Of a stretch of 49,338 nucleotides of DNA, positions 1 through 49,338 are shown piece after piece. The position numbers and the translations under genes are program-made. The notes under the pieces were generated by a model, which made no database searches, was not told where the DNA came from, and was given only the letters and a program-made list of their open reading frames with translations. The stretch lies in the NCBI GenBank assembly GCA_016208115.1, contig JACQYR010000115.1, positions 1 to 49,338 on the forward strand, written 5' to 3'. The first letter of the stretch is position 1. Every line of letters begins with the position of its first letter. This DNA is from Desulfarculus sp. GTDB lineage: Bacteria; Desulfobacterota; Desulfarculia; Desulfarculales; Desulfarculaceae.

Positions 1-1
1 C

Positions 2-1693
2 GCCCTGGAATGCGCCGCCCGCCTGGGCCTGGAGGAGCCTCTGTTCTTCCACGAGATCGTGGACAAGGCCGGCCGGCTCACCGAGGTGTTGCCCCTGGAC
101 AGGGTGCGCCTGGACCTGGGCCGGGTGCACGGCCTGTTGGAGGGCGAGCGCTTCCAGGTGGCCGGCGGCCAGGAGGCCGCCGGGGCCGGCCAGCCCAAGG
201 CCGAGATCATGGTGGTTAGCGTGGGCGAGACCGAGTCCCTGGCCGAGGTGGTCTCCCTGGGCGACCCCACCTGGCGCCTGCGCTCCGGCGACCGTTTGCG
301 CCGCCTGGGGCACGAGGCCGTTACCCAGGTGGAGGCCGGCCTGGAGCGGGTGGTGATCCTGGGCGGGCGCGAGATCAAGGTGAGCCTGGACGAGGTGACC
401 GGCCTGGCCAATCACCGCTCCTTCATGGCCCTGTTCAGCGCCCTGTGCGCCGAGAACAAGCCCCTGTGCGCGGTGCTCATGCGCGTGGAGGGCATGGAAG
501 GCCTCAGGGAGATGGTGGGCCGGGTGGGCGCCGACACCCTCATGGGCACCCTGGCCGAGAGCGCCCGCGAGGTCTTTCCTCGCCACGAGATGTTGGGCCG
601 CTTCGCCCCCGACACCCTGGCGGCGCTTTTGCCCGGCATGGAACCGGCGGCGGCCCAGCAGTTAGCCCTGCGGGTATTGCAGCGCCAGGCCCAGGGCAGC
701 GAGCGGGTGCTGCGCGCCGGCGTGGGGTATCATCCCTGTCCGGGGTTTGCCGCCGCCGACTGCCTGGACAACGCCGCCAAGGCCCTGGTGCACGCCGGCT
801 TCCTGGAGCCTGGCGCGGCGGTGATCTTCGACGCCGTGAGCCTCAACGTCAGCGGCGACGAGCTCTTCGGCCAGGGACGCCTGCGCGAGGCTATCCGCGA
901 GTACGAAAAGGCGCTCTTGCTCAACCCCCAGGAGCCCAACGTGCTCAACTCCTTGGGCGTGTGCTACGGCCACTTGGGCCAGGCCGACAAGGCCCTGGAG
1001 TTCTTCCAGCGAGTGCTGGTGGCCGCGCCCCAGGACTTCATGGCCCACTACAACCTTGGTTACGCCCTCATGGGCCAGGGCCGCCTGGCCGAGGCCCGCC
1101 AGAACCTGGAGCAGAGCCTGACCCTGGCCCCGGACCACGCCGACACCCTGTTCCAACTGGGCCGCCTGGCCCAGGACGAGGGGCGTCTGGACACGGCCCT
1201 GGACCTCCTGGCCCGGGCCTCCCGCCAGCCGGGCTGCCGCCGGGCCGTGCACCGCCACCTGGGCGAGGCCCTGATTACCGCCGGCCGCTTCAGCGAGGCC
1301 GAGGAAGCCTTCAACCAGGCGGTGAAGGTTAACCCCAACGACGCCGCCGCCCTGTCGGGCCTGGCCGGGCTCTACCTGGAGCGCCGCGCCAACCGCGAGA
1401 TCGCCCTGTCCCTGGCCCGGCGGGCGCGGGAACTGGAGCCCCACGCCTCCCGCCACCTGCGTGCCCAGGCCCAGGCCCTGGCGGCCCTGGACCGCTGGGA
1501 GGAGGCGGCCCAGCTCCTGCGCCTGGGAGTGACCGAGCACCCGGGCGACGCCTTCCTGGCCCTGCAACTGGCTCGGGTGGAGGTGGCCCGCGGCCAGAAG
1601 GAGGCGGCCCGCGAGGAGTACCGCCGGGCCTTAAGCCTGGAGCCCAACCTGCAAGCCGCCCGCGAGGGCCTGGCCGCCCTGGACAACGCTTGA
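2..1693 (+). CDS. TPR protein with degenerate GGDEF domain (5' end outside window)
   Basis: The reading frame is open from base 2 and runs upstream of the window, so the true start is not visible; the GTG at 59 is internal. An N-terminal segment is followed by a GGDEF-like domain: the entry motif DEVTGLANHRSF is clear, but the signature loop reads GRFAPDTLAALLP where active diguanylate cyclases have GGDEF, so cyclase activity is unlikely. The rest is a run of about eight tetratricopeptide repeats (typical units end in LNPQEPN, LAPDHAD, VNPNDAA, LEPNLQA). A scaffold or c-di-GMP-related sensor role is possible but is inference. The gene converges on the permease gene at 1850. Confidence 0.75.
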   Translation, partial: ALECAARLGLEEPLFFHEIVDKAGRLTEVLPLDRVRLDLGRVHGLLEGERFQVAGGQEAAGAGQPKAEIMVVSVGETESLAEVVSLGDPTWRLRSGDRLRRLGHEAVTQVEAGLERVVILGGREIKVSLDEVTGLANHRSFMALFSALCAENKPLCAVLMRVEGMEGLREMVGRVGADTLMGTLAESAREVFPRHEMLGRFAPDTLAALLPGMEPAAAQQLALRVLQRQAQGSERVLRAGVGYHPCPGFAAADCLDNAAKALVHAGFLEPGAAVIFDAVSLNVSGDELFGQGRLREAIREYEKALLLNPQEPNVLNSLGVCYGHLGQADKALEFFQRVLVAAPQDFMAHYNLGYALMGQGRLAEARQNLEQSLTLAPDHADTLFQLGRLAQDEGRLDTALDLLARASRQPGCRRAVHRHLGEALITAGRFSEAEEAFNQAVKVNPNDAAALSGLAGLYLERRANREIALSLARRARELEPHASRHLRAQAQALAALDRWEEAAQLLRLGVTEHPGDAFLALQLARVEVARGQKEAAREEYRRALSLEPNLQAAREGLAALDNA

Positions 1694-1722
1694 GGGCCTG
1701 ACCTCCGCCTGGTTGCCGCAAC

Positions 1723-1834
1723 AAAGAGCGGGCGGGGGTAAACCCCGCCCCTTGTATGTTAGACAAGGTTAGTACGGGAGCCGGCGAGGCCCGGGGAGCG
1801 GCCCTGGTTGGTGATACAGCCCGCTCTTTTTTTT
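1723..1834 (+). terminator. Termination region with competing hairpins
   Basis: Three inverted repeats share bases here. GGGCGGGG (1730-1737) pairs with CCCCGCCC (1743-1750). GAGCGG (1796-1801) pairs with CCGCTC (1821-1826), directly followed by eight T residues (1827-1834), which is the intrinsic-terminator arrangement. AAAGAGCGGGC (1723-1733) is also an exact 11-base reverse complement of 1819-1829. The region lies between two convergent genes, so termination of the upstream TPR gene is the simplest role. Confidence 0.55.
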
Positions 1835-1849
1835 GGTCGCCTTGCGGTA

Positions 1850-2776
1850 TCAGGCGTGCAGCAGCACCAGCCACAGGGAATAGGTGAGGGCCGAGAGGGC
1901 GTGGGTGAGGGTGACGTTCTCCGAGGCCAGGGTCACGTCGCCGCCCAGGTGGCCGGCCATGATGACGCTGATGGTGGCCGTGGGCGAGGCCAGGAGAATC
2001 ACCGTAACCTGCATGGGCAGCCCCTGCTGGCCGGCCAGCCAGAACAGCCCCCAGCCCACGGCGGGCATCACCAGCAGCTTCAGGAGAGCGATCAGGGCCA
2101 GCAGGCCCCGGTTGCCGCCCAGGCGGCCCTGGCTGAGCTTGGCCCCGATGATGAGCAGGGCCAGAGGCAGGCCCAGGCCGGCCAGGATGTTCAGGGTTTG
2201 GTCCAGCACCCTGGGCAGGGGCAGCCCGCTGAGGGAGTAGGCCAGGCCCAGGGCCGAGGCGCCGATGATGGGGCTCATCAGCACCGCCTTGACCGGCGAG
2301 GCGCCCTGGGTGGCCCCTCCCCCCCAGTGGTGCAGGCTCAGCACGGCCAGGAGGTTCTGCATGATGATGATGACCGCCACCACCAGGGCCGCGGCGTTGA
2401 GCCCGGCCTGGCCCAGGGCGTAGTAGACCACCGCCAGGCCGATGTAGGCCTGGTTGCCGTGGATGGCGCCCTGGATGAAGGAGGCCCGGCGGGGGTCGCG
2501 GCCGTTGGCCGCGCCCAAGGCCGGGCGGGCCGCCGCCACGGCCAAGAGCCAGCCCAGGGTGACGCCCAAGAGGGCCAGCAGCATGGGCAGGGGGTGCAGG
2601 GCCTCGCTCAGGGGGGCCTTGGCCACGGCGCGGAAGATCAGGGCCGGAATGGCCAGGTTGTAGGCCAGGCGGTTGGCCGGCTCGATGAACTGGGCCGGGA
2701 ACCAGCCCCGGCGCGCGCCGGCCATGCCTAGGCCGATCACCAAAAAGACGGGCAGGATGCTGGTCAGCACGGCCAT
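1850..2776 (-). CDS. AEC-family (auxin efflux carrier-like) permease
   Basis: A 308-residue, very hydrophobic protein with about ten membrane segments. The N-terminal start (MAVLTSILPVFLVIGLGMAG), the PALIF segment after helix 2 and the GNQAYIGLAVVYYALG stretch in the middle are typical of the AEC transporter family, which exports organic acids or amino-acid-like anions in bacteria. The ATG at 2776 was chosen because the upstream in-frame extension is proline-rich and lies inside the preceding glycosyltransferase gene. It starts 7 bases after that gene's stop, so it appears to be the last gene of the minus-strand operon. Substrate unknown; it may be a passenger of the polysaccharide cluster. 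Confidence 0.85.
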   Translation of the reverse strand: MAVLTSILPVFLVIGLGMAGARRGWFPAQFIEPANRLAYNLAIPALIFRAVAKAPLSEALHPLPMLLALLGVTLGWLLAVAAARPALGAANGRDPRRASFIQGAIHGNQAYIGLAVVYYALGQAGLNAAALVVAVIIIMQNLLAVLSLHHWGGGATQGASPVKAVLMSPIIGASALGLAYSLSGLPLPRVLDQTLNILAGLGLPLALLIIGAKLSQGRLGGNRGLLALIALLKLLVMPAVGWGLFWLAGQQGLPMQVTVILLASPTATISVIMAGHLGGDVTLASENVTLTHALSALTYSLWLVLLHA

Positions 2777-2783
2777 GGTCGGC

Positions 2784-3868
2784 TCAATCCCGCCGGGGGG
2801 GGGCGGCCAGGGCCTGGTCCAGGGCGCGAGCCAACATCCCGGCCAGGACGCGGCGGTCAAAGGCTAGGGGCGGCGCCGCCAGGGGGGCGGGGGGCTCGTG
2901 CAGCCAGCGGGCCAGGAGGTCGGCCAGCTCCCGGTGCTGTCCGGGTTGCACCACTGACCCAGCCTTGGCCGCCTCCACGATCTGGCTGGCCGCGCCCCGG
3001 GGCAGCACCCCCAGCACCGGACGCCGCACCGCCAGGTACTCGAAGAGCTTGGCCGGCACCATCAGCTCCAGGCCGGGCAGGCCGGCCAGGGTCAGCACCA
3101 GCACGTCCGCCCCGGCCATGCGGCGGATGACCTGATGGTGGGGCTCGTAGGGCAGCACCCGCACGCTTAGGCCTTCCAAGCCAGGGTCCACCATCTGGCC
3201 GGGCACCACTCGGCCCACGATCTCCACCTCATAGCCCTGGCGCTGGGCCGGGCTCAGGAGGGCAAAAGCCGCCCACAGGTCGTCCAGGGGGTGGGACTGG
3301 AAGACCGTGCCCGTGTACAGGAGCTTCAGGGGCCGGCCATCCCGGGGGGGCGGGCCGGCGGGGGGGTCCTCCAGGACCGCGAAGTCCTCCAGGTCGTAGC
3401 CGTTGGGTATCCAGACATACTTGGCCGCCGGCCCGCCATGGCGGCGCTGAAGGCCGGCGGTCATCGCGGGGGTGTTGCCGATGACCCGGCTGGCGCCATG
3501 CACCAGGAAGCCCTCCAGGCGGCGCACCAGCATTTGCCATAGCCGGCCTCCTCCCTTGGCCGCGAAACCCTTGCTGAAAAATCCGCGGCCTTGAGGCGGG
3601 TCAAGAGGCCGGCGCCCTGGGCCGCCCCGCTGGTGGAGGCCTCGGCCGGGGCCGGCGGCTCGCAACTGGGCAGGCGGCGCACCACCTGGCCGGGGGGCAG
3701 GTCGCGGGCCAGGCTGGGGTCCAGGACCGGCACCGAGGGGCGGTCCGGGGTGAGCACCACCGAGCGCCAGCCATGGCTGCCCAGGTACTTGACGAACTTG
3801 AGCGCCCGCTGCACGCCCGCCCCGCCGGCGGGCGGGAAGATATAGCTGATGAACAGGACCGTCTTCAT
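2784..3868 (-). pseudogene. GT4-type glycosyltransferase interrupted by a one-base frameshift
   Basis: The N-terminal part starts with ATG at 3868 (MKTVLFISYIFPPAGGAGVQ) and the C-terminal part lies in another frame (VWIPNGYDLEDF, KLLYTGTVFQSHPLDDL, KLFEYLAVRRPVLGVLPRG). The frames join exactly at a run of five A on the plus strand (3577-3581; TTTTT in the gene): adding one T gives KAADFFSKGFAAK and restores a continuous protein of about 361 residues. The family transfers sugars from nucleotide-sugar donors; FPPxGGxGVQ is the N-terminal acceptor-side motif of a GT4 subgroup. The start overlaps the stop of the upstream GT4 gene by 4 bases (ATGA). A homopolymer read error is as likely as a true mutation. 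Confidence 0.85.
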
Positions 3869-5079
3869 GCCGTGCCTCGCTCCTGGGCGGCCTGGCTGAG
3901 CACCTGGAGCAGGGCCGCGGCGCTGGCCGTCCAACTGCGCCCGGCCACCGAGGCGGCCAAATCCTCGGCCCGCCAGGCGCGCCCCAGCACCCGGGCCATG
4001 GCCGCCGCCAAGGCCGGAGCGTCGCCGGGCGGGGCCAGAGCGCCCTGGAGCCCCTCTGCCACCAGGCCCGGTACCCCGCCCACCGCCGAGGCCACCACCG
4101 GCCGCCCACAGCTCAGGGCCTCCAGCACGGCGTTGGGCTCGCCCTCGGAGAGGCTGGGCAGCACCAGGGCGTCGCTGGCGGCCAAGTAGCGGGCCACCCG
4201 GGCGTGGGGCTGACTGCCCGCCCAGATGACGCGGCCCGCGATGCCCAGCTCGCGGGCCAGGGCCATGAGCGCCGGCCGCAAGGGACCGTCGCCCACCACG
4301 GCCAAGTGCGCCCCCGGGGTCACGGCCAGGGCCTTGAGGGCCACCTCCGGCCCCTTCACCGGCACCAGCCAGCCGACGTAGGTGAGCAGCGGCCCCGCCA
4401 GGGGCAGGCCCAGCTCGCGGCGGGCGGCCTGGGCGTCGGTTGGGCGAAACAGGTCCTGGTCCACGCCGTTGGGCACCAGGTGCAGGCGCTCGAGTGGCGC
4501 GCCCAGTTCCTGGGCGGCCTGGGCCAGGGAGGGGCTCACGGCCACCACGGCCGCGGCCTGGCAAAGGACCTGGCGCAGGAAGGGCAGGCGCTCCCGGTCG
4601 CCGCGCAGGGAGTTTAGGTCGCTGCCGTGCAGCTTGACCACCAGGGGCAGATTCAGGCGCCGGCTGGCCATCAGCCCGGCCCAGCCGTCGGGAAACAGCC
4701 AGGTGGCCAGGAGCGCCTGGGGCCGCAGGTTGGTGGCGGCGCGCCGCAGGCTGGGCCAGGCCGAGCGCAGCAAGGCCCGGCCATGCCAAGAGCGCTTGAC
4801 CCCCGGCAGATACCAGAACCAGGGCCGGCGCACCGGGAAGGGCAGGGGCGGCAGGATGGCGGGACGCCGGGGGGTCCAGGCCAGGGCGTGGGTCCAGAGC
4901 ATGGGCGCCACCAGCTCCAAGCGGCACAGCCCGGCCAGGGCGCTTAACTGCTGGCGGTTGAAGGCGGCCAGGTCGGGCCGATAGGGGTTGGGAAACAGGC
5001 TGGTCAGGGCCAGCACCCGCAAGGGCCCTGACGGGGCCGGCGGGCCGGCGGGGGCCTCATGTCCGGCCAGGGGGCTCAC
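3865..5079 (-). CDS. GT4-type glycosyltransferase
   Basis: A 404-residue GT-B fold enzyme. The N-terminal domain begins LRVLALTSLFPNPYRPDLAAF, the centre carries KLHGSDLNS and the C-terminal donor-binding domain has LVPNGVD and the E-x7-E-type signature SEGEPNAVLEALSCGRPVV near residues 305-325. It probably adds a sugar to a lipid-linked oligosaccharide on the cytoplasmic face of the inner membrane; donor and linkage cannot be read from sequence. It overlaps the FkbM gene upstream by 4 bases and the frameshifted glycosyltransferase downstream by 4 bases, so all three are translationally coupled. Confidence 0.92.
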   Translation of the reverse strand: MSPLAGHEAPAGPPAPSGPLRVLALTSLFPNPYRPDLAAFNRQQLSALAGLCRLELVAPMLWTHALAWTPRRPAILPPLPFPVRRPWFWYLPGVKRSWHGRALLRSAWPSLRRAATNLRPQALLATWLFPDGWAGLMASRRLNLPLVVKLHGSDLNSLRGDRERLPFLRQVLCQAAAVVAVSPSLAQAAQELGAPLERLHLVPNGVDQDLFRPTDAQAARRELGLPLAGPLLTYVGWLVPVKGPEVALKALAVTPGAHLAVVGDGPLRPALMALARELGIAGRVIWAGSQPHARVARYLAASDALVLPSLSEGEPNAVLEALSCGRPVVASAVGGVPGLVAEGLQGALAPPGDAPALAAAMARVLGRAWRAEDLAASVAGRSWTASAAALLQVLSQAAQERGTA

Positions 5080-5933
5080 TCCCGGCAGGCCCAGTACCAG
5101 GCGCGCAAGAGGGTGGTGTCCTCGCAGGCGAAGACCCGGCGGTGATAGCCCAGGGCGGCCAGGAAGGCCTCCATCTCCTCCACGCTCTGGCCATGCCCCA
5201 GCAGGATGGCGGGGTGCACCTCGATGAGCAGGTCGGGGTGGCGCTGGGCCAAGAGCCGGCGCATGCCCTTCAGGGCCTTGAACTCGTAGCCCTCGATGTC
5301 CATCTTGATGAGGTCCGGCGGCGCCACCAGCCCGGCGGCGATGAGCGAGTCCAGGTCGGCCACCAGGATGGGCAGGCCCTCGCCCTCATTGACCACGTGA
5401 TGGCCGGTGCCAGCGGCGTTCTCGCTGAGGCCCTCCAGGCGCAGGATCACGGTTTCCTGCCGGTCGCCCAGGCCCAGGGGCAGGGGCGTGACATTGTCCA
5501 GGCGGTTGGCCCTCAGGTTGCGCCGGATGGCCTCCAGGTTGTGGGGCTCGGGCTCCAGGGCGTAGACCCGGGCGGCGGGGTTCTTGCTGGCACCCAAGAG
5601 GGAGTAGAGCCCCATGTTGGCGCCCACGTCCAGGATCACCGCCGCCTGGCTGGCCAGGGCCGCGAAGACCAGGGTGAAGTCGCCCTCCAGGGTGGGGAAG
5701 ACCCGCGCCCGGTAGAACTCGGTGCCCGAGGCGTAGTCCACCAGAAAGCTGGCCCCGCCCGCCTGGACCCGCACCCCCCGCCAGCCCCACACCAGCCGGC
5801 GGAAAAAGTTGGGTATGGGCCGGATGCGCTGCCGCCAGGCCAGGGGCAACTGACTCCAGGCGCGAGTGATGAAACCTTGCTTCACGCTGACCTCGTTGCC
5901 GCTGGGCGGCGGGCCGCGCCGCCGCCGTTGCAT
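5076..5933 (-). CDS. FkbM-family SAM-dependent methyltransferase
   Basis: A 285-residue protein. The SAM-binding glycine motif is DVGANMGLY (residues 102-110), the acidic residue ending the second strand lies in ALEPEPHN, and the FkbM hallmark KMDIEGYEF is at residues 210-218. Family members methylate hydroxyl groups, often of sugars; in this setting O-methylation of an EPS or LPS sugar is the natural reading. The start ATG at 5933 gives a basic N-terminus; a GTG at 5891 (VSVKQGF) is an alternative. The last 4 bases overlap the downstream GT4 gene. Confidence 0.9.
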   Translation of the reverse strand: MQRRRRGPPPSGNEVSVKQGFITRAWSQLPLAWRQRIRPIPNFFRRLVWGWRGVRVQAGGASFLVDYASGTEFYRARVFPTLEGDFTLVFAALASQAAVILDVGANMGLYSLLGASKNPAARVYALEPEPHNLEAIRRNLRANRLDNVTPLPLGLGDRQETVILRLEGLSENAAGTGHHVVNEGEGLPILVADLDSLIAAGLVAPPDLIKMDIEGYEFKALKGMRRLLAQRHPDLLIEVHPAILLGHGQSVEEMEAFLAALGYHRRVFACEDTTLLRAWYWACRE

Positions 5934-5999
5934 GGTAGTCTGATTGGCCGCCGCCTGGCGCCGGCCATCCCTAAAACTAGCACCAACCCACGCCCCCGG

Positions 6000-7130
6000 C
6001 TAGCCGCCTCGCACCTCATGATACAGCCGGGCGTAGGCCTCCACCATGGCCTCAAGGCTGAAGCGCCCCTGGGCCAGGGCGCGCCCCTCCCGGCCCAGCT
6101 CGCGGGACCACTCCGGGTCCTCCAGGCAGCGCGCCAGAGCGTTGGCCAGGGCCTGGGGTTCGCGCGGCGGCACCAACAAACCGCTGCGTCCCTCCTGCAC
6201 CAGCTCGGGGTTGCCGCCCACGGCGGTGGCCACCACCGGCAGGCCGCAGGCCATGGCCTCCAGGATGGCGATGGAGATACCCTCGCTCAGCGACGACAGG
6301 GCGAAGACATCGGCGGCGGAGAGCAACTCGGCCACGTCCTGGCGGTTGCCCCAGAAGCGCACTTCCTCGGCCAGGCCCAGTTGGCCCACGGCCTCCTGGT
6401 AGGCCGGCATCTGGGGGCCGTCGCCCACCAGCCACAGCCGGGGCCGGCGGCGAAGGCCGGCCAAGTGCCTCAAGGCCTCGAACAGGGTGACACAGTCTTT
6501 CTCGAAGGACAGGCGGCCCACGCTGATGATGACGGCTTGGTCGCCGGCGATGCCCAGGGAGCGGCGCAGGCGCGAGCGTGCCGCCGGGTCGGGGGCGAAG
6601 CGCATGAGGTCCACGCCGTTGTGGATCACCCTGAGCCGGCGGGCCGGCACCCTCTCGCTGGCCTGGGCCGTGGCCCGGGCCTCTTGGCCCACGCATACCA
6701 GATATCGGCCCATCCTCGCGCTGAGGCGGGTCAGCCAGCGCAGGGTGCGGTCGCCCTCGAAGTTGGCCCCGTGCAGGGTGGTGACCATGGGCCGGCGTTC
6801 CAGGCGTGCCGCCAGGCCGGCGTAGAAGGCCGCGCCGGGGTTGTGGGCGTGTACCACGTCCACCTGGTGCTGGCGCATGAAGCGGCGCAGGCCGCCCACC
6901 AGGGAGAAATCCAGGCCCGGCCGTTTGCGCAAGAGGGCCAGGGGCACCCCGGGGTCCAGATGCTCAGCCAACTCGCCGGGCTGGTCCAGCACCGCCACCG
7001 CCGGCTTGAGCCCCGCTCCGGGGGCCAGGCGCGCCATGTCCAGCACCAGGCGCTCCAGGCCGCCGGTGCGCAGGCTTATCACCACCTGCAACACGGTCAG
7101 AGGCTGGGCTTTAGTTTCCATGCGGTCCAT
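6000..7130 (-). CDS. GT4-type glycosyltransferase, resembling exosortase-associated sugar transferases
   Basis: A 376-residue enzyme opening with LQVVISLRTGGLERLVLDM, the acceptor-site loop found in sugar transferases associated with EpsH/XrtA loci (TIGR03088-like, from memory). The donor site has VIHNGVDLMRF, SVGRLSFEKD, and the signature SLSEGISIAILEAMACGLPVV. ATG at 7130 is used; ATG at 7121 (METKAQPL) is equally possible, and neither has a strong ribosome-binding site. It is divergent from the kinase-like gene at 7222 and is the first gene of the minus-strand run down to 1850. A cytoplasmic role in repeat-unit assembly is inferred. Confidence 0.9.
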   Translation of the reverse strand: MDRMETKAQPLTVLQVVISLRTGGLERLVLDMARLAPGAGLKPAVAVLDQPGELAEHLDPGVPLALLRKRPGLDFSLVGGLRRFMRQHQVDVVHAHNPGAAFYAGLAARLERRPMVTTLHGANFEGDRTLRWLTRLSARMGRYLVCVGQEARATAQASERVPARRLRVIHNGVDLMRFAPDPAARSRLRRSLGIAGDQAVIISVGRLSFEKDCVTLFEALRHLAGLRRRPRLWLVGDGPQMPAYQEAVGQLGLAEEVRFWGNRQDVAELLSAADVFALSSLSEGISIAILEAMACGLPVVATAVGGNPELVQEGRSGLLVPPREPQALANALARCLEDPEWSRELGREGRALAQGRFSLEAMVEAYARLYHEVRGG

Positions 7131-7153
7131 TATTTAATCTCACGGGGCCTCGC

Positions 7154-7169
7154 GGCATGATAGCATGCC
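7154..7169. promoter_or_regulatory. Palindrome in the divergent intergenic region
   Basis: GGCATG-ATAG-CATGCC is a perfect 6-bp inverted repeat with a 4-base spacer, placed between two divergently transcribed genes. It could be an operator. No convincing -35/-10 pair was found next to it, so the role is open. Confidence 0.25.
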
Positions 7170-7221
7170 CTGTGAATTGTTGCCGCAATCATCAATCGCC
7201 CCCAGCCGGTATATAGGGCCG

Positions 7222-7878
7222 ATGGTCAAGAAGACGCCCAGGACCTGGCTAGCCTGGAAGCTGCACCGCCTGGTGCTCAAGAAAAGCCCCCTTTGGCGGC
7301 GGCTGCGCCTGCCCGGGGGGCGCCTGTTTTGGGTGCGGCACCTGGCCGAGGGGTGCCATTACTACGTCTTCAGGGTACGGGGCCGCCTGGAGCTGTTGAA
7401 GGTGCTGCGCGCCCAGTTCTATGAGCCCCACCGCGTGGTGGGAGCGGATGAGGTCCGGCGGGGCGCCGAGCTCTTGAACAGTCTGGCCGAACGCGGCCTG
7501 GCCCCGGCGGCCACCTGGCTGGACTGCGGGGCCTATCTGGTGGAGGACGCCGGCTTGCCTCTGCTGCCCGGCGGCCTGGCCGGGCCGGAGCCCCTGCGCC
7601 GTTTCTTCGCCGATCTACGCGCCTGGTCCCTGGAGACGGGGCTTGTGCTTCTGGACTACAACGAGGACAATTGGTGCCGCGACCCGATAACGGGCGCCAT
7701 CAAGCTGGTGGACGTGGAGCCGGCCTTCACCTGCCCCCTGGCGGGCCTGGCCGGCAACGAGATAGTGCGCCGGCGCCTGGACCCGGCCCTCCTGGCGGCG
7801 GGAGAGCCCGCGCGGCTGCTGGAGGCCTTCCTGGCGGCCGAACTGGACCTGCTCTGGTGCCACCTGCGCCAGGGATGA
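7222..7878 (+). CDS. Protein-kinase-like fold protein (possible sugar or LPS kinase)
   Basis: A 218-residue protein starting at ATG 7222 (MVKKTPRTW); an upstream in-frame ATG at 7165 would add 19 residues that look non-coding. The segment LVLLDYNEDNWCRDP followed by IKLVDVEPAF matches the order of a kinase catalytic loop (Asp and Asn) and a DFG-like metal-binding Asp, as in lipopolysaccharide core heptose kinases and aminoglycoside-type kinases. The N-terminal part has a YYVFRVRGRLELLKV strand with a possible nucleotide-binding lysine. Phosphorylation of a glycan or lipid is plausible but unproven. Its stop overlaps the next start (ATGA, 7875). Confidence 0.6.
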   Translation: MVKKTPRTWLAWKLHRLVLKKSPLWRRLRLPGGRLFWVRHLAEGCHYYVFRVRGRLELLKVLRAQFYEPHRVVGADEVRRGAELLNSLAERGLAPAATWLDCGAYLVEDAGLPLLPGGLAGPEPLRRFFADLRAWSLETGLVLLDYNEDNWCRDPITGAIKLVDVEPAFTCPLAGLAGNEIVRRRLDPALLAAGEPARLLEAFLAAELDLLWCHLRQG

Positions 7879-8654
7879 AGAATCTGGCCGGCCAGCAGGG
7901 GGTGGGGCCGGCCCCCGGCGGGGATGGGCGGTACATGAAAAAGCTGATCTACGACTTTGTCTTCAACCACCTTCCCCGCCTGTGGTTCGCGCGCCAGTTC
8001 GCGGTGCAGAACCAGTACCAGAGCTATGTCTACTCGGCCGACTGCCTGGCAGCCTACGACGACACCCTCAAGAAGCTCACCAAGCTGTGGCCGGTGTGGG
8101 AGGCCCTGGTGCGGGGCAAAAGCTTCTTGGAGTTGGGCTGCGATACCGGCTTCTTCCCCATGCAGGCGGCGCTCATGGGCGCCTCCCAGGCCTTGGGGCT
8201 GGACCGCAACCAACAGGCCCTGGCCCAGGCCGAAGCGGCCCGCCAACGCCTGGGCCTGAACAACGTCAGCTTTCGGCAGGCCTCCATCCCCGACCTGGGC
8301 CTGGCCCAGCCCTTCGACACGGTGCTGTTTCTCTCCACCATCCACTACATGTTCTCGGACAAGGAGGGCAACCGCCTGCTTTTTTCCACCATGGACGACT
8401 TCATCGCCTTCTTGGCCGGCCTGACCGGCGCTCACCTGCTCATCGAGTTCGTGCTGCCCCCGGACAAATACGTTGAGCGCCTGGTGGCGGCCGACCTGTT
8501 GGCCTCGGGGGAGTACTCGCAGGCTAGCTTCCTGGCCGCCTTAAGCCGGCACTTCGCGGTGCTGGCCGACTTGGGTCCCACCCACCTGGAGACCCGGCGG
8601 CTGTACCTGGCCTGCCGCCACGGCCTGCCCACCATCCTCACGCCCATGGCCTAG
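7875..8654 (+). CDS. Class I SAM-dependent methyltransferase
   Basis: A 259-residue protein whose Rossmann motif I is FLELGCDTGFFPMQ, followed by the acidic strand end ALGLDRNQQAL and the late-strand segment FDTVLFLSTIHYM. ATG 7875 is preferred because it overlaps the upstream stop by 4 bases; ATG 7935 (MKKLIYDF) is an alternative that would remove a low-complexity N-terminus. The coupling with the kinase-like gene suggests both modify the same substrate, perhaps the terminal sugar of the glycan chain, where methylation and phosphorylation can cap chain growth in some O-antigen systems. That role is inference. Confidence 0.8.
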   Translation: MKNLAGQQGVGPAPGGDGRYMKKLIYDFVFNHLPRLWFARQFAVQNQYQSYVYSADCLAAYDDTLKKLTKLWPVWEALVRGKSFLELGCDTGFFPMQAALMGASQALGLDRNQQALAQAEAARQRLGLNNVSFRQASIPDLGLAQPFDTVLFLSTIHYMFSDKEGNRLLFSTMDDFIAFLAGLTGAHLLIEFVLPPDKYVERLVAADLLASGEYSQASFLAALSRHFAVLADLGPTHLETRRLYLACRHGLPTILTPMA

Positions 8655-8671
8655 GCGGGGGGCCGGCGGCC

Positions 8672-10192
8672 ATGATCCTGCGCAACGCCCTCATAAGCAC
8701 GGTGAACAACGTGCAGGCCACCCTGGTGGCCCTGTTGATAACGCCCTTCATCGTGCGTCACTTGGGCCAGGACACTTACGGCGTGTGGACCATCCTGGCC
8801 AGCCTCATGGGCACCTGCAACATCCTGGACCTGGGCCTGGCCCCGGCCCTGGACAACGCCCTGGCCTCCTACCGCGCCGTGGGCCAGGAGCGCGAGGCCA
8901 AACAGACCCTGTCCTCGGCCCTGACCATGTACAGCTTCATCGCCCTGGTGGCCCTGGGCGTCTTCGCCGTGGTCTACCTGGGGGGACTGTACCAGTCCAA
9001 GGTACCCCAACACCTGCGGCCGGCCTTCAATTGGGCCTTGCTGATGTTGGCCCTGCTGGCCGCCCTTGGCTTTCCCCGGCGGGTGTTCGAGGAGATACTG
9101 CTCTCGCGAGAGCATCACCACCAAGTCTACTCGGTGGAGATACTGGCCAGCCTGACCCTGGCCGGGTTGCTCCTGTTTTTCCTGCCCCAGGGCGGCGGAC
9201 TCTTGACCATGGCCAGCATCCACTTCTGGGAGGGCCTGGGCATCCTCTGCTGCGTGATTTGGCTAAGCCGCAAGCTGTGGCCCCTGGGCGCCCTGCCCCG
9301 GCCGGGCTGGTACAAGGACAAGGCCTGGCGCCTGATTAAGTATGCGCTGAACATGCTGCCGGTCATCGCCGGGAGTATTGGCCTGCAACAGGCGCCCATC
9401 CTGCTACTGGGGGCGCTCCTGGACCCGGCGCAGGTGGCCGTTTACGCCATCGGCGGCCGCCTGTTGGCCCAGGAGCGCAGCCTGGTGGACGCCGGGGTGG
9501 GAGTGGTGCAGCCGCGCTACGCCGCCCTGGTGGCCAAGGAGGCCCATGGCGAGGCCCGGGCGCTCTTGTTGCGCGCCGGGCTGTACTCTTCGCTGTTGGG
9601 CTCCTTCATCGGCATGGGGGTGGCCCTTTTGGCCAGGCCCTTCTACCTGCTGTGGCTGGGGCCCAACTTCAGCGACAGCGCCACGGTGGCCCTTTTGCTC
9701 ATCGGCCCCATGACCATGTACATGTGCGTGCGCCCCTGTGAGGTGATGCTCCTGGGCATAGGCCGTCACCGGCTCATCGGCTGGGTCAACCTAAGCGAGT
9801 TGGCCCTGGTCCTGCTTCTGGCCTGGCCCCTGGTGAAGGCCTTCGGCCTCTTGGCCATGGCCGCCCTGGTGGGCGGGGTCATGCTCTGCCTGCGTCCCCT
9901 CCTCATCCCCGCCTTTGCCTGCCGTCAACTGGGCCTGCGCCCCCTGGACTATTGGCGCCAGGGACCCATGCGCGCCGGGCTGACCTGCCTGGCCGCCGCC
10001 CTGCCCCTGGGGCTCTTATTCAGCCAGTGGCGGGTGGGGTCCTGGCCCGGGCTCTTCCTGGCCTTCGGGGCCTACGCCCTGGTCTGGCTGCCCTGCGCCC
10101 TGTTCCTGGGGCTCAACGCCCAGGAGCGGGCCTTCTGGCGCGCCAAGCTGGCGGGGGTGAGGTTCCTGTCGCCATTTCTGCGGGAGAAGTGA
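8672..10192 (+). CDS. Wzx-like polysaccharide flippase (MOP superfamily)
   Basis: A 506-residue integral membrane protein with about 12-14 predicted helices. The N-terminal segment (NNVQATLVALLITPFIVRHLGQDTYG cut here to its ends NNVQATL and HLGQDTYGVW) is the typical first-helix pattern of the oligosaccharide translocase family. It would move lipid-linked repeat units from the cytoplasmic to the periplasmic face of the inner membrane for polymerisation by the Wzy-like protein encoded at 24309. It sits 17 bases after the methyltransferase gene and 7 bases before the amidotransferase gene, in one plus-strand operon (7222-12095). Confidence 0.88.
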   Translation: MILRNALISTVNNVQATLVALLITPFIVRHLGQDTYGVWTILASLMGTCNILDLGLAPALDNALASYRAVGQEREAKQTLSSALTMYSFIALVALGVFAVVYLGGLYQSKVPQHLRPAFNWALLMLALLAALGFPRRVFEEILLSREHHHQVYSVEILASLTLAGLLLFFLPQGGGLLTMASIHFWEGLGILCCVIWLSRKLWPLGALPRPGWYKDKAWRLIKYALNMLPVIAGSIGLQQAPILLLGALLDPAQVAVYAIGGRLLAQERSLVDAGVGVVQPRYAALVAKEAHGEARALLLRAGLYSSLLGSFIGMGVALLARPFYLLWLGPNFSDSATVALLLIGPMTMYMCVRPCEVMLLGIGRHRLIGWVNLSELALVLLLAWPLVKAFGLLAMAALVGGVMLCLRPLLIPAFACRQLGLRPLDYWRQGPMRAGLTCLAAALPLGLLFSQWRVGSWPGLFLAFGAYALVWLPCALFLGLNAQERAFWRAKLAGVRFLSPFLREK

Positions 10193-10199
10193 TCGCCCC

Positions 10200-12095
10200 A
10201 TGTGCGGAATAGCCGGACTGCTGGCCCCCTGGCCACGAGAGAAAATCCAGGCCCACCTGGAGCGGATGGTGGACAGCTTAAGCCACCGCGGACCCGACGA
10301 CCGCGGCCTGCACGCCCAAGACGGCTTCGGCTTCGGCATGCGCCGGCTGTCCATCATTGACCTGGACACCGGCAATCAGCCCATGTGGGACCAGGCCAGC
10401 GGCCTGGGGCTGGTCTACAACGGCGAGCTGTACAACTACCGCGACCTGCGCCGGGGCCTGGAGGAGCGTGGCGAGAGCTTCGCCACCACCAGCGACACCG
10501 AGGTGCTGCTCAAGAGCCTGGCACGCCAGGGGCTCAAGGCGGTGGGCGCCTGGAACGCCATGTTCGGCGTGGCCGCCTGGGACCCCCGGGGCCAGACCTT
10601 GACCCTCTTGCGCGACCGCCTGGGCAAGAAGCCGCTCTACTACCACTGGGACGGCCAGGTGCTCTTGTTCGGCTCCGAGGTCAAGGCCATCCTGGCCTCG
10701 GGTCTGGTTACGCCCCGCCTTTCGCGCCAGGCCCTCTGGGACTACCTCACCTTCCGCTACATCCCCCAACCCCAGAGCATCTGGGAAAACATCGTGGCCT
10801 TGGCCCCCGGGGCCTGCCTGACGCTTAAGAATGGCCAGCACCCGCGCCTCACCAGCTTCTGGGACAACGACCAGCCCAAGGGCCAGGCCTCGGCCGAGCC
10901 CCTGGCCGACTTCACCGATCTCTTCAGGGACACCGTCAAGCTGCGCATGGAGGCCTCGGACGTGCCGGTGGGCATCCTGCTCAGCGGCGGCCTGGATTCC
11001 AGCGCCGTGGCCGCCACCGCCCTGGCCCTGGGCCATTGCCAGGTCAACACCTACTCGGTGGACTTCAGCGGCGGGGCGGAGTTCTCGGAGCTGGCCTACG
11101 CCCGCCAGGTGGCCCGGCACATCGGCTCGCGGCACCACGAGCTGACCCTGGACCGCGCCACCTTCATGGAGCGGCTGCCCTACTGCCTGGCCATGATGGA
11201 CGAGCCCCTGGCCGACCTGACCATGGTGCCCTTTCACGAGCTGTGCCGCCTGGCCCGCCAGGACGTCAAGGTGCTCCTGGGCGGCGAGGGCGCCGACGAG
11301 GTGCTGGGCGGCTACACTTTTCAGTACGACGCCCACCTGTGGCAGCGGGTGGCCCGCCTGCAACGCCTGCCCCCCTGGCTGCTCAAGGCCACGGCCCGCG
11401 CCGTGGGCGAGGTGCTGCCCAACGGCAAGCGCGAGCTTTTGGAGCAGGCGGCGAGAGTGCCCCTGTTGCAATGGAACCTGCAAAACCTGCCCATCGAGTC
11501 CAAGAACTTCCTGCAAGACGAGAAAGAGGCCTTGTGGCCCGGTTTCGCCGGCCAGGACAGCCTGGACATCCCGCGCCAGGAGTACGGCCAGGTGCGCTAC
11601 CCCACGCCCCTGGGCCAGATGCTGGCCGTGTACCAGAAGTCCTGGCTGGAGGGTGATCCCCTGCGCAAGTCCGACCGCATGAGCATGGCCGCCTCCCTGG
11701 AGCTGCGCCTGCCTTTTCTGGACTACCGCCTGGTGGAGTGGGCCAATGCCCAGCCCGACGAGGTGAAGGTGGTCTACGACGCCCAGGACGGCTACGACAC
11801 CAAGCGGGTGCTGCGCCAGTACGCCAGCCAGCTCCTGCCCCGGGCCATCCTGGAGCGGCCCAAGCAGGGCTTCCCCCTGCCTTGCTACCGCTGGTTGGAG
11901 GAGGACGACACGGCGGCCTGGGCCCTGGAGCGCCTCACCGGCCCCCACAGCCGCCTGGCAGGCGTCTTCAGCAAGAAACTCATGGCCACCATCGTGGAGC
12001 AGGCCCGCCTGGGCTGGCCGCAGGCCCCCCAAAAGACCTGGATACTGTTGGTGCTGGACATCTGGCTGGAGGCTCAGGGCGCGCAACTGGATTGA
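10200..12095 (+). CDS. asnB: Asparagine synthase (glutamine-hydrolysing) / EPS-associated amidotransferase
   Basis: A 631-residue two-domain enzyme. The N-terminal Ntn-hydrolase domain starts MCGIAGLL with the catalytic Cys2 that hydrolyses glutamine, and has SHRGPDDRG and YNGELYNYRDL. The synthetase domain has the ATP-pyrophosphatase loop SGGLDSS at residues 262-268 and GGEGADEVLGGY. Members of this family inside exosortase/EPS loci are often annotated as XrtA-associated amidotransferases and probably amidate sugar carboxylates rather than aspartate. True asparagine synthesis cannot be excluded. It ends the plus-strand operon and converges on the methyltransferase at 12115 with a 19-base gap. 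Confidence 0.9.
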   Translation: MCGIAGLLAPWPREKIQAHLERMVDSLSHRGPDDRGLHAQDGFGFGMRRLSIIDLDTGNQPMWDQASGLGLVYNGELYNYRDLRRGLEERGESFATTSDTEVLLKSLARQGLKAVGAWNAMFGVAAWDPRGQTLTLLRDRLGKKPLYYHWDGQVLLFGSEVKAILASGLVTPRLSRQALWDYLTFRYIPQPQSIWENIVALAPGACLTLKNGQHPRLTSFWDNDQPKGQASAEPLADFTDLFRDTVKLRMEASDVPVGILLSGGLDSSAVAATALALGHCQVNTYSVDFSGGAEFSELAYARQVARHIGSRHHELTLDRATFMERLPYCLAMMDEPLADLTMVPFHELCRLARQDVKVLLGGEGADEVLGGYTFQYDAHLWQRVARLQRLPPWLLKATARAVGEVLPNGKRELLEQAARVPLLQWNLQNLPIESKNFLQDEKEALWPGFAGQDSLDIPRQEYGQVRYPTPLGQMLAVYQKSWLEGDPLRKSDRMSMAASLELRLPFLDYRLVEWANAQPDEVKVVYDAQDGYDTKRVLRQYASQLLPRAILERPKQGFPLPCYRWLEEDDTAAWALERLTGPHSRLAGVFSKKLMATIVEQARLGWPQAPQKTWILLVLDIWLEAQGAQLD

Positions 12096-12114
12096 TCGGC
12101 GGGGCTTGGCTGGG

Positions 12115-13038
12115 TCAGCTTTTGGCGCGGCAACAAACCAGCCGGACCGAACGCGCGGCCAGCTCATAGGGCCGGTAGCGGCCGCCCGCGAATTGCGCCG
12201 CCAGGGGCAGGGCGCGCAGCCGTTGCAGGTCCTGGGCGCTGGGCCAGGTCACGGCCCGCTGCACCACTACCAGGCCGGCCCGTTCCACGGCGTGCAGGTA
12301 GTCGGGCAGGCGCAGGCGATTTTGATAGTGCAGGCCGCTGTTGATCAGCCGCCAGGCCCCGGGGCTGAAGCGCAGGAAGTTGTAGGGACCGATGCCGGGC
12401 TCGAAGTAGTGGAAGTGGTCGTGCATGTCCACCTCCAGGCACAGCACGCCCCGGGGCGACAACAGCCGCCGGCACTCGGCCAGGATGGGCACCAGGTCTG
12501 CCTGGGGGATGTGCTCCAAGACCTGGCTGGAGGAGATTAGGTCAAAGGAGCCGGCGGGCAGACCGGTGGCGCGGGCGTCGCGGGGGGCCAGGTAGGTGAT
12601 GCCCAGGCGCTCCTGGAGGTCGGCCCGGCCCAGGATGGGCTCTTGGGGTAGGGGGCGTAGGCGGCCGGCGCCGGGCGGCTCGATCAACGCGGCCAGGTCG
12701 CGCAGCTTGGGCATGGCGTCGTTCAACAGCTCCAGGTTCAACAGCGGGCGCAGGTCCACCACCACCTGCCGCTCTACCCCCAGCATGTACAGGCAAAGGG
12801 CCACCCCCAGCTCCCAGCCGGCCCCGAACTCGTAGGCCGTGGCCGGGGCCGCGTGGCTGGAGTCGTGGCGGCGGGCGGCCTGGTGGTTGCCCAGGGCGGT
12901 GCGGAAGCGGTCCAACATGGCCCGCCGGTCGCGGGGCAGGGTCTTGGTGAGGCGGCGTTGCAGGTGGTAGTTGAGTTTCTCGCCGGCGGGCAGGGCCGAG
13001 AGGAGCTTTTGCAGGGCCGCCTTGGCCAGCCACTTCAC
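12115..13038 (-). CDS. SAM-dependent methyltransferase (Methyltransf_11 type)
   Basis: A 307-residue protein. The start is GTG 13038 (VKWLAKAALQKLL), which overlaps the stop of the upstream GT2 gene by 4 bases (GTGA). The domain has a glycine-rich region YEFGAGWELG, a VVVDLRPLLN acidic strand, and the classic late motif FDLISSSQVLEHIPQADLVPIL followed by LLSPRGVLCLEVDMHDH. Coupling to a glycosyltransferase points to methylation of a glycan or its lipid carrier intermediate. The exact acceptor is unknown. Confidence 0.82.
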   Translation of the reverse strand: MKWLAKAALQKLLSALPAGEKLNYHLQRRLTKTLPRDRRAMLDRFRTALGNHQAARRHDSSHAAPATAYEFGAGWELGVALCLYMLGVERQVVVDLRPLLNLELLNDAMPKLRDLAALIEPPGAGRLRPLPQEPILGRADLQERLGITYLAPRDARATGLPAGSFDLISSSQVLEHIPQADLVPILAECRRLLSPRGVLCLEVDMHDHFHYFEPGIGPYNFLRFSPGAWRLINSGLHYQNRLRLPDYLHAVERAGLVVVQRAVTWPSAQDLQRLRALPLAAQFAGGRYRPYELAARSVRLVCCRAKS

Positions 13039-13922
13039 GAGGCGGCTTCCCAGCGGGCCAGGCGCAAATCCAGCACCCGGGCCAGGGGACGGATGGTCCC
13101 CTCCACCAGCCGCCGCCGGCTGAGCCAGTAGCCATGCTTGTGCAGGTAGTAGAACAGGCCCTTCAGGTGGCTCAGGGAGGTGGCCGAGAAGGGCTTCTTG
13201 TGGGTGATGTGCCGGGTGTGGTGCTTCACGCGCAGATAGGGGTAGAAGACCACGGCGCGGCCGGCCTTCCAGGCCCGCAGGCAGTAGTCCACGTCCTCGG
13301 GGGCGTAAAAGATGCGCTCGTCCAGGGGGCCCACCCGCTGCCAGGTGTCGCGGGTCAAGAACCAGCAGCAACTGATGGCCGTCTGCACGCAACGGGTGTG
13401 GGCAAAGGGAAAGCCGGGATACCAGTCGTGGTTGATGGTGGGGCGCCGAAGCAGGATGCCCGGCAGCTTGAGGAGCTTGTCGGCCAGGGTGGGCAGGCGT
13501 TTGGCCGAGTTGTAGGTGGAGCCGTCGGGCATGATGATGGCCGGCCCCACGATGCCCACCTCGGGGAAATCCTGGAGCAGCCTGAGCACGGGGCGGAGGT
13601 CTAGGTCCAGTATCTCGGCGTCGGAGTCCATGACGCAGATCATGCGGCCCCGGGAGGCCTCCAGGGCGCGGTTGCGCGAGAAGGTGGTGCCGGTGTTGCG
13701 CCCCAGGTAGATGGTGATAAGCCGTTCGCCCAGCACCTGGCCGAAGGCCTCCAGCACCTGGCGGGTGTGATCGGTCGAGCCGTTGTCCACCACCAGTATC
13801 TCGTGGTCCAGGCCCGAGGTGGTGGCCGCGCACGCCGCCGAGGCCAGGCAGCGGGGCAGACGGCCGGCGTCGTTGTAGGTGATGACCACGAAGCTGATGT
13901 CCCGCCGGGGCTGGTCTGACAT
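13035..13922 (-). CDS. GT2-family glycosyltransferase
   Basis: A 295-residue GT-A enzyme. The N-terminal SFVVITYNDAGRLPRCL and EILVVDNGSTDHT segments form the nucleotide-binding half; VMDSDAEI supplies a DxD-type metal site; YAPEDVDYCLRAWKAG is the acceptor-side ED motif seen in rhamnosyltransferase-like GT2 proteins. A cytoplasmic role in chain assembly is likely. Its start is divergent from the glycosyltransferase at 14048 across 125 bases. That gap contains GCCGCC-G-GGCGGC and GTGGC-TT-GCCAC palindromes but no clear promoter hexamers. Confidence 0.92.
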   Translation of the reverse strand: MSDQPRRDISFVVITYNDAGRLPRCLASAACAATTSGLDHEILVVDNGSTDHTRQVLEAFGQVLGERLITIYLGRNTGTTFSRNRALEASRGRMICVMDSDAEILDLDLRPVLRLLQDFPEVGIVGPAIIMPDGSTYNSAKRLPTLADKLLKLPGILLRRPTINHDWYPGFPFAHTRCVQTAISCCWFLTRDTWQRVGPLDERIFYAPEDVDYCLRAWKAGRAVVFYPYLRVKHHTRHITHKKPFSATSLSHLKGLFYYLHKHGYWLSRRRLVEGTIRPLARVLDLRLARWEAAS

Positions 13923-14047
13923 GCCTTGTTTCCCGTGGGCCGCCGGGCGGCCTTGGCGCGTTTTTGTGGCTTGCCACCTAAGCGAATGCTAGACTGGCGC
14001 GAAACAAATTGCAACCCGCAGCCAGGCAGGGGAGACCAGCGCTCACC

Positions 14048-15304
14048 ATGAACAGTGCGGAATCATCGGCTGACGGCCTGGGCCTGTTGGTGGTGTCGTT
14101 CCACTTCCCCCCCACCGCCGAGCCTCGGGCCATCCAGGTGGGCAACCTGCTGGGTGCCGTGGACTGGCCCCTGTTGGTGGCCCGGGGTGACGACCCCCGC
14201 CGCCGGCCCGACCCCACCCTGGTCCCGCGCCTGAGCCATCCCCAGAGCCGGGTGCTGTCCATACCCTACCGCCCCCATCCGGTGGGGGTGCGCCTGGAGT
14301 TCCACGGCAGCAACTACAAGCTGCCCCTGGCCGGCTACAGCCCCGACATGTTCCACTACTGGCGGCGTCCGGCGGTCAAGGCCATCCGGCAGGCCCTCCA
14401 GGACCTGCCCTGGAGTCCCCAGGCGCTCATCACCTTTGCCCAGCCCTGGACAACACATCTGGTGGGCCTGGACCTGGCGCACGGCTTAAGGCTGCCCTGG
14501 TTGGCCCATTTCAGCGACCTGTGGGCCGCCTGGCCCTTCATGCCCGGCGCCCCTCTCACCAGGCGTCTGGAGGCGGCGGTGGTGCGCCGCGCCAGCCGGG
14601 CGCTCTTCACCTCCCAGGAGACCCTGGACCTGGTCATGGCCAAGTACCCTCCGGCCCTGGCCGCCAAGGCCGGCCTCTTGACCCACAGCTTCGTGGCGAG
14701 CGACTACCCGGCCCAGGGCTACGCGCCCGGCCCCCGGCGGGTGATCCGCTACCTGGGCAACTTCTACGGCCGGCGCCACCCCAGCCTGCTAGTAGAGCCC
14801 CTGCGCATCTTGCGGCAATCGCGGCCCGAGCTCTTGGCCAACCTGAGCATCGAAATCGTGGGCTCCTACCAGCCCCCCTCCGGCGGCGACAACCCCTTCG
14901 CCGGCCTGCCGCCGGGGCTCTTGACCTTCAGGCCGGCGGTGCCCCACCAGGACTGCCTGGCCCTGATGGCCCAGGCCGAGGCCCTCTTGGTCATCGAGTT
15001 CCCGGTGGCGCGCTCGGTGTGGCTGCCTTCCAAGATCGTGGAGTACATCGGCGCTGGGAGGCCGGTGCTGGGCATGGTGCCTGATGGCGCCTCGCGGCGG
15101 GTGATCGAGGCCCTGGGCGGGCTTACCGCCGACCCCGCCGACCCCCAGGCCGTGGCGGCCATGCTGGCCCGCTATCTGGAGCGGCCCGCGCCGTCGTCGC
15201 CCTGGGGCGACCAGGCCGTGCGAGGCTCATTCAGGGTGGAGAGCCTAGCGGCCCAACTGGCCCAGGAGGTGGGCAAGGCCCTGGCTGTCTCTACTTCTGA
15301 TTAA
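14048..15304 (+). CDS. GT4-type glycosyltransferase (FPPxxx subgroup)
   Basis: A 418-residue protein. ATG 14048 (MNSAESSADGLGLL) is chosen over an upstream in-frame start because a purine-rich AGGGGAG lies at 14028-14034, although its spacing of 13 bases is long. SFHFPPTAEPRAIQVGNLL matches the N-terminal motif of the frameshifted enzyme at 2784-3868, and YLGNFYGRRHPSLLVEPL plus SKIVEYIGAGRPVLGMVPDG parallels its C-terminal part, so the two look like distant paralogues. It is the only plus-strand gene between the left and core EPS blocks. Its last 14 bases overlap the 3' end of the convergent gene. Confidence 0.88.
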   Translation: MNSAESSADGLGLLVVSFHFPPTAEPRAIQVGNLLGAVDWPLLVARGDDPRRRPDPTLVPRLSHPQSRVLSIPYRPHPVGVRLEFHGSNYKLPLAGYSPDMFHYWRRPAVKAIRQALQDLPWSPQALITFAQPWTTHLVGLDLAHGLRLPWLAHFSDLWAAWPFMPGAPLTRRLEAAVVRRASRALFTSQETLDLVMAKYPPALAAKAGLLTHSFVASDYPAQGYAPGPRRVIRYLGNFYGRRHPSLLVEPLRILRQSRPELLANLSIEIVGSYQPPSGGDNPFAGLPPGLLTFRPAVPHQDCLALMAQAEALLVIEFPVARSVWLPSKIVEYIGAGRPVLGMVPDGASRRVIEALGGLTADPADPQAVAAMLARYLERPAPSSPWGDQAVRGSFRVESLAAQLAQEVGKALAVSTSD

Positions 15305-16988
15305 TCAGCCAGTCCAACTCGGCGGTGGTGCGGAACATCCAGCCGTAGCGGCGCTTGGGCCACAAGGGATATTCGGGCTTGCCGTGGGCCGGTCCGTCCT
15401 TGATGTACCAGCGCTCCAGGTCGTACTTGGCGCTCTTGAAAAGCTCCTCCTGCAACCGCTCCAGCTCGGGGCGGACCTTGCCCTGCTTGCGTAAGAAGTA
15501 ATTGGCCGCGGCCACGGTCTTCAGGTTGTCCAGGCTGTGCTGCAGGTCGTTGTACTCGTAGACCTCGCGGTCCTTGGGCGGCTGGGAGCCGTAGAGGTAG
15601 TGGGCCACCACCCAGGGGTATTTCTCGCCCTTGCCCTGCAGCTTGTAGGTGCCGAAGCGGGCCAGGGACTCGGCCAGCATCTCGATGGACTGGGCCACCC
15701 GGGGGTCGGCGCTGACCAGGTAGTAGCGCAGCATGGCGTCCACGGCCAGGGCCGACATCCAGGAGCTGCACAGCCAGCCCTCGATCTTCTCGCCGTGCTG
15801 GCGGGCGGTGTGGACCATGCAGCCGTCCTTGGGCGCCCCGGGCAGGGGGTTGATCTGGGCGTTGTAGCCGGCCTCGAACAGGGCGCGCGCCCGTTCCAGC
15901 AGTTGGGGGTCGCCGGTCATCTCGTAGGCCACGGTGGCGTTGAGCAGGGAAAAGGCCAGGTGGCGTTCGGTCCAGAAGGTGCGCCGGGGGGAGAGCACCG
16001 GGTCCCAGGTGTCAAGGAGCTTGAGCACGTTTTTGGAGGTATTGAGCGCGCGCTCGTCGCCCGTGAGCCAGTAGGTCAGGGCCAGGCACTCCTGGAAGCC
16101 GAACTTGACGTCGGGCGGCTCCTTGTCGCCCAGGAGGGCGAAGCGGCCGTCGGGCAACAGCTTGGAACCGTAGACCTGGGTGGCGCGCACCCCCTGGCGC
16201 AGGGGCTCCAGCCCGCCCTGGCGGATGTAGGTGACGTAGAAGGTGGTGGCGCGGTCAAAGAGCCAGCACTCGTAGTCCTTCATGTAGTCGCTGACGTATA
16301 TCTTCTCCACTCGGGGATCGAACTGGTTGATGGCCGTGAGGAAGTACTTGCCCATGTTGTGGTCGTAGAACTCCCACTTGGGGTCGCTGCCCGACGGCAG
16401 GATGCGCCCCTTCAAGAGGGCCTGGCCCAGCCACTGCTTGGGCAGCACGGCGTAGACTGGCGGCTCTTGCAGATTGGTGCCGGCCAGCGCCTTGTCCTCG
16501 ATGACCAGCCAGTGCTGGCGGGCCGGCCACTCCTCGGTCTCGTTCTCCAGACGGGGGGCGCCCCAGCGCAGGGTGTAGGTGCGGGGCATGGCCACGGAGA
16601 TGAAGTCGCGAAATTGCACCAGAGCCGCGCGGATGCTGCCGGCCCCGGGCACCGGGTCCTTCCAGGTGGCCAGCACCTTGACCCGGATGGGCAGCTCTTT
16701 GCCGCCGTTGTCCACCAGGGAGATTTGCTTGGGGTCGCTCACGAAACCCGGGGGAAAGGGTACCCCGAAGCTTATCATGGTCACCCGGTCGGTGCTGCGG
16801 GGGTCGGTGTGCAGCACCACCGGCACCTGGCCCTTGGCCTGGGGCGGGGGGAAGAAGGCCAGGTAGGCCGGGTCCTGGGGGACGGAAGGCGGGGCTGCGC
16901 CCGCGGCCCCGGCCAGGCCGGCCAAGAGCATGAGCGTCAGGGCCGCCAGTAGCAAACCCGGGCGCGGGCGCCCGCGCGCTGGCCGCAT
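15291..16988 (-). CDS. Secreted alpha/alpha-toroid-like protein of unknown function
   Basis: A 565-residue protein with a clear signal peptide (LLLAALTLMLLAGLAGAAGAA). After an N-terminal beta-rich part (TMISFGVPFPPGFV), the C-terminal two thirds contain repeated helical hairpins such as LALTYWLTGDERALN, FSLLNATVAYEMTGDPQLLERA and DAMLRYYLVSADPRVAQ, the pattern of six-hairpin glycosidases and polysaccharide lyases. No catalytic residues can be assigned with confidence. ATG 16988 overlaps the PrsT-like stop by one base (TGATG); GTG 16991 is the alternative. A periplasmic role in trimming or binding the EPS is inferred from the context. I do not recognise a named family. Confidence 0.7.
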   Translation of the reverse strand: MRPARGRPRPGLLLAALTLMLLAGLAGAAGAAPPSVPQDPAYLAFFPPPQAKGQVPVVLHTDPRSTDRVTMISFGVPFPPGFVSDPKQISLVDNGGKELPIRVKVLATWKDPVPGAGSIRAALVQFRDFISVAMPRTYTLRWGAPRLENETEEWPARQHWLVIEDKALAGTNLQEPPVYAVLPKQWLGQALLKGRILPSGSDPKWEFYDHNMGKYFLTAINQFDPRVEKIYVSDYMKDYECWLFDRATTFYVTYIRQGGLEPLRQGVRATQVYGSKLLPDGRFALLGDKEPPDVKFGFQECLALTYWLTGDERALNTSKNVLKLLDTWDPVLSPRRTFWTERHLAFSLLNATVAYEMTGDPQLLERARALFEAGYNAQINPLPGAPKDGCMVHTARQHGEKIEGWLCSSWMSALAVDAMLRYYLVSADPRVAQSIEMLAESLARFGTYKLQGKGEKYPWVVAHYLYGSQPPKDREVYEYNDLQHSLDNLKTVAAANYFLRKQGKVRPELERLQEELFKSAKYDLERWYIKDGPAHGKPEYPLWPKRRYGWMFRTTAELDWLINQK

Positions 16989-19384
16989 CACTTGCCCCCC
17001 AGCTTGGTTTGCAGCTTTAGGGCGTCGTTCTTCTCCCTGAAGGTGCCGGGCTGAGCCAGGGCCTTTTTCAGGGCCGCCTTGGCCGCCACGTCATCCTTTA
17101 GGGCCGCCTGCACCGCCGCCAGGTGGTAGTGAATGGCGGGGTTGTTGGGGTCCTGCTTGGCGGCGTCCTCCAGCTCTTGCAAGGCGCCCTGCAGGGAGCC
17201 GCGCTGGAAGAGCACCCAGCCCATGGTGTCGGTCAGGCGCGGGTCGTTGGGCGACAGGCGCTTGGCCCGCTGGATCAGGGGCAGGGCCTCGTTGAGGGCC
17301 TTGTCGCCGCCCCGGCGGGCCAGCAGATAGTCCAGGTTGTTCAGGGCCGGCACGAACTCGGGGCTGATGTTCAAGGCTTGGCGGTAGTCCTCCTCGGCCT
17401 CGGGCTCGCGCCCCAAGAGCTCGCGCACGTCGCCCCTGGCCACCAAGGCCGCCGCGTTGTCGGGGGCCAGCTTCAGGGCGCCGTCCAGGTGGGTCACCGC
17501 CGAGTCAATCTTGCCCTGGGCGCGGTCCACGGCGGCCAGGCCGATGAGCGAGGTGACCAGGTTGGGGTTGATGGCCATGGCCGCCTGGTATTCCTTGCGG
17601 GCCAGGTCGGGCTGGTTGCCCACCTGGTACAGGTCGCCCAAGAGGTTGTGCACCATCTCCTTGCGCTGGGTCTTGTCCATCTGGGCCTTGACCCGGGCGA
17701 TGGCCTTGTCGGTCTGCTTCTCGCCCACCAAGAGGAAGGCCAGGCGCATCAGGGCGTCCAGGTTGTTGGGGTCGGACTTGAGGGCCTCCTCGAAGTTCTT
17801 GACCGCCTCCTGGTTCTGTTTGCGGGCCTGGGCCAGCATGCCCAGGCGGTGGTGCCCCAGGCCCGAGGCGGGGTCGCGGGCGGCCAGGGCCTGGAAGTCG
17901 GCCTCGGCCTTGGGGAAGGTGCCCTGGGCCAGGTAGAAGCGGCCGCGCAGGTCCAGGGCGGCCAGGTTCTTGGGCTCCAGTTGCAGCACTTGGTCCATCT
18001 GGGCTATGCCCTGGCCCAGCTCGCCGGCCTGGGCCTGCAGGGAGGCCAGCAGGAAGCGGGGCCGGATGTCGGCGGGGTCGGACTTGATGGCCTTGTTCAG
18101 GTCGGCCAGGGCCAACTGGGGCTTTTGCTGGCGGGTGAAGGCCTGGGCGCGGCGGTAGAGGGCCTCGGCGTCCTCGGGCCGCTCGCGGACCACGCCGGTG
18201 AGCAGGTTGATGGCCTTGTCCAGTTCATTGCGGGCCAGGGCCAGGCGGGCCAGCAGGGTCTGGGTGGTGGTGTCGGCGGGGTGCTCCTTGGCCACCTCGT
18301 CCAGGCGCTTTTGGGCCTGGTCCAGGCGTCCGCGCTCCAGGTCGAACTCGGACAGGGCGTTCTGGGGCACCGGCGACTTGGGCGCCACCTTGGCCGCCTG
18401 GTCCAGGAAAGACAGGGCCTTGGCCGAATCGCCCCGCGAGGCGTAGAACCCGGCGGTCATCAGCAAGGGCCACATGGACTCGGGGTGCTGGCGCACGGCC
18501 TCCATGTAGACCTGCTCGGCCCGCTGGGCCTGGCCGGCCACGGTGTAGAAGCGGGCCAGGGCCAGGCGGTAGCGCTCGTCGTTGGGATAGCGGGCCACCA
18601 GCTCGCGCAGGGCCGCCTCGGCCTCGCCGGTCTGCTGCTGGCGCATGAGCATCTCCACCAGCATCAGTTGCAGCCGGGCCTCGTTGGGGTTGGTCTGGGC
18701 CGCCTGGCGCAAGAGGGCTATGGCCTTGTCGTCCTGGCGCTGGTTGAGGTACAGGCGCACCAGGAGCAGTTGGGGGGTGAGTAGCTTGGGGGCCAGCTCG
18801 ACGGCCTTTTGGAACTCCTTCTCGGCCAGGTCGCTGCGCCCCTCCTCGCTGTGCTGCTGCCCCAGGAGCACGTGGATGTCGGCTCGTTCGGGGGCCAGGG
18901 TCATGGCCTCCTTGAGAGTGGCCACGGACTTGGCCGAGTCCTGGCGCTGGGCATAGGCCTGGCCCAGGAGGATCATGGCGTCCACGTCCTGGGGCTTTTG
19001 CTTGAGGACCAACTCGGCGCGTTCGGTGGCCTCGTCGGTGCGGCCGGCCAGCAGCGAGATCTGGCCCAGGCGCACCTGGGCGTCCAGGTTGTCGGGGTCC
19101 AGGGTCACGGTGTTGAAGAACAGGCGGTAGGCCTGGGCCAGGTCCCCCAGCTTGAGGTAGGTCAGGCCCAGGCGGTAGTGGGCCTCGGGGAAGCGGGCGT
19201 CGTCCTTGAGGGCGTTGCGGAACTCCAGGGAGGCCTCGCGGTACTTGCCCTCATCAAAGTATTTCTTGCCCTTCTGCATGAACTCCTGCTTGTCGGCCCA
19301 GGCGGGCGGGACCAGGAGCAGTACCAGGGCCAGCGCCAGCAGGGCGCCGCACAGCCTGCGCCGCGAAGATGAGTGCGGATTCAT
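16988..19384 (-). CDS. prsT: PrsT-like TPR-repeat protein of the exosortase EPS system
   Basis: A 798-residue exported protein. The signal sequence RRRLCGALLALALVLLLVPPAWA ends without a lipobox cysteine, whereas many family members are lipoproteins. The mature part is a nearly unbroken array of about 20 tetratricopeptide repeats with recurrent units such as YLKLGDLAQAYRLF, LGQAYAQRQDSAKS and MGWVLFQRGSLQGALQELEDAAKQDP. It matches the large TPR protein (TIGR02917-like, from memory) found in EpsH/XrtA loci. It probably scaffolds the periplasmic EPS machinery. The start at 19384 is the first Met before the signal peptide; the longer open frame upstream is low-complexity. Confidence 0.82.
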   Translation of the reverse strand: MNPHSSSRRRLCGALLALALVLLLVPPAWADKQEFMQKGKKYFDEGKYREASLEFRNALKDDARFPEAHYRLGLTYLKLGDLAQAYRLFFNTVTLDPDNLDAQVRLGQISLLAGRTDEATERAELVLKQKPQDVDAMILLGQAYAQRQDSAKSVATLKEAMTLAPERADIHVLLGQQHSEEGRSDLAEKEFQKAVELAPKLLTPQLLLVRLYLNQRQDDKAIALLRQAAQTNPNEARLQLMLVEMLMRQQQTGEAEAALRELVARYPNDERYRLALARFYTVAGQAQRAEQVYMEAVRQHPESMWPLLMTAGFYASRGDSAKALSFLDQAAKVAPKSPVPQNALSEFDLERGRLDQAQKRLDEVAKEHPADTTTQTLLARLALARNELDKAINLLTGVVRERPEDAEALYRRAQAFTRQQKPQLALADLNKAIKSDPADIRPRFLLASLQAQAGELGQGIAQMDQVLQLEPKNLAALDLRGRFYLAQGTFPKAEADFQALAARDPASGLGHHRLGMLAQARKQNQEAVKNFEEALKSDPNNLDALMRLAFLLVGEKQTDKAIARVKAQMDKTQRKEMVHNLLGDLYQVGNQPDLARKEYQAAMAINPNLVTSLIGLAAVDRAQGKIDSAVTHLDGALKLAPDNAAALVARGDVRELLGREPEAEEDYRQALNISPEFVPALNNLDYLLARRGGDKALNEALPLIQRAKRLSPNDPRLTDTMGWVLFQRGSLQGALQELEDAAKQDPNNPAIHYHLAAVQAALKDDVAAKAALKKALAQPGTFREKNDALKLQTKLGGK

Positions 19385-19551
19385 GTTTGCCTCCCTGGCC
19401 CACTGCTTTGGGGCCCCAACCGAACGGGTATCAGCCTGGTCGCCGACGGGCCGGGCCGGCCGCCGATGCCTTGCGAGGATTTCGGGTGTCAAGCGCTCAT
19501 TATAGCCCAGTTTACCGGCCTTGTTGTGAATAACCATGTTGCCAAAGGCCC

Positions 19552-22170
19552 TCACTGCCCGCCGGCGCCCGCCTCGGGCCGGGGCACCTTGAAGGCCAGG
19601 GTGCCGGCCGCCGAGGATTTCAGGGGCTCGCCGGGGCCGCCCGCCGGGCTGATGGTCACCCGGCCGCCCTCCACCGCCACCTGGTACACCCTGTCGGGCA
19701 TCAGCCCGGCCACCAGGTGGCGGGAGGCCCCGCCGGGATGCTGGTAGGCCACCCGGGCCTCGGCCTGGGGCTCTCCCAGGCGTAAAACCACCACCCGGGG
19801 CCAAGCCCGGTCCTTGACCACCAGGCCCACCACCCCCGGCTCGGCCATCGGCAGGGCGCTGATGGCCACCGGCTCGGCCGCGCCCGCGTCGGCGGGCAAC
19901 AGCGCCACCATCATGGCGCGGGTCTTGCCCGTGGCCTCGGCGGCGCCGATCTCCACCCGGTGGGGGGCCTGGTTCTTGGCCGGCGGCCGGGGAGGATAGT
20001 TGCGGTCGCCCACCCAGGAGTCGGCCATCCCGGCCTGGCCGTAGGTCTTGACCACCGCCTTCTCGGGCAGCAGGCAGACCGCGTCCAGGCGCGAGGGGCC
20101 TTCCTGGATGCGCAGCCGCTGGCTGGCATACTGGACGCGCCCCGGCCCCAGGTTGGTGGCCGCGCCCGCCACCTGGGGCGGCGCGGCGCTGTGCAGCACG
20201 AAGCTCACGCCGGCCTTCTCGTTACCCAGCACCACGTCGTCCACCACCGCCACCACCTCCTGGGACTCGCTGTCGTCGGTGCCGCCGGGGCGCAGGTAAA
20301 AAACGTGGCGCACCAGGCGGCTGACCTTGTTGGTGGAGCCCTGGTAGGCCTGGGTGGCCCGGCCGCGCAGGTAGGCGAAGCGGGGCCGGTCTTCCAGGGC
20401 CTCCACCTGGGCCACCTGGTAGACCTCCTTGAGCTGGCTGTAGGGGGCTGGTCCGCTGTCCCACCCGCTGGCCGTCCAGGGGGCCTGCTTGGCCACCTGA
20501 CCTTGGGCGTCATAAGACTCCCAGGCGCGCTGGCCGCCGTCGTTGGCGTAAATTCCCCGGCGCTGGGGTCCCTCGCGCAGGTCGTGCCAGGAGTATTCCT
20601 GGGGGTCCAGCACCTGCACGGTGTTGTGGGCCAGGCTGCGGAAGGCGTAGTTCTGGCCGTGGCTGGTGACGGGGCCGTCGTAGGCCCCGCCGGGGGGCAA
20701 GAGCAGCCCCTGGCGGTAGATGACCAGGGAGCCGGCGTCCAGGTGCTGATGCAGCGTGAAATGCGGCCCGCAGTTGAAGGACAGCCAGGTGCCCAGGGCG
20801 GACCAGTCGGAGCGCAGGAAGGCCCTTCCCGCGGCCGGAGCCAGGTAGGACAGGGGCGCGGTGGAGAGCGCCTTGACCATGGGGTCGGGGTTGTACCACA
20901 AGAACTCGTAGACCAGGCGGTTGTCAGCCAGGGGGCGGGGAGTGCCCCGGTCCATCAGCTCCACCCAGGCCCAGCCGGCCATGTCGGAGTTGGGCCTGAG
21001 GTGCAACAGCAGAAGCATCTGCGTGCGCGCCAGGTCCGAGGCCTCCTGGGGGTCCAGCAATTGGTCGCCGTCGGGGGCCAGGCGGCGGTAGCCGCCCCGG
21101 GGCGAGGTGGCGGTGCCGGGCATCTGGTGGTGCAGCAAATAGGCCAGGCGGTCCTTGAACCAGGGGGCCGAGTCCAGGAGGTCCTCGCCGGTGGCGCTCT
21201 TCCAGGCGGCCACGAACTCCAACAGGTCCAGGCCGGCCTGGGCTCCGCCGGCCGAGCCCTCGAACCAGGCCCCGCCGGCCCCGGCCTGTTGCAGGCAGGG
21301 CAATATTTCCTTGCCGAAGCCCGTTTGGCGGGCGCGTTGGGCCAGGGGTTCGGCCTGGGGGTGCAGGCCCTGGGCGGCCAGGCCGGCCAAGGCCTGCAAC
21401 CGCAAGAGTTGCACCGAGGAGCCGGCGAAGCAGCCGAAAGGCCGGCCCGCGAAGACCTTGGCCTGGCCCACCAGCCAGGCGGCCACGTTGGCGCGCTCCT
21501 GAGGGGTGAAGTGCTCCCAGGCCCAGTCCAGGGTCAGCGCCACCAGGCCGGCCATCTCGTTGGCCTGGGCCAGGTCGTCCAGAAGCAACAAATAGGTATC
21601 GCCGGCCTTGAGCGCCCCGTCCAGGGGCGGATCGCCGGGGTTGATGGTCAGGCTGGTGGCGGTCTGCTGGGCCACCCGCCAGGGGGTGTCCTGGGGGGCG
21701 ACGGTGTTGAGCAGGGTGTAATGGGAGTGGCGCAGTTTTTCCACCACGCCCGGACGGTGGGTGTCGTTGATCTGGTGCTTAATCACCGTCTGGGCGCGGC
21801 CGGTAAGCGCCGCGGCCTGGGCGCAGGCCACGGCCAGGCGGCCCAGGCGGTTGGCCGTCTCGGGCTGGGAGGCCTTGGAGACCAGGGCGACCAGGGCCAG
21901 GCCGGGGCCGTCGTGGGGGTTCTTCTCCTGGCGGGCCGGGGCCTGGGCCCAGGTGATGAGCCGCCGCCAGGCGTTGGGGCGGGTCTCGGCCAGTTTGCGC
22001 AGCCGCTCCAGGTCGGGCGGGGTGAGCAGCAGGCGGGGATGGACGGGCGCGGTGGACGTGGCCGCCGGCATGGCCTGGGAGGCCTGGCCCTCCACGGGGG
22101 CCGCCAGGACAGGCCCGGCCAGGCAGCACAAGGCCCAGACAAGGGCCAGCATGCAAACTTTGCGGAACAT
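19552..22170 (-). CDS. Heparinase II/III-like polysaccharide lyase, secreted
   Basis: An 872-residue protein with a signal peptide (MLALVWALCCLAGPVLAAP). The N-terminal half is an all-helical alginate-lyase-like toroid (HPRLLLTPPDLERL at its start, SVQLLRLQALAGLA and YRRLAPDGDQLLD within). The C-terminal half has the heparinase II/III beta-sandwich, including FNCGPHFTLHQHLDAGSLVIY with the conserved His pair and LAHNTVQVLDPQEY. Family enzymes cleave uronic-acid polymers by beta-elimination. In the periplasm it could edit or degrade mislocalised EPS. Its ATG overlaps the preceding stop by one base (TGATG at 22168-22172). Confidence 0.85.
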   Translation of the reverse strand: MFRKVCMLALVWALCCLAGPVLAAPVEGQASQAMPAATSTAPVHPRLLLTPPDLERLRKLAETRPNAWRRLITWAQAPARQEKNPHDGPGLALVALVSKASQPETANRLGRLAVACAQAAALTGRAQTVIKHQINDTHRPGVVEKLRHSHYTLLNTVAPQDTPWRVAQQTATSLTINPGDPPLDGALKAGDTYLLLLDDLAQANEMAGLVALTLDWAWEHFTPQERANVAAWLVGQAKVFAGRPFGCFAGSSVQLLRLQALAGLAAQGLHPQAEPLAQRARQTGFGKEILPCLQQAGAGGAWFEGSAGGAQAGLDLLEFVAAWKSATGEDLLDSAPWFKDRLAYLLHHQMPGTATSPRGGYRRLAPDGDQLLDPQEASDLARTQMLLLLHLRPNSDMAGWAWVELMDRGTPRPLADNRLVYEFLWYNPDPMVKALSTAPLSYLAPAAGRAFLRSDWSALGTWLSFNCGPHFTLHQHLDAGSLVIYRQGLLLPPGGAYDGPVTSHGQNYAFRSLAHNTVQVLDPQEYSWHDLREGPQRRGIYANDGGQRAWESYDAQGQVAKQAPWTASGWDSGPAPYSQLKEVYQVAQVEALEDRPRFAYLRGRATQAYQGSTNKVSRLVRHVFYLRPGGTDDSESQEVVAVVDDVVLGNEKAGVSFVLHSAAPPQVAGAATNLGPGRVQYASQRLRIQEGPSRLDAVCLLPEKAVVKTYGQAGMADSWVGDRNYPPRPPAKNQAPHRVEIGAAEATGKTRAMMVALLPADAGAAEPVAISALPMAEPGVVGLVVKDRAWPRVVVLRLGEPQAEARVAYQHPGGASRHLVAGLMPDRVYQVAVEGGRVTISPAGGPGEPLKSSAAGTLAFKVPRPEAGAGGQ

Positions 22171-23149
22171 CAGGGGATCTCCTCGCCTCTCTCCAGGGCG
22201 TGCACGGCCTGGGCCATTTCCCAGCAGGTCATGAAGCGCAGCCGGTGGCGGCCGCCGTCGTCGTGGCGCTCCACCAGCCCTTGCAGGAAGCGCCGGGCCG
22301 GCGCGCCCAAGAGGGCCTGGTGGGCTTTCTCGGGGGCGCCGTGGCAGGCCAGCTTGATGAAGCGCACATGCTCGGCCCCGGCCACGGCTGGGGCGTGGCG
22401 CAGCCACAGGGGCAGGCGCCTGAGGTCCGGGGGCAGGGACGGGTTGAGGTCCGAGTTCTCGATGCGCGGCAAGAGGCCCCATTTGCGCCGCCGCCAGTCC
22501 AGGGCCAACACCCCCTGTATAAGGAGCAGGTCGCCAGAGGGAGGGCGGCCCACCGCCGCCGGCCGGCCCTGGTCGTGGCTCTTGGGCCGCAAGGGGTCGT
22601 CGGTGGCATAGTAGATGGAGTTGATGGTGGCCGTCTGGGCCGGGCTGGGGGCCGAGGGCAGTGTGAAGTCGGCGTAGCAGCCGCTGTTTTTGAGCACCAA
22701 GAGCTCGTCGTTGACCCCGCACCAGGAGCCGTCGGGCAGGGAGTTGTCCAAGGCCCAGTTGCCATGGATGAAGCCGTAGGTCACCTGGCCGCTCAGGGGG
22801 TCCTGGCGCAATAGCCCGTGGCGTTCGTGCAACAACTGGGCAAAGGCCTTGAGCTTGTCGCCTAGCTCCGCTCCAGCACCTGGGGGTGGTACTCCTCCAG
22901 GGGATAGAAGAAGGTGTGCTGGGGCGGACGCCCCCGGCTGTCGGCGATGCCCTGGCACAGCTTGGGCAGGCCCTTCTCCCAGGCGGCCAGGCGGGCGCAA
23001 GCAGTGTTCAGGTCAGCCCGGTCCCAGAAGGGCTCGAAGTGGTCGGCCACGGCCAGGCAGATGGTCAGCGGCCGCCCCGTGGGCAGGGGCCGGGGCCGTA
23101 GGGCCTGGCGCAGATAGGCCCCCAGCCACAGCTCCAGGTGGCGCCTCAC
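22170..23149 (-). pseudogene. Exosortase-locus polysaccharide deacetylase-like protein, internally deleted and frameshifted
   Basis: The 5' part (GTG 23149) reads LTICLAVADHFEPFWDRADLN and PPQHTFFYPLEEYHPQVLE, then stops at TAG near 22862. The rest continues in a second frame from about 22868: LKAFAQLLHERHGLL, YGFIHGNWALDNSLPDG, NSGCYADFTLPSAPSP, KSHDQG. The halves clearly belong to one protein family seen in exosortase EPS loci. From memory of that family, about 25 residues are missing at the junction, including a GEVEVHLHH-type histidine motif. The 1-base and 4-base overlaps (GTGA upstream, TGATG downstream) with its neighbours are intact, which argues for a recent lesion or an assembly error. 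Confidence 0.75.
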
Positions 23150-24295
23150 GGCCGGTCCTCCTGGCCCAGGCCGATGGTCACCCGATGCTTGCCCGAGGGC
23201 GTGGGCGGGATGCGCTCCACCACCTGGATGGCGATCTCCACCCCCGGCAGGGCGCCGCCCACGATCTGCACAATCCGCCGGCGCTGGGGTTGATCCAGGG
23301 GCGCGCGCAGCACCAGGCGCAGAGTAAGGTGGTCCAGGCGGTCCTGCTGGGCCTGATTCAGTTGGGGGGATTGGGAATCTCCACCGTTTCCACCCTGCTC
23401 CTCGCGACGGCGGGGCGTGCGTCGATGGCACAGCAATACGAGGCAGGCCCTGGTGCCGGGGGCACTCGGCGGCCATGAGCATGAATTCGCGGCTACCGTA
23501 GGTCTCGAAGACCGGGCAGCCGAAGGCCGCTTCCAGGGCCTGGCGGCCGGGGGCGTGCAGGGCCTCGGCGCCCACGATGAGCGAGCGCAAGGAGGCCGGC
23601 GGCCGCCAGCCTCGGGCCCTTGCGTGGCGGGCCAGGATCAGGGCCGCCGAGGTGAAGGCCACCAGGCAGGCCGGCCGAAAGCGGCTTATGACCTTGAGGG
23701 CGCGCTCCATCTGGGCCGGGGTCATGTCGAAGCAGTCAAGGTATATCTGGCCCATGAGGCCCCGGTGCAGGCCGCGCTTGAGGCGGGCCAGGCCGGGCGG
23801 GGGGGTCAAGTCGCCGGCCCACAGGTACACCTGCCTGACTCCGGGGCGGCAGCCGGCCCAGGCATAGCCCCGGCGGCTCATGGCCAGGCGCCACTGGTCC
23901 GAGGCCGGGTCCACCAGGAACCTTAGCGGCCGGCCGGTGGAGCCGCCGGTGGCCTTGCCGAAGGTGCCGGCCAGTCGTGGGCTGGCCTGAAAGCGCCCAG
24001 GCTCGGCCATCAGCTCCTCGCGGCCGATCACCGGCAGGGGCGACAGGTCGCGGGCCCGGGTCATGTCCTCCACGGTGATGCCGCTATTGGCGAACCAGTC
24101 GGCATAGAAGGGCACCCGCTCCCGGGCCAGATTAAGCAGGGCCTCCAGGTCTTGCCACTGTTGCCGCGCCAGCACCTCCAGGGGCCAGTACTGGCTTTGC
24201 TCCAGCCGCAATTGCAGGCCAGGGGTGAGCCTTCCCCGCAGGCGCTCGTAGGCGGGCTGCATCAGCCCCCCCCATAGTCCGGCGTAGAGGTTCAC
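23146..24295 (-). pseudogene. PaaK-like adenylate-forming enzyme (phenylacetate-CoA ligase family), disrupted
   Basis: The start is GTG 24295, preceded by GGGAGG with 7-base spacing. The N-terminal two thirds are good: FGKATGGSTGRPLRF is the P-loop-like AMP-binding motif, and GCPVFETYGSREFMLMAAECPRHQGL carries the adenylate-binding segment (shown here only by its ends FETYGSREF and CPRHQGL). After about 23440 the frame turns to nonsense. The C-terminal tail reappears in another frame from about 23378 (LTLRLVLRAPLDQ, IPPTPSGKHRVTIGLG, stop at 23146). Roughly 75-90 residues expected between these parts are absent, replaced by about 60 unrelated bases. The stop overlaps the next GTG by 4 bases. 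Family members in EPS loci are thought to activate acyl groups. Confidence 0.75.
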
Positions 24296-24308
24296 CGCCG
24301 CGCCCTCC

Positions 24309-25565
24309 CTAGAAGTTCCACAGGATCATCACCAGGAAGTGCATGAAAATGATGCTGGCAACCGTGAGCACGAAACTGACGGTGTACTCCCTGAGGCCCC
24401 AGGGGTGGTCCAAAATTATTTTGTCCTGGGCCAGGATGTTCTGCACGGCCACCACCAGGGCCATGAGCACGAAGCTCAAGGACTTGTAGGTCTGGCTAAG
24501 GAAGAAGGCCGAGACCTGCCAGGCGAACAAGGCCCCCACCAGGCTGTCCACCACGTTGTCCAAAAAGGGCGGCCCCCGCCACTGATCGCGCAGGTAGCGC
24601 AGGTCGCGGAAGGTGCAGAAGAACAGGGCCACCCACAGGGTGGCGCCCACGATGCCGGCCTCGCTGAAGATCAGCACGAAGGAGTTGTGGGCGGTGTGGG
24701 AGTAGTCGGCGTTGAACATCTCGTAGCCGATGCCAAACAGCGGTTTCTGCTTGAACTGCTCCAGGCCGTGGCCCCAGTGCTCCAGGCGCGAGCGCGCCGA
24801 CTCCTCCTCGGGGGTTATCTCGCCCATGCGGGGCAGGGCCATGATGACCGACAGGATCAGGAGCAGGCCGAAGATGCTGGTGACCTTGCCCACCCGGCGG
24901 CGCAGGTAGTACCAGCCCACCGCCGCCAGGCCCAGCATGCCGCCGCGGGAGCGGGTGTAGACCACGCCGGCCACCATGGGCACCAGAAACAGAAAGCCCG
25001 TGATCCAGGTGGGTGACAGGAAGCGGCGGTGAAAGGCCGGTAGCACGAAGGCCATCATGGGCACGATGTGGATGGCTAGGTCGTTGGGGTCGGCGAAGAT
25101 GCCGATGCCCCGGGCCTGCAATATCTCCTGGTCGCGCAACAGGGCCTCGCCGCCCACCAGGCCCACGCCGGTGTGGTACTGCACCACGGCCTGCAGGCCC
25201 AAAAAGGTGGCGCTGATGACCAGTATCCAGATGAAAACCTTGATGCGGTGCCAGGAGTTCACCGTGATAACCACGAGGAAGTAGAGGATGGCCACCTTGG
25301 CGAATTCGTTGAAGGCGTAGATGGCGCCCCCGAGCCACAGGTTGGCCATTTGGGACAGCGGCAGGGACAACCAGAAGAAGACCAGCAGCCGGTTGGCCGG
25401 CGAGCGCTTGAATACCTCGGCCCTGAAGGAGCCCTCCAGGAAGACCACGGCCATGCTGGCATAGGCCGTGTAGGCCACCAGGGGCCATCCCTTGATGTCC
25501 TCGATGAATTCCTGCGGCCGCAGGAATATCAGGATGACGTACAGGCAGGTGAGGAAAAAGCCCAA
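24309..25565 (-). CDS. O-antigen ligase/polymerase-like membrane protein, exosortase-associated
   Basis: A 418-residue protein with about 10-12 membrane helices. The opening LYVILIFLRPQEFIEDIKGWP is characteristic of the exosortase-A-associated ligase-like family (TIGR03097-like, from memory), and the large loop near VGLVGGEALLRDQEILQARG with the following VYTRSRGGMLGLAAV segment is the Wzy_C/O-antigen ligase signature. It would polymerise repeat units or transfer glycans in the periplasm. It lies 22 bases after the EpsI gene and 13 bases before the PaaK-like gene. Confidence 0.85.
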   Translation of the reverse strand: MGFFLTCLYVILIFLRPQEFIEDIKGWPLVAYTAYASMAVVFLEGSFRAEVFKRSPANRLLVFFWLSLPLSQMANLWLGGAIYAFNEFAKVAILYFLVVITVNSWHRIKVFIWILVISATFLGLQAVVQYHTGVGLVGGEALLRDQEILQARGIGIFADPNDLAIHIVPMMAFVLPAFHRRFLSPTWITGFLFLVPMVAGVVYTRSRGGMLGLAAVGWYYLRRRVGKVTSIFGLLLILSVIMALPRMGEITPEEESARSRLEHWGHGLEQFKQKPLFGIGYEMFNADYSHTAHNSFVLIFSEAGIVGATLWVALFFCTFRDLRYLRDQWRGPPFLDNVVDSLVGALFAWQVSAFFLSQTYKSLSFVLMALVVAVQNILAQDKIILDHPWGLREYTVSFVLTVASIIFMHFLVMILWNF

Positions 25566-25587
25566 GGTGGCCGGCTCCGCCCCGCGC

Positions 25588-26256
25588 TCAACGGCGCTGG
25601 GAGATGGGGGTGGGCGGCAGGAGCCTGTCCAGGGCCGGGATCAGGGCCGCGGCCAGGTTGACCTGGCCCTCCAGCACCTGGGCGTCGCCTGGCCGCTGGA
25701 TGGCCGTTAGTCGCACCAGAGCCCCGTCGGTGCGGTGTTGCGTCAGGCCGTCCAAAACCAGGTAGAGGCGGTCGCGGTACTCGTTGGGCTCCACCCGTCC
25801 CCGTCCCTGGTACCAGTAAAGCACGCTGAGCCGGTCCAGGTTCTGCCCCAGGACCAGGTGGTTGACCCTTTGGGGACCCTGGGGTCCGGGCACCAGGATA
25901 TCCTCGCGGCTTAGTATCTGCCAGCCGCCGCCGGGCAGGCAGTGGCGGGGCGAGTGGATCATGGCCCCTTCCAACTGCACCCCGAAGTAGGCCACGAAGA
26001 GCGCGCAGGCTCGGCCCTGGCTGTCCAGGTAGTTGCGCAGCAGGTAGTCCTGGGGCTTGAGTAGGTCCAGGGTGGGGGCGTCCAGGGGCTGATCGGCGCC
26101 GGCCGCCCGCCACTTGCCCAGGGCCAGGTCCAGGTGCGCCAGGGGCTTTTGCAGATGCAAGGGCGTCACCACCTGGCCGGCCTGAATCAATCCCAGCACC
26201 GCCAGCATCAGCCCCGCCGCCAGGGCCAGGTACAGCAGGCGCCGCCTATTTTCCAT
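25588..26256 (-). CDS. epsI: EpsI-family protein (DUF3485)
   Basis: A 222-residue protein with one N-terminal membrane anchor (LYLALAAGLMLAVLGLIQAG). The periplasmic domain contains the EpsI hallmarks DYLLRNYLDSQGR, YFGVQLEGAMIHSPRHCLPGGGW (given by its ends YFGVQLEG and SPRHCLPGG) and LSVLYWYQGRGR. EpsI is encoded next to, or fused to, exosortase and is needed for EPS production in Methylobacillus; its molecular role is still unclear. It overlaps the exosortase gene by 11 bases. Confidence 0.92.
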   Translation of the reverse strand: MENRRRLLYLALAAGLMLAVLGLIQAGQVVTPLHLQKPLAHLDLALGKWRAAGADQPLDAPTLDLLKPQDYLLRNYLDSQGRACALFVAYFGVQLEGAMIHSPRHCLPGGGWQILSREDILVPGPQGPQRVNHLVLGQNLDRLSVLYWYQGRGRVEPNEYRDRLYLVLDGLTQHRTDGALVRLTAIQRPGDAQVLEGQVNLAAALIPALDRLLPPTPISQRR

Positions 26257-27133
26257 GGCCAGCCCCTCCCCCGGGCTCGGGACCGCGCAAGAGGCTGGTG
26301 ATGCCCAGGAGAATCACAAAGCCGGCCATGAAGACCAGCCAGCCCACGAAGTCGTGGGTGGCCCCCTTTATCACCGCCTCGCCCAGGCGCTCGGCCAGCA
26401 CCCCGGTGATCAGCACGCGCAGGGCGTTGGCCAGCATGGCCACTGGCGGGACCAGGGCCACCAGGAGCACCTGGCGCCAGCGGCTGGCCAGCATAAGGTG
26501 GGCCAGGATCACCCCCACGGCCAAGAGGGAGATGAGGCTGCGGATGCCCGAGCAGGCGTCCACCACGTCCATGACCACCGAGGGCAAGTGGATGACGTTG
26601 CCCTCCACCAAGACCGGGTAGCCCAAGAGGCGCAGGCCCCAGCCAGCCAGGGACGCGGCCAGCAGGCGCAGAGGGAAGGCCACCGAGTCGTAGACCACGT
26701 AGGGCAGGGGCACCATCAGGACCAGGTAGGCTACCGGGAATAGCAGGCGCCTGGCCCAGGCCCAGCCCCAGTAGGTCAGCAGCAGTCCCCACAGCACGGG
26801 CAACAGGCTGATGCGGCGCAAAAAGAACTCCTGGGCCAACTGCCCCACCAAGAGCACCAAGAGGCCGGCGGCCAGCACCAATAGGCCCCAGGCGCAGGGT
26901 CCTTGGGGCAAGGCCAGGAGGCTTTCGCGCTCCCGCCAGACCAGCCAGGCGCTGACCAAGGGCACCATGAAGCCGTGGGAGTAGTTGGGGTCGGTCCACC
27001 AGTTCTTGGCCATGGAGGCCAGGTGGGGGACGTAGATCCACAAGAGCAGGCCCCCCACCAGGCAGCAGGCCGCCAGCAGGGCCGGGCCGGGGCGCGCGGG
27101 GTGGCCGCCATGGTCGTGAGCGGTGGAACTCAC
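26246..27133 (-). CDS. xrtA: Exosortase (EpsH/XrtA-type)
   Basis: A 295-residue polytopic protein with about eight helices. The start is GTG 27133, overlapping the upstream stop by 4 bases (GTGA). The catalytic triad proposed for exosortases is visible: Cys194 in VVDACSGIRSL, Arg239 in ANALRVLIT and His260 in THDFVGW. Exosortases are thought to cut and transfer PEP-CTERM-tagged proteins at the periplasmic face of the inner membrane, linked to EPS biosynthesis. The assignment to the XrtA subtype rests mainly on the gene neighbourhood. No PEP-CTERM substrate is encoded in this window. Confidence 0.93.
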   Translation of the reverse strand: MSSTAHDHGGHPARPGPALLAACCLVGGLLLWIYVPHLASMAKNWWTDPNYSHGFMVPLVSAWLVWRERESLLALPQGPCAWGLLVLAAGLLVLLVGQLAQEFFLRRISLLPVLWGLLLTYWGWAWARRLLFPVAYLVLMVPLPYVVYDSVAFPLRLLAASLAGWGLRLLGYPVLVEGNVIHLPSVVMDVVDACSGIRSLISLLAVGVILAHLMLASRWRQVLLVALVPPVAMLANALRVLITGVLAERLGEAVIKGATHDFVGWLVFMAGFVILLGITSLLRGPEPGGGAGHGK

Positions 27134-28587
27134 AGGCCACCTCCGCCGAAAAGCATGATCCTGGCGGTCTGCACCAGGATCATCACGTCCATGCTGAAGC
27201 TGGAGTGCTTGATGTAGTAGAGGTCATAGTTGAGCTTCTCCAGGGCCGCGGCCTCGGAGGAGCCATAGGGATAGCAGACCTGGGCCCAGCCGGTGATGCC
27301 CGGCTTGACGTTGTGGCGCTCGCTGTAATAGGGCAGGCGGGCGGTGAGCCTCTCCACGAACAGAGGGCGCTCGGGCCGTGGCCCCACGAAGCTCATGTCG
27401 CCCCTAAGCACGTTCCACATCTGGGGTATTTCGTCTAGGCGCGACTTGCGCAAGAAACGCCCCACGCGGGTGACGCGGGCGTCGCCGGCCGTGGCCCACA
27501 CCGGCCCGGTGTCCTTCTCGGCGTCCTCGACCATGGTGCGGAACTTGAGTATCTCGAAGACCCGGCCGTACTGACCCACCCGCGCCTGGCGGTAGATGAT
27601 CTTGCCCCGGCTGTCCAGGCGCACGGCCAGGGCGGTGAGCGCGGTGAGCGGCAGGGCCAGCAAAAGCCCCAGGGCGCTCAGGCCGATGTCCACGCCCCGC
27701 TTGCTCAGCTTCCTCAGCTCGTTGGTCTTGAAGCCCGGAGAAAAGATGAGCCAACTGGGCCGGATGTGGTCGGCCAGGATGCGGCCGGAGATGGTCTCTA
27801 AAAAGTCCTCGCCGCCCAGGATGGGCACTCCCAGCATGCGGCAGCGCAGCAGCTCCTCCAGGGGCATGCGGGTGCGTTTCTCGCCCATGGCCACCACCAC
27901 CAGGTTGGCCTGGTGGTGGCGTATCAGGCCCACCAGCTCGCTGGGGTCCCGGCGCAGGTCGGCCTTGAGCAGGTTGGCCCAGACCTCCAGCAGGTCCATC
28001 GGCGGCGCGCCCGGGGGCGCCCCCTCGGCCTCCCGGCAGGCAAGGGCCTCCTGGCCGCCGGGCGAGGGGTCCACGATGCAGACTATGTTGTAGATGTTGT
28101 CGGAGCGGCTGACGACTTCCTCCAGGATGGAGTCGGCCAGGTTGCCCGAGCCCAACAGGAGCACCTTGGTGGCCAGCAGGCGCTGCCGCAAGGCCCAGCC
28201 GTATAGCCCGCGCCAGATGAGGGTGAGCAGGGTGATGATGAAAAAGCCCAGCACCAGGACGCCGCGGCCCAGGAACAGGCGGGGGAAGATGTAGTAGACC
28301 ACGGCCATGGCTAAAGTGCCCACGGCCATGGCCTGGATCAGCCTGGTCACGGTCCACATGAAGGGGCGGGCGACCCGGAAGTTGTGCAGATCGAAGTAGT
28401 AGAAGGTGAACTGCAACACCATGGGCACCACCACGATGCGGTGCCAGGAGTAGCGCCAGGTGAATATCTCGGTGAAGCTGCCGGTGCGGAAATACACGGC
28501 CAGCAGGGTGCCCAGGCCCATGAGCAGCGACTCGCCCAGGAGAAAGGCGATCAGGTAGGGCGAGGGGCGGCTGGAGGGCACCTGCAT
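27130..28587 (-). CDS. Polyprenyl glycosylphosphotransferase (initiating sugar transferase)
   Basis: A 485-residue protein that starts EPS repeat-unit synthesis by moving a sugar-1-phosphate to undecaprenyl phosphate. About four N-terminal helices are followed by a nucleotide-binding-like domain (KVLLLGSGNLADSILEEVV), a fifth helix (VDIGLSALGLLLALPLTALTAL, residues given by its ends) and the cytoplasmic catalytic domain with IYRQARVGQ, FEILKFRTM and LDEIPQMWNVLRGDMSFVGPRPE. This matches the PEP-CTERM-associated family (TIGR03013-like, from memory). ATG 28587 lies 7 bases after the upstream stop; a GTG at 28620 is the alternative. Confidence 0.93.
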   Translation of the reverse strand: MQVPSSRPSPYLIAFLLGESLLMGLGTLLAVYFRTGSFTEIFTWRYSWHRIVVVPMVLQFTFYYFDLHNFRVARPFMWTVTRLIQAMAVGTLAMAVVYYIFPRLFLGRGVLVLGFFIITLLTLIWRGLYGWALRQRLLATKVLLLGSGNLADSILEEVVSRSDNIYNIVCIVDPSPGGQEALACREAEGAPPGAPPMDLLEVWANLLKADLRRDPSELVGLIRHHQANLVVVAMGEKRTRMPLEELLRCRMLGVPILGGEDFLETISGRILADHIRPSWLIFSPGFKTNELRKLSKRGVDIGLSALGLLLALPLTALTALAVRLDSRGKIIYRQARVGQYGRVFEILKFRTMVEDAEKDTGPVWATAGDARVTRVGRFLRKSRLDEIPQMWNVLRGDMSFVGPRPERPLFVERLTARLPYYSERHNVKPGITGWAQVCYPYGSSEAAALEKLNYDLYYIKHSSFSMDVMILVQTARIMLFGGGGL

Positions 28588-28594
28588 CTTTGGC

Positions 28595-29428
28595 TCATGC
28601 CTCCATTTCGGTGGACCCACCCACGGCCGTGGCGTCGGACACGGCGCCCAACATGTCGTTCATGACCACGCCCACGATCTTTTCCTCGGGCAGGGCGCGC
28701 AGGCCGCGCAAGGCCAGCTCGCGGTCGGTCTCGCCGCATAGCACCACGTAGACGATGCCCTCCACCATGCGCGCCAGCACCGCCGGGTCGTCGAAGGCCT
28801 GCACCGGGGGCGTGTCCAGGATGATGTAGCGGTCCTTGTAGCGGGCGCGCAGCTCGGTGAGCAGGCCGGCCATCTTGTCGGTGGCCAGTATCTCGGCCGA
28901 GCGCTGGCTGGGGCTGCCGGCGGGAATGACGGTGAGCTTGTCCACCGGGGTGCGGTGGATGATGTCCGGCACCGGCAGGTCCTGCTCCAGGAAGTCGGTC
29001 AGTCCCGGTTGGCGGGGCACCTGCAAGAGGTTGTGCATCACTGGGTCGGTGAGGTGGCAGTCCAGCACCATCACGAACTGTTGCATGCCGCGCGCGAAGC
29101 TGACGGCCAGGTTGGCGGTCAGCAGGCTGCGCCCCTCGCGGGGGGCGGCGCTGGCGATCATGATGGTGCGCGGCGGCTCGCCGTGGAAGGGGAAGAGCAA
29201 CTGGGAGCGCAGGATGTCAATGCGCTTGGCCTCGGGGCTGCCCGGGGCGTAGAGGCTCACCAGGCGCTCCTGGTCCTGCTCGTCGTAGTAGTCATCGCGC
29301 AGTGGCTCGTAGTGCGGCGGGGCCTGGGAGGCGGCGGGGGGCTGCGACGGGCGCTGGCGCGCCTCGCTGGCCGCCCCGCCGGGGGCGTCAGGGGCCGAGC
29401 GCTTCATCAGGTCAGTCATTTTGCCCAT
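28595..29428 (-). CDS. CpsD/TyrK-like ATPase of the exosortase locus with altered Walker A
   Basis: A 277-residue protein. ATG 29428 is fixed by a near-perfect AAAGGAGG with 6-7-base spacing, and it overlaps the ATPase gene by 17 bases. The fold matches bacterial tyrosine kinases of the Wzc/CpsD/TIGR03018 type: Walker A', VMVLDCHLTDPVMH, and Walker B, YIILDTPPVQAF, are present. The Walker A loop, however, reads SAAPREGRSLL, with Arg97 for the usual Gly and Arg100 for the invariant Lys. No tyrosine cluster is seen at the C-terminus, while the N-terminus has DDYYDEQ. ATP hydrolysis and autophosphorylation are therefore doubtful; a regulatory partner of Wzz is possible. Confidence 0.85.
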   Translation of the reverse strand: MGKMTDLMKRSAPDAPGGAASEARQRPSQPPAASQAPPHYEPLRDDYYDEQDQERLVSLYAPGSPEAKRIDILRSQLLFPFHGEPPRTIMIASAAPREGRSLLTANLAVSFARGMQQFVMVLDCHLTDPVMHNLLQVPRQPGLTDFLEQDLPVPDIIHRTPVDKLTVIPAGSPSQRSAEILATDKMAGLLTELRARYKDRYIILDTPPVQAFDDPAVLARMVEGIVYVVLCGETDRELALRGLRALPEEKIVGVVMNDMLGAVSDATAVGGSTEMEA

Positions 29429-30875
29429 GGCGGCCCTCCTTTGGCGTGATGGCGATGTTGGCCGCCTTGAGGGTCGGCCCCCAGTCCAGGGGTCCCTCCT
29501 TGGCCTTGGGGGCGGCCTTGGCCACCTCGGGCAGGGCGTCGGGTATCTCGATGCTGGGGCCGGCCAGACGGTGGCGCACCTTGGGCCAGAGCTTCTTGGC
29601 CGCGGCATAGCCGCCCAAGAGCAGGCTCAGGAGCACCACCAGCACCAGGATGCGCTTGAACAGGCTGCCAGGGGCCTCCCGGGACAGGCTGGCGGCGAAG
29701 CGCGACAGGAGGCCGCGCCGGGGGGCCACGGAGCGCGCGGAGGTCAGGTCGTACTCGTCGGGGGGCTCCTGGCGGGGCTCGGGCCGGGCCGGGCGCCTGG
29801 GCTCGTCCTGGGGCCGGCGGGGGGGCCGGGCCTCGCGAGGCGGTTGGGGCCGGGGTGCCGGTTCCGGTTGGGCGGCCTGGGGCGGCTCGCCCGCCAGCTC
29901 GGCGGCCAGGGCGGCGGTGCGGCTGGCGCCGCTGACGGGCGCGGCTGGCGTGGCCGGCGGCCTGGCCGGCACGGAGGGAGCGGCCGGAGCCGGCTGGGGG
30001 GGCCAGGCCGGCTCCTCCAGCGGGGGAGGGCAGGCCGGGGAAGCCGGCGAGGTGTCCTCGGCCGGCGGCCAGTCCAGCGAAGGGTCCTCGGCGGCGGCCC
30101 GCAGCACGATATCGGCGCCCAGTTGGTGCTGACCCTCGTGAAGGCCCTGCAGCATGGCGTCGTCGCAGACAGAGTTTATCAGACGCGGCACCCCCCGGCT
30201 GACTTGGTGGATGACCGCCAGGGCCTCGGGGTCGAAGATGTCGCGCTGGGCGCCGGCCAGCTTGAGACGCTGGCGCACGTACAGGGCCGTGGCCTCGGCG
30301 TTCAAGGGCTTGAGGGCGTAGGAGCGGTGCAGACGTTGCAACAGGGCGCGGGCGGCCGAGCGTTTGAGCACGCGCACGATCTCCGGCTGGCCCACCAAAA
30401 AGATGTTCAGCACCTTGGGTGAGGAGTTGTCCAGGTTGCCCAACAGGCGCAGCTCCTCCAGCATCTCGGCCGATAGGTCCTGGGCCTCGTCCACCACCAC
30501 CAATATAAGCTTGCCCTCGCGCCGGCAGCGGCCCAGCAATTGGGCCAGGGCCGCCAGGAAGGGACCCTTGCTGGCAAAGGGGCCGTCCAGGCCCAGTTCC
30601 AGGGCCAGTTGGTTGAAGAAGTCCAGGGGCACCAGCTTGGGGTTGGTCACCACCGCCGAGAGCACCCGGTCACCCATCTCGCGCAAGAGAGCGATGATGA
30701 GGGTGGTCTTGCCCACGCCCGGCTCGCCGACCACCAGGGCCCAGCCCTCCTGCTGGTCAATGGCGTAGACCAGGGTGGCCAGGGCTTCCTGATGCTCCTC
30801 CATGAGCACCAGGAAACGGGGGCTGGGCTCGGCGGCGAAAGGTTTTTCCTTCAGCCCGTAGAAGTCGGTGTACAT
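29412..30875 (-). CDS. Exosortase-associated AAA ATPase (ExeA-like) with Pro-rich linker and membrane anchor
   Basis: A 487-residue protein. MYTDFYGLKEKPF is the typical ExeA/TIGR03015 N-terminus. Walker A is GEPGVGKTT at residues 50-58 and Walker B is LILVVVDEAQ ending near residue 131; SRGVPRLINSVCDDAML is the sensor-2 region. Residues about 270-385 are proline-, alanine- and arginine-rich. A single helix near 412-430 (ILVLVVLLSLLLGGYAA) then anchors a short C-terminal tail, probably periplasmic. The family is a constant partner in exosortase EPS operons and may energise or organise the export complex. Start ATG 30875 is 4 bases after the Wzz-like stop. Confidence 0.9.
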   Translation of the reverse strand: MYTDFYGLKEKPFAAEPSPRFLVLMEEHQEALATLVYAIDQQEGWALVVGEPGVGKTTLIIALLREMGDRVLSAVVTNPKLVPLDFFNQLALELGLDGPFASKGPFLAALAQLLGRCRREGKLILVVVDEAQDLSAEMLEELRLLGNLDNSSPKVLNIFLVGQPEIVRVLKRSAARALLQRLHRSYALKPLNAEATALYVRQRLKLAGAQRDIFDPEALAVIHQVSRGVPRLINSVCDDAMLQGLHEGQHQLGADIVLRAAAEDPSLDWPPAEDTSPASPACPPPLEEPAWPPQPAPAAPSVPARPPATPAAPVSGASRTAALAAELAGEPPQAAQPEPAPRPQPPREARPPRRPQDEPRRPARPEPRQEPPDEYDLTSARSVAPRRGLLSRFAASLSREAPGSLFKRILVLVVLLSLLLGGYAAAKKLWPKVRHRLAGPSIEIPDALPEVAKAAPKAKEGPLDWGPTLKAANIAITPKEGRHGQND

Positions 30876-30879
30876 CGGC

Positions 30880-32559
30880 TTAGGTCACCAGGTGAAAGAA
30901 TTTGAAGATTTTTAGAAAGATGTTCTTGAAGGCCTGCGCCCGGCCCGTGACCAATATGCCCACCATGCCCAAGAGGACGAGGAAGTAGGCCCCGTAGCAG
31001 GTGGCCACCAGGCTGGTCCAGAAGCGCTTGCGGTTGCGCTCGGCGGCGGTGGTCAGGGGGGGGATGACCACCAGCACCGGGAAGTTGCCCTGGCGCTCCA
31101 ACTGCCCCACCGAGGTGAAGGAGGTGTCCAGGAAGTTTAGGCCCAGGGACAGGCCCAGGGCCAGGGCCAGGCCCAGGCCCAGGCTGGCGGGCAGGGCGCG
31201 CTTGACGCTGGGGCGGAAGGGGGCGTCGGGTACCTCGGCCGGGTCCACCACCTCGAACTGCTCGCCGCGCTGGGTGCGCTCCAGGTTGGCCGAGAGGTTG
31301 GCGTCCAGGGTTTTGCCCTACAGCTTCTCGAAGGCTATCTTGAGGGCCTCGTAACCGCGGGTCAGCTCGATGAGCCGCTCGGCCACCGCCGGGCCGTTCT
31401 CGATGCGCTTGCGCACCTGCTCGATCTCGGAGGCCACCTCGGCCCGCTCCTGGATGACCGCGTCTATGCGGGCCTGGTGCTCGCGGATGCGTGTGGCGAT
31501 GCGCTCGCGGCTCTGGCGCACCGAGTCCAGGGCCACCGATTCGGCGTCCTTGTCGGCGGTCTCGGAGGGCTGGATGCCCTTGGCCAGCATGGCGGCGGCC
31601 TTCTGGGCGTTTTTTTCGGCCTCGGTGGCCTCGGCCTTGGCCAGGTGGGTCTTGAGGCGCAGGATGTCGGGGTGGTCCTCGGTGTAGATGACCAACAGCC
31701 GCTCCAGCTCGCTACGGATGGCCTTGGAGGTGGTCTCCTCCTGGTTCTTGGCGCCGATGCCGCCACCGCCACCGCCCTGGCGGCGCTGCAACTCCTCGCG
31801 GTGCAGCTTGAGCTGCTCCTCCCGGAACTGCTCGGTGCCCAGCTCCTTCTCCAGGCCGTCCAGGCGGGTGCGCTCGCCCTGCAGGATGCCGCTGAGCTGC
31901 ACGTCCTTGTTCTGAAACTGGCCGATGATGAAGAGGTTTTTCTCCTGGGCCTCGGGCAGTTCCTGGAGGTGGCGCTCCTTGAACTCGGTGATCTTGGCCT
32001 CCCACTCCTGCAACTGGCCCTTCATGCGCTCCATTTCCCGAGACAGGAAGCGCGCCGTGCCCACGGCGTCCTCCTCGCGGATACGCAGGTTGCTGTCCAC
32101 GAAGAAGGCGGCCAAGGCGTTGGCCACCGCGGCCACGGTCTGGGGGTCGAAGTAGAGAAACTCGATGGTGAAGTAGTTCTTCTGCGAGATCTTGATGCTG
32201 ATGTCCTTGCGCATCAACTGGGCCAGCTCGTCGGGGGCCAGCTTGTCTTTCATCTGGGGATAGAGGTTGAAGCGCTCGATGATCTCCATCAAGCGGCTGC
32301 GGCTCAAGACCTGCTGGGTGATGATCTGCAGGCGCTCCTGGATCTTGGTGGTGACCGTGGCCTGCACCAGCTCAGTGGGCACCTTCTGGGGCTGCACCAG
32401 GACCAGGCAAGAGGCCTGGTACATGGGCGGCCAGAACAGGCAGTAGGCCACGCCCACGGTGAGCACGGTGAGAAAGATGGTGGCCGAGAGCACCGCCCGC
32501 CGCTTGATGATGAACAGGTACTTGCGTATGTCTATGGTTGGGGTGGCTTGCGTGGCCAT
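30880..32559 (-). pseudogene. Wzz-like chain-length determinant with an in-frame amber codon
   Basis: The frame spans 559 codons from ATG 32559 but contains TAG at 31318-31320 (codon 414). Both sides are in the same frame and match one family: N-terminal helix (LSATIFLTVLTVGVAY), a long coiled-coil periplasmic domain (LQEWEAKITEFKERHLQE and SRERIATRIREHQAR), then FEKL-amber-GKTLDANLSANLE, QRGEQFEVVDPAEVPDAPF, and two C-terminal helices (SLGLGLALALGLSLGL, AYFLVLLGMVGILV). Termination at the amber would give 413 residues without the second membrane anchor. The family (TIGR03007-like, from memory) controls EPS chain length. CAG to TAG is a one-base change, so error, mutation or readthrough are all possible. 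Confidence 0.85.
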
Positions 32560-32563
32560 GTTT

Positions 32564-33934
32564 CTACCACCTGAAAGGCAGTTCGTAATCCATCGAGAGG
32601 ACCACCCGGTTCTGTTCCAGGTTGTCGGTGTCGTTTTCGCTGTAGCGCGTCAGGTAGCGGTAGTCCAGCTTGACGCTCCAGTGCTGGGTGAACTGGTAGG
32701 AGGCCAGGCTGTAGAACCGCCAGTACTCGGCGTAGCCCAGGGTGGTGGGGGAGACGCCGGCGCTCTGGTTCTGCTTGTAGTCGTCGCGCACCCAGTCGGC
32801 GCCAAAGCCCAGGCGCCAGCGCTGGGCCGGCCGCACGTCCAGGCTGGCGCTGACCTGTTTGCGGTCCACCAGGCCGGTGTTCTGCCCCAGGCTCTGGTTT
32901 TCGTCCATGGAGGCCAGGGTGGAGATTCTAAACAGCCACAGCTTTTCGCGGTAGGTCAGTTGCAGATTGCCCACGGGGGCGTATTCGCCCGAGGCCGAGT
33001 TGGCGCGCTTTTCGCCCTCCACGTAGGTGACGCCTCCGTAGCCCTCCAGTTCCCATTTGGGGCTAAAGGCCTTTTTGAAGCCCAGGCGGGGGGAGTAGTA
33101 GGTGTAGTCGCGGCCCTGCTGGATACTGCCCACGTCGCTCAAGGAGCGCGAGCCGCCCACCACGGCGCCGGCCCACACCTCATCGTGGGAGTTGAACAGG
33201 TAGGCCAGGCGGGCCTCGGCGGTGCCGCGCTGCACGTCGCTGGAGCGCTCGTAGTCGTCCTGGTCGCCGGTGAGGAACAGGCTGGTCCGGTAGCGGGGGC
33301 TCAGGCGGTAGGTCAGGCCCAGGTCGGCGTGATGGCTGACTTGGTCCTCCAGGGAGGGGTTTTCGTTGCGGGTGATGGCGTAGGAGTAGCCGGCTGTTAA
33401 CTGGCTGCCGCCCGGTCCCAAAAGGCGGGTGACGCGGGCGCCGGTGGTGTTGCGGTCGCGGCGGCCGCTGGCCGGGCGCACCCGCGAAAAGCCGCCGACC
33501 TCGTCTATCTCCTCCTGGTCGAAGCTGGAGGAGAAGGCGTTGTAGGCCTCGAAGGCCCAGATGCGCGTGGGCAAATAGCGCCAGCGGGCGGTGATGTCGC
33601 CGTTCTGGAAGCCGTCGTAGTTGTGCAGGCGGTAGTATTTGTCGAACTGGGCCGAGGCCGACACCTGGAAGAGGTTGTTGGGCTTGCCGGCCTCTAGGGT
33701 GGCGGCCGGCCGCGTGGTGACGAAGCCGTCGCCGCGGCGGGCCTTTTGCTGGCGCACGTTGTCGTCGTAGCCCACGCCAGCGCTGATGCTGGGGGTGAAG
33801 ATGATGCCGGCCCGGGCCGGGGGCGGCGCCAGGGCCGCCAGCATCAGGCAGATCGCCAGCCAAACCAGGCCCCCGCGCCCCCCACCGGGGCGGGACCTGC
33901 CGGCCGCTGCTTGCTGGCTTCTGGTACTGGTCAC
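32564..33934 (-). CDS. Outer-membrane beta-barrel protein of the exosortase EPS system
   Basis: A 456-residue protein, start GTG 33934, overlapping the upstream Wza-like stop by 4 bases (GTGA). A signal peptide (WLAICLMLAALAPPPARAG) is followed by alternating amphipathic strands, for example ISAGVGYDDNV, ARWRYLPTRIWAFEAY, LTAGYSYAITRNENP and SLASYQFTQHWSVKLDYRYL. The C-terminus ends in a terminal Trp (YELPFRW), a typical outer-membrane barrel ending for BAM recognition. It resembles the TIGR03016-like barrel (from memory) of PEP-CTERM/EPS loci and probably forms or assists the outer-membrane exit channel. Confidence 0.85.
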   Translation of the reverse strand: MTSTRSQQAAAGRSRPGGGRGGLVWLAICLMLAALAPPPARAGIIFTPSISAGVGYDDNVRQQKARRGDGFVTTRPAATLEAGKPNNLFQVSASAQFDKYYRLHNYDGFQNGDITARWRYLPTRIWAFEAYNAFSSSFDQEEIDEVGGFSRVRPASGRRDRNTTGARVTRLLGPGGSQLTAGYSYAITRNENPSLEDQVSHHADLGLTYRLSPRYRTSLFLTGDQDDYERSSDVQRGTAEARLAYLFNSHDEVWAGAVVGGSRSLSDVGSIQQGRDYTYYSPRLGFKKAFSPKWELEGYGGVTYVEGEKRANSASGEYAPVGNLQLTYREKLWLFRISTLASMDENQSLGQNTGLVDRKQVSASLDVRPAQRWRLGFGADWVRDDYKQNQSAGVSPTTLGYAEYWRFYSLASYQFTQHWSVKLDYRYLTRYSENDTDNLEQNRVVLSMDYELPFRW

Positions 33935-34509
33935 GGTACGATGATTATGTCCCCGGGTTGTAGCTCCATGTTCTGCATGGGGTTCTTGCCGGCCATCACT
34001 TCTGAGAACTTGACCGGCATGCGCGTCTGATTGACCCCCTTGCCCCTGAGCACCACCACGTCGTCCTTGTTGGCCCAGTCGTTGAACCCCCCGGCGGAGG
34101 CGATGCCCTGCAACACGGTGGTGGCCGACAGCAAGGGATACTCGCCGGCCCTGGTCACGTTGCCCAGCACGCTGAAGGAGTGGCTGCGGGGGTTGTTGAC
34201 TATCACGTAGACCTTGGGCGCGGCGATGTAACGCTCCAGGGACTTGGTGATGGCCTCCTTGAGTTCCATGGGCGTCTGGCCGGCGGCCACCACGTCGTCG
34301 GCCAGGGGCATGGACAGCCGGCCGTCGGGCCGCACCAGCACGTCCCGGCGGGTCAGGGCATCCTCGCGCCAGACCACGATCTCCAGGATGTCGCTGGGAC
34401 CGATACGGTAGGGCTCCAGCATGGCGTCAACGGCCAGGGCGGGCAGGGCCGGGGCCAGCAGACCCATGAAAACCAATAAACTCAGCACAATTTTTTTCAC
34501 AGGCCGCAT
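33931..34509 (-). CDS. Wza-like polysaccharide export protein
   Basis: A 192-residue exported protein. ATG 34509 (MRPVKKIVLSLLVFMGLLAP) gives a clean signal peptide ending PALA; the longer open frame upstream has no signal logic. The poly-export domain starts YRIGPSDILEIVVWRED, continues with VLVRPDGRLSMPL and KVYVIVNNPRSHSFSVLGNV, and a SLBB-type segment GNVTRAGEYPL follows. It is the short form found in exosortase loci (TIGR03027-like, from memory), without the C-terminal outer-membrane helix of E. coli Wza. No lipobox cysteine is present. It is the first gene of the minus-strand EPS operon. Confidence 0.92.
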   Translation of the reverse strand: MRPVKKIVLSLLVFMGLLAPALPALAVDAMLEPYRIGPSDILEIVVWREDALTRRDVLVRPDGRLSMPLADDVVAAGQTPMELKEAITKSLERYIAAPKVYVIVNNPRSHSFSVLGNVTRAGEYPLLSATTVLQGIASAGGFNDWANKDDVVVLRGKGVNQTRMPVKFSEVMAGKNPMQNMELQPGDIIIVP

Positions 34510-34847
34510 CCTCGTCTCAAACCGGCAGCGAACATCGGGGGACAACTCAGCAAGCCTTGTAGGCGATTGCTGTTTTACCTTAGTCCATAGCGGGCTGGGC
34601 CGCAAGCCAAAAATGCTACGAGCCACGCATGGTTGACAACTGTCAGTAATGATTCGCAGGCTTACGACAAGGTGATTTGCTCCCCCTTGCGGCCGTCCGC
34701 CTGGGCTATATTAGGGCCTGGCGGGCGGGTCCCTGGCCTTGGCCGCCTGGCACAGGGGTGAATAACTTATCGGCCGCCGGCGCCGAAGCTTTAATCTTGA
34801 GCCCAAGGCCGGCGTTTCGCCATCGCGGATGTGAGGTTTCATAGGCC
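34510..34847. other. Divergent intergenic region upstream of the EPS operon
   Basis: This 338-base gap separates the Wza-like gene (minus) from the NodB-type deacetylase gene (plus) and is the most AT-rich stretch near the EPS core. Weak sigma-70-like pairs are present: for the minus strand TTGCGG (34600-34605) with TAAGGT (34577-34582) at 17-base spacing; for the plus strand TTGCGG (34687-34692) with TATTAG (34709-34714) at 16. A TGACA-AC-TGTCA inverted repeat (34634-34645) could be an operator. No sigma-54 -24/-12 pair with proper spacing was found. I see no gene here. Confidence 0.4.
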
Positions 34848-35849
34848 ATGCAGCAGGGGCCGCCGCTGGATCTGCTCATAACCGTGGACACCGAGCTGTC
34901 CCACGCCCGGCAGGAGGACCTGGCCGTCCGCCTGGAGGAGGTGCGCGACCGGGATGTCTTCGGCCGTACCCCCCAGGGCCAGTTCGGCCTGGCCTATATC
35001 CTGGAGCGGCTTCAGGCCCATGGGCTCAAGGCCACGTTTTTTCTGGAGTCCTTCTACGGGCTCTTTGCCGGCGTGGGCGAACTGGGGCGCCTGGTGGAGC
35101 TGGTGGCGAGCGCCGGCCAGGAGGTGGCCCTGCACCTGCACACCGAGTGGCTGGAACTGCTCCAAGTGCCGGAGCTTGCCGGTCTCAAGGGCGACAACCT
35201 CAAGGATTTCAGCCGTCAGGACCAAGAGCGCCTCATCGCCCTGGGCCTGGAGGTCCTGGCGCGGGCCGGGGCCGGCCCGGTCAAGGCCCTGCGCGCCGGC
35301 AATTACGGCGCCAACCTGGACACCCTGGCCGCCGCCGCCCAGAACGGACTACCCTTCGAAACCAGCTACAACCCCGCCTACCTGGGCGATGCCTGCCAGA
35401 TAGCCTTGCCTCAGCCCCTGTGGCAACCCATGCGCCTGGAGGGGGTCTGGGAGCTGCCGGTGAGCGCCTTCCGCGACTACCCCGGCCACTTGCGCCCCTT
35501 GCCGCTCTCGGCCTGCTCCCTGGGCGAGCTGACCCAGGTAATTAGCCAGGCCGCCGGGCGGGGCTGGCCCTGCCTGGTGCTGGTGATGCACAGCTTCGAG
35601 CTTATCCAGCGCCGGCACCTGCGGGGCCTGGAGCCCCGGGCCGACGCCCTGATGCTCAGGCGTTTCGAGGGCTTGTGCCAGTTCCTGGCCTCCCGGCGCC
35701 ATCAGGTGCGCACCTGCCACTTCGCCCAAATCGCCACCCAGGGCCTGGAGCGGCCCCAGCCCCCGGCGCCGCTCTCCTCCCACCCGGGGCGCACCCTGTG
35801 GCGCCTGGCCCAGCAGGTCTGGCGCCGCCTGGACAGCCGGCGAGGATAG
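34848..35849 (+). CDS. NodB-type polysaccharide deacetylase-like protein
   Basis: A 333-residue protein without a clear signal peptide. The NodB fold is marked by LLITVDTELSH (the catalytic-base TxDxE-type motif), ATFFLESFYG, EVALHLHTEW (metal-binding His-x-His) and RAGNYGANLDTL. The late His motif appears as LVMHSFELI. This subgroup, with HLHTEW rather than HSxxH, is usually found near EPS and LPS genes and may deacetylate lipid-linked intermediates in the cytoplasm. It is divergent from the EPS operon and converges on the GNAT-like gene with a 26-base gap. Confidence 0.85.
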   Translation: MQQGPPLDLLITVDTELSHARQEDLAVRLEEVRDRDVFGRTPQGQFGLAYILERLQAHGLKATFFLESFYGLFAGVGELGRLVELVASAGQEVALHLHTEWLELLQVPELAGLKGDNLKDFSRQDQERLIALGLEVLARAGAGPVKALRAGNYGANLDTLAAAAQNGLPFETSYNPAYLGDACQIALPQPLWQPMRLEGVWELPVSAFRDYPGHLRPLPLSACSLGELTQVISQAAGRGWPCLVLVMHSFELIQRRHLRGLEPRADALMLRRFEGLCQFLASRRHQVRTCHFAQIATQGLERPQPPAPLSSHPGRTLWRLAQQVWRRLDSRRG

Positions 35850-35875
35850 CGGGGACGAGGCGCTGGGGCCGGCCT

Positions 35876-36811
35876 CTAGCCCTGGCCGTGGAGGCGTGCC
35901 TTGAGGGCCTTCTTCAGACCCAGCTTTTCAGCCAGGGCGCTCAAGGCCCGCCACAGGCGGGCTAGGCCGTGGTGGGTGGCCACCAACAGGGCCAGATCGA
36001 GGTGGCTTTTGAAGTAGAAGATGTCGGCGCAAGCGCGGGAGGCGGTGGCGAAGGTCTCCTTGTGCTGGCCCTCGCCCTCGGTGAAGTCAAAGACCCGCAC
36101 CCCCGGGTCGCCGAACAGGTCCTCCAGGGCCAGGTATTGCAGCACGATGCCCGGCGAGGCCTGCTTGAAGGCCGGGTCATAGCCCACGTAGTCATAGGCC
36201 AGCACGCCGTCCTCCACCTCGCCGTAGATGTAGGCCGCCGGCTGGCCGTCCAGCCTGAGAACGTAGCCCCGCATGGCCCCCCGGGCGGCCCGCTCGCGGG
36301 ATTTTTGCCTAAACTCGGCAGCCTGGGGCAGGCCGGTGCCCAGCAGGCGCTCCTGGTAGGTCTTGGCCGAGACCTGGCTGGCCAGGTCAAAAAACTCCTC
36401 GGCGTTGCCGCCGTCCCGGCAGGCCACCAGGTCGAGCGCGCCGCCTTGGGCCTGCATGAGCTTGCGCACCTTGCGTTGCAGGGTGCCCCGGCTTTTGCCA
36501 CCCATGGCCGCCAGGTAGTCCGGGAAGCTGCCCCTCAGGTCCACGTAATAGCGCTGGTACTGGCGGGGGGCGTAGCGCAGAAAGCCGGGCAGGCGCTTTA
36601 GCACCGGCAGCGGCCCGGGCACCGGCACCGAGGGCAGGTAGGCGGCCCGGCAGCCGGTTTCTCGCATGGCCTCCAGGGGCGGGTCCGGCACCGCGGCCGG
36701 GGCGGACAGGAAATCGCTGGCCTTCACCACCGCCCGGTAGCGCACCCGGGCCAGGGTGATGCCCCCGAAGCGCAGGGCCATGGCCAGTTCACGCTCGCTC
36801 CAGGGGGGCAT
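35876..36811 (-). CDS. GNAT/FemAB-like acyltransferase (BioF2-like)
   Basis: A 311-residue protein with two GNAT-like halves. YYVDLRGSFPDYLAAMGGKSRGTLQRKVRKL (given by its ends YYVDLRGSF and GTLQRKVRKL) and AYIYGEVEDGVLAYDYVGYDPAFKQASPGIVL (ends AYIYGEV and KQASPGIVL) are the family's two signature regions, and FDFTEGEGQHKETFA follows. Members in polysaccharide loci are thought to acylate sugars. The ATG at 36811 has GGAGAAG just upstream. It is the last gene of the mannose operon and starts 37 bases after the methyltransferase stop. Confidence 0.85.
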   Translation of the reverse strand: MPPWSERELAMALRFGGITLARVRYRAVVKASDFLSAPAAVPDPPLEAMRETGCRAAYLPSVPVPGPLPVLKRLPGFLRYAPRQYQRYYVDLRGSFPDYLAAMGGKSRGTLQRKVRKLMQAQGGALDLVACRDGGNAEEFFDLASQVSAKTYQERLLGTGLPQAAEFRQKSRERAARGAMRGYVLRLDGQPAAYIYGEVEDGVLAYDYVGYDPAFKQASPGIVLQYLALEDLFGDPGVRVFDFTEGEGQHKETFATASRACADIFYFKSHLDLALLVATHHGLARLWRALSALAEKLGLKKALKARLHGQG

Positions 36812-36847
36812 GGCTTCTCCGCCGGGGTCTCGCCCCGCCCCAGGGGG

Positions 36848-37573
36848 TCAGGGCCGGTTGCGGTAGATGGCGTACTCGGGGTGGCGCACCAGGCGCTCCA
36901 GGAAGGCGGCGTTGGCCAGCACCTCCTCGTGCACCGGGTTGTAATACACCAGGTAGCAGGTCCGCGGCGCGGCCAATAGCGATTGGCGGATGTTCTCCAC
37001 CACCTTGGCCAGGATGTCCGCGCCGAAGGGGTTGTAGAAGTAGTAGACCCCCGGTTCCGGCGGTAGGGGGAACTGGCTGGCGTCGCCCAGCTCCAGGCGC
37101 GCGTTGCCGCCCTTGCCGGTGGCGGCCTTAAATTTTTGCAGGTTGTCCAGGGCCACCTGGTGCAGTTGGGGCGAGAACTCCACGCCCACGATCTGGGCAA
37201 AGGGGAAGCGCGCCGCCAGCAGCACCGCCCGGCCCTTGCCCGAGCCGAAGTCCACGAACACGTAGCGGGGATAGTCCAGGTCCAGATGCTCCAGCATCTC
37301 GTAGAAGTCCTGCATGGGCGTGGGCTGGTAGCGGAAGCCCGATTTCCAGTTGGGGCTATCTATGTCCAGGCTGGAGAGGTCTATCACCCCGTCGGTGTCC
37401 AGGCCCATCTGGGCATCCAGGGGGCTCTTGGCCGGCGGCTGGCCCAGACGCGCCAGCCGCCGGGGCAGGCCGGCCAGTAACAGCCACAGATGCCTGAGGC
37501 CCACCACCAGGGTGCCGCCCAGGCCGTGGTTGGCCAAGGCCCGCTGCCAGCGCCGCCAAAGAGCCAGGATCAT
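36848..37573 (-). CDS. Class I SAM-dependent methyltransferase
   Basis: A 241-residue protein. Motif I is YVFVDFGSGKGRAVLLAARF, with the acidic residue of motif II in VGVEFSPQLHQVA and later YFYNPFGADILAKVV. The N-terminus (LWRRWQRALANHGLGGTLVVGLRHLWLLL by its ends) is basic and partly amphipathic and could bind membrane. It lies between PMM/PGM (24-base gap) and the GNAT-like gene, so a sugar-modifying role is likely. A GGGGGAAGG sequence precedes the ATG. Confidence 0.82.
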   Translation of the reverse strand: MILALWRRWQRALANHGLGGTLVVGLRHLWLLLAGLPRRLARLGQPPAKSPLDAQMGLDTDGVIDLSSLDIDSPNWKSGFRYQPTPMQDFYEMLEHLDLDYPRYVFVDFGSGKGRAVLLAARFPFAQIVGVEFSPQLHQVALDNLQKFKAATGKGGNARLELGDASQFPLPPEPGVYYFYNPFGADILAKVVENIRQSLLAAPRTCYLVYYNPVHEEVLANAAFLERLVRHPEYAIYRNRP

Positions 37574-37597
37574 GGGCCTTCCCCCTTTGGCTCCGAC

Positions 37598-38950
37598 CTA
37601 GCCCCGGTCGCGGGCTTCTTTCACCGCGCCCTCCACCAGGGCCTGGATCTCGGCCAGGCGGGCCTGACTCTGGGCCTCGAAGCGCATCACCAGGGCCGGC
37701 TGGGTGTTGCTGGCCCGCACCAGGCCCCAGCCGTCGGCAAAGGTCACCCGCACGCCGTCCACGTCCACCACCTCGAACTCCTTGGCAAGCTTGGCCGTGA
37801 CCTCGCTCACCACCCGGAACTTGATCTCGTCGGGGCAGTCCACCCGTATCTCGGGGGTGCTCACCACCGGCGGCAGGTCGTCCAGCCAGGATGACAAGGG
37901 TGCCGGATTGGCGGAAAGCAACTCGCACAGGCGAAGGCTGGCGTAGATGGCGTCGTCAAAGCCGAACCAGCGGTGCTTGAAGAACATGTGGCCGCTCATC
38001 TCGCCGGCAAGAAGCGCCCCGGTCTCGGCCATCTTTTGCTTGATGAGGCTGTGGCCGGCCTTCCACATGATGGGCAGGCCGCCGTGGTTCCTGATGTCGT
38101 CGTAGAGGTTCTTGGAGCACTTCACCTCGCCGATGAAGGTGGCCCCGGGGTTGTCGCGCAGGATGGAGCGGGCGAAGCTGGCCAGGAGCATGTCGCCCCA
38201 CAGGGGCAGGCCGCGCTCGTCCACGGCGCCCACGCGGTCGGAGTCGCCGTCATAGGCCACTCCGGCCCTAAGGCCCTCTTCCTTGACCACCCGGCAGAGG
38301 TCCACCAGGTTGGCCAGCACCGTGGGGTCGGGCTCGTGGTTGGGGAAGCGGCCGTCCATGTCGCAGTACAGGGGCAGTACCTCGATGCCCAGGCGTTGCA
38401 TGAGCGGCACGGCCACCGGCCCGGCGGTACCGTTGCCAGCGTCCACGGCCAGCTTGAGGGGGCCCTGCAACTGGATGTTGGCCGCCACGTAGTCCAGGTA
38501 GGGGCCCACGATCTCCTCTTGGCTGACGCTGCCCTTGCCCCGGACCAGGTTGCCGGACTGGGAGATGTCGTAGAGCTTCCTGATCTCGGACCCGTGGATG
38601 GTGCTCTTGCCGGCCAACACCTTGAAGCCGTTGTACTGGGGCGGGTTGTGGCTGGCGGTAATCATCACCCCGCCCTGGGCCTGGTAGTGCCACACCGAGT
38701 AGTACAGCAAGGGGGTGGGGCAGACGCCCACGTCCACCACCTGGCGGCCGCTGGCCAACAGGCCCTCCAGCAAAAGCTCGCGGTATCTGTCGGAGCTCAG
38801 CCGGCAGTCGCGCCCCAGGGTCAGGCGCTGGATGCCCCGGCCCTCCATGTAGGTGCCGATGGCCCGGCCGATCAAGATCACGTCCTGGTCGCTGATTTCC
38901 TGGTCCACCAGGCCCCGGATGTCGTACTCGCGGAAGATGTTGGACTGCAT
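37598..38950 (-). CDS. Phosphomannomutase/phosphoglucomutase
   Basis: A 450-residue alpha-D-phosphohexomutase converting mannose-6-phosphate to mannose-1-phosphate and probably also glucose phosphates. The phosphoserine loop TASHNPP contains Ser100, the metal-binding loop DGDSDR is at residues 234-239, the sugar-binding loop is GEMSGH and the phosphate-binding loop is RASNTQPALVMRFEA (by its ends RASNTQP and MRFEA). This order is typical of Pseudomonas AlgC-type enzymes. ATG 38950 (MQSNIFREYDIRG) is preceded by GGGGAGG at about 5-base spacing. It follows ManA in the GDP-mannose operon. Confidence 0.95.
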   Translation of the reverse strand: MQSNIFREYDIRGLVDQEISDQDVILIGRAIGTYMEGRGIQRLTLGRDCRLSSDRYRELLLEGLLASGRQVVDVGVCPTPLLYYSVWHYQAQGGVMITASHNPPQYNGFKVLAGKSTIHGSEIRKLYDISQSGNLVRGKGSVSQEEIVGPYLDYVAANIQLQGPLKLAVDAGNGTAGPVAVPLMQRLGIEVLPLYCDMDGRFPNHEPDPTVLANLVDLCRVVKEEGLRAGVAYDGDSDRVGAVDERGLPLWGDMLLASFARSILRDNPGATFIGEVKCSKNLYDDIRNHGGLPIMWKAGHSLIKQKMAETGALLAGEMSGHMFFKHRWFGFDDAIYASLRLCELLSANPAPLSSWLDDLPPVVSTPEIRVDCPDEIKFRVVSEVTAKLAKEFEVVDVDGVRVTFADGWGLVRASNTQPALVMRFEAQSQARLAEIQALVEGAVKEARDRG

Positions 38951-39047
38951 CACGCCTCCCCACAAATGCATGCTGGCCGGGCGCCGCGCCCGGAGTGGCC
39001 TATTTTAGCAGATTCGGGGCGGCTTGCCCCAGGGGGTTGGTTGCGTA

Positions 39048-40016
39048 TCAGGCTAGGGACTCCAGCAGGGTCAGACCCCCCGGGGCGGGGAGCAGGGTCA
39101 GGCCCTCCTGGCCGGCGGGCAAGAGCCAGGTCTGCCCCGGGGCCAGGTCCGGGGTCTGGGCGCCGTGCCATTGCCCCTGGCCGGCCAGCACCGTGACCAG
39201 CCTCAGGCGCCGCCCTCCCCAGTGGGGTTGGTAGGGCTCGCGCACCTGGGCCTTGAGCAGGGCGAAGTGGGGGTCTTCCACCAAAAGCTCCAGCCTGTTG
39301 GGGCCTTCGCTCAGCCGGCGGGAGGCCTGGGGCGCGCCCGGCCCGGCCAGGGTCATCACGGCCAGGGCCTTGTCCTGGTGCAGGGGGCGCAACTTGCCGT
39401 CGCTGCCCGGGCGGTCCCAGTCATAGAAGCGGTAGGTCACGTCCGAGGCCTGCTGCAACTCGCATATGACCAGGCCCGGCCCGGTGGCGTGCACCGTGCC
39501 GGCCGGCAGGTGGAAGGTGTGGCCGGCCTTGGCCGGTACCCGGGCCAGCAGCTCGGGCAGGCCGCCTTGGGCCGTGGCCGCGGCCACCTGGGCCTGGTCC
39601 ACGCCTTGTTTCAGCCCCATGATGATCTCGGCCCCTGGCGCGGCCCAGAGCACGTGCCAGGACTCGCTCTTGCCCCAGGTCACGTTCTCCAGGCGGCGGG
39701 CGTCCACGTCGCCGGGGTGCACCTGCACGCTGAGCCACTGGCCCACGTTGAGTATCTTCAGCAGGATGGGCAGGGAGCCGCCCCGGCCCTGGCCCAGGAA
39801 CCACTGGGGCCAGCGGGCCAGCACCTCGTTGAGGCCCAGGCCGGCCAGGGGGCCCCAGGCCACGGGGGTGACGTGATGGCGGTCGCTGGCTAGCCATATC
39901 TCGCCGGTATTGGGCGGCGCCGGCCACAGCCCATTCCAGGGCGCGGCCAGGCCGGGGCTGGCCCAGACCTTGTCCAGAAAGACCGGGGCCAGCAGCAGGG
40001 GGCCGGGGGGGGTCAT
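39048..40016 (-). CDS. manA: Mannose-6-phosphate isomerase, class I
   Basis: A 322-residue cupin enzyme interconverting fructose-6-phosphate and mannose-6-phosphate. The metal-binding motif WLSVQVHPGD and the substrate-side GTVHATGPGLVICELQQ (by its ends GTVHATGPG and CELQQ) with DVTYRFYDWDR are diagnostic. At 322 residues it is the short bacterial form rather than the about 390-residue enterobacterial one. It sits between ManC (195 bases upstream, with a multi-hairpin element in the gap) and PMM/PGM (97 bases downstream). Confidence 0.93.
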   Translation of the reverse strand: MTPPGPLLLAPVFLDKVWASPGLAAPWNGLWPAPPNTGEIWLASDRHHVTPVAWGPLAGLGLNEVLARWPQWFLGQGRGGSLPILLKILNVGQWLSVQVHPGDVDARRLENVTWGKSESWHVLWAAPGAEIIMGLKQGVDQAQVAAATAQGGLPELLARVPAKAGHTFHLPAGTVHATGPGLVICELQQASDVTYRFYDWDRPGSDGKLRPLHQDKALAVMTLAGPGAPQASRRLSEGPNRLELLVEDPHFALLKAQVREPYQPHWGGRRLRLVTVLAGQGQWHGAQTPDLAPGQTWLLPAGQEGLTLLPAPGGLTLLESLA

Positions 40017-40082
40017 CGGCCGGCCTCCAGGGAAAGAGGTGCCATGACGAGAGACCTTCTCCGCGTGTCACGGCTGGCGCGC

Positions 40083-40202
40083 CCGAATTGCGCAGCAATT
40101 CGGAAGGCCGGGCAAAACCCGGGGTCCCCACAAAGCGTAAGCCTTGTGGGGTGGAACCACGTTTTTGCCCGGCCGATTGCCCGCCAAGCCATGGACGGCG
40201 GG
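40083..40202. repeat. Multi-hairpin intergenic element, copy 1
   Basis: Three adjacent structures lie between manC and manA. CCGAATTGC (40083-40091) pairs with GCAATTCGG (40095-40103). GGCCGGGCAAAA (40106-40117) pairs with TTTTGCCCGGCC (40163-40174) and encloses CCCCACAA/TTGTGGGG (40126-40133/40144-40151) with a GTAA loop. CCCGCC (40180-40185) pairs with GGCGGG (40197-40202) around a loop with CCATGGAC. The motifs AAAACC, CCACG-TTTTGCC and GCCATGGACGGCG recur in the element at 43763-43868, so this looks like a REP/BIME-like family. Confidence 0.8.
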
Positions 40203-40211
40203 GCGGGCAGG

Positions 40212-41282
40212 CTAAAGATAATCATCTAGGCCCTGGTCCTTGAGGCGGTCAATCACCTGGCGCACGTCCTGGCAGCGCTCCTTGGGCAGGATGAGCAGCA
40301 CGTCGTCGGTGACCACGGCCACCAAGTCCTTGACCCCCAAGAGGGCGGTGAGCCGCCCGCCGGCGGCCACCACGTTGCCCTGGGCCTCAATGGCCAACAG
40401 CCGGCCGTCCTGGCAGACGTTGGCCGCCTGGTCGGCGGGCCACAAATCGGCCACCGCCTCCCAGGAGCCCAGATCCGACCAGCCGAAATCGGCCTTGACC
40501 ACCCGCAGGTGGGGCGATTTCTCCAGCACCCCGTGGTCCACGCTGATGGAGGGCAGACGGGGATAAATCTCGGACAGGGCCTGGTCCTGGCCGGGGGTGC
40601 CCAGGTGGGGGGCCAGCTCATCGAGGCCGGCGGCCAACTCGGGCAGATGGCGGCTTATCTCGGCCAAGAGCACCTCGGCCCGCCAGGCGAACATACCCGA
40701 GTTCCACAAATGGCGGCCCGAGCCCAGGTACTCCTGGGCCGTGGCCAGGGCCGGCTTTTCGTGGAAGGCGGCCACCCGGCGCACCTGGGGCGGGTTTTGG
40801 TCCAGCACCTGGCCGGTCTCGATGTAGCCGAAGCCGGTGGCCGGGTAACGCGGGGTGAGCCCCAGGGTGACCAGCACGTCTTCGGCGCGGGCCACGGCCA
40901 GGGCGCGCTCCAGGGTGGCGATGAACAGCGATTCGTCGGTGATGAGGTGGTCGGCGGGCAGCACCAGGCACACCGCGCCGGGGTCACGCTTGGCCACCCA
41001 GGCCGCGGCCAAACCGGCGGCGGCGGCGGTGTTTCTGGCCAGGGGCTCGGCCAATATTTGGCCCGGCGGCACCGAGGGCAGTTGCTCGCGCACGCCCTGG
41101 GCGTGGCCCAGACCGGTGACCACCAGCACCTTGCCGGGGCCGGCCAGGGGCTTAAGGCGCTCCACGGTCTGCTGCAAAAGGCTGCGCTGGCCGGTGAGCG
41201 TCAAGAGCTGCTTGGGACGCCGCCGCCGGCTGGCCGGCCAGAAGCGGGTGCCGCTGCCGCCGGCCATGACCACTACGTACAT
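40212..41282 (-). CDS. manC: Mannose-1-phosphate guanylyltransferase
   Basis: A 356-residue nucleotidyltransferase that makes GDP-mannose from mannose-1-phosphate and GTP. The nucleotide-binding loop is GGSGTRFWPASRRRRPKQ (residues 8 onward); FVEKP-like FHEKPALATAQEYL, WNSGMFAW and the ADFGWSDLGSWEA segment complete the signature. It lacks the C-terminal isomerase domain of bifunctional enzymes, and accordingly a separate manA follows. ATG 41282 is preceded by GAGAGGAG at about 6-base spacing. It is the first gene of the minus-strand mannose operon. Confidence 0.94.
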   Translation of the reverse strand: MYVVVMAGGSGTRFWPASRRRRPKQLLTLTGQRSLLQQTVERLKPLAGPGKVLVVTGLGHAQGVREQLPSVPPGQILAEPLARNTAAAAGLAAAWVAKRDPGAVCLVLPADHLITDESLFIATLERALAVARAEDVLVTLGLTPRYPATGFGYIETGQVLDQNPPQVRRVAAFHEKPALATAQEYLGSGRHLWNSGMFAWRAEVLLAEISRHLPELAAGLDELAPHLGTPGQDQALSEIYPRLPSISVDHGVLEKSPHLRVVKADFGWSDLGSWEAVADLWPADQAANVCQDGRLLAIEAQGNVVAAGGRLTALLGVKDLVAVVTDDVLLILPKERCQDVRQVIDRLKDQGLDDYL

Positions 41283-41352
41283 GCCTTCTCCTCTCGCCCT
41301 CGGCATTCGGCAAGAACCCGCGCCGGCCTTCCGCCGGTGGGGACACCCCAGG

Positions 41353-41381
41353 AATATAGCGGCTAAGGGCTGGTAAGTCTA
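41353..41381 (-). promoter_or_regulatory. Probable sigma-70 promoter of the GDP-mannose operon
   Basis: On the minus strand TAGACT (41376-41381) and TATATT (41353-41358) are separated by 17 bases, about 70 bases upstream of the manC start. The 332-base gap between manC and hup also holds the hup promoter; the rest shows no gene. Confidence 0.5.
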
Positions 41382-41533
41382 GGCCTTTGCGGGCCTGGAC
41401 CCCGCGCGGGCTGTCCGCCGGGGGGCAGGAAAAACACTTGACAGAGGGGGGGCGATTCAACTAGGCATAATCTGTAGCTATTGGCAATAAAGGACAGGCA
41501 GGCCGCCGCCGCGGGGCTTATTGGTCATGGCCC

Positions 41534-41562
41534 TTGACAGCGCCGCGTCATGTGCCTATTCT
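41534..41562 (+). promoter_or_regulatory. Sigma-70 promoter of the HU gene
   Basis: A consensus TTGACA (41534-41539) and TATTCT (41557-41562) with the ideal 17-base spacer lie 53 bases upstream of the HU start codon. Confidence 0.75.
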
Positions 41563-41614
41563 CAAGGACCGACAGTACCTTGGTGGTCGTTGCCCTCTGA
41601 AGGAGAGCCCGCTC

Positions 41615-41890
41615 ATGAACAAGTCCCAGTTGATCGAGGCGCTGGCCAAGGCCGAGGGCCTCACCATCAAGAAGGCCGAGATGGTCATCAACACCATGTT
41701 CGGCTCCGTGGAGGAGGCCTTGGTCCGCGGGGACCGGGTGGAGATTCGCGGGTTCGGCAGCTTCAAGGTCAAGGACTACGACGGCTACCAGGGCCGCAAT
41801 CCCAAAACCGGCGAGATCATTGACGTGGGCAAGAAAAAGCTGCCCTTCTTCAAGGTGGGCAAGGAACTCAAGGAACGGGTGGACAGCTAG
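41615..41890 (+). CDS. hup: HU-family DNA-binding protein
   Basis: A 91-residue histone-like protein. MNKSQLIEALAKAEGLTIKKAE is the dimerising helical part (seen at the N-terminus), VEIRGFGSFKVKDYDGYQGRNPKTGEIIDV carries the beta-arm with the conserved GFGSF and GRNPKTGE motifs, and KKLPFFKVGKELKERV ends the fold. It binds and bends DNA without strong sequence preference. ATG 41615 follows AAGGAGA with 9-base spacing; the longer open frame upstream covers the promoter and is not coding. It is monocistronic: promoter at 41534, terminator at 41941. Confidence 0.97.
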   Translation: MNKSQLIEALAKAEGLTIKKAEMVINTMFGSVEEALVRGDRVEIRGFGSFKVKDYDGYQGRNPKTGEIIDVGKKKLPFFKVGKELKERVDS

Positions 41891-41940
41891 CCACGCGCTC
41901 CCTTGGCCCCGCCCCCCGGGCCCACAGTCTGCTTCGGCCA

Positions 41941-41979
41941 CTGCCCCGCTCGCAACCCCAGGTGGCGGGGCGGTTTTTT
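41941..41979 (+). terminator. Intrinsic terminator after the HU gene
   Basis: GCCCCGC (41943-41949) pairs with GCGGGGC (41965-41971), extended by two more pairs at the base, and is followed by six T residues (41974-41979). Confidence 0.9.
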
Positions 41980-42046
41980 GTCCAGGGACCGGGGCGGCCC
42001 AGGGGGATTGGGCTGGCTTTTGCCGTCAGGTGGTGTATAAACATCA

Positions 42047-42222
42047 GGCCGGGCCTCGGCCCCGGCAGGCAGTCCCGGGGTCTCGCCGGACACCGCGCGA
42101 CGGACGGTCGTGAACCCCGTCAGGTCCGGGAGGAAGCAGCGGTAAGCGATGCGGTTCGTGTCGCGGATTGCTCTGGACCGGGCCCCCGGGGCTGCCTGGC
42201 GGGACCGAGGCCTTGTCTTTTC
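42047..42222 (+). ncRNA. ffs: Signal recognition particle RNA (4.5S-like)
   Basis: The universally conserved SRP domain IV is clear at 42118-42140: CGTCAGGTCCGGGAGGAAGC, with a GGGA (GNRA) tetraloop closed by TCC/GGA, where Ffh binds. Long pairing supports the ends: CAGGCAG with CTGCCTG, CCCGGGG with CCCCGGG, and GGCCTCGG (42052-42059) with CCGAGGCC (42205-42212), followed by a T-rich tract ending near 42221. TATAAA at 42036-42041 is a good -10 box, with a poor -35. At about 170 nt it is longer than the 114-nt E. coli RNA; whether an Alu-like domain exists is not clear. The ends are approximate. Confidence 0.9.
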
Positions 42223-42346
42223 TGGGCCGCCCGGCGGCAAGGGCAGTGACCATGCCCACTTTTCTCCACGGCGTTGACCAACGCCATATGCCGGCCCCGG
42301 CGCCCATGCCATCCCCCTTGGCCCAGCCCGGGCAACCAACGACAGC

Positions 42347-42625
42347 ATGGGCCTGACTCTGCGCCAGACCATGGTGCGCCTTTTGGAACAGCGGGAGATG
42401 TCGGCCCTGGATTTGGCCGCCGCCCTGTTGCTCACCGCCCGCGAGGTGGAACAGCACCTGCCCCACCTGCGCCAAAGCCTTAAACAGCGCCTCAAGGTCA
42501 GCCCGGCCCGCTGCCGGTCCTGCGGCTACGTCTTCGGCGACCGCCGGCGCCTGGACGCCCCCGGCCGCTGCCCCCGCTGCCGCCAAGAGATGGTGGATGG
42601 CCCCTGGTTCAGGGTGCTTGGCTAG
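42347..42625 (+). CDS. Small HTH and zinc-ribbon protein (COG3357-like)
   Basis: A 92-residue protein. Residues 1-50 form a predicted helix-turn-helix (LLEQREMSALDLAAALLLTAREVEQHL, given by its ends LLEQREMS and AREVEQHL). Residues 56-78 form a zinc ribbon with Cys56, Cys59, Cys75 and Cys78 (CRSCG and CPRCRQ). This matches the predicted transcriptional regulators with a C-terminal Zn ribbon grouped in COG3357. It lies downstream of the SRP RNA, with no obvious Shine-Dalgarno sequence. The target genes are unknown. Confidence 0.8.
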   Translation: MGLTLRQTMVRLLEQREMSALDLAAALLLTAREVEQHLPHLRQSLKQRLKVSPARCRSCGYVFGDRRRLDAPGRCPRCRQEMVDGPWFRVLG

Positions 42626-42638
42626 GAAATCCCTGGGG

Positions 42639-42667
42639 TTGTAAGCCAGGGCCTCGCGTTTTATAAT
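42639..42667 (+). promoter_or_regulatory. Sigma-70 promoter of the HD-GYP gene
   Basis: TTGTAA (42639-42644), a 17-base spacer and a perfect TATAAT (42662-42667). It lies just after the preceding stop and 74 bases before the ATG at 42741. The -35 box lies inside a CCCTGG...CCAGGG inverted repeat that may also serve the upstream gene's 3' end. Confidence 0.75.
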
Positions 42668-42740
42668 TAAGACTCACTATCGGGCGCCAGCATGAACGGT
42701 GCCCCCATCAGCCCCCGGCCCGGGGACAGAGGGTAAGAGA

Positions 42741-43727
42741 ATGGCCATGCCCGGCGAAGCCATGGCAGCATCCGCTGGCTACTATTTCTCCGTGTCGCCG
42801 CTGCTGCTTTTTCCGCAGTCGCGGGGCGATTTTGGGGTGTACTTGCGCCTCAAGGACCGCTACATGCTCTGGGCCCACCCCGACGAGCCCTTCAGCGCCC
42901 AGAACCTCAAGAACCTCAGCGCCAACGGCGTGGAGGAGGTCTACGTGCTCACGGCCCACCGCGAGCAGTTCGAGGCCTACCTGGAGCGCAACCTGGGCCA
43001 GGTGCTCAGCGACGACGCCACTCCCATGGCTGCCCGGGCCAAGGTCTTCTACAACGCCTCGGTGGGCCTGGTCAGGGATGTCTTCCAGAACCGGCTGCCC
43101 GCCAGCCTGGGCGTGGAGCAGCACCAGAAGCTCCTGCGCTTCGCCTCCCTGGGGGTGCGCTTTTTGCTGCGCGAGGACTCCATCAAGAGCCTGGCCTCAC
43201 TCATCTCCCACCACTACCAGACTTACAGCCACTGCGTGCACGTTTTTGTCTACGCCACGGCCATGCTGGGACGCCTGGGCCTAGCCGAGGAGTCCCTGGT
43301 GCGGATCGGCCTGGGCGCCCTGTTGCACGACATCGGCAAGAGCAAGATTTCCAGGAGGATTTTAAACAAGCCCGGCAAGCTCACCGACAGCGAACGCCAG
43401 TTGGTGCAGGGGCATCCCATCCTGGGGGCCGGGCTGTGTGCCCAAGTGCCCCTGAGTCAGGAGACCCTCAACGGCATTCTCTTCCATCACGAGTGGGTGG
43501 ACGGCAGCGGTTATCCCGCCGGACTGAGCGGCCCGGATATCCCCCTGCCGGTGAAGGTGCTGGCCGTGGCCGACGTCTACGACGCCCTGGTGAGCAAACG
43601 GGCCTATGCCCCGGCCCGCGCCGCCTTCGACGCCTTGTCGGTGATGCGCCAGGAGCTGGACACCCATTTGGACCCCGAGGCCTACAAGGAGCTGGTGCTG
43701 GTGCTCAGCGGCGCGGAGATCGTGTGA
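42741..43727 (+). CDS. HD-GYP domain protein (probable c-di-GMP phosphodiesterase)
   Basis: A 328-residue protein. An N-terminal PilZ-unlike sensor region (YYFSVSPLLLFPQSRGDF by its ends, YLRLKDRYMLWAHPDEPF) resembles the DUF3391-type module often paired with HD-GYP. The HD motif is LLHDIGK (His196-Asp197), the partner His residues are in QGHPILG and ILFHHEWVDGSGYPAGL, with the GYP at 257-259, and ADVYDALVSKRAYAP supplies the last metal ligand. All canonical metal ligands seem present, so hydrolysis of c-di-GMP is likely. The start is ATG 42741; ATG 42747 is an alternative. In context it could regulate EPS or motility, which is inference. Confidence 0.9.
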   Translation: MAMPGEAMAASAGYYFSVSPLLLFPQSRGDFGVYLRLKDRYMLWAHPDEPFSAQNLKNLSANGVEEVYVLTAHREQFEAYLERNLGQVLSDDATPMAARAKVFYNASVGLVRDVFQNRLPASLGVEQHQKLLRFASLGVRFLLREDSIKSLASLISHHYQTYSHCVHVFVYATAMLGRLGLAEESLVRIGLGALLHDIGKSKISRRILNKPGKLTDSERQLVQGHPILGAGLCAQVPLSQETLNGILFHHEWVDGSGYPAGLSGPDIPLPVKVLAVADVYDALVSKRAYAPARAAFDALSVMRQELDTHLDPEAYKELVLVLSGAEIV

Positions 43728-43762
43728 GGCCAATGTCAGGGAAGCTATAACGGCGGACCGAA

Positions 43763-43868
43763 GCGCGCCATGGACGGCGCGCCGGGCGCGCAAGCGCCCG
43801 GGAGCCCAGGCAAAACCACGCTTTTGCCTGGGCGAGGCCCAAAAAATACAAGGATGTATTTTTTGGGC
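43763..43868. repeat. Multi-hairpin intergenic element, copy 2
   Basis: Four perfect hairpins stand side by side: GCGCGCC/GGCGCGC (43763-43769/43776-43782, loop ATGGAC); CGGGCGC/GCGCCCG (43783-43789/43794-43800, loop GCAA); GCCCAGGCAAAA/TTTTGCCTGGGC (43804-43815/43822-43833, loop CCACGC); GCCCAAAAAATACA/TGTATTTTTTGGGC (43837-43850/43855-43868, loop AGGA). The element lies between convergent genes and may terminate both transcripts. It shares motifs with the element at 40083-40202. Confidence 0.85.
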
Positions 43869-43881
43869 GTCAAGAAATAGT

Positions 43882-44559
43882 TTAGCCCGGCAGGTCCGGG
43901 CTGCTAAGGGCCTGGGCGATGCGCTGGGCCGCCTGCCTGAGGCTGGCGGCGATCTTCTCCAGGCGTCCGGGGGTCAGTGAGCTGGTGAAGCCTACCGACC
44001 ACAGGGCCGCCGGCAGCCCGGCCTGGGCGCCCAGGGGCGCGGCCGCGCCCCACACCCCCACCAGATACTCGTCGCGCTCCAGGGCGTAGCCTTGCCGGCG
44101 CACTTGGTCCACCTGCTGGCGGAAGGCCTGGGGGTCGGTGACGGTGTGGGGAGTATGGGCCTTGAGCCCCTGGGCCATGATCTGCTCCAGCCTGGCCGGG
44201 GGCATGCCGGCCAGGAAAACCTTGCCCACCGCCCCGGCGGTGAGCGGCAGGCGGGTGCCCGCCCCGGCGGCGATGCTCAGCTCCGGCCCGGCCAGGTCGC
44301 GCAGGCGGGCGTGCACGAAACCCCGGCCAGCCAGGGTGGCCACCAGGGGACCCAGGCCGTAGCGCTTGCTCACGGGGTCGCGGGTCAAGGCCCCGTGGTC
44401 CTCCAGTTGCTGGCAAAGGCCAAAGACCGTGCCCTTGCTGATGCCCAGCATGCGGGCCAGGTCGCTGATGCCCAGGCCGCCGTGGCTCTCGGCCACCATC
44501 TCCAGAATCTTGAGTGCCCGCCCCACCGAGGGGGCGCGATAGGCGGTGCTCACGGGCAT
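43882..44559 (-). CDS. IclR-family transcriptional regulator, apparently shortened
   Basis: A 225-residue protein with an N-terminal winged helix-turn-helix (SVGRALKILEMVAESHGGLGISDLARMLGISKGTVF by its ends SVGRALKILEMVAE and LGISKGTVFGL) and an effector domain with GTRLPLTAGAVGKVFLAG and GYALERDEYLVGVWGAAAPL. Compared with usual family length (about 250), some 30-35 residues seem missing in frame between RLRDLAGPEL and SIAAGAG, where the first strands of the effector domain normally lie. The sequence still looks coding throughout. ATG 44559 follows GGAGAG at 8-base spacing. The target may be the nearby alcohol dehydrogenase operon. Confidence 0.82.
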   Translation of the reverse strand: MPVSTAYRAPSVGRALKILEMVAESHGGLGISDLARMLGISKGTVFGLCQQLEDHGALTRDPVSKRYGLGPLVATLAGRGFVHARLRDLAGPELSIAAGAGTRLPLTAGAVGKVFLAGMPPARLEQIMAQGLKAHTPHTVTDPQAFRQQVDQVRRQGYALERDEYLVGVWGAAAPLGAQAGLPAALWSVGFTSSLTPGRLEKIAASLRQAAQRIAQALSSPDLPG

Positions 44560-44592
44560 GTGGGTTCTCTCCAGTGAACATATGATAAGCCA

Positions 44593-44620
44593 TAATTACT
44601 GAGTTTGGCTATAAAGTCAA
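44593..44620 (-). promoter_or_regulatory. Probable promoter of the IclR gene
   Basis: On the minus strand TTGACT (44615-44620) and TAATTA (44593-44598) are 16 bases apart, about 34 bases upstream of the start codon, in an AT-rich island. Confidence 0.5.
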
Positions 44621-44798
44621 GATGCCATTAACCATGTGGCCCATGACGGGTTTAGCGGGCTTTTGCCTGGTGGCGGGTGAGATGGGTCTTAGGAATGGCT
44701 TGTCGGATGGCGGGCGTGGGCGATCCTGCCCGTCAAGTTATTGACTAACCAAGCCCCAGAGGTGGGCGGGCTGGGGCGCCAGGGGCGCGCGCGGGGCT

Positions 44799-44981
44799 TT
44801 AGGCGTAGGCATTTAGCCCGCGTCCCCTCTCCCGGCCGGTCTTATCGTCGTTGGCGGCCCCGGAGTTCTGCTCGCGGGGCAGCACCTTCTGGCTGCGGGC
44901 CTTGTCCTGGCGGCGGCGCAAGACCCCGCTGGACGAGACTGCCTCCTTAATGGGCGATAGCTTGCTCATGTCCGCTAGCAT
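44799..44981 (-). CDS. Small basic protein of unknown function
   Basis: A 60-residue open frame from ATG 44981 with a very strong Shine-Dalgarno AGGAGGT at 6-base spacing, the main reason to call it a gene. The sequence starts MLADMSKLSPIKEAVSSSG and continues with a charged, probably disordered tail (RRRQDKARSQKVLPRE, DDKTGRERGRG). No cysteine, signal peptide or membrane segment is present. The DNA word CCGGTCTTATCG occurs at its 3' end and again just upstream of its start. I do not recognise a family. Confidence 0.6.
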   Translation of the reverse strand: MLADMSKLSPIKEAVSSSGVLRRRQDKARSQKVLPREQNSGAANDDKTGRERGRGLNAYA

Positions 44982-45032
44982 GACCGCACCTCCTGCCGGT
45001 CTTATCGGCCACCAGCGCTAGGGACTTTAGGC

Positions 45033-45065
45033 CCGGTGCCCGGGCGGGCATAAACGGGTCGGGTG
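45033..45065. repeat. 33-base direct repeat, copy 1
   Basis: Begins CCGGTGCCCGGGCGGGCA and ends ACGGGTCGGGTG. It matches 45133-45165 with 2 mismatches, exactly 100 bases apart; similarity continues more weakly to the left. Confidence 0.8.
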
Positions 45066-45132
45066 GTCCTGCGCCGCGAACGGGCGCGGTCGGCTCCCGT
45101 TGGCGGGTGTTGACACCTCGGGGGCTTGGGGT

Positions 45133-45165
45133 CCGGTGCCCGGGCGGGCACATACGGGTCGGGTG
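45133..45165. repeat. 33-base direct repeat, copy 2
   Basis: Second copy of the repeat at 45033-45065, differing at two positions (CATAAACG in copy 1, CACATACG here). It lies in the 243-base gap between the small basic protein and the hybrid kinase stop, where no gene is visible. Confidence 0.8.
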
Positions 45166-45224
45166 AGCCAGCCAGCCGCCAATCATTCTTTACCGTGCTG
45201 GTCATTTTCTGGATTAGCCCCTGA

Positions 45225-47267
45225 TTACTGGTCAAGCGCCTTCCTGACCGCGCCCAGCAAGTCCGCCCGGAGAAAGGGCTTGGCCAGGTAACCCTGGGCA
45301 CCCGCCTCCAGCGCGGACTTGACCTGGCTGCGGGCTGAGTAGCCGCTGATGACCACCACCTTGGCTTGCGGGTTGAGGGCCAGGATTTTTTTGAGGCAGT
45401 TTCGTCCGCCCATGCCCGGCATGCTCAGGTCCATGATGACCAAGTCAATGGCTCCGGGGTTGGCCCGGTATATCTCCAGAGCCTCCTCGCCATTGCGGGC
45501 GGTGCGCACCTGATAGCCCTGGGCCCTCAGGGTATGGGCGCCCAAATCCCGCAGGGCCTCCTCATCGTCCACCAACAGGACGCATTCCGCGCCGCCCAAG
45601 GGCGCCTCTGGCGAGAGCGGTGTTTGCCTCTCCGCGCTGGCGCTTTCTTTTAAAACCGGCAGGTAAATCTTGAAGACAGTGCCCGCATCAGGCTCGCTGT
45701 AGCAATAAATGTAGCCCTCATGGTCGGCCACGATGCCGTAGACCGTGGACAAGCCCAGGCCGGTGCCCTTGCCCACTCCCTTGGTGGTATAGAAGGGATC
45801 GAAGATTTTCTCTCGAGTCGCTTCGTCCATGCCTAGGCCAGTATCGGAAACCGTGAGCAAGACGTAGGAGCCCGGCCTCACCTCCAGGTGTTGATGGCAG
45901 AAATCGTTGGTCAGGGCCACGTTCTGGGTTTCGAAAACCAGGCTGCCGCCGTCTGGCATGGCGTCGGCGGCGTTGGTGGCCAGGTTCAGCAGCACCTGCT
46001 CCATCTGGTTGGCGTCGGCCAGGACGTAACCCAAGTCCGGGGCCAAGTGGGTCTCTATGGCGATCATGCGCGGAAGGGTATGCTCCAGGATTTCCTGGAT
46101 ATGGCCCACGCATTGGTTAAGCACGATGGGGTGTTTGTCCGATTCGCCCTTGCGGCTGAAGGTCATTATTTTCTTGACCAGTTTGCCCGCCCGCTGGGCC
46201 GCGCCCAGTACCTGGATCATGGCCCTGCGGGCGCCATCTCCAGGAGGGGACATCTCCAGGGCCATCTCGCTATAACCCATTATCACGCTTAATATATTAT
46301 TGAAGTCGTGGGCTATGCCCCCGGCGAGGGTGCCCACGGCCTCCATTTTTTGCGCCTGCCGCAACTGCCTCTCGACGCGTTCCTTTTCCTCCTCGGCCTG
46401 CTTGCGCTGGGTGATGTCCATGGCCACGCCATCCCAGAGCACCGTTTGGCCGGCCAAGGTCCGGGGAGTGGAAGATATGTGAAACCAGGCCAAGCGGCCG
46501 CTGGACAGGCGGCACGGCACTTCCAAGTTGAAGGGGCTGAGTTGGCGCAAAGCCCGCTCCTCCATGGCCTGCATGGCCGGCCTGAATTGGGGCAATACCT
46601 GGTTATAGATCACCGAGGCATCCGCCAGCACGGCCTCCTCGCTCACTTCTAGGAGCCGCTCGATATTGCCGCTGACATAGAGGAACCGCCGCTGGCTGTC
46701 GGGATAGGTGGCCAGTTGGTAGACCAGGGCGTTGGGCAGGTTGCTGGCCAGCAGGCGCAGCCGCTCTTCGCTCTCCCGCAGGGCTTCCTCGGCCTTGAGG
46801 CGGTCGCTGATGTCCCAGCCCACGAAAACCAGGTAAGCCTGGCCGGCAAAGGCCACCTCGCGCGCGTTGTACTCGATGGGCAGCCGCGCGCGCGCCTGGC
46901 TGATGAAAAAACACCGGCCCTCGGCCACCAGGGGACCCGGCCCGGTGCCGCCCCGCAGCAGGCCGCCCAAGGGCGAGGAGGCCTCGTACTCGACCAGGTC
47001 GGGCAGCGGCGTGCCCTTGAGTTCGCCGGTGGATCTGGCCAGCATGGTGCCCGCGGTGTGGTTGGCGTCGGCCACCCTGAGGTCCGAGGCTTTTATCAAT
47101 AAGATGGCGTTGTTGCTGTGGTCCAGCAGGGCGCGGAAGCGTTCCAGTTCCACCAGCCGCGATTGCAGTTGAGCATAATAGCTCTTGCGCAGGGAGCGCT
47201 CCCCCAGGCCGATAAGCTTTTGCCGCAACGATTCAGGGTCTTCTGGCCGATCAGAGCGCCCGGGCAT
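45225..47267 (-). CDS. PAS-containing hybrid histidine kinase with receiver domain
   Basis: A 680-residue cytoplasmic protein without clear membrane helices. Two PAS domains precede the kinase core: ALLDHSNNAILLIKASDLRV begins the first and LLASNLPNALVYQLATYP the second, each followed by a linker (DISDRLKAEE, DITQRKQAEE). The kinase has His320 in AGGIAHDFNNIL, an N box NLATNAADAMPDGG, a G1 box DTGLGMDEATREKIFDPFYTTK (by its ends) and GTGLGLSTVYGIV. The receiver has Asp613 in IMDLSMPGMGG and the Lys in LAKPF. It overlaps the alcohol dehydrogenase 3' end by 17 bases; GAGGG precedes ATG 47267. The absence of an output domain suggests phosphorelay to another protein. Confidence 0.93.
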   Translation of the reverse strand: MPGRSDRPEDPESLRQKLIGLGERSLRKSYYAQLQSRLVELERFRALLDHSNNAILLIKASDLRVADANHTAGTMLARSTGELKGTPLPDLVEYEASSPLGGLLRGGTGPGPLVAEGRCFFISQARARLPIEYNAREVAFAGQAYLVFVGWDISDRLKAEEALRESEERLRLLASNLPNALVYQLATYPDSQRRFLYVSGNIERLLEVSEEAVLADASVIYNQVLPQFRPAMQAMEERALRQLSPFNLEVPCRLSSGRLAWFHISSTPRTLAGQTVLWDGVAMDITQRKQAEEEKERVERQLRQAQKMEAVGTLAGGIAHDFNNILSVIMGYSEMALEMSPPGDGARRAMIQVLGAAQRAGKLVKKIMTFSRKGESDKHPIVLNQCVGHIQEILEHTLPRMIAIETHLAPDLGYVLADANQMEQVLLNLATNAADAMPDGGSLVFETQNVALTNDFCHQHLEVRPGSYVLLTVSDTGLGMDEATREKIFDPFYTTKGVGKGTGLGLSTVYGIVADHEGYIYCYSEPDAGTVFKIYLPVLKESASAERQTPLSPEAPLGGAECVLLVDDEEALRDLGAHTLRAQGYQVRTARNGEEALEIYRANPGAIDLVIMDLSMPGMGGRNCLKKILALNPQAKVVVISGYSARSQVKSALEAGAQGYLAKPFLRADLLGAVRKALDQ

Positions 47268-48417
47268 AGATACCCTCGATATCGGCTGGACTGGCCTGAC
47301 GGGGATTGGTCAGCAGGCAGGCGTCGGCGCAGGCCTTGGCGGACAATTCCGCCAAATCCCCGTCCGTGACGCCCAGAGTGGACAGGGTGCGCGTGATGCC
47401 GGCTGCCTGCCTTAGGCGGCGCACGTGCGCCAGCAGGCAGGAAAGCAGCTCATCGTGGGGCAAACCGCCGGCCTCCAGGCCCAGGGCCAGGGCCACACCG
47501 CGGTAGCGTTCGGGCACCGCCGGGAAATTGTAGCCGATCACGTGCTCCAACAGAATGGCGTTACACTCGCCATGGGGTAGGTCCAAAAACCCGCCCAGGC
47601 TGTGGGCCATGGCGTGGACCGCGCCCAGAATGGCATTGGAGAAAGCCAGCCCGGCGTGCATGCTGGCCAGCATCAACTGGGTGCGCCGCGATAGGTTTTG
47701 GGGGTCGGCCAGGGTTGGCAAAAGATTGCCGGCCACCAGACGGATGGCCTCCAGGGCGTGCAGGTCGGTGAGGGGGGAGTTGGCAGTGGAGACATAGGCT
47801 TCTATGGCATGGGTCAGGGCGTCCAGGCCGGTGCAGGCTGTCAGGTCGCTATCCATGGTGGTGGTGGTGCGGGGGTCAATCAGCGAGACATCGGGCACCA
47901 TGGCCTTGCTCACGATGGCTATTTTCACCTTGCGGTCGGTGTCGCTGATTATGCAGAACTGGGAGACATCGGCCGCGCTGCCGGCGGTGGTGGGCAGACA
48001 GATCAGAGGGGGGATCGGCACCTCCACCTGGTCCACGCCCTCGTAGTCCAGGATATGCCCGCCGGCCACGGCCATGATGCCGATGCCCTTGGCGCAGTCC
48101 ATGGGACTGCCCCCGCCCACCGCCACGATGGCGTCGCAGCCTGCCAGCCGATAGAGTTCGGCCCCGGTCATGACCTCTTCCGCCCGGGGATTGGGCGTGA
48201 CCTCCGTAAATATAACCAGCGGCAGCCCCTCCGCCATGATGCTGTCCACCACCCTGCCGGCCCAGCCCGCGGCCTCCACGCCAGGGTCGCTCACCACCAT
48301 CACCTTGCGCGCGCCCAGGTTGGCGGCGTACTGGCCGGCCAGGTCGAGGGCGTTAAGCCCGAACACGATCTCAGGGGCCACGAATTTACGTATCTCTTCG
48401 GGAAAGCTGGGGTCCAT
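47251..48417 (-). CDS. Iron-containing alcohol dehydrogenase
   Basis: A 388-residue group III alcohol dehydrogenase. The NAD-binding loop is GGGSPMDCAKG (residues 101-111). By alignment from memory with E. coli FucO, the metal ligands are Asp199 and His203 (GLDALTHAIEAY), His268 (GAVHAMAHSLGG) and His282 (DLPHGECNA). It probably oxidises or reduces a primary alcohol/aldehyde with NAD(H). ATG 48417 follows GGGGGA at 9-base spacing; the longer open frame upstream is unlikely. It is followed by the hybrid kinase in one operon, and an IclR regulator lies 3 kb away, suggesting a locally regulated alcohol pathway. Confidence 0.94.
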   Translation of the reverse strand: MDPSFPEEIRKFVAPEIVFGLNALDLAGQYAANLGARKVMVVSDPGVEAAGWAGRVVDSIMAEGLPLVIFTEVTPNPRAEEVMTGAELYRLAGCDAIVAVGGGSPMDCAKGIGIMAVAGGHILDYEGVDQVEVPIPPLICLPTTAGSAADVSQFCIISDTDRKVKIAIVSKAMVPDVSLIDPRTTTTMDSDLTACTGLDALTHAIEAYVSTANSPLTDLHALEAIRLVAGNLLPTLADPQNLSRRTQLMLASMHAGLAFSNAILGAVHAMAHSLGGFLDLPHGECNAILLEHVIGYNFPAVPERYRGVALALGLEAGGLPHDELLSCLLAHVRRLRQAAGITRTLSTLGVTDGDLAELSAKACADACLLTNPRQASPADIEGIYARAL

Positions 48418-48541
48418 GGGCAAAAGTCCCCCTGGGTCAGTAAACGGGTCGCTACATATTATTATGACAGTACCTCTTGCCGGGGGGCTTAAAAAGATCA
48501 TGAAGGCGGCTTGGCCAGCGGTGAGCCGAATACGCCGCCGG

Positions 48542-48769
48542 CTAGCCGTACATGGGGGGGCGTGGGGCCAGGCGGGGCGTGGGGCGCGGGTCGGCCAGAC
48601 GGTTGACCATGTCGGAGACGAAGAGCAGGCAGTCATGGCGGCGGTCCCTGGAACACTGGCCCAGGGAGCGGTTCCAGGCGGTGTGGGCGCAGTGCAGGCA
48701 GAGCAAATCGGGGCTCAAGAGGGCCTGGTCATAGAAGTGGCGCAGTCTCTGCCGGGGTGTGGTTTGCAT
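48542..48769 (-). CDS. Small cysteine-rich protein of unknown function
   Basis: A 75-residue protein with a strong CAGGAGG just 4 bases before ATG 48769. Four cysteines (24, 27, 39 and 47) in the pattern C-x2-C-x11-C-x7-C, with His26, His29 and His45 nearby, suggest a zinc-binding or Fe-S knot (LLCLHCAHTAWNRSLGQC by its ends LLCLHC and GQC). The C-terminus is proline-rich and basic (RPTPRLAPRPPMYG). No family is recognised. It is 124 bases upstream of the alcohol dehydrogenase start, on the same strand. Confidence 0.65.
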   Translation of the reverse strand: MQTTPRQRLRHFYDQALLSPDLLCLHCAHTAWNRSLGQCSRDRRHDCLLFVSDMVNRLADPRPTPRLAPRPPMYG

Positions 48770-48954
48770 GGGGCCTCCTGGGATGCTCTCGCTGTGGTGT
48801 CTTGGCGGTCAGAAACTGCCGTCCGCGGCCTTTTGTTCCTAGGACATGCAGAGCCCGTGCCAAGCCGTCCGCCTCAGGCGCGGCCCTTTGCGGTTGCCAG
48901 GCCCGCGGGCGGCGTGCTAGCGTACTCCAGCCTAAGCGAGGGGTCTATTTGGGC

Positions 48955-49338
48955 ATGATTAATCTGTTGCTCCTGGCGCTGTTGGCCCTGGCGGGCCTAA
49001 GCCTCCTGGGCTGCTTGTTCTTTTTGTACCGCTACCTGGTGCGCAACAAGCTATTCCCCCAATTGCCGCGCATTTGGAGCGGCGACCGCCGCCGCTTCCT
49101 CTGGCTCTCGGCCCTGTTCGCGGTGAGCCTGGGGGCCTTCGCCCTGGTCGGATTTTTGACGCGCCCGCCGGCCGAGCCCGCGCCCCAGTTGGGCTATGCG
49201 CCCCCGGCGGCCGAGCCGGCCCCCGCGGCCCCAGCCGAGCCCACCCGCCTGGAGGCCCCGGAACTGCCCCGGCCCGACCGTGCCTCGCCCCCGCCCCCGG
49301 CCGTGGCCGCGCCAGTGCCCACGCCGGCCCGGGAGGAG
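48955..49338 (+). CDS. Membrane-anchored Pro/Ala-rich protein (3' end outside window)
   Basis: The frame opens at ATG 48955 and stays open to the window end (128 codons). Two hydrophobic segments are evident, LLLLALLALAGLSLLGCLFFLY (by its ends) near residues 4-25 and LFAVSLGAFALVGFL near 53-67, then a proline- and alanine-rich stretch with repeated AEPAP and PPPPA runs. Such a layout suits a cell-envelope protein whose functional domain lies further downstream, for example a SPOR, peptidase or TonB-like domain; this cannot be seen. A GAGGGG lies upstream at long spacing. Confidence 0.6.
   Translation, partial: MINLLLLALLALAGLSLLGCLFFLYRYLVRNKLFPQLPRIWSGDRRRFLWLSALFAVSLGAFALVGFLTRPPAEPAPQLGYAPPAAEPAPAAPAEPTRLEAPELPRPDRASPPPPAVAAPVPTPAREE

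Follow-up and report, generated by a model that had tools for sequence, protein, structure and literature searches.

We found that a Wzz-type chain-length determinant gene in a draft genome of Desulfarculus sp. is interrupted by an in-frame TAG, and that this stop is probably a recent and isolated nonsense substitution that turned a Gln codon into amber; the assembled genome has no other recognisable copy of the gene. The genome is a 3.99 Mb draft of 291 contigs (85.9% complete), and the window, the whole stretch of DNA analysed here, is positions 1-49338 of one contig. The tests favour a mutation of recent date, or an error in the sequence, over a new reading of the genetic code.

The interrupted gene and its neighbourhood

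The plus strand reads CTA at 31318-31320, which is TAG on the minus strand, and the frame 32559..30880 (minus strand, 559 codons) has no stop besides this TAG at codon 414 before its final TAA. The initial annotation had placed the TAG within a continuous frame that matches its family; the checked sequence bears this out, and the alignment to the NCBIfam profile TIGR03007 spans the stop. The parts of the gene and its neighbours are as follows.

31318..31320, minus strand: in-frame TAG, codon 414 of 559 (sequence and translation)
31321..32559, minus strand: codons 1-413, Wzz-type chain-length determinant with the N-terminal membrane segment (23-41) and the greater part of the coiled coil (Pfam Wzz, 31.2 bits against a cut-off of 25.5 on codons 1-413 alone; hydropathy)
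30880..31317, minus strand: codons 415-559 and the final TAA, with the end of the return helix, a conserved run (424-450) and membrane segments 456-474 and 519-537 (alignment, hydropathy and predicted model)
29412..30875, minus strand: adjacent downstream gene, ATPase of XrtA-associated type (TIGR03015 at 218 bits, under its cut-off of 324.5)
28595..29608, minus strand: tyrosine autokinase of XrtA-associated type (TIGR03018 at 169.5 bits, under its cut-off of 230.65; the true start may lie downstream of the listed one)
27130..28620, minus strand: XrtA-system glycosyltransferase (TIGR03013, 465.2 bits, over the cut-off of 393.35)
32564..33934, minus strand: outer membrane protein, TIGR03016 type (33.8 bits, below the cut-off of 90.85)
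33931..34626, minus strand: polysaccharide export protein, TIGR03027 type (138.3 bits, below the cut-off of 180)

Read through the stop, the frame matches TIGR03007 (XrtA-system chain-length determinant) with 244.9 bits over protein residues 10-533 and profile positions 2-494 of 498. This is under the curated cut-off of 278.85 bits, and the four intact relatives that were tested are likewise under it (231.5-257.0 bits). Hence, the shortfall is not caused by the stop. The read-through frame passes the gathering score of Pfam Wzz (PF02706; 30.6 bits against 25.5), and among solved structures there were weak Wzc matches only (E = 8.4e-5). No compensating paralogue was recognisable in the assembled genome, where the sole other match reached 24.5 bits over 42 residues.

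Window neighbours over their NCBIfam cut-offs belong to TIGR03013, TIGR02914 and TIGR02917, with several others below. No exosortase was recognised, as 26208-27140 had no NCBIfam or Pfam match. Judged by these profile matches, the neighbourhood is of the XrtA/PEP-CTERM (exosortase-associated) polysaccharide type. PMC1569441 describes Pfam chain-length determinant genes as accompanying XrtA/PEP-CTERM-type systems.

The sequence beyond the stop is coding-like: the coding score of the first 25 codons past the TAG was the second-highest among 349 modelled genes, and the 145 codons past the TAG align with relatives over their whole length. The frame after the TAG is not a chance extension.

Codon 414 in relatives and constraint around the stop

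Among named relatives, the closest is a draft genome of Desulfarculus sp. from groundwater (JACRDC010000037.1), which differs from the gene at 88 of 1680 nt and shares 97% protein identity with it. Most of the window aligns with this relative at 90-95%, and the flanks of the TAG align cleanly. Its codon 414 is CAG (Gln), which fits the CAG to TAG change that the initial annotation had put forward.

Column 414 was read in 18 of the 21 other genomes with matches; a partial gene (G004) and two weak matches (G001 and G053) were left out. We found a sense codon in 18/18 of these genomes and TAG in 0/18. The 14 genomes of the same family carry His (11), Gln (2) or Tyr (1), and the four distant genomes carry Glu, Met, Met and Arg. 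Stops within the alignment were seen in three relatives, only at column 554, close to the natural ends. In one family member (G012, contig C29), the match to the chain-length homologue is divided over two frames near residues 65-76, which is another broken or mis-assembled copy.

Selection on the two sides of the stop was compared with the closest relative. Codons 1-413 differ by 17 nonsynonymous and 56 synonymous changes (dN/dS 0.084), and codons 415-559 by 1 nonsynonymous and 13 synonymous changes (dN/dS 0.026), so there is no sign of decay in the tail. If translation had been absent from it along the whole branch of the window, it should have gathered about 19 nonsynonymous changes (P(<=1) ~1e-7). 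Hence, if the tail is untranslated at all, it has been so for no more than about the final quarter of the branch, on the assumption of equal branches. A sense codon in relatives together with constraint on either side of the stop is the pattern of a young nonsense allele; constraint before and after the TAG means that the stop is young, or is read through, or is absent from the cells.

Hydropathy gives three membrane-like segments (23-41, 456-474 and 519-537). The predicted model is modest (mean pLDDT 69.5, pTM 0.41) and serves mainly to place codon 414 within a long helix, 337-433 (block pLDDT 93 and 84); it has C-terminal helices at 458-481 and 505-537. Columns 424-450 are mostly invariant in seven sequences. 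A stop at codon 414 removes the end of the long helix, the 424-450 run and both C-terminal segments. The initial annotation had said that truncation costs the protein its second membrane anchor; the loss stands, and the single anchor becomes two C-terminal hydrophobic segments (about 456-474 and 519-537).

On the reading as a nonsense substitution, translation would end at codon 414 with a product of 413 residues. This product would retain membrane segment 23-41 and the greater part of the periplasmic coiled coil, and would break off before the return helix is complete and before either C-terminal membrane segment. Since these parts are missing, we infer that it should not work as a chain-length regulator. 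The change would then exist in living cells, the product would be inactive, and control of polysaccharide chain length would be lost or altered.

The same window holds two lesions of another kind relative to the near relative. At 22868, 73 nt are missing and the frame of a minus-strand gene is shifted; at 23357-23442, an unrelated 86-nt stretch replaces about 298 nt in an AMP-ligase-like minus-strand gene, whose frame is also shifted. These two lesions suggest decay or assembly trouble.

Stop usage and the search for amber decoding

We scanned 1,225,316 bases (31% of the genome, window included) with 946 modelled genes, which end in TGA (382), TAG (380) or TAA (184). Codon use per 1000 is 36.6 for CAG, 7.6 for CAA, 14.2 for TGG and 1.8 for CGA. 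Within the initial 449,338 bases (349 genes), 13/141 TAG stops were followed by an in-frame extension that looks coding, vs 15/208 TGA or TAA stops (p = 0.55).

Interior-stop candidates with coding sequence on both sides numbered 46 (27 TAG, 10 TGA and 9 TAA). By eye, eight are true interruptions (3 TAG and 5 TGA); the other 38, which were not checked singly, look like same-frame neighbours or antisense frames or are unclear. The five TGA (L113 4746 and 7843; L142 1086, 3905 and 11384) lie at what we take to be selenocysteine positions of MvhD-like and HdrA-like proteins, two formate dehydrogenases and a peroxiredoxin. Since the scan picked up these typical sites, the method can see recoding of that kind. 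The same scan over 758,409 bases from the near relative, run as a control, yielded 26 candidates (16 TAG, 6 TGA and 4 TAA), among which we recognised by eye four Sec-like TGA sites and no other interrupted gene. These TGA sites, at L224 411 and L226 1708, 7460 and 8192, are similar to those of the present genome.

All three recognised interior non-Sec stops in the 31% sample are TAG, which is weak evidence because CAG is frequent. The difference from the near relative (3 vs 0) is not significant (P = 0.16). The two besides codon 414 are the following.

L117 2813-3676, minus strand, stop at 3248: 6-phosphogluconolactonase with interior TAG (TIGR01198, 197.2 bits, cut-off 124.45)
L182 14195-16180, minus strand, stop at 15836: membrane-protein gene with interior TAG (no NCBIfam match)

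At the stop column of the 6-phosphogluconolactonase, 13 loci of 12 other genomes carry Gln (4, near relative included), Asn (7), Ala (1) or His (1), and the tail evolves faster than the front (dN/dS 0.468 vs 0.239). The membrane-protein gene has matches in 11 other genomes, and its stop column is Ser in 9/9 relatives examined. Its alignment ends at residue 640 in 8/9 of these relatives, though their frames reach 1031-1389 residues; hence, this copy seems frameshifted or decayed as well. The residues opposite the three interior TAGs (Gln, Gln and Ser) give no hint of one common inserted residue.

The pyl searches covered the N-terminal domain of PylS in the genome itself and the C-terminal domain of PylS, PylC and PylD in 60 genomes. 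In the 86%-complete genome itself, PylS N-terminal and PylD had no match, and the best matches to PylS C-terminal (29.2 bits vs a cut-off of 178.15) and PylC (27.7 bits vs 248.3) were far lower than required. The frames behind the 29.2-bit matches are long and probably encode other class II synthetases, and 13/14 control genomes match likewise. PylS C-terminal, PylC and PylD were over cut-off in none of the 20 genomes of this family (Desulfarculaceae), the present one included. PylS C-terminal was over cut-off in 16/60 genomes, all in one other family of the class (16/34), and PylC (14/60) and PylD (4/60) follow the same family division. The PylS-positive genomes are, by our numbering, G026, G030, G033, G037, G039, G041-G043, G047-G050, G054 and G056-G058. 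Hence, pyrrolysine is probably used near this lineage.

No CUA anticodon was found among the 35 tRNAs of the draft, whose tRNA set is incomplete (found with Rfam, all read by ARAGORN), or among the 40 tRNAs of the near relative. A pattern search for a CUA tRNA gave 7 matches vs 23 for the reversed pattern, and ARAGORN called none of them a CUA tRNA; two of the seven lie within ordinary tRNAs, Leu(cag) and Arg(tct). The 3' part of the tRNA-Leu(cag) is repeated about 1.6 kb away (contig C2, 8911-8943 and 10516-10548, in L111), which resembles the attachment site of a small integrated element. Similarly, 28 bases of the 3' part of the tRNA-Arg(tct) recur near the end of another contig (C216 7337-7364 and C221 15422-15449), where ARAGORN finds no tRNA; this site is perhaps an element boundary. 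The tRNA-Gln(CUG) is present in the near relative and missing from this draft, and the region that surrounds it in the relative is absent from the 31% sample.

No PYLIS-like structure was seen, as the 103 nt from the TAG onward fold no better than shuffles (z = +1.0). Among Rfam matches near the site with E up to 1, there was only a microRNA family (18.4 bits vs a gathering score of 69).

Pyrrolysine decoding found no support: PylS, PylC and PylD all stayed under cut-off in the family, none of the 35 tRNAs read CUA, and the TAG is unconserved. The initial annotation had held out amber readthrough as an alternative and proposed a search for pylS and an amber suppressor tRNA. That search found neither in this 86%-complete draft with its incomplete tRNA set; as TAG is also fully used as a terminator and the interior TAGs have no residue in common, the alternative is unsupported.

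Weighing the readings against known systems

The main rival to a nonsense substitution is that the TAG is a consensus error or a strain mixture in a draft metagenome assembly and that the cells have an intact gene. We hold this to be possible though unlikely. It would suit a draft in 291 contigs that is 85.9% complete, the lesions at 22868 and 23357-23442 of the same window, and a tail without sign of decay; however, the alignment with the relative is clean around the TAG. Errors of one base in a consensus are usually rare, and for this reason we lean toward a real allele. Against a nonsense allele stand the undecayed tail, the recognised interior non-Sec stops that are all TAG here with none recognised in the near-relative sample, and the tRNA-Gln(CUG) missing from the draft. 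The initial annotation had also suggested a functional truncated form; the 413-residue product might act by itself or together with a C-terminal piece that has its own start. A GTG-started frame of 123 aa (31251-30880) does cover both C-terminal hydrophobic segments, but by eye the stretch from the TAG to this GTG has neither an ATG nor a clear ribosome-binding site, column 414 is a sense codon in all 18 comparable genomes, and the protein would be cut within a long predicted helix. As the invariant run and both C-terminal membrane segments would be lost, we consider such a form very improbable.

Readthrough by pyrrolysine or an undetected suppressor tRNA would give a full-length protein and would account for a frame conserved past the stop and for three recognised interior non-Sec stops that are all TAG; PylS in 16/34 genomes of another family of the class and the incomplete tRNA set of the draft are also in its favour. 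We nevertheless regard it as highly unlikely, given PylS, PylC and PylD under cut-off in 20/20 family genomes, no CUA tRNA here or in the near relative, no relative with TAG at the column, no unusual RNA fold after the stop, and extensions after TAG that are no more coding-like than those after TGA or TAA. TAG also ends 380/946 genes. A view cited in parts of the recoding literature holds that in pyrrolysine-type organisms UAG may both terminate and be translated; hence, the frequency of TAG at gene ends is not enough to exclude readthrough or some suppression. In a related reading, amber suppression operates in the population, perhaps through a changed tRNA-Gln(CUG), and scattered ambers (codon 414, the 6-phosphogluconolactonase and others) are tolerated while TAG still ends about 40% of genes. 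Such a suppressor would also explain three interior TAGs here and none recognised in the near-relative sample, and, since the tRNA set is incomplete and the region of the missing tRNA-Gln(CUG) lies outside the sample, there is room for a changed copy. We give this reading the least credence. If it were true, the surprise would be that a natural amber suppressor is tolerated where so many genes end in TAG. One isolated in-frame TAG from a draft assembly says little in favour of recoding and should be read with caution.

Compared with known systems, the gene is like XrtA chain-length determinants (TIGR03007; Wzz/Wzc-type co-polymerases) in its near-full-length best family match and its XrtA-type neighbours; it differs in scoring below the cut-off and in a frame broken by TAG. 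Genes with pyrrolysine-decoded UAG likewise have a TAG within a conserved frame, whereas here the TAG is conserved in no relative examined, the family has no PylS, PylC or PylD over cut-off, no CUA tRNA was found, and no methyltransferase was noted. Recoded stops of the selenocysteine type seem to be present in this genome (five TGA), but codon 414 is an amber codon, and neither Sec nor Cys occurs in this column in any homologue. The TAG, as seen in a draft assembly, resembles nonsense alleles and young pseudogenes in being a single unconserved stop in an otherwise conserved frame, with a sense codon in the nearest relative.
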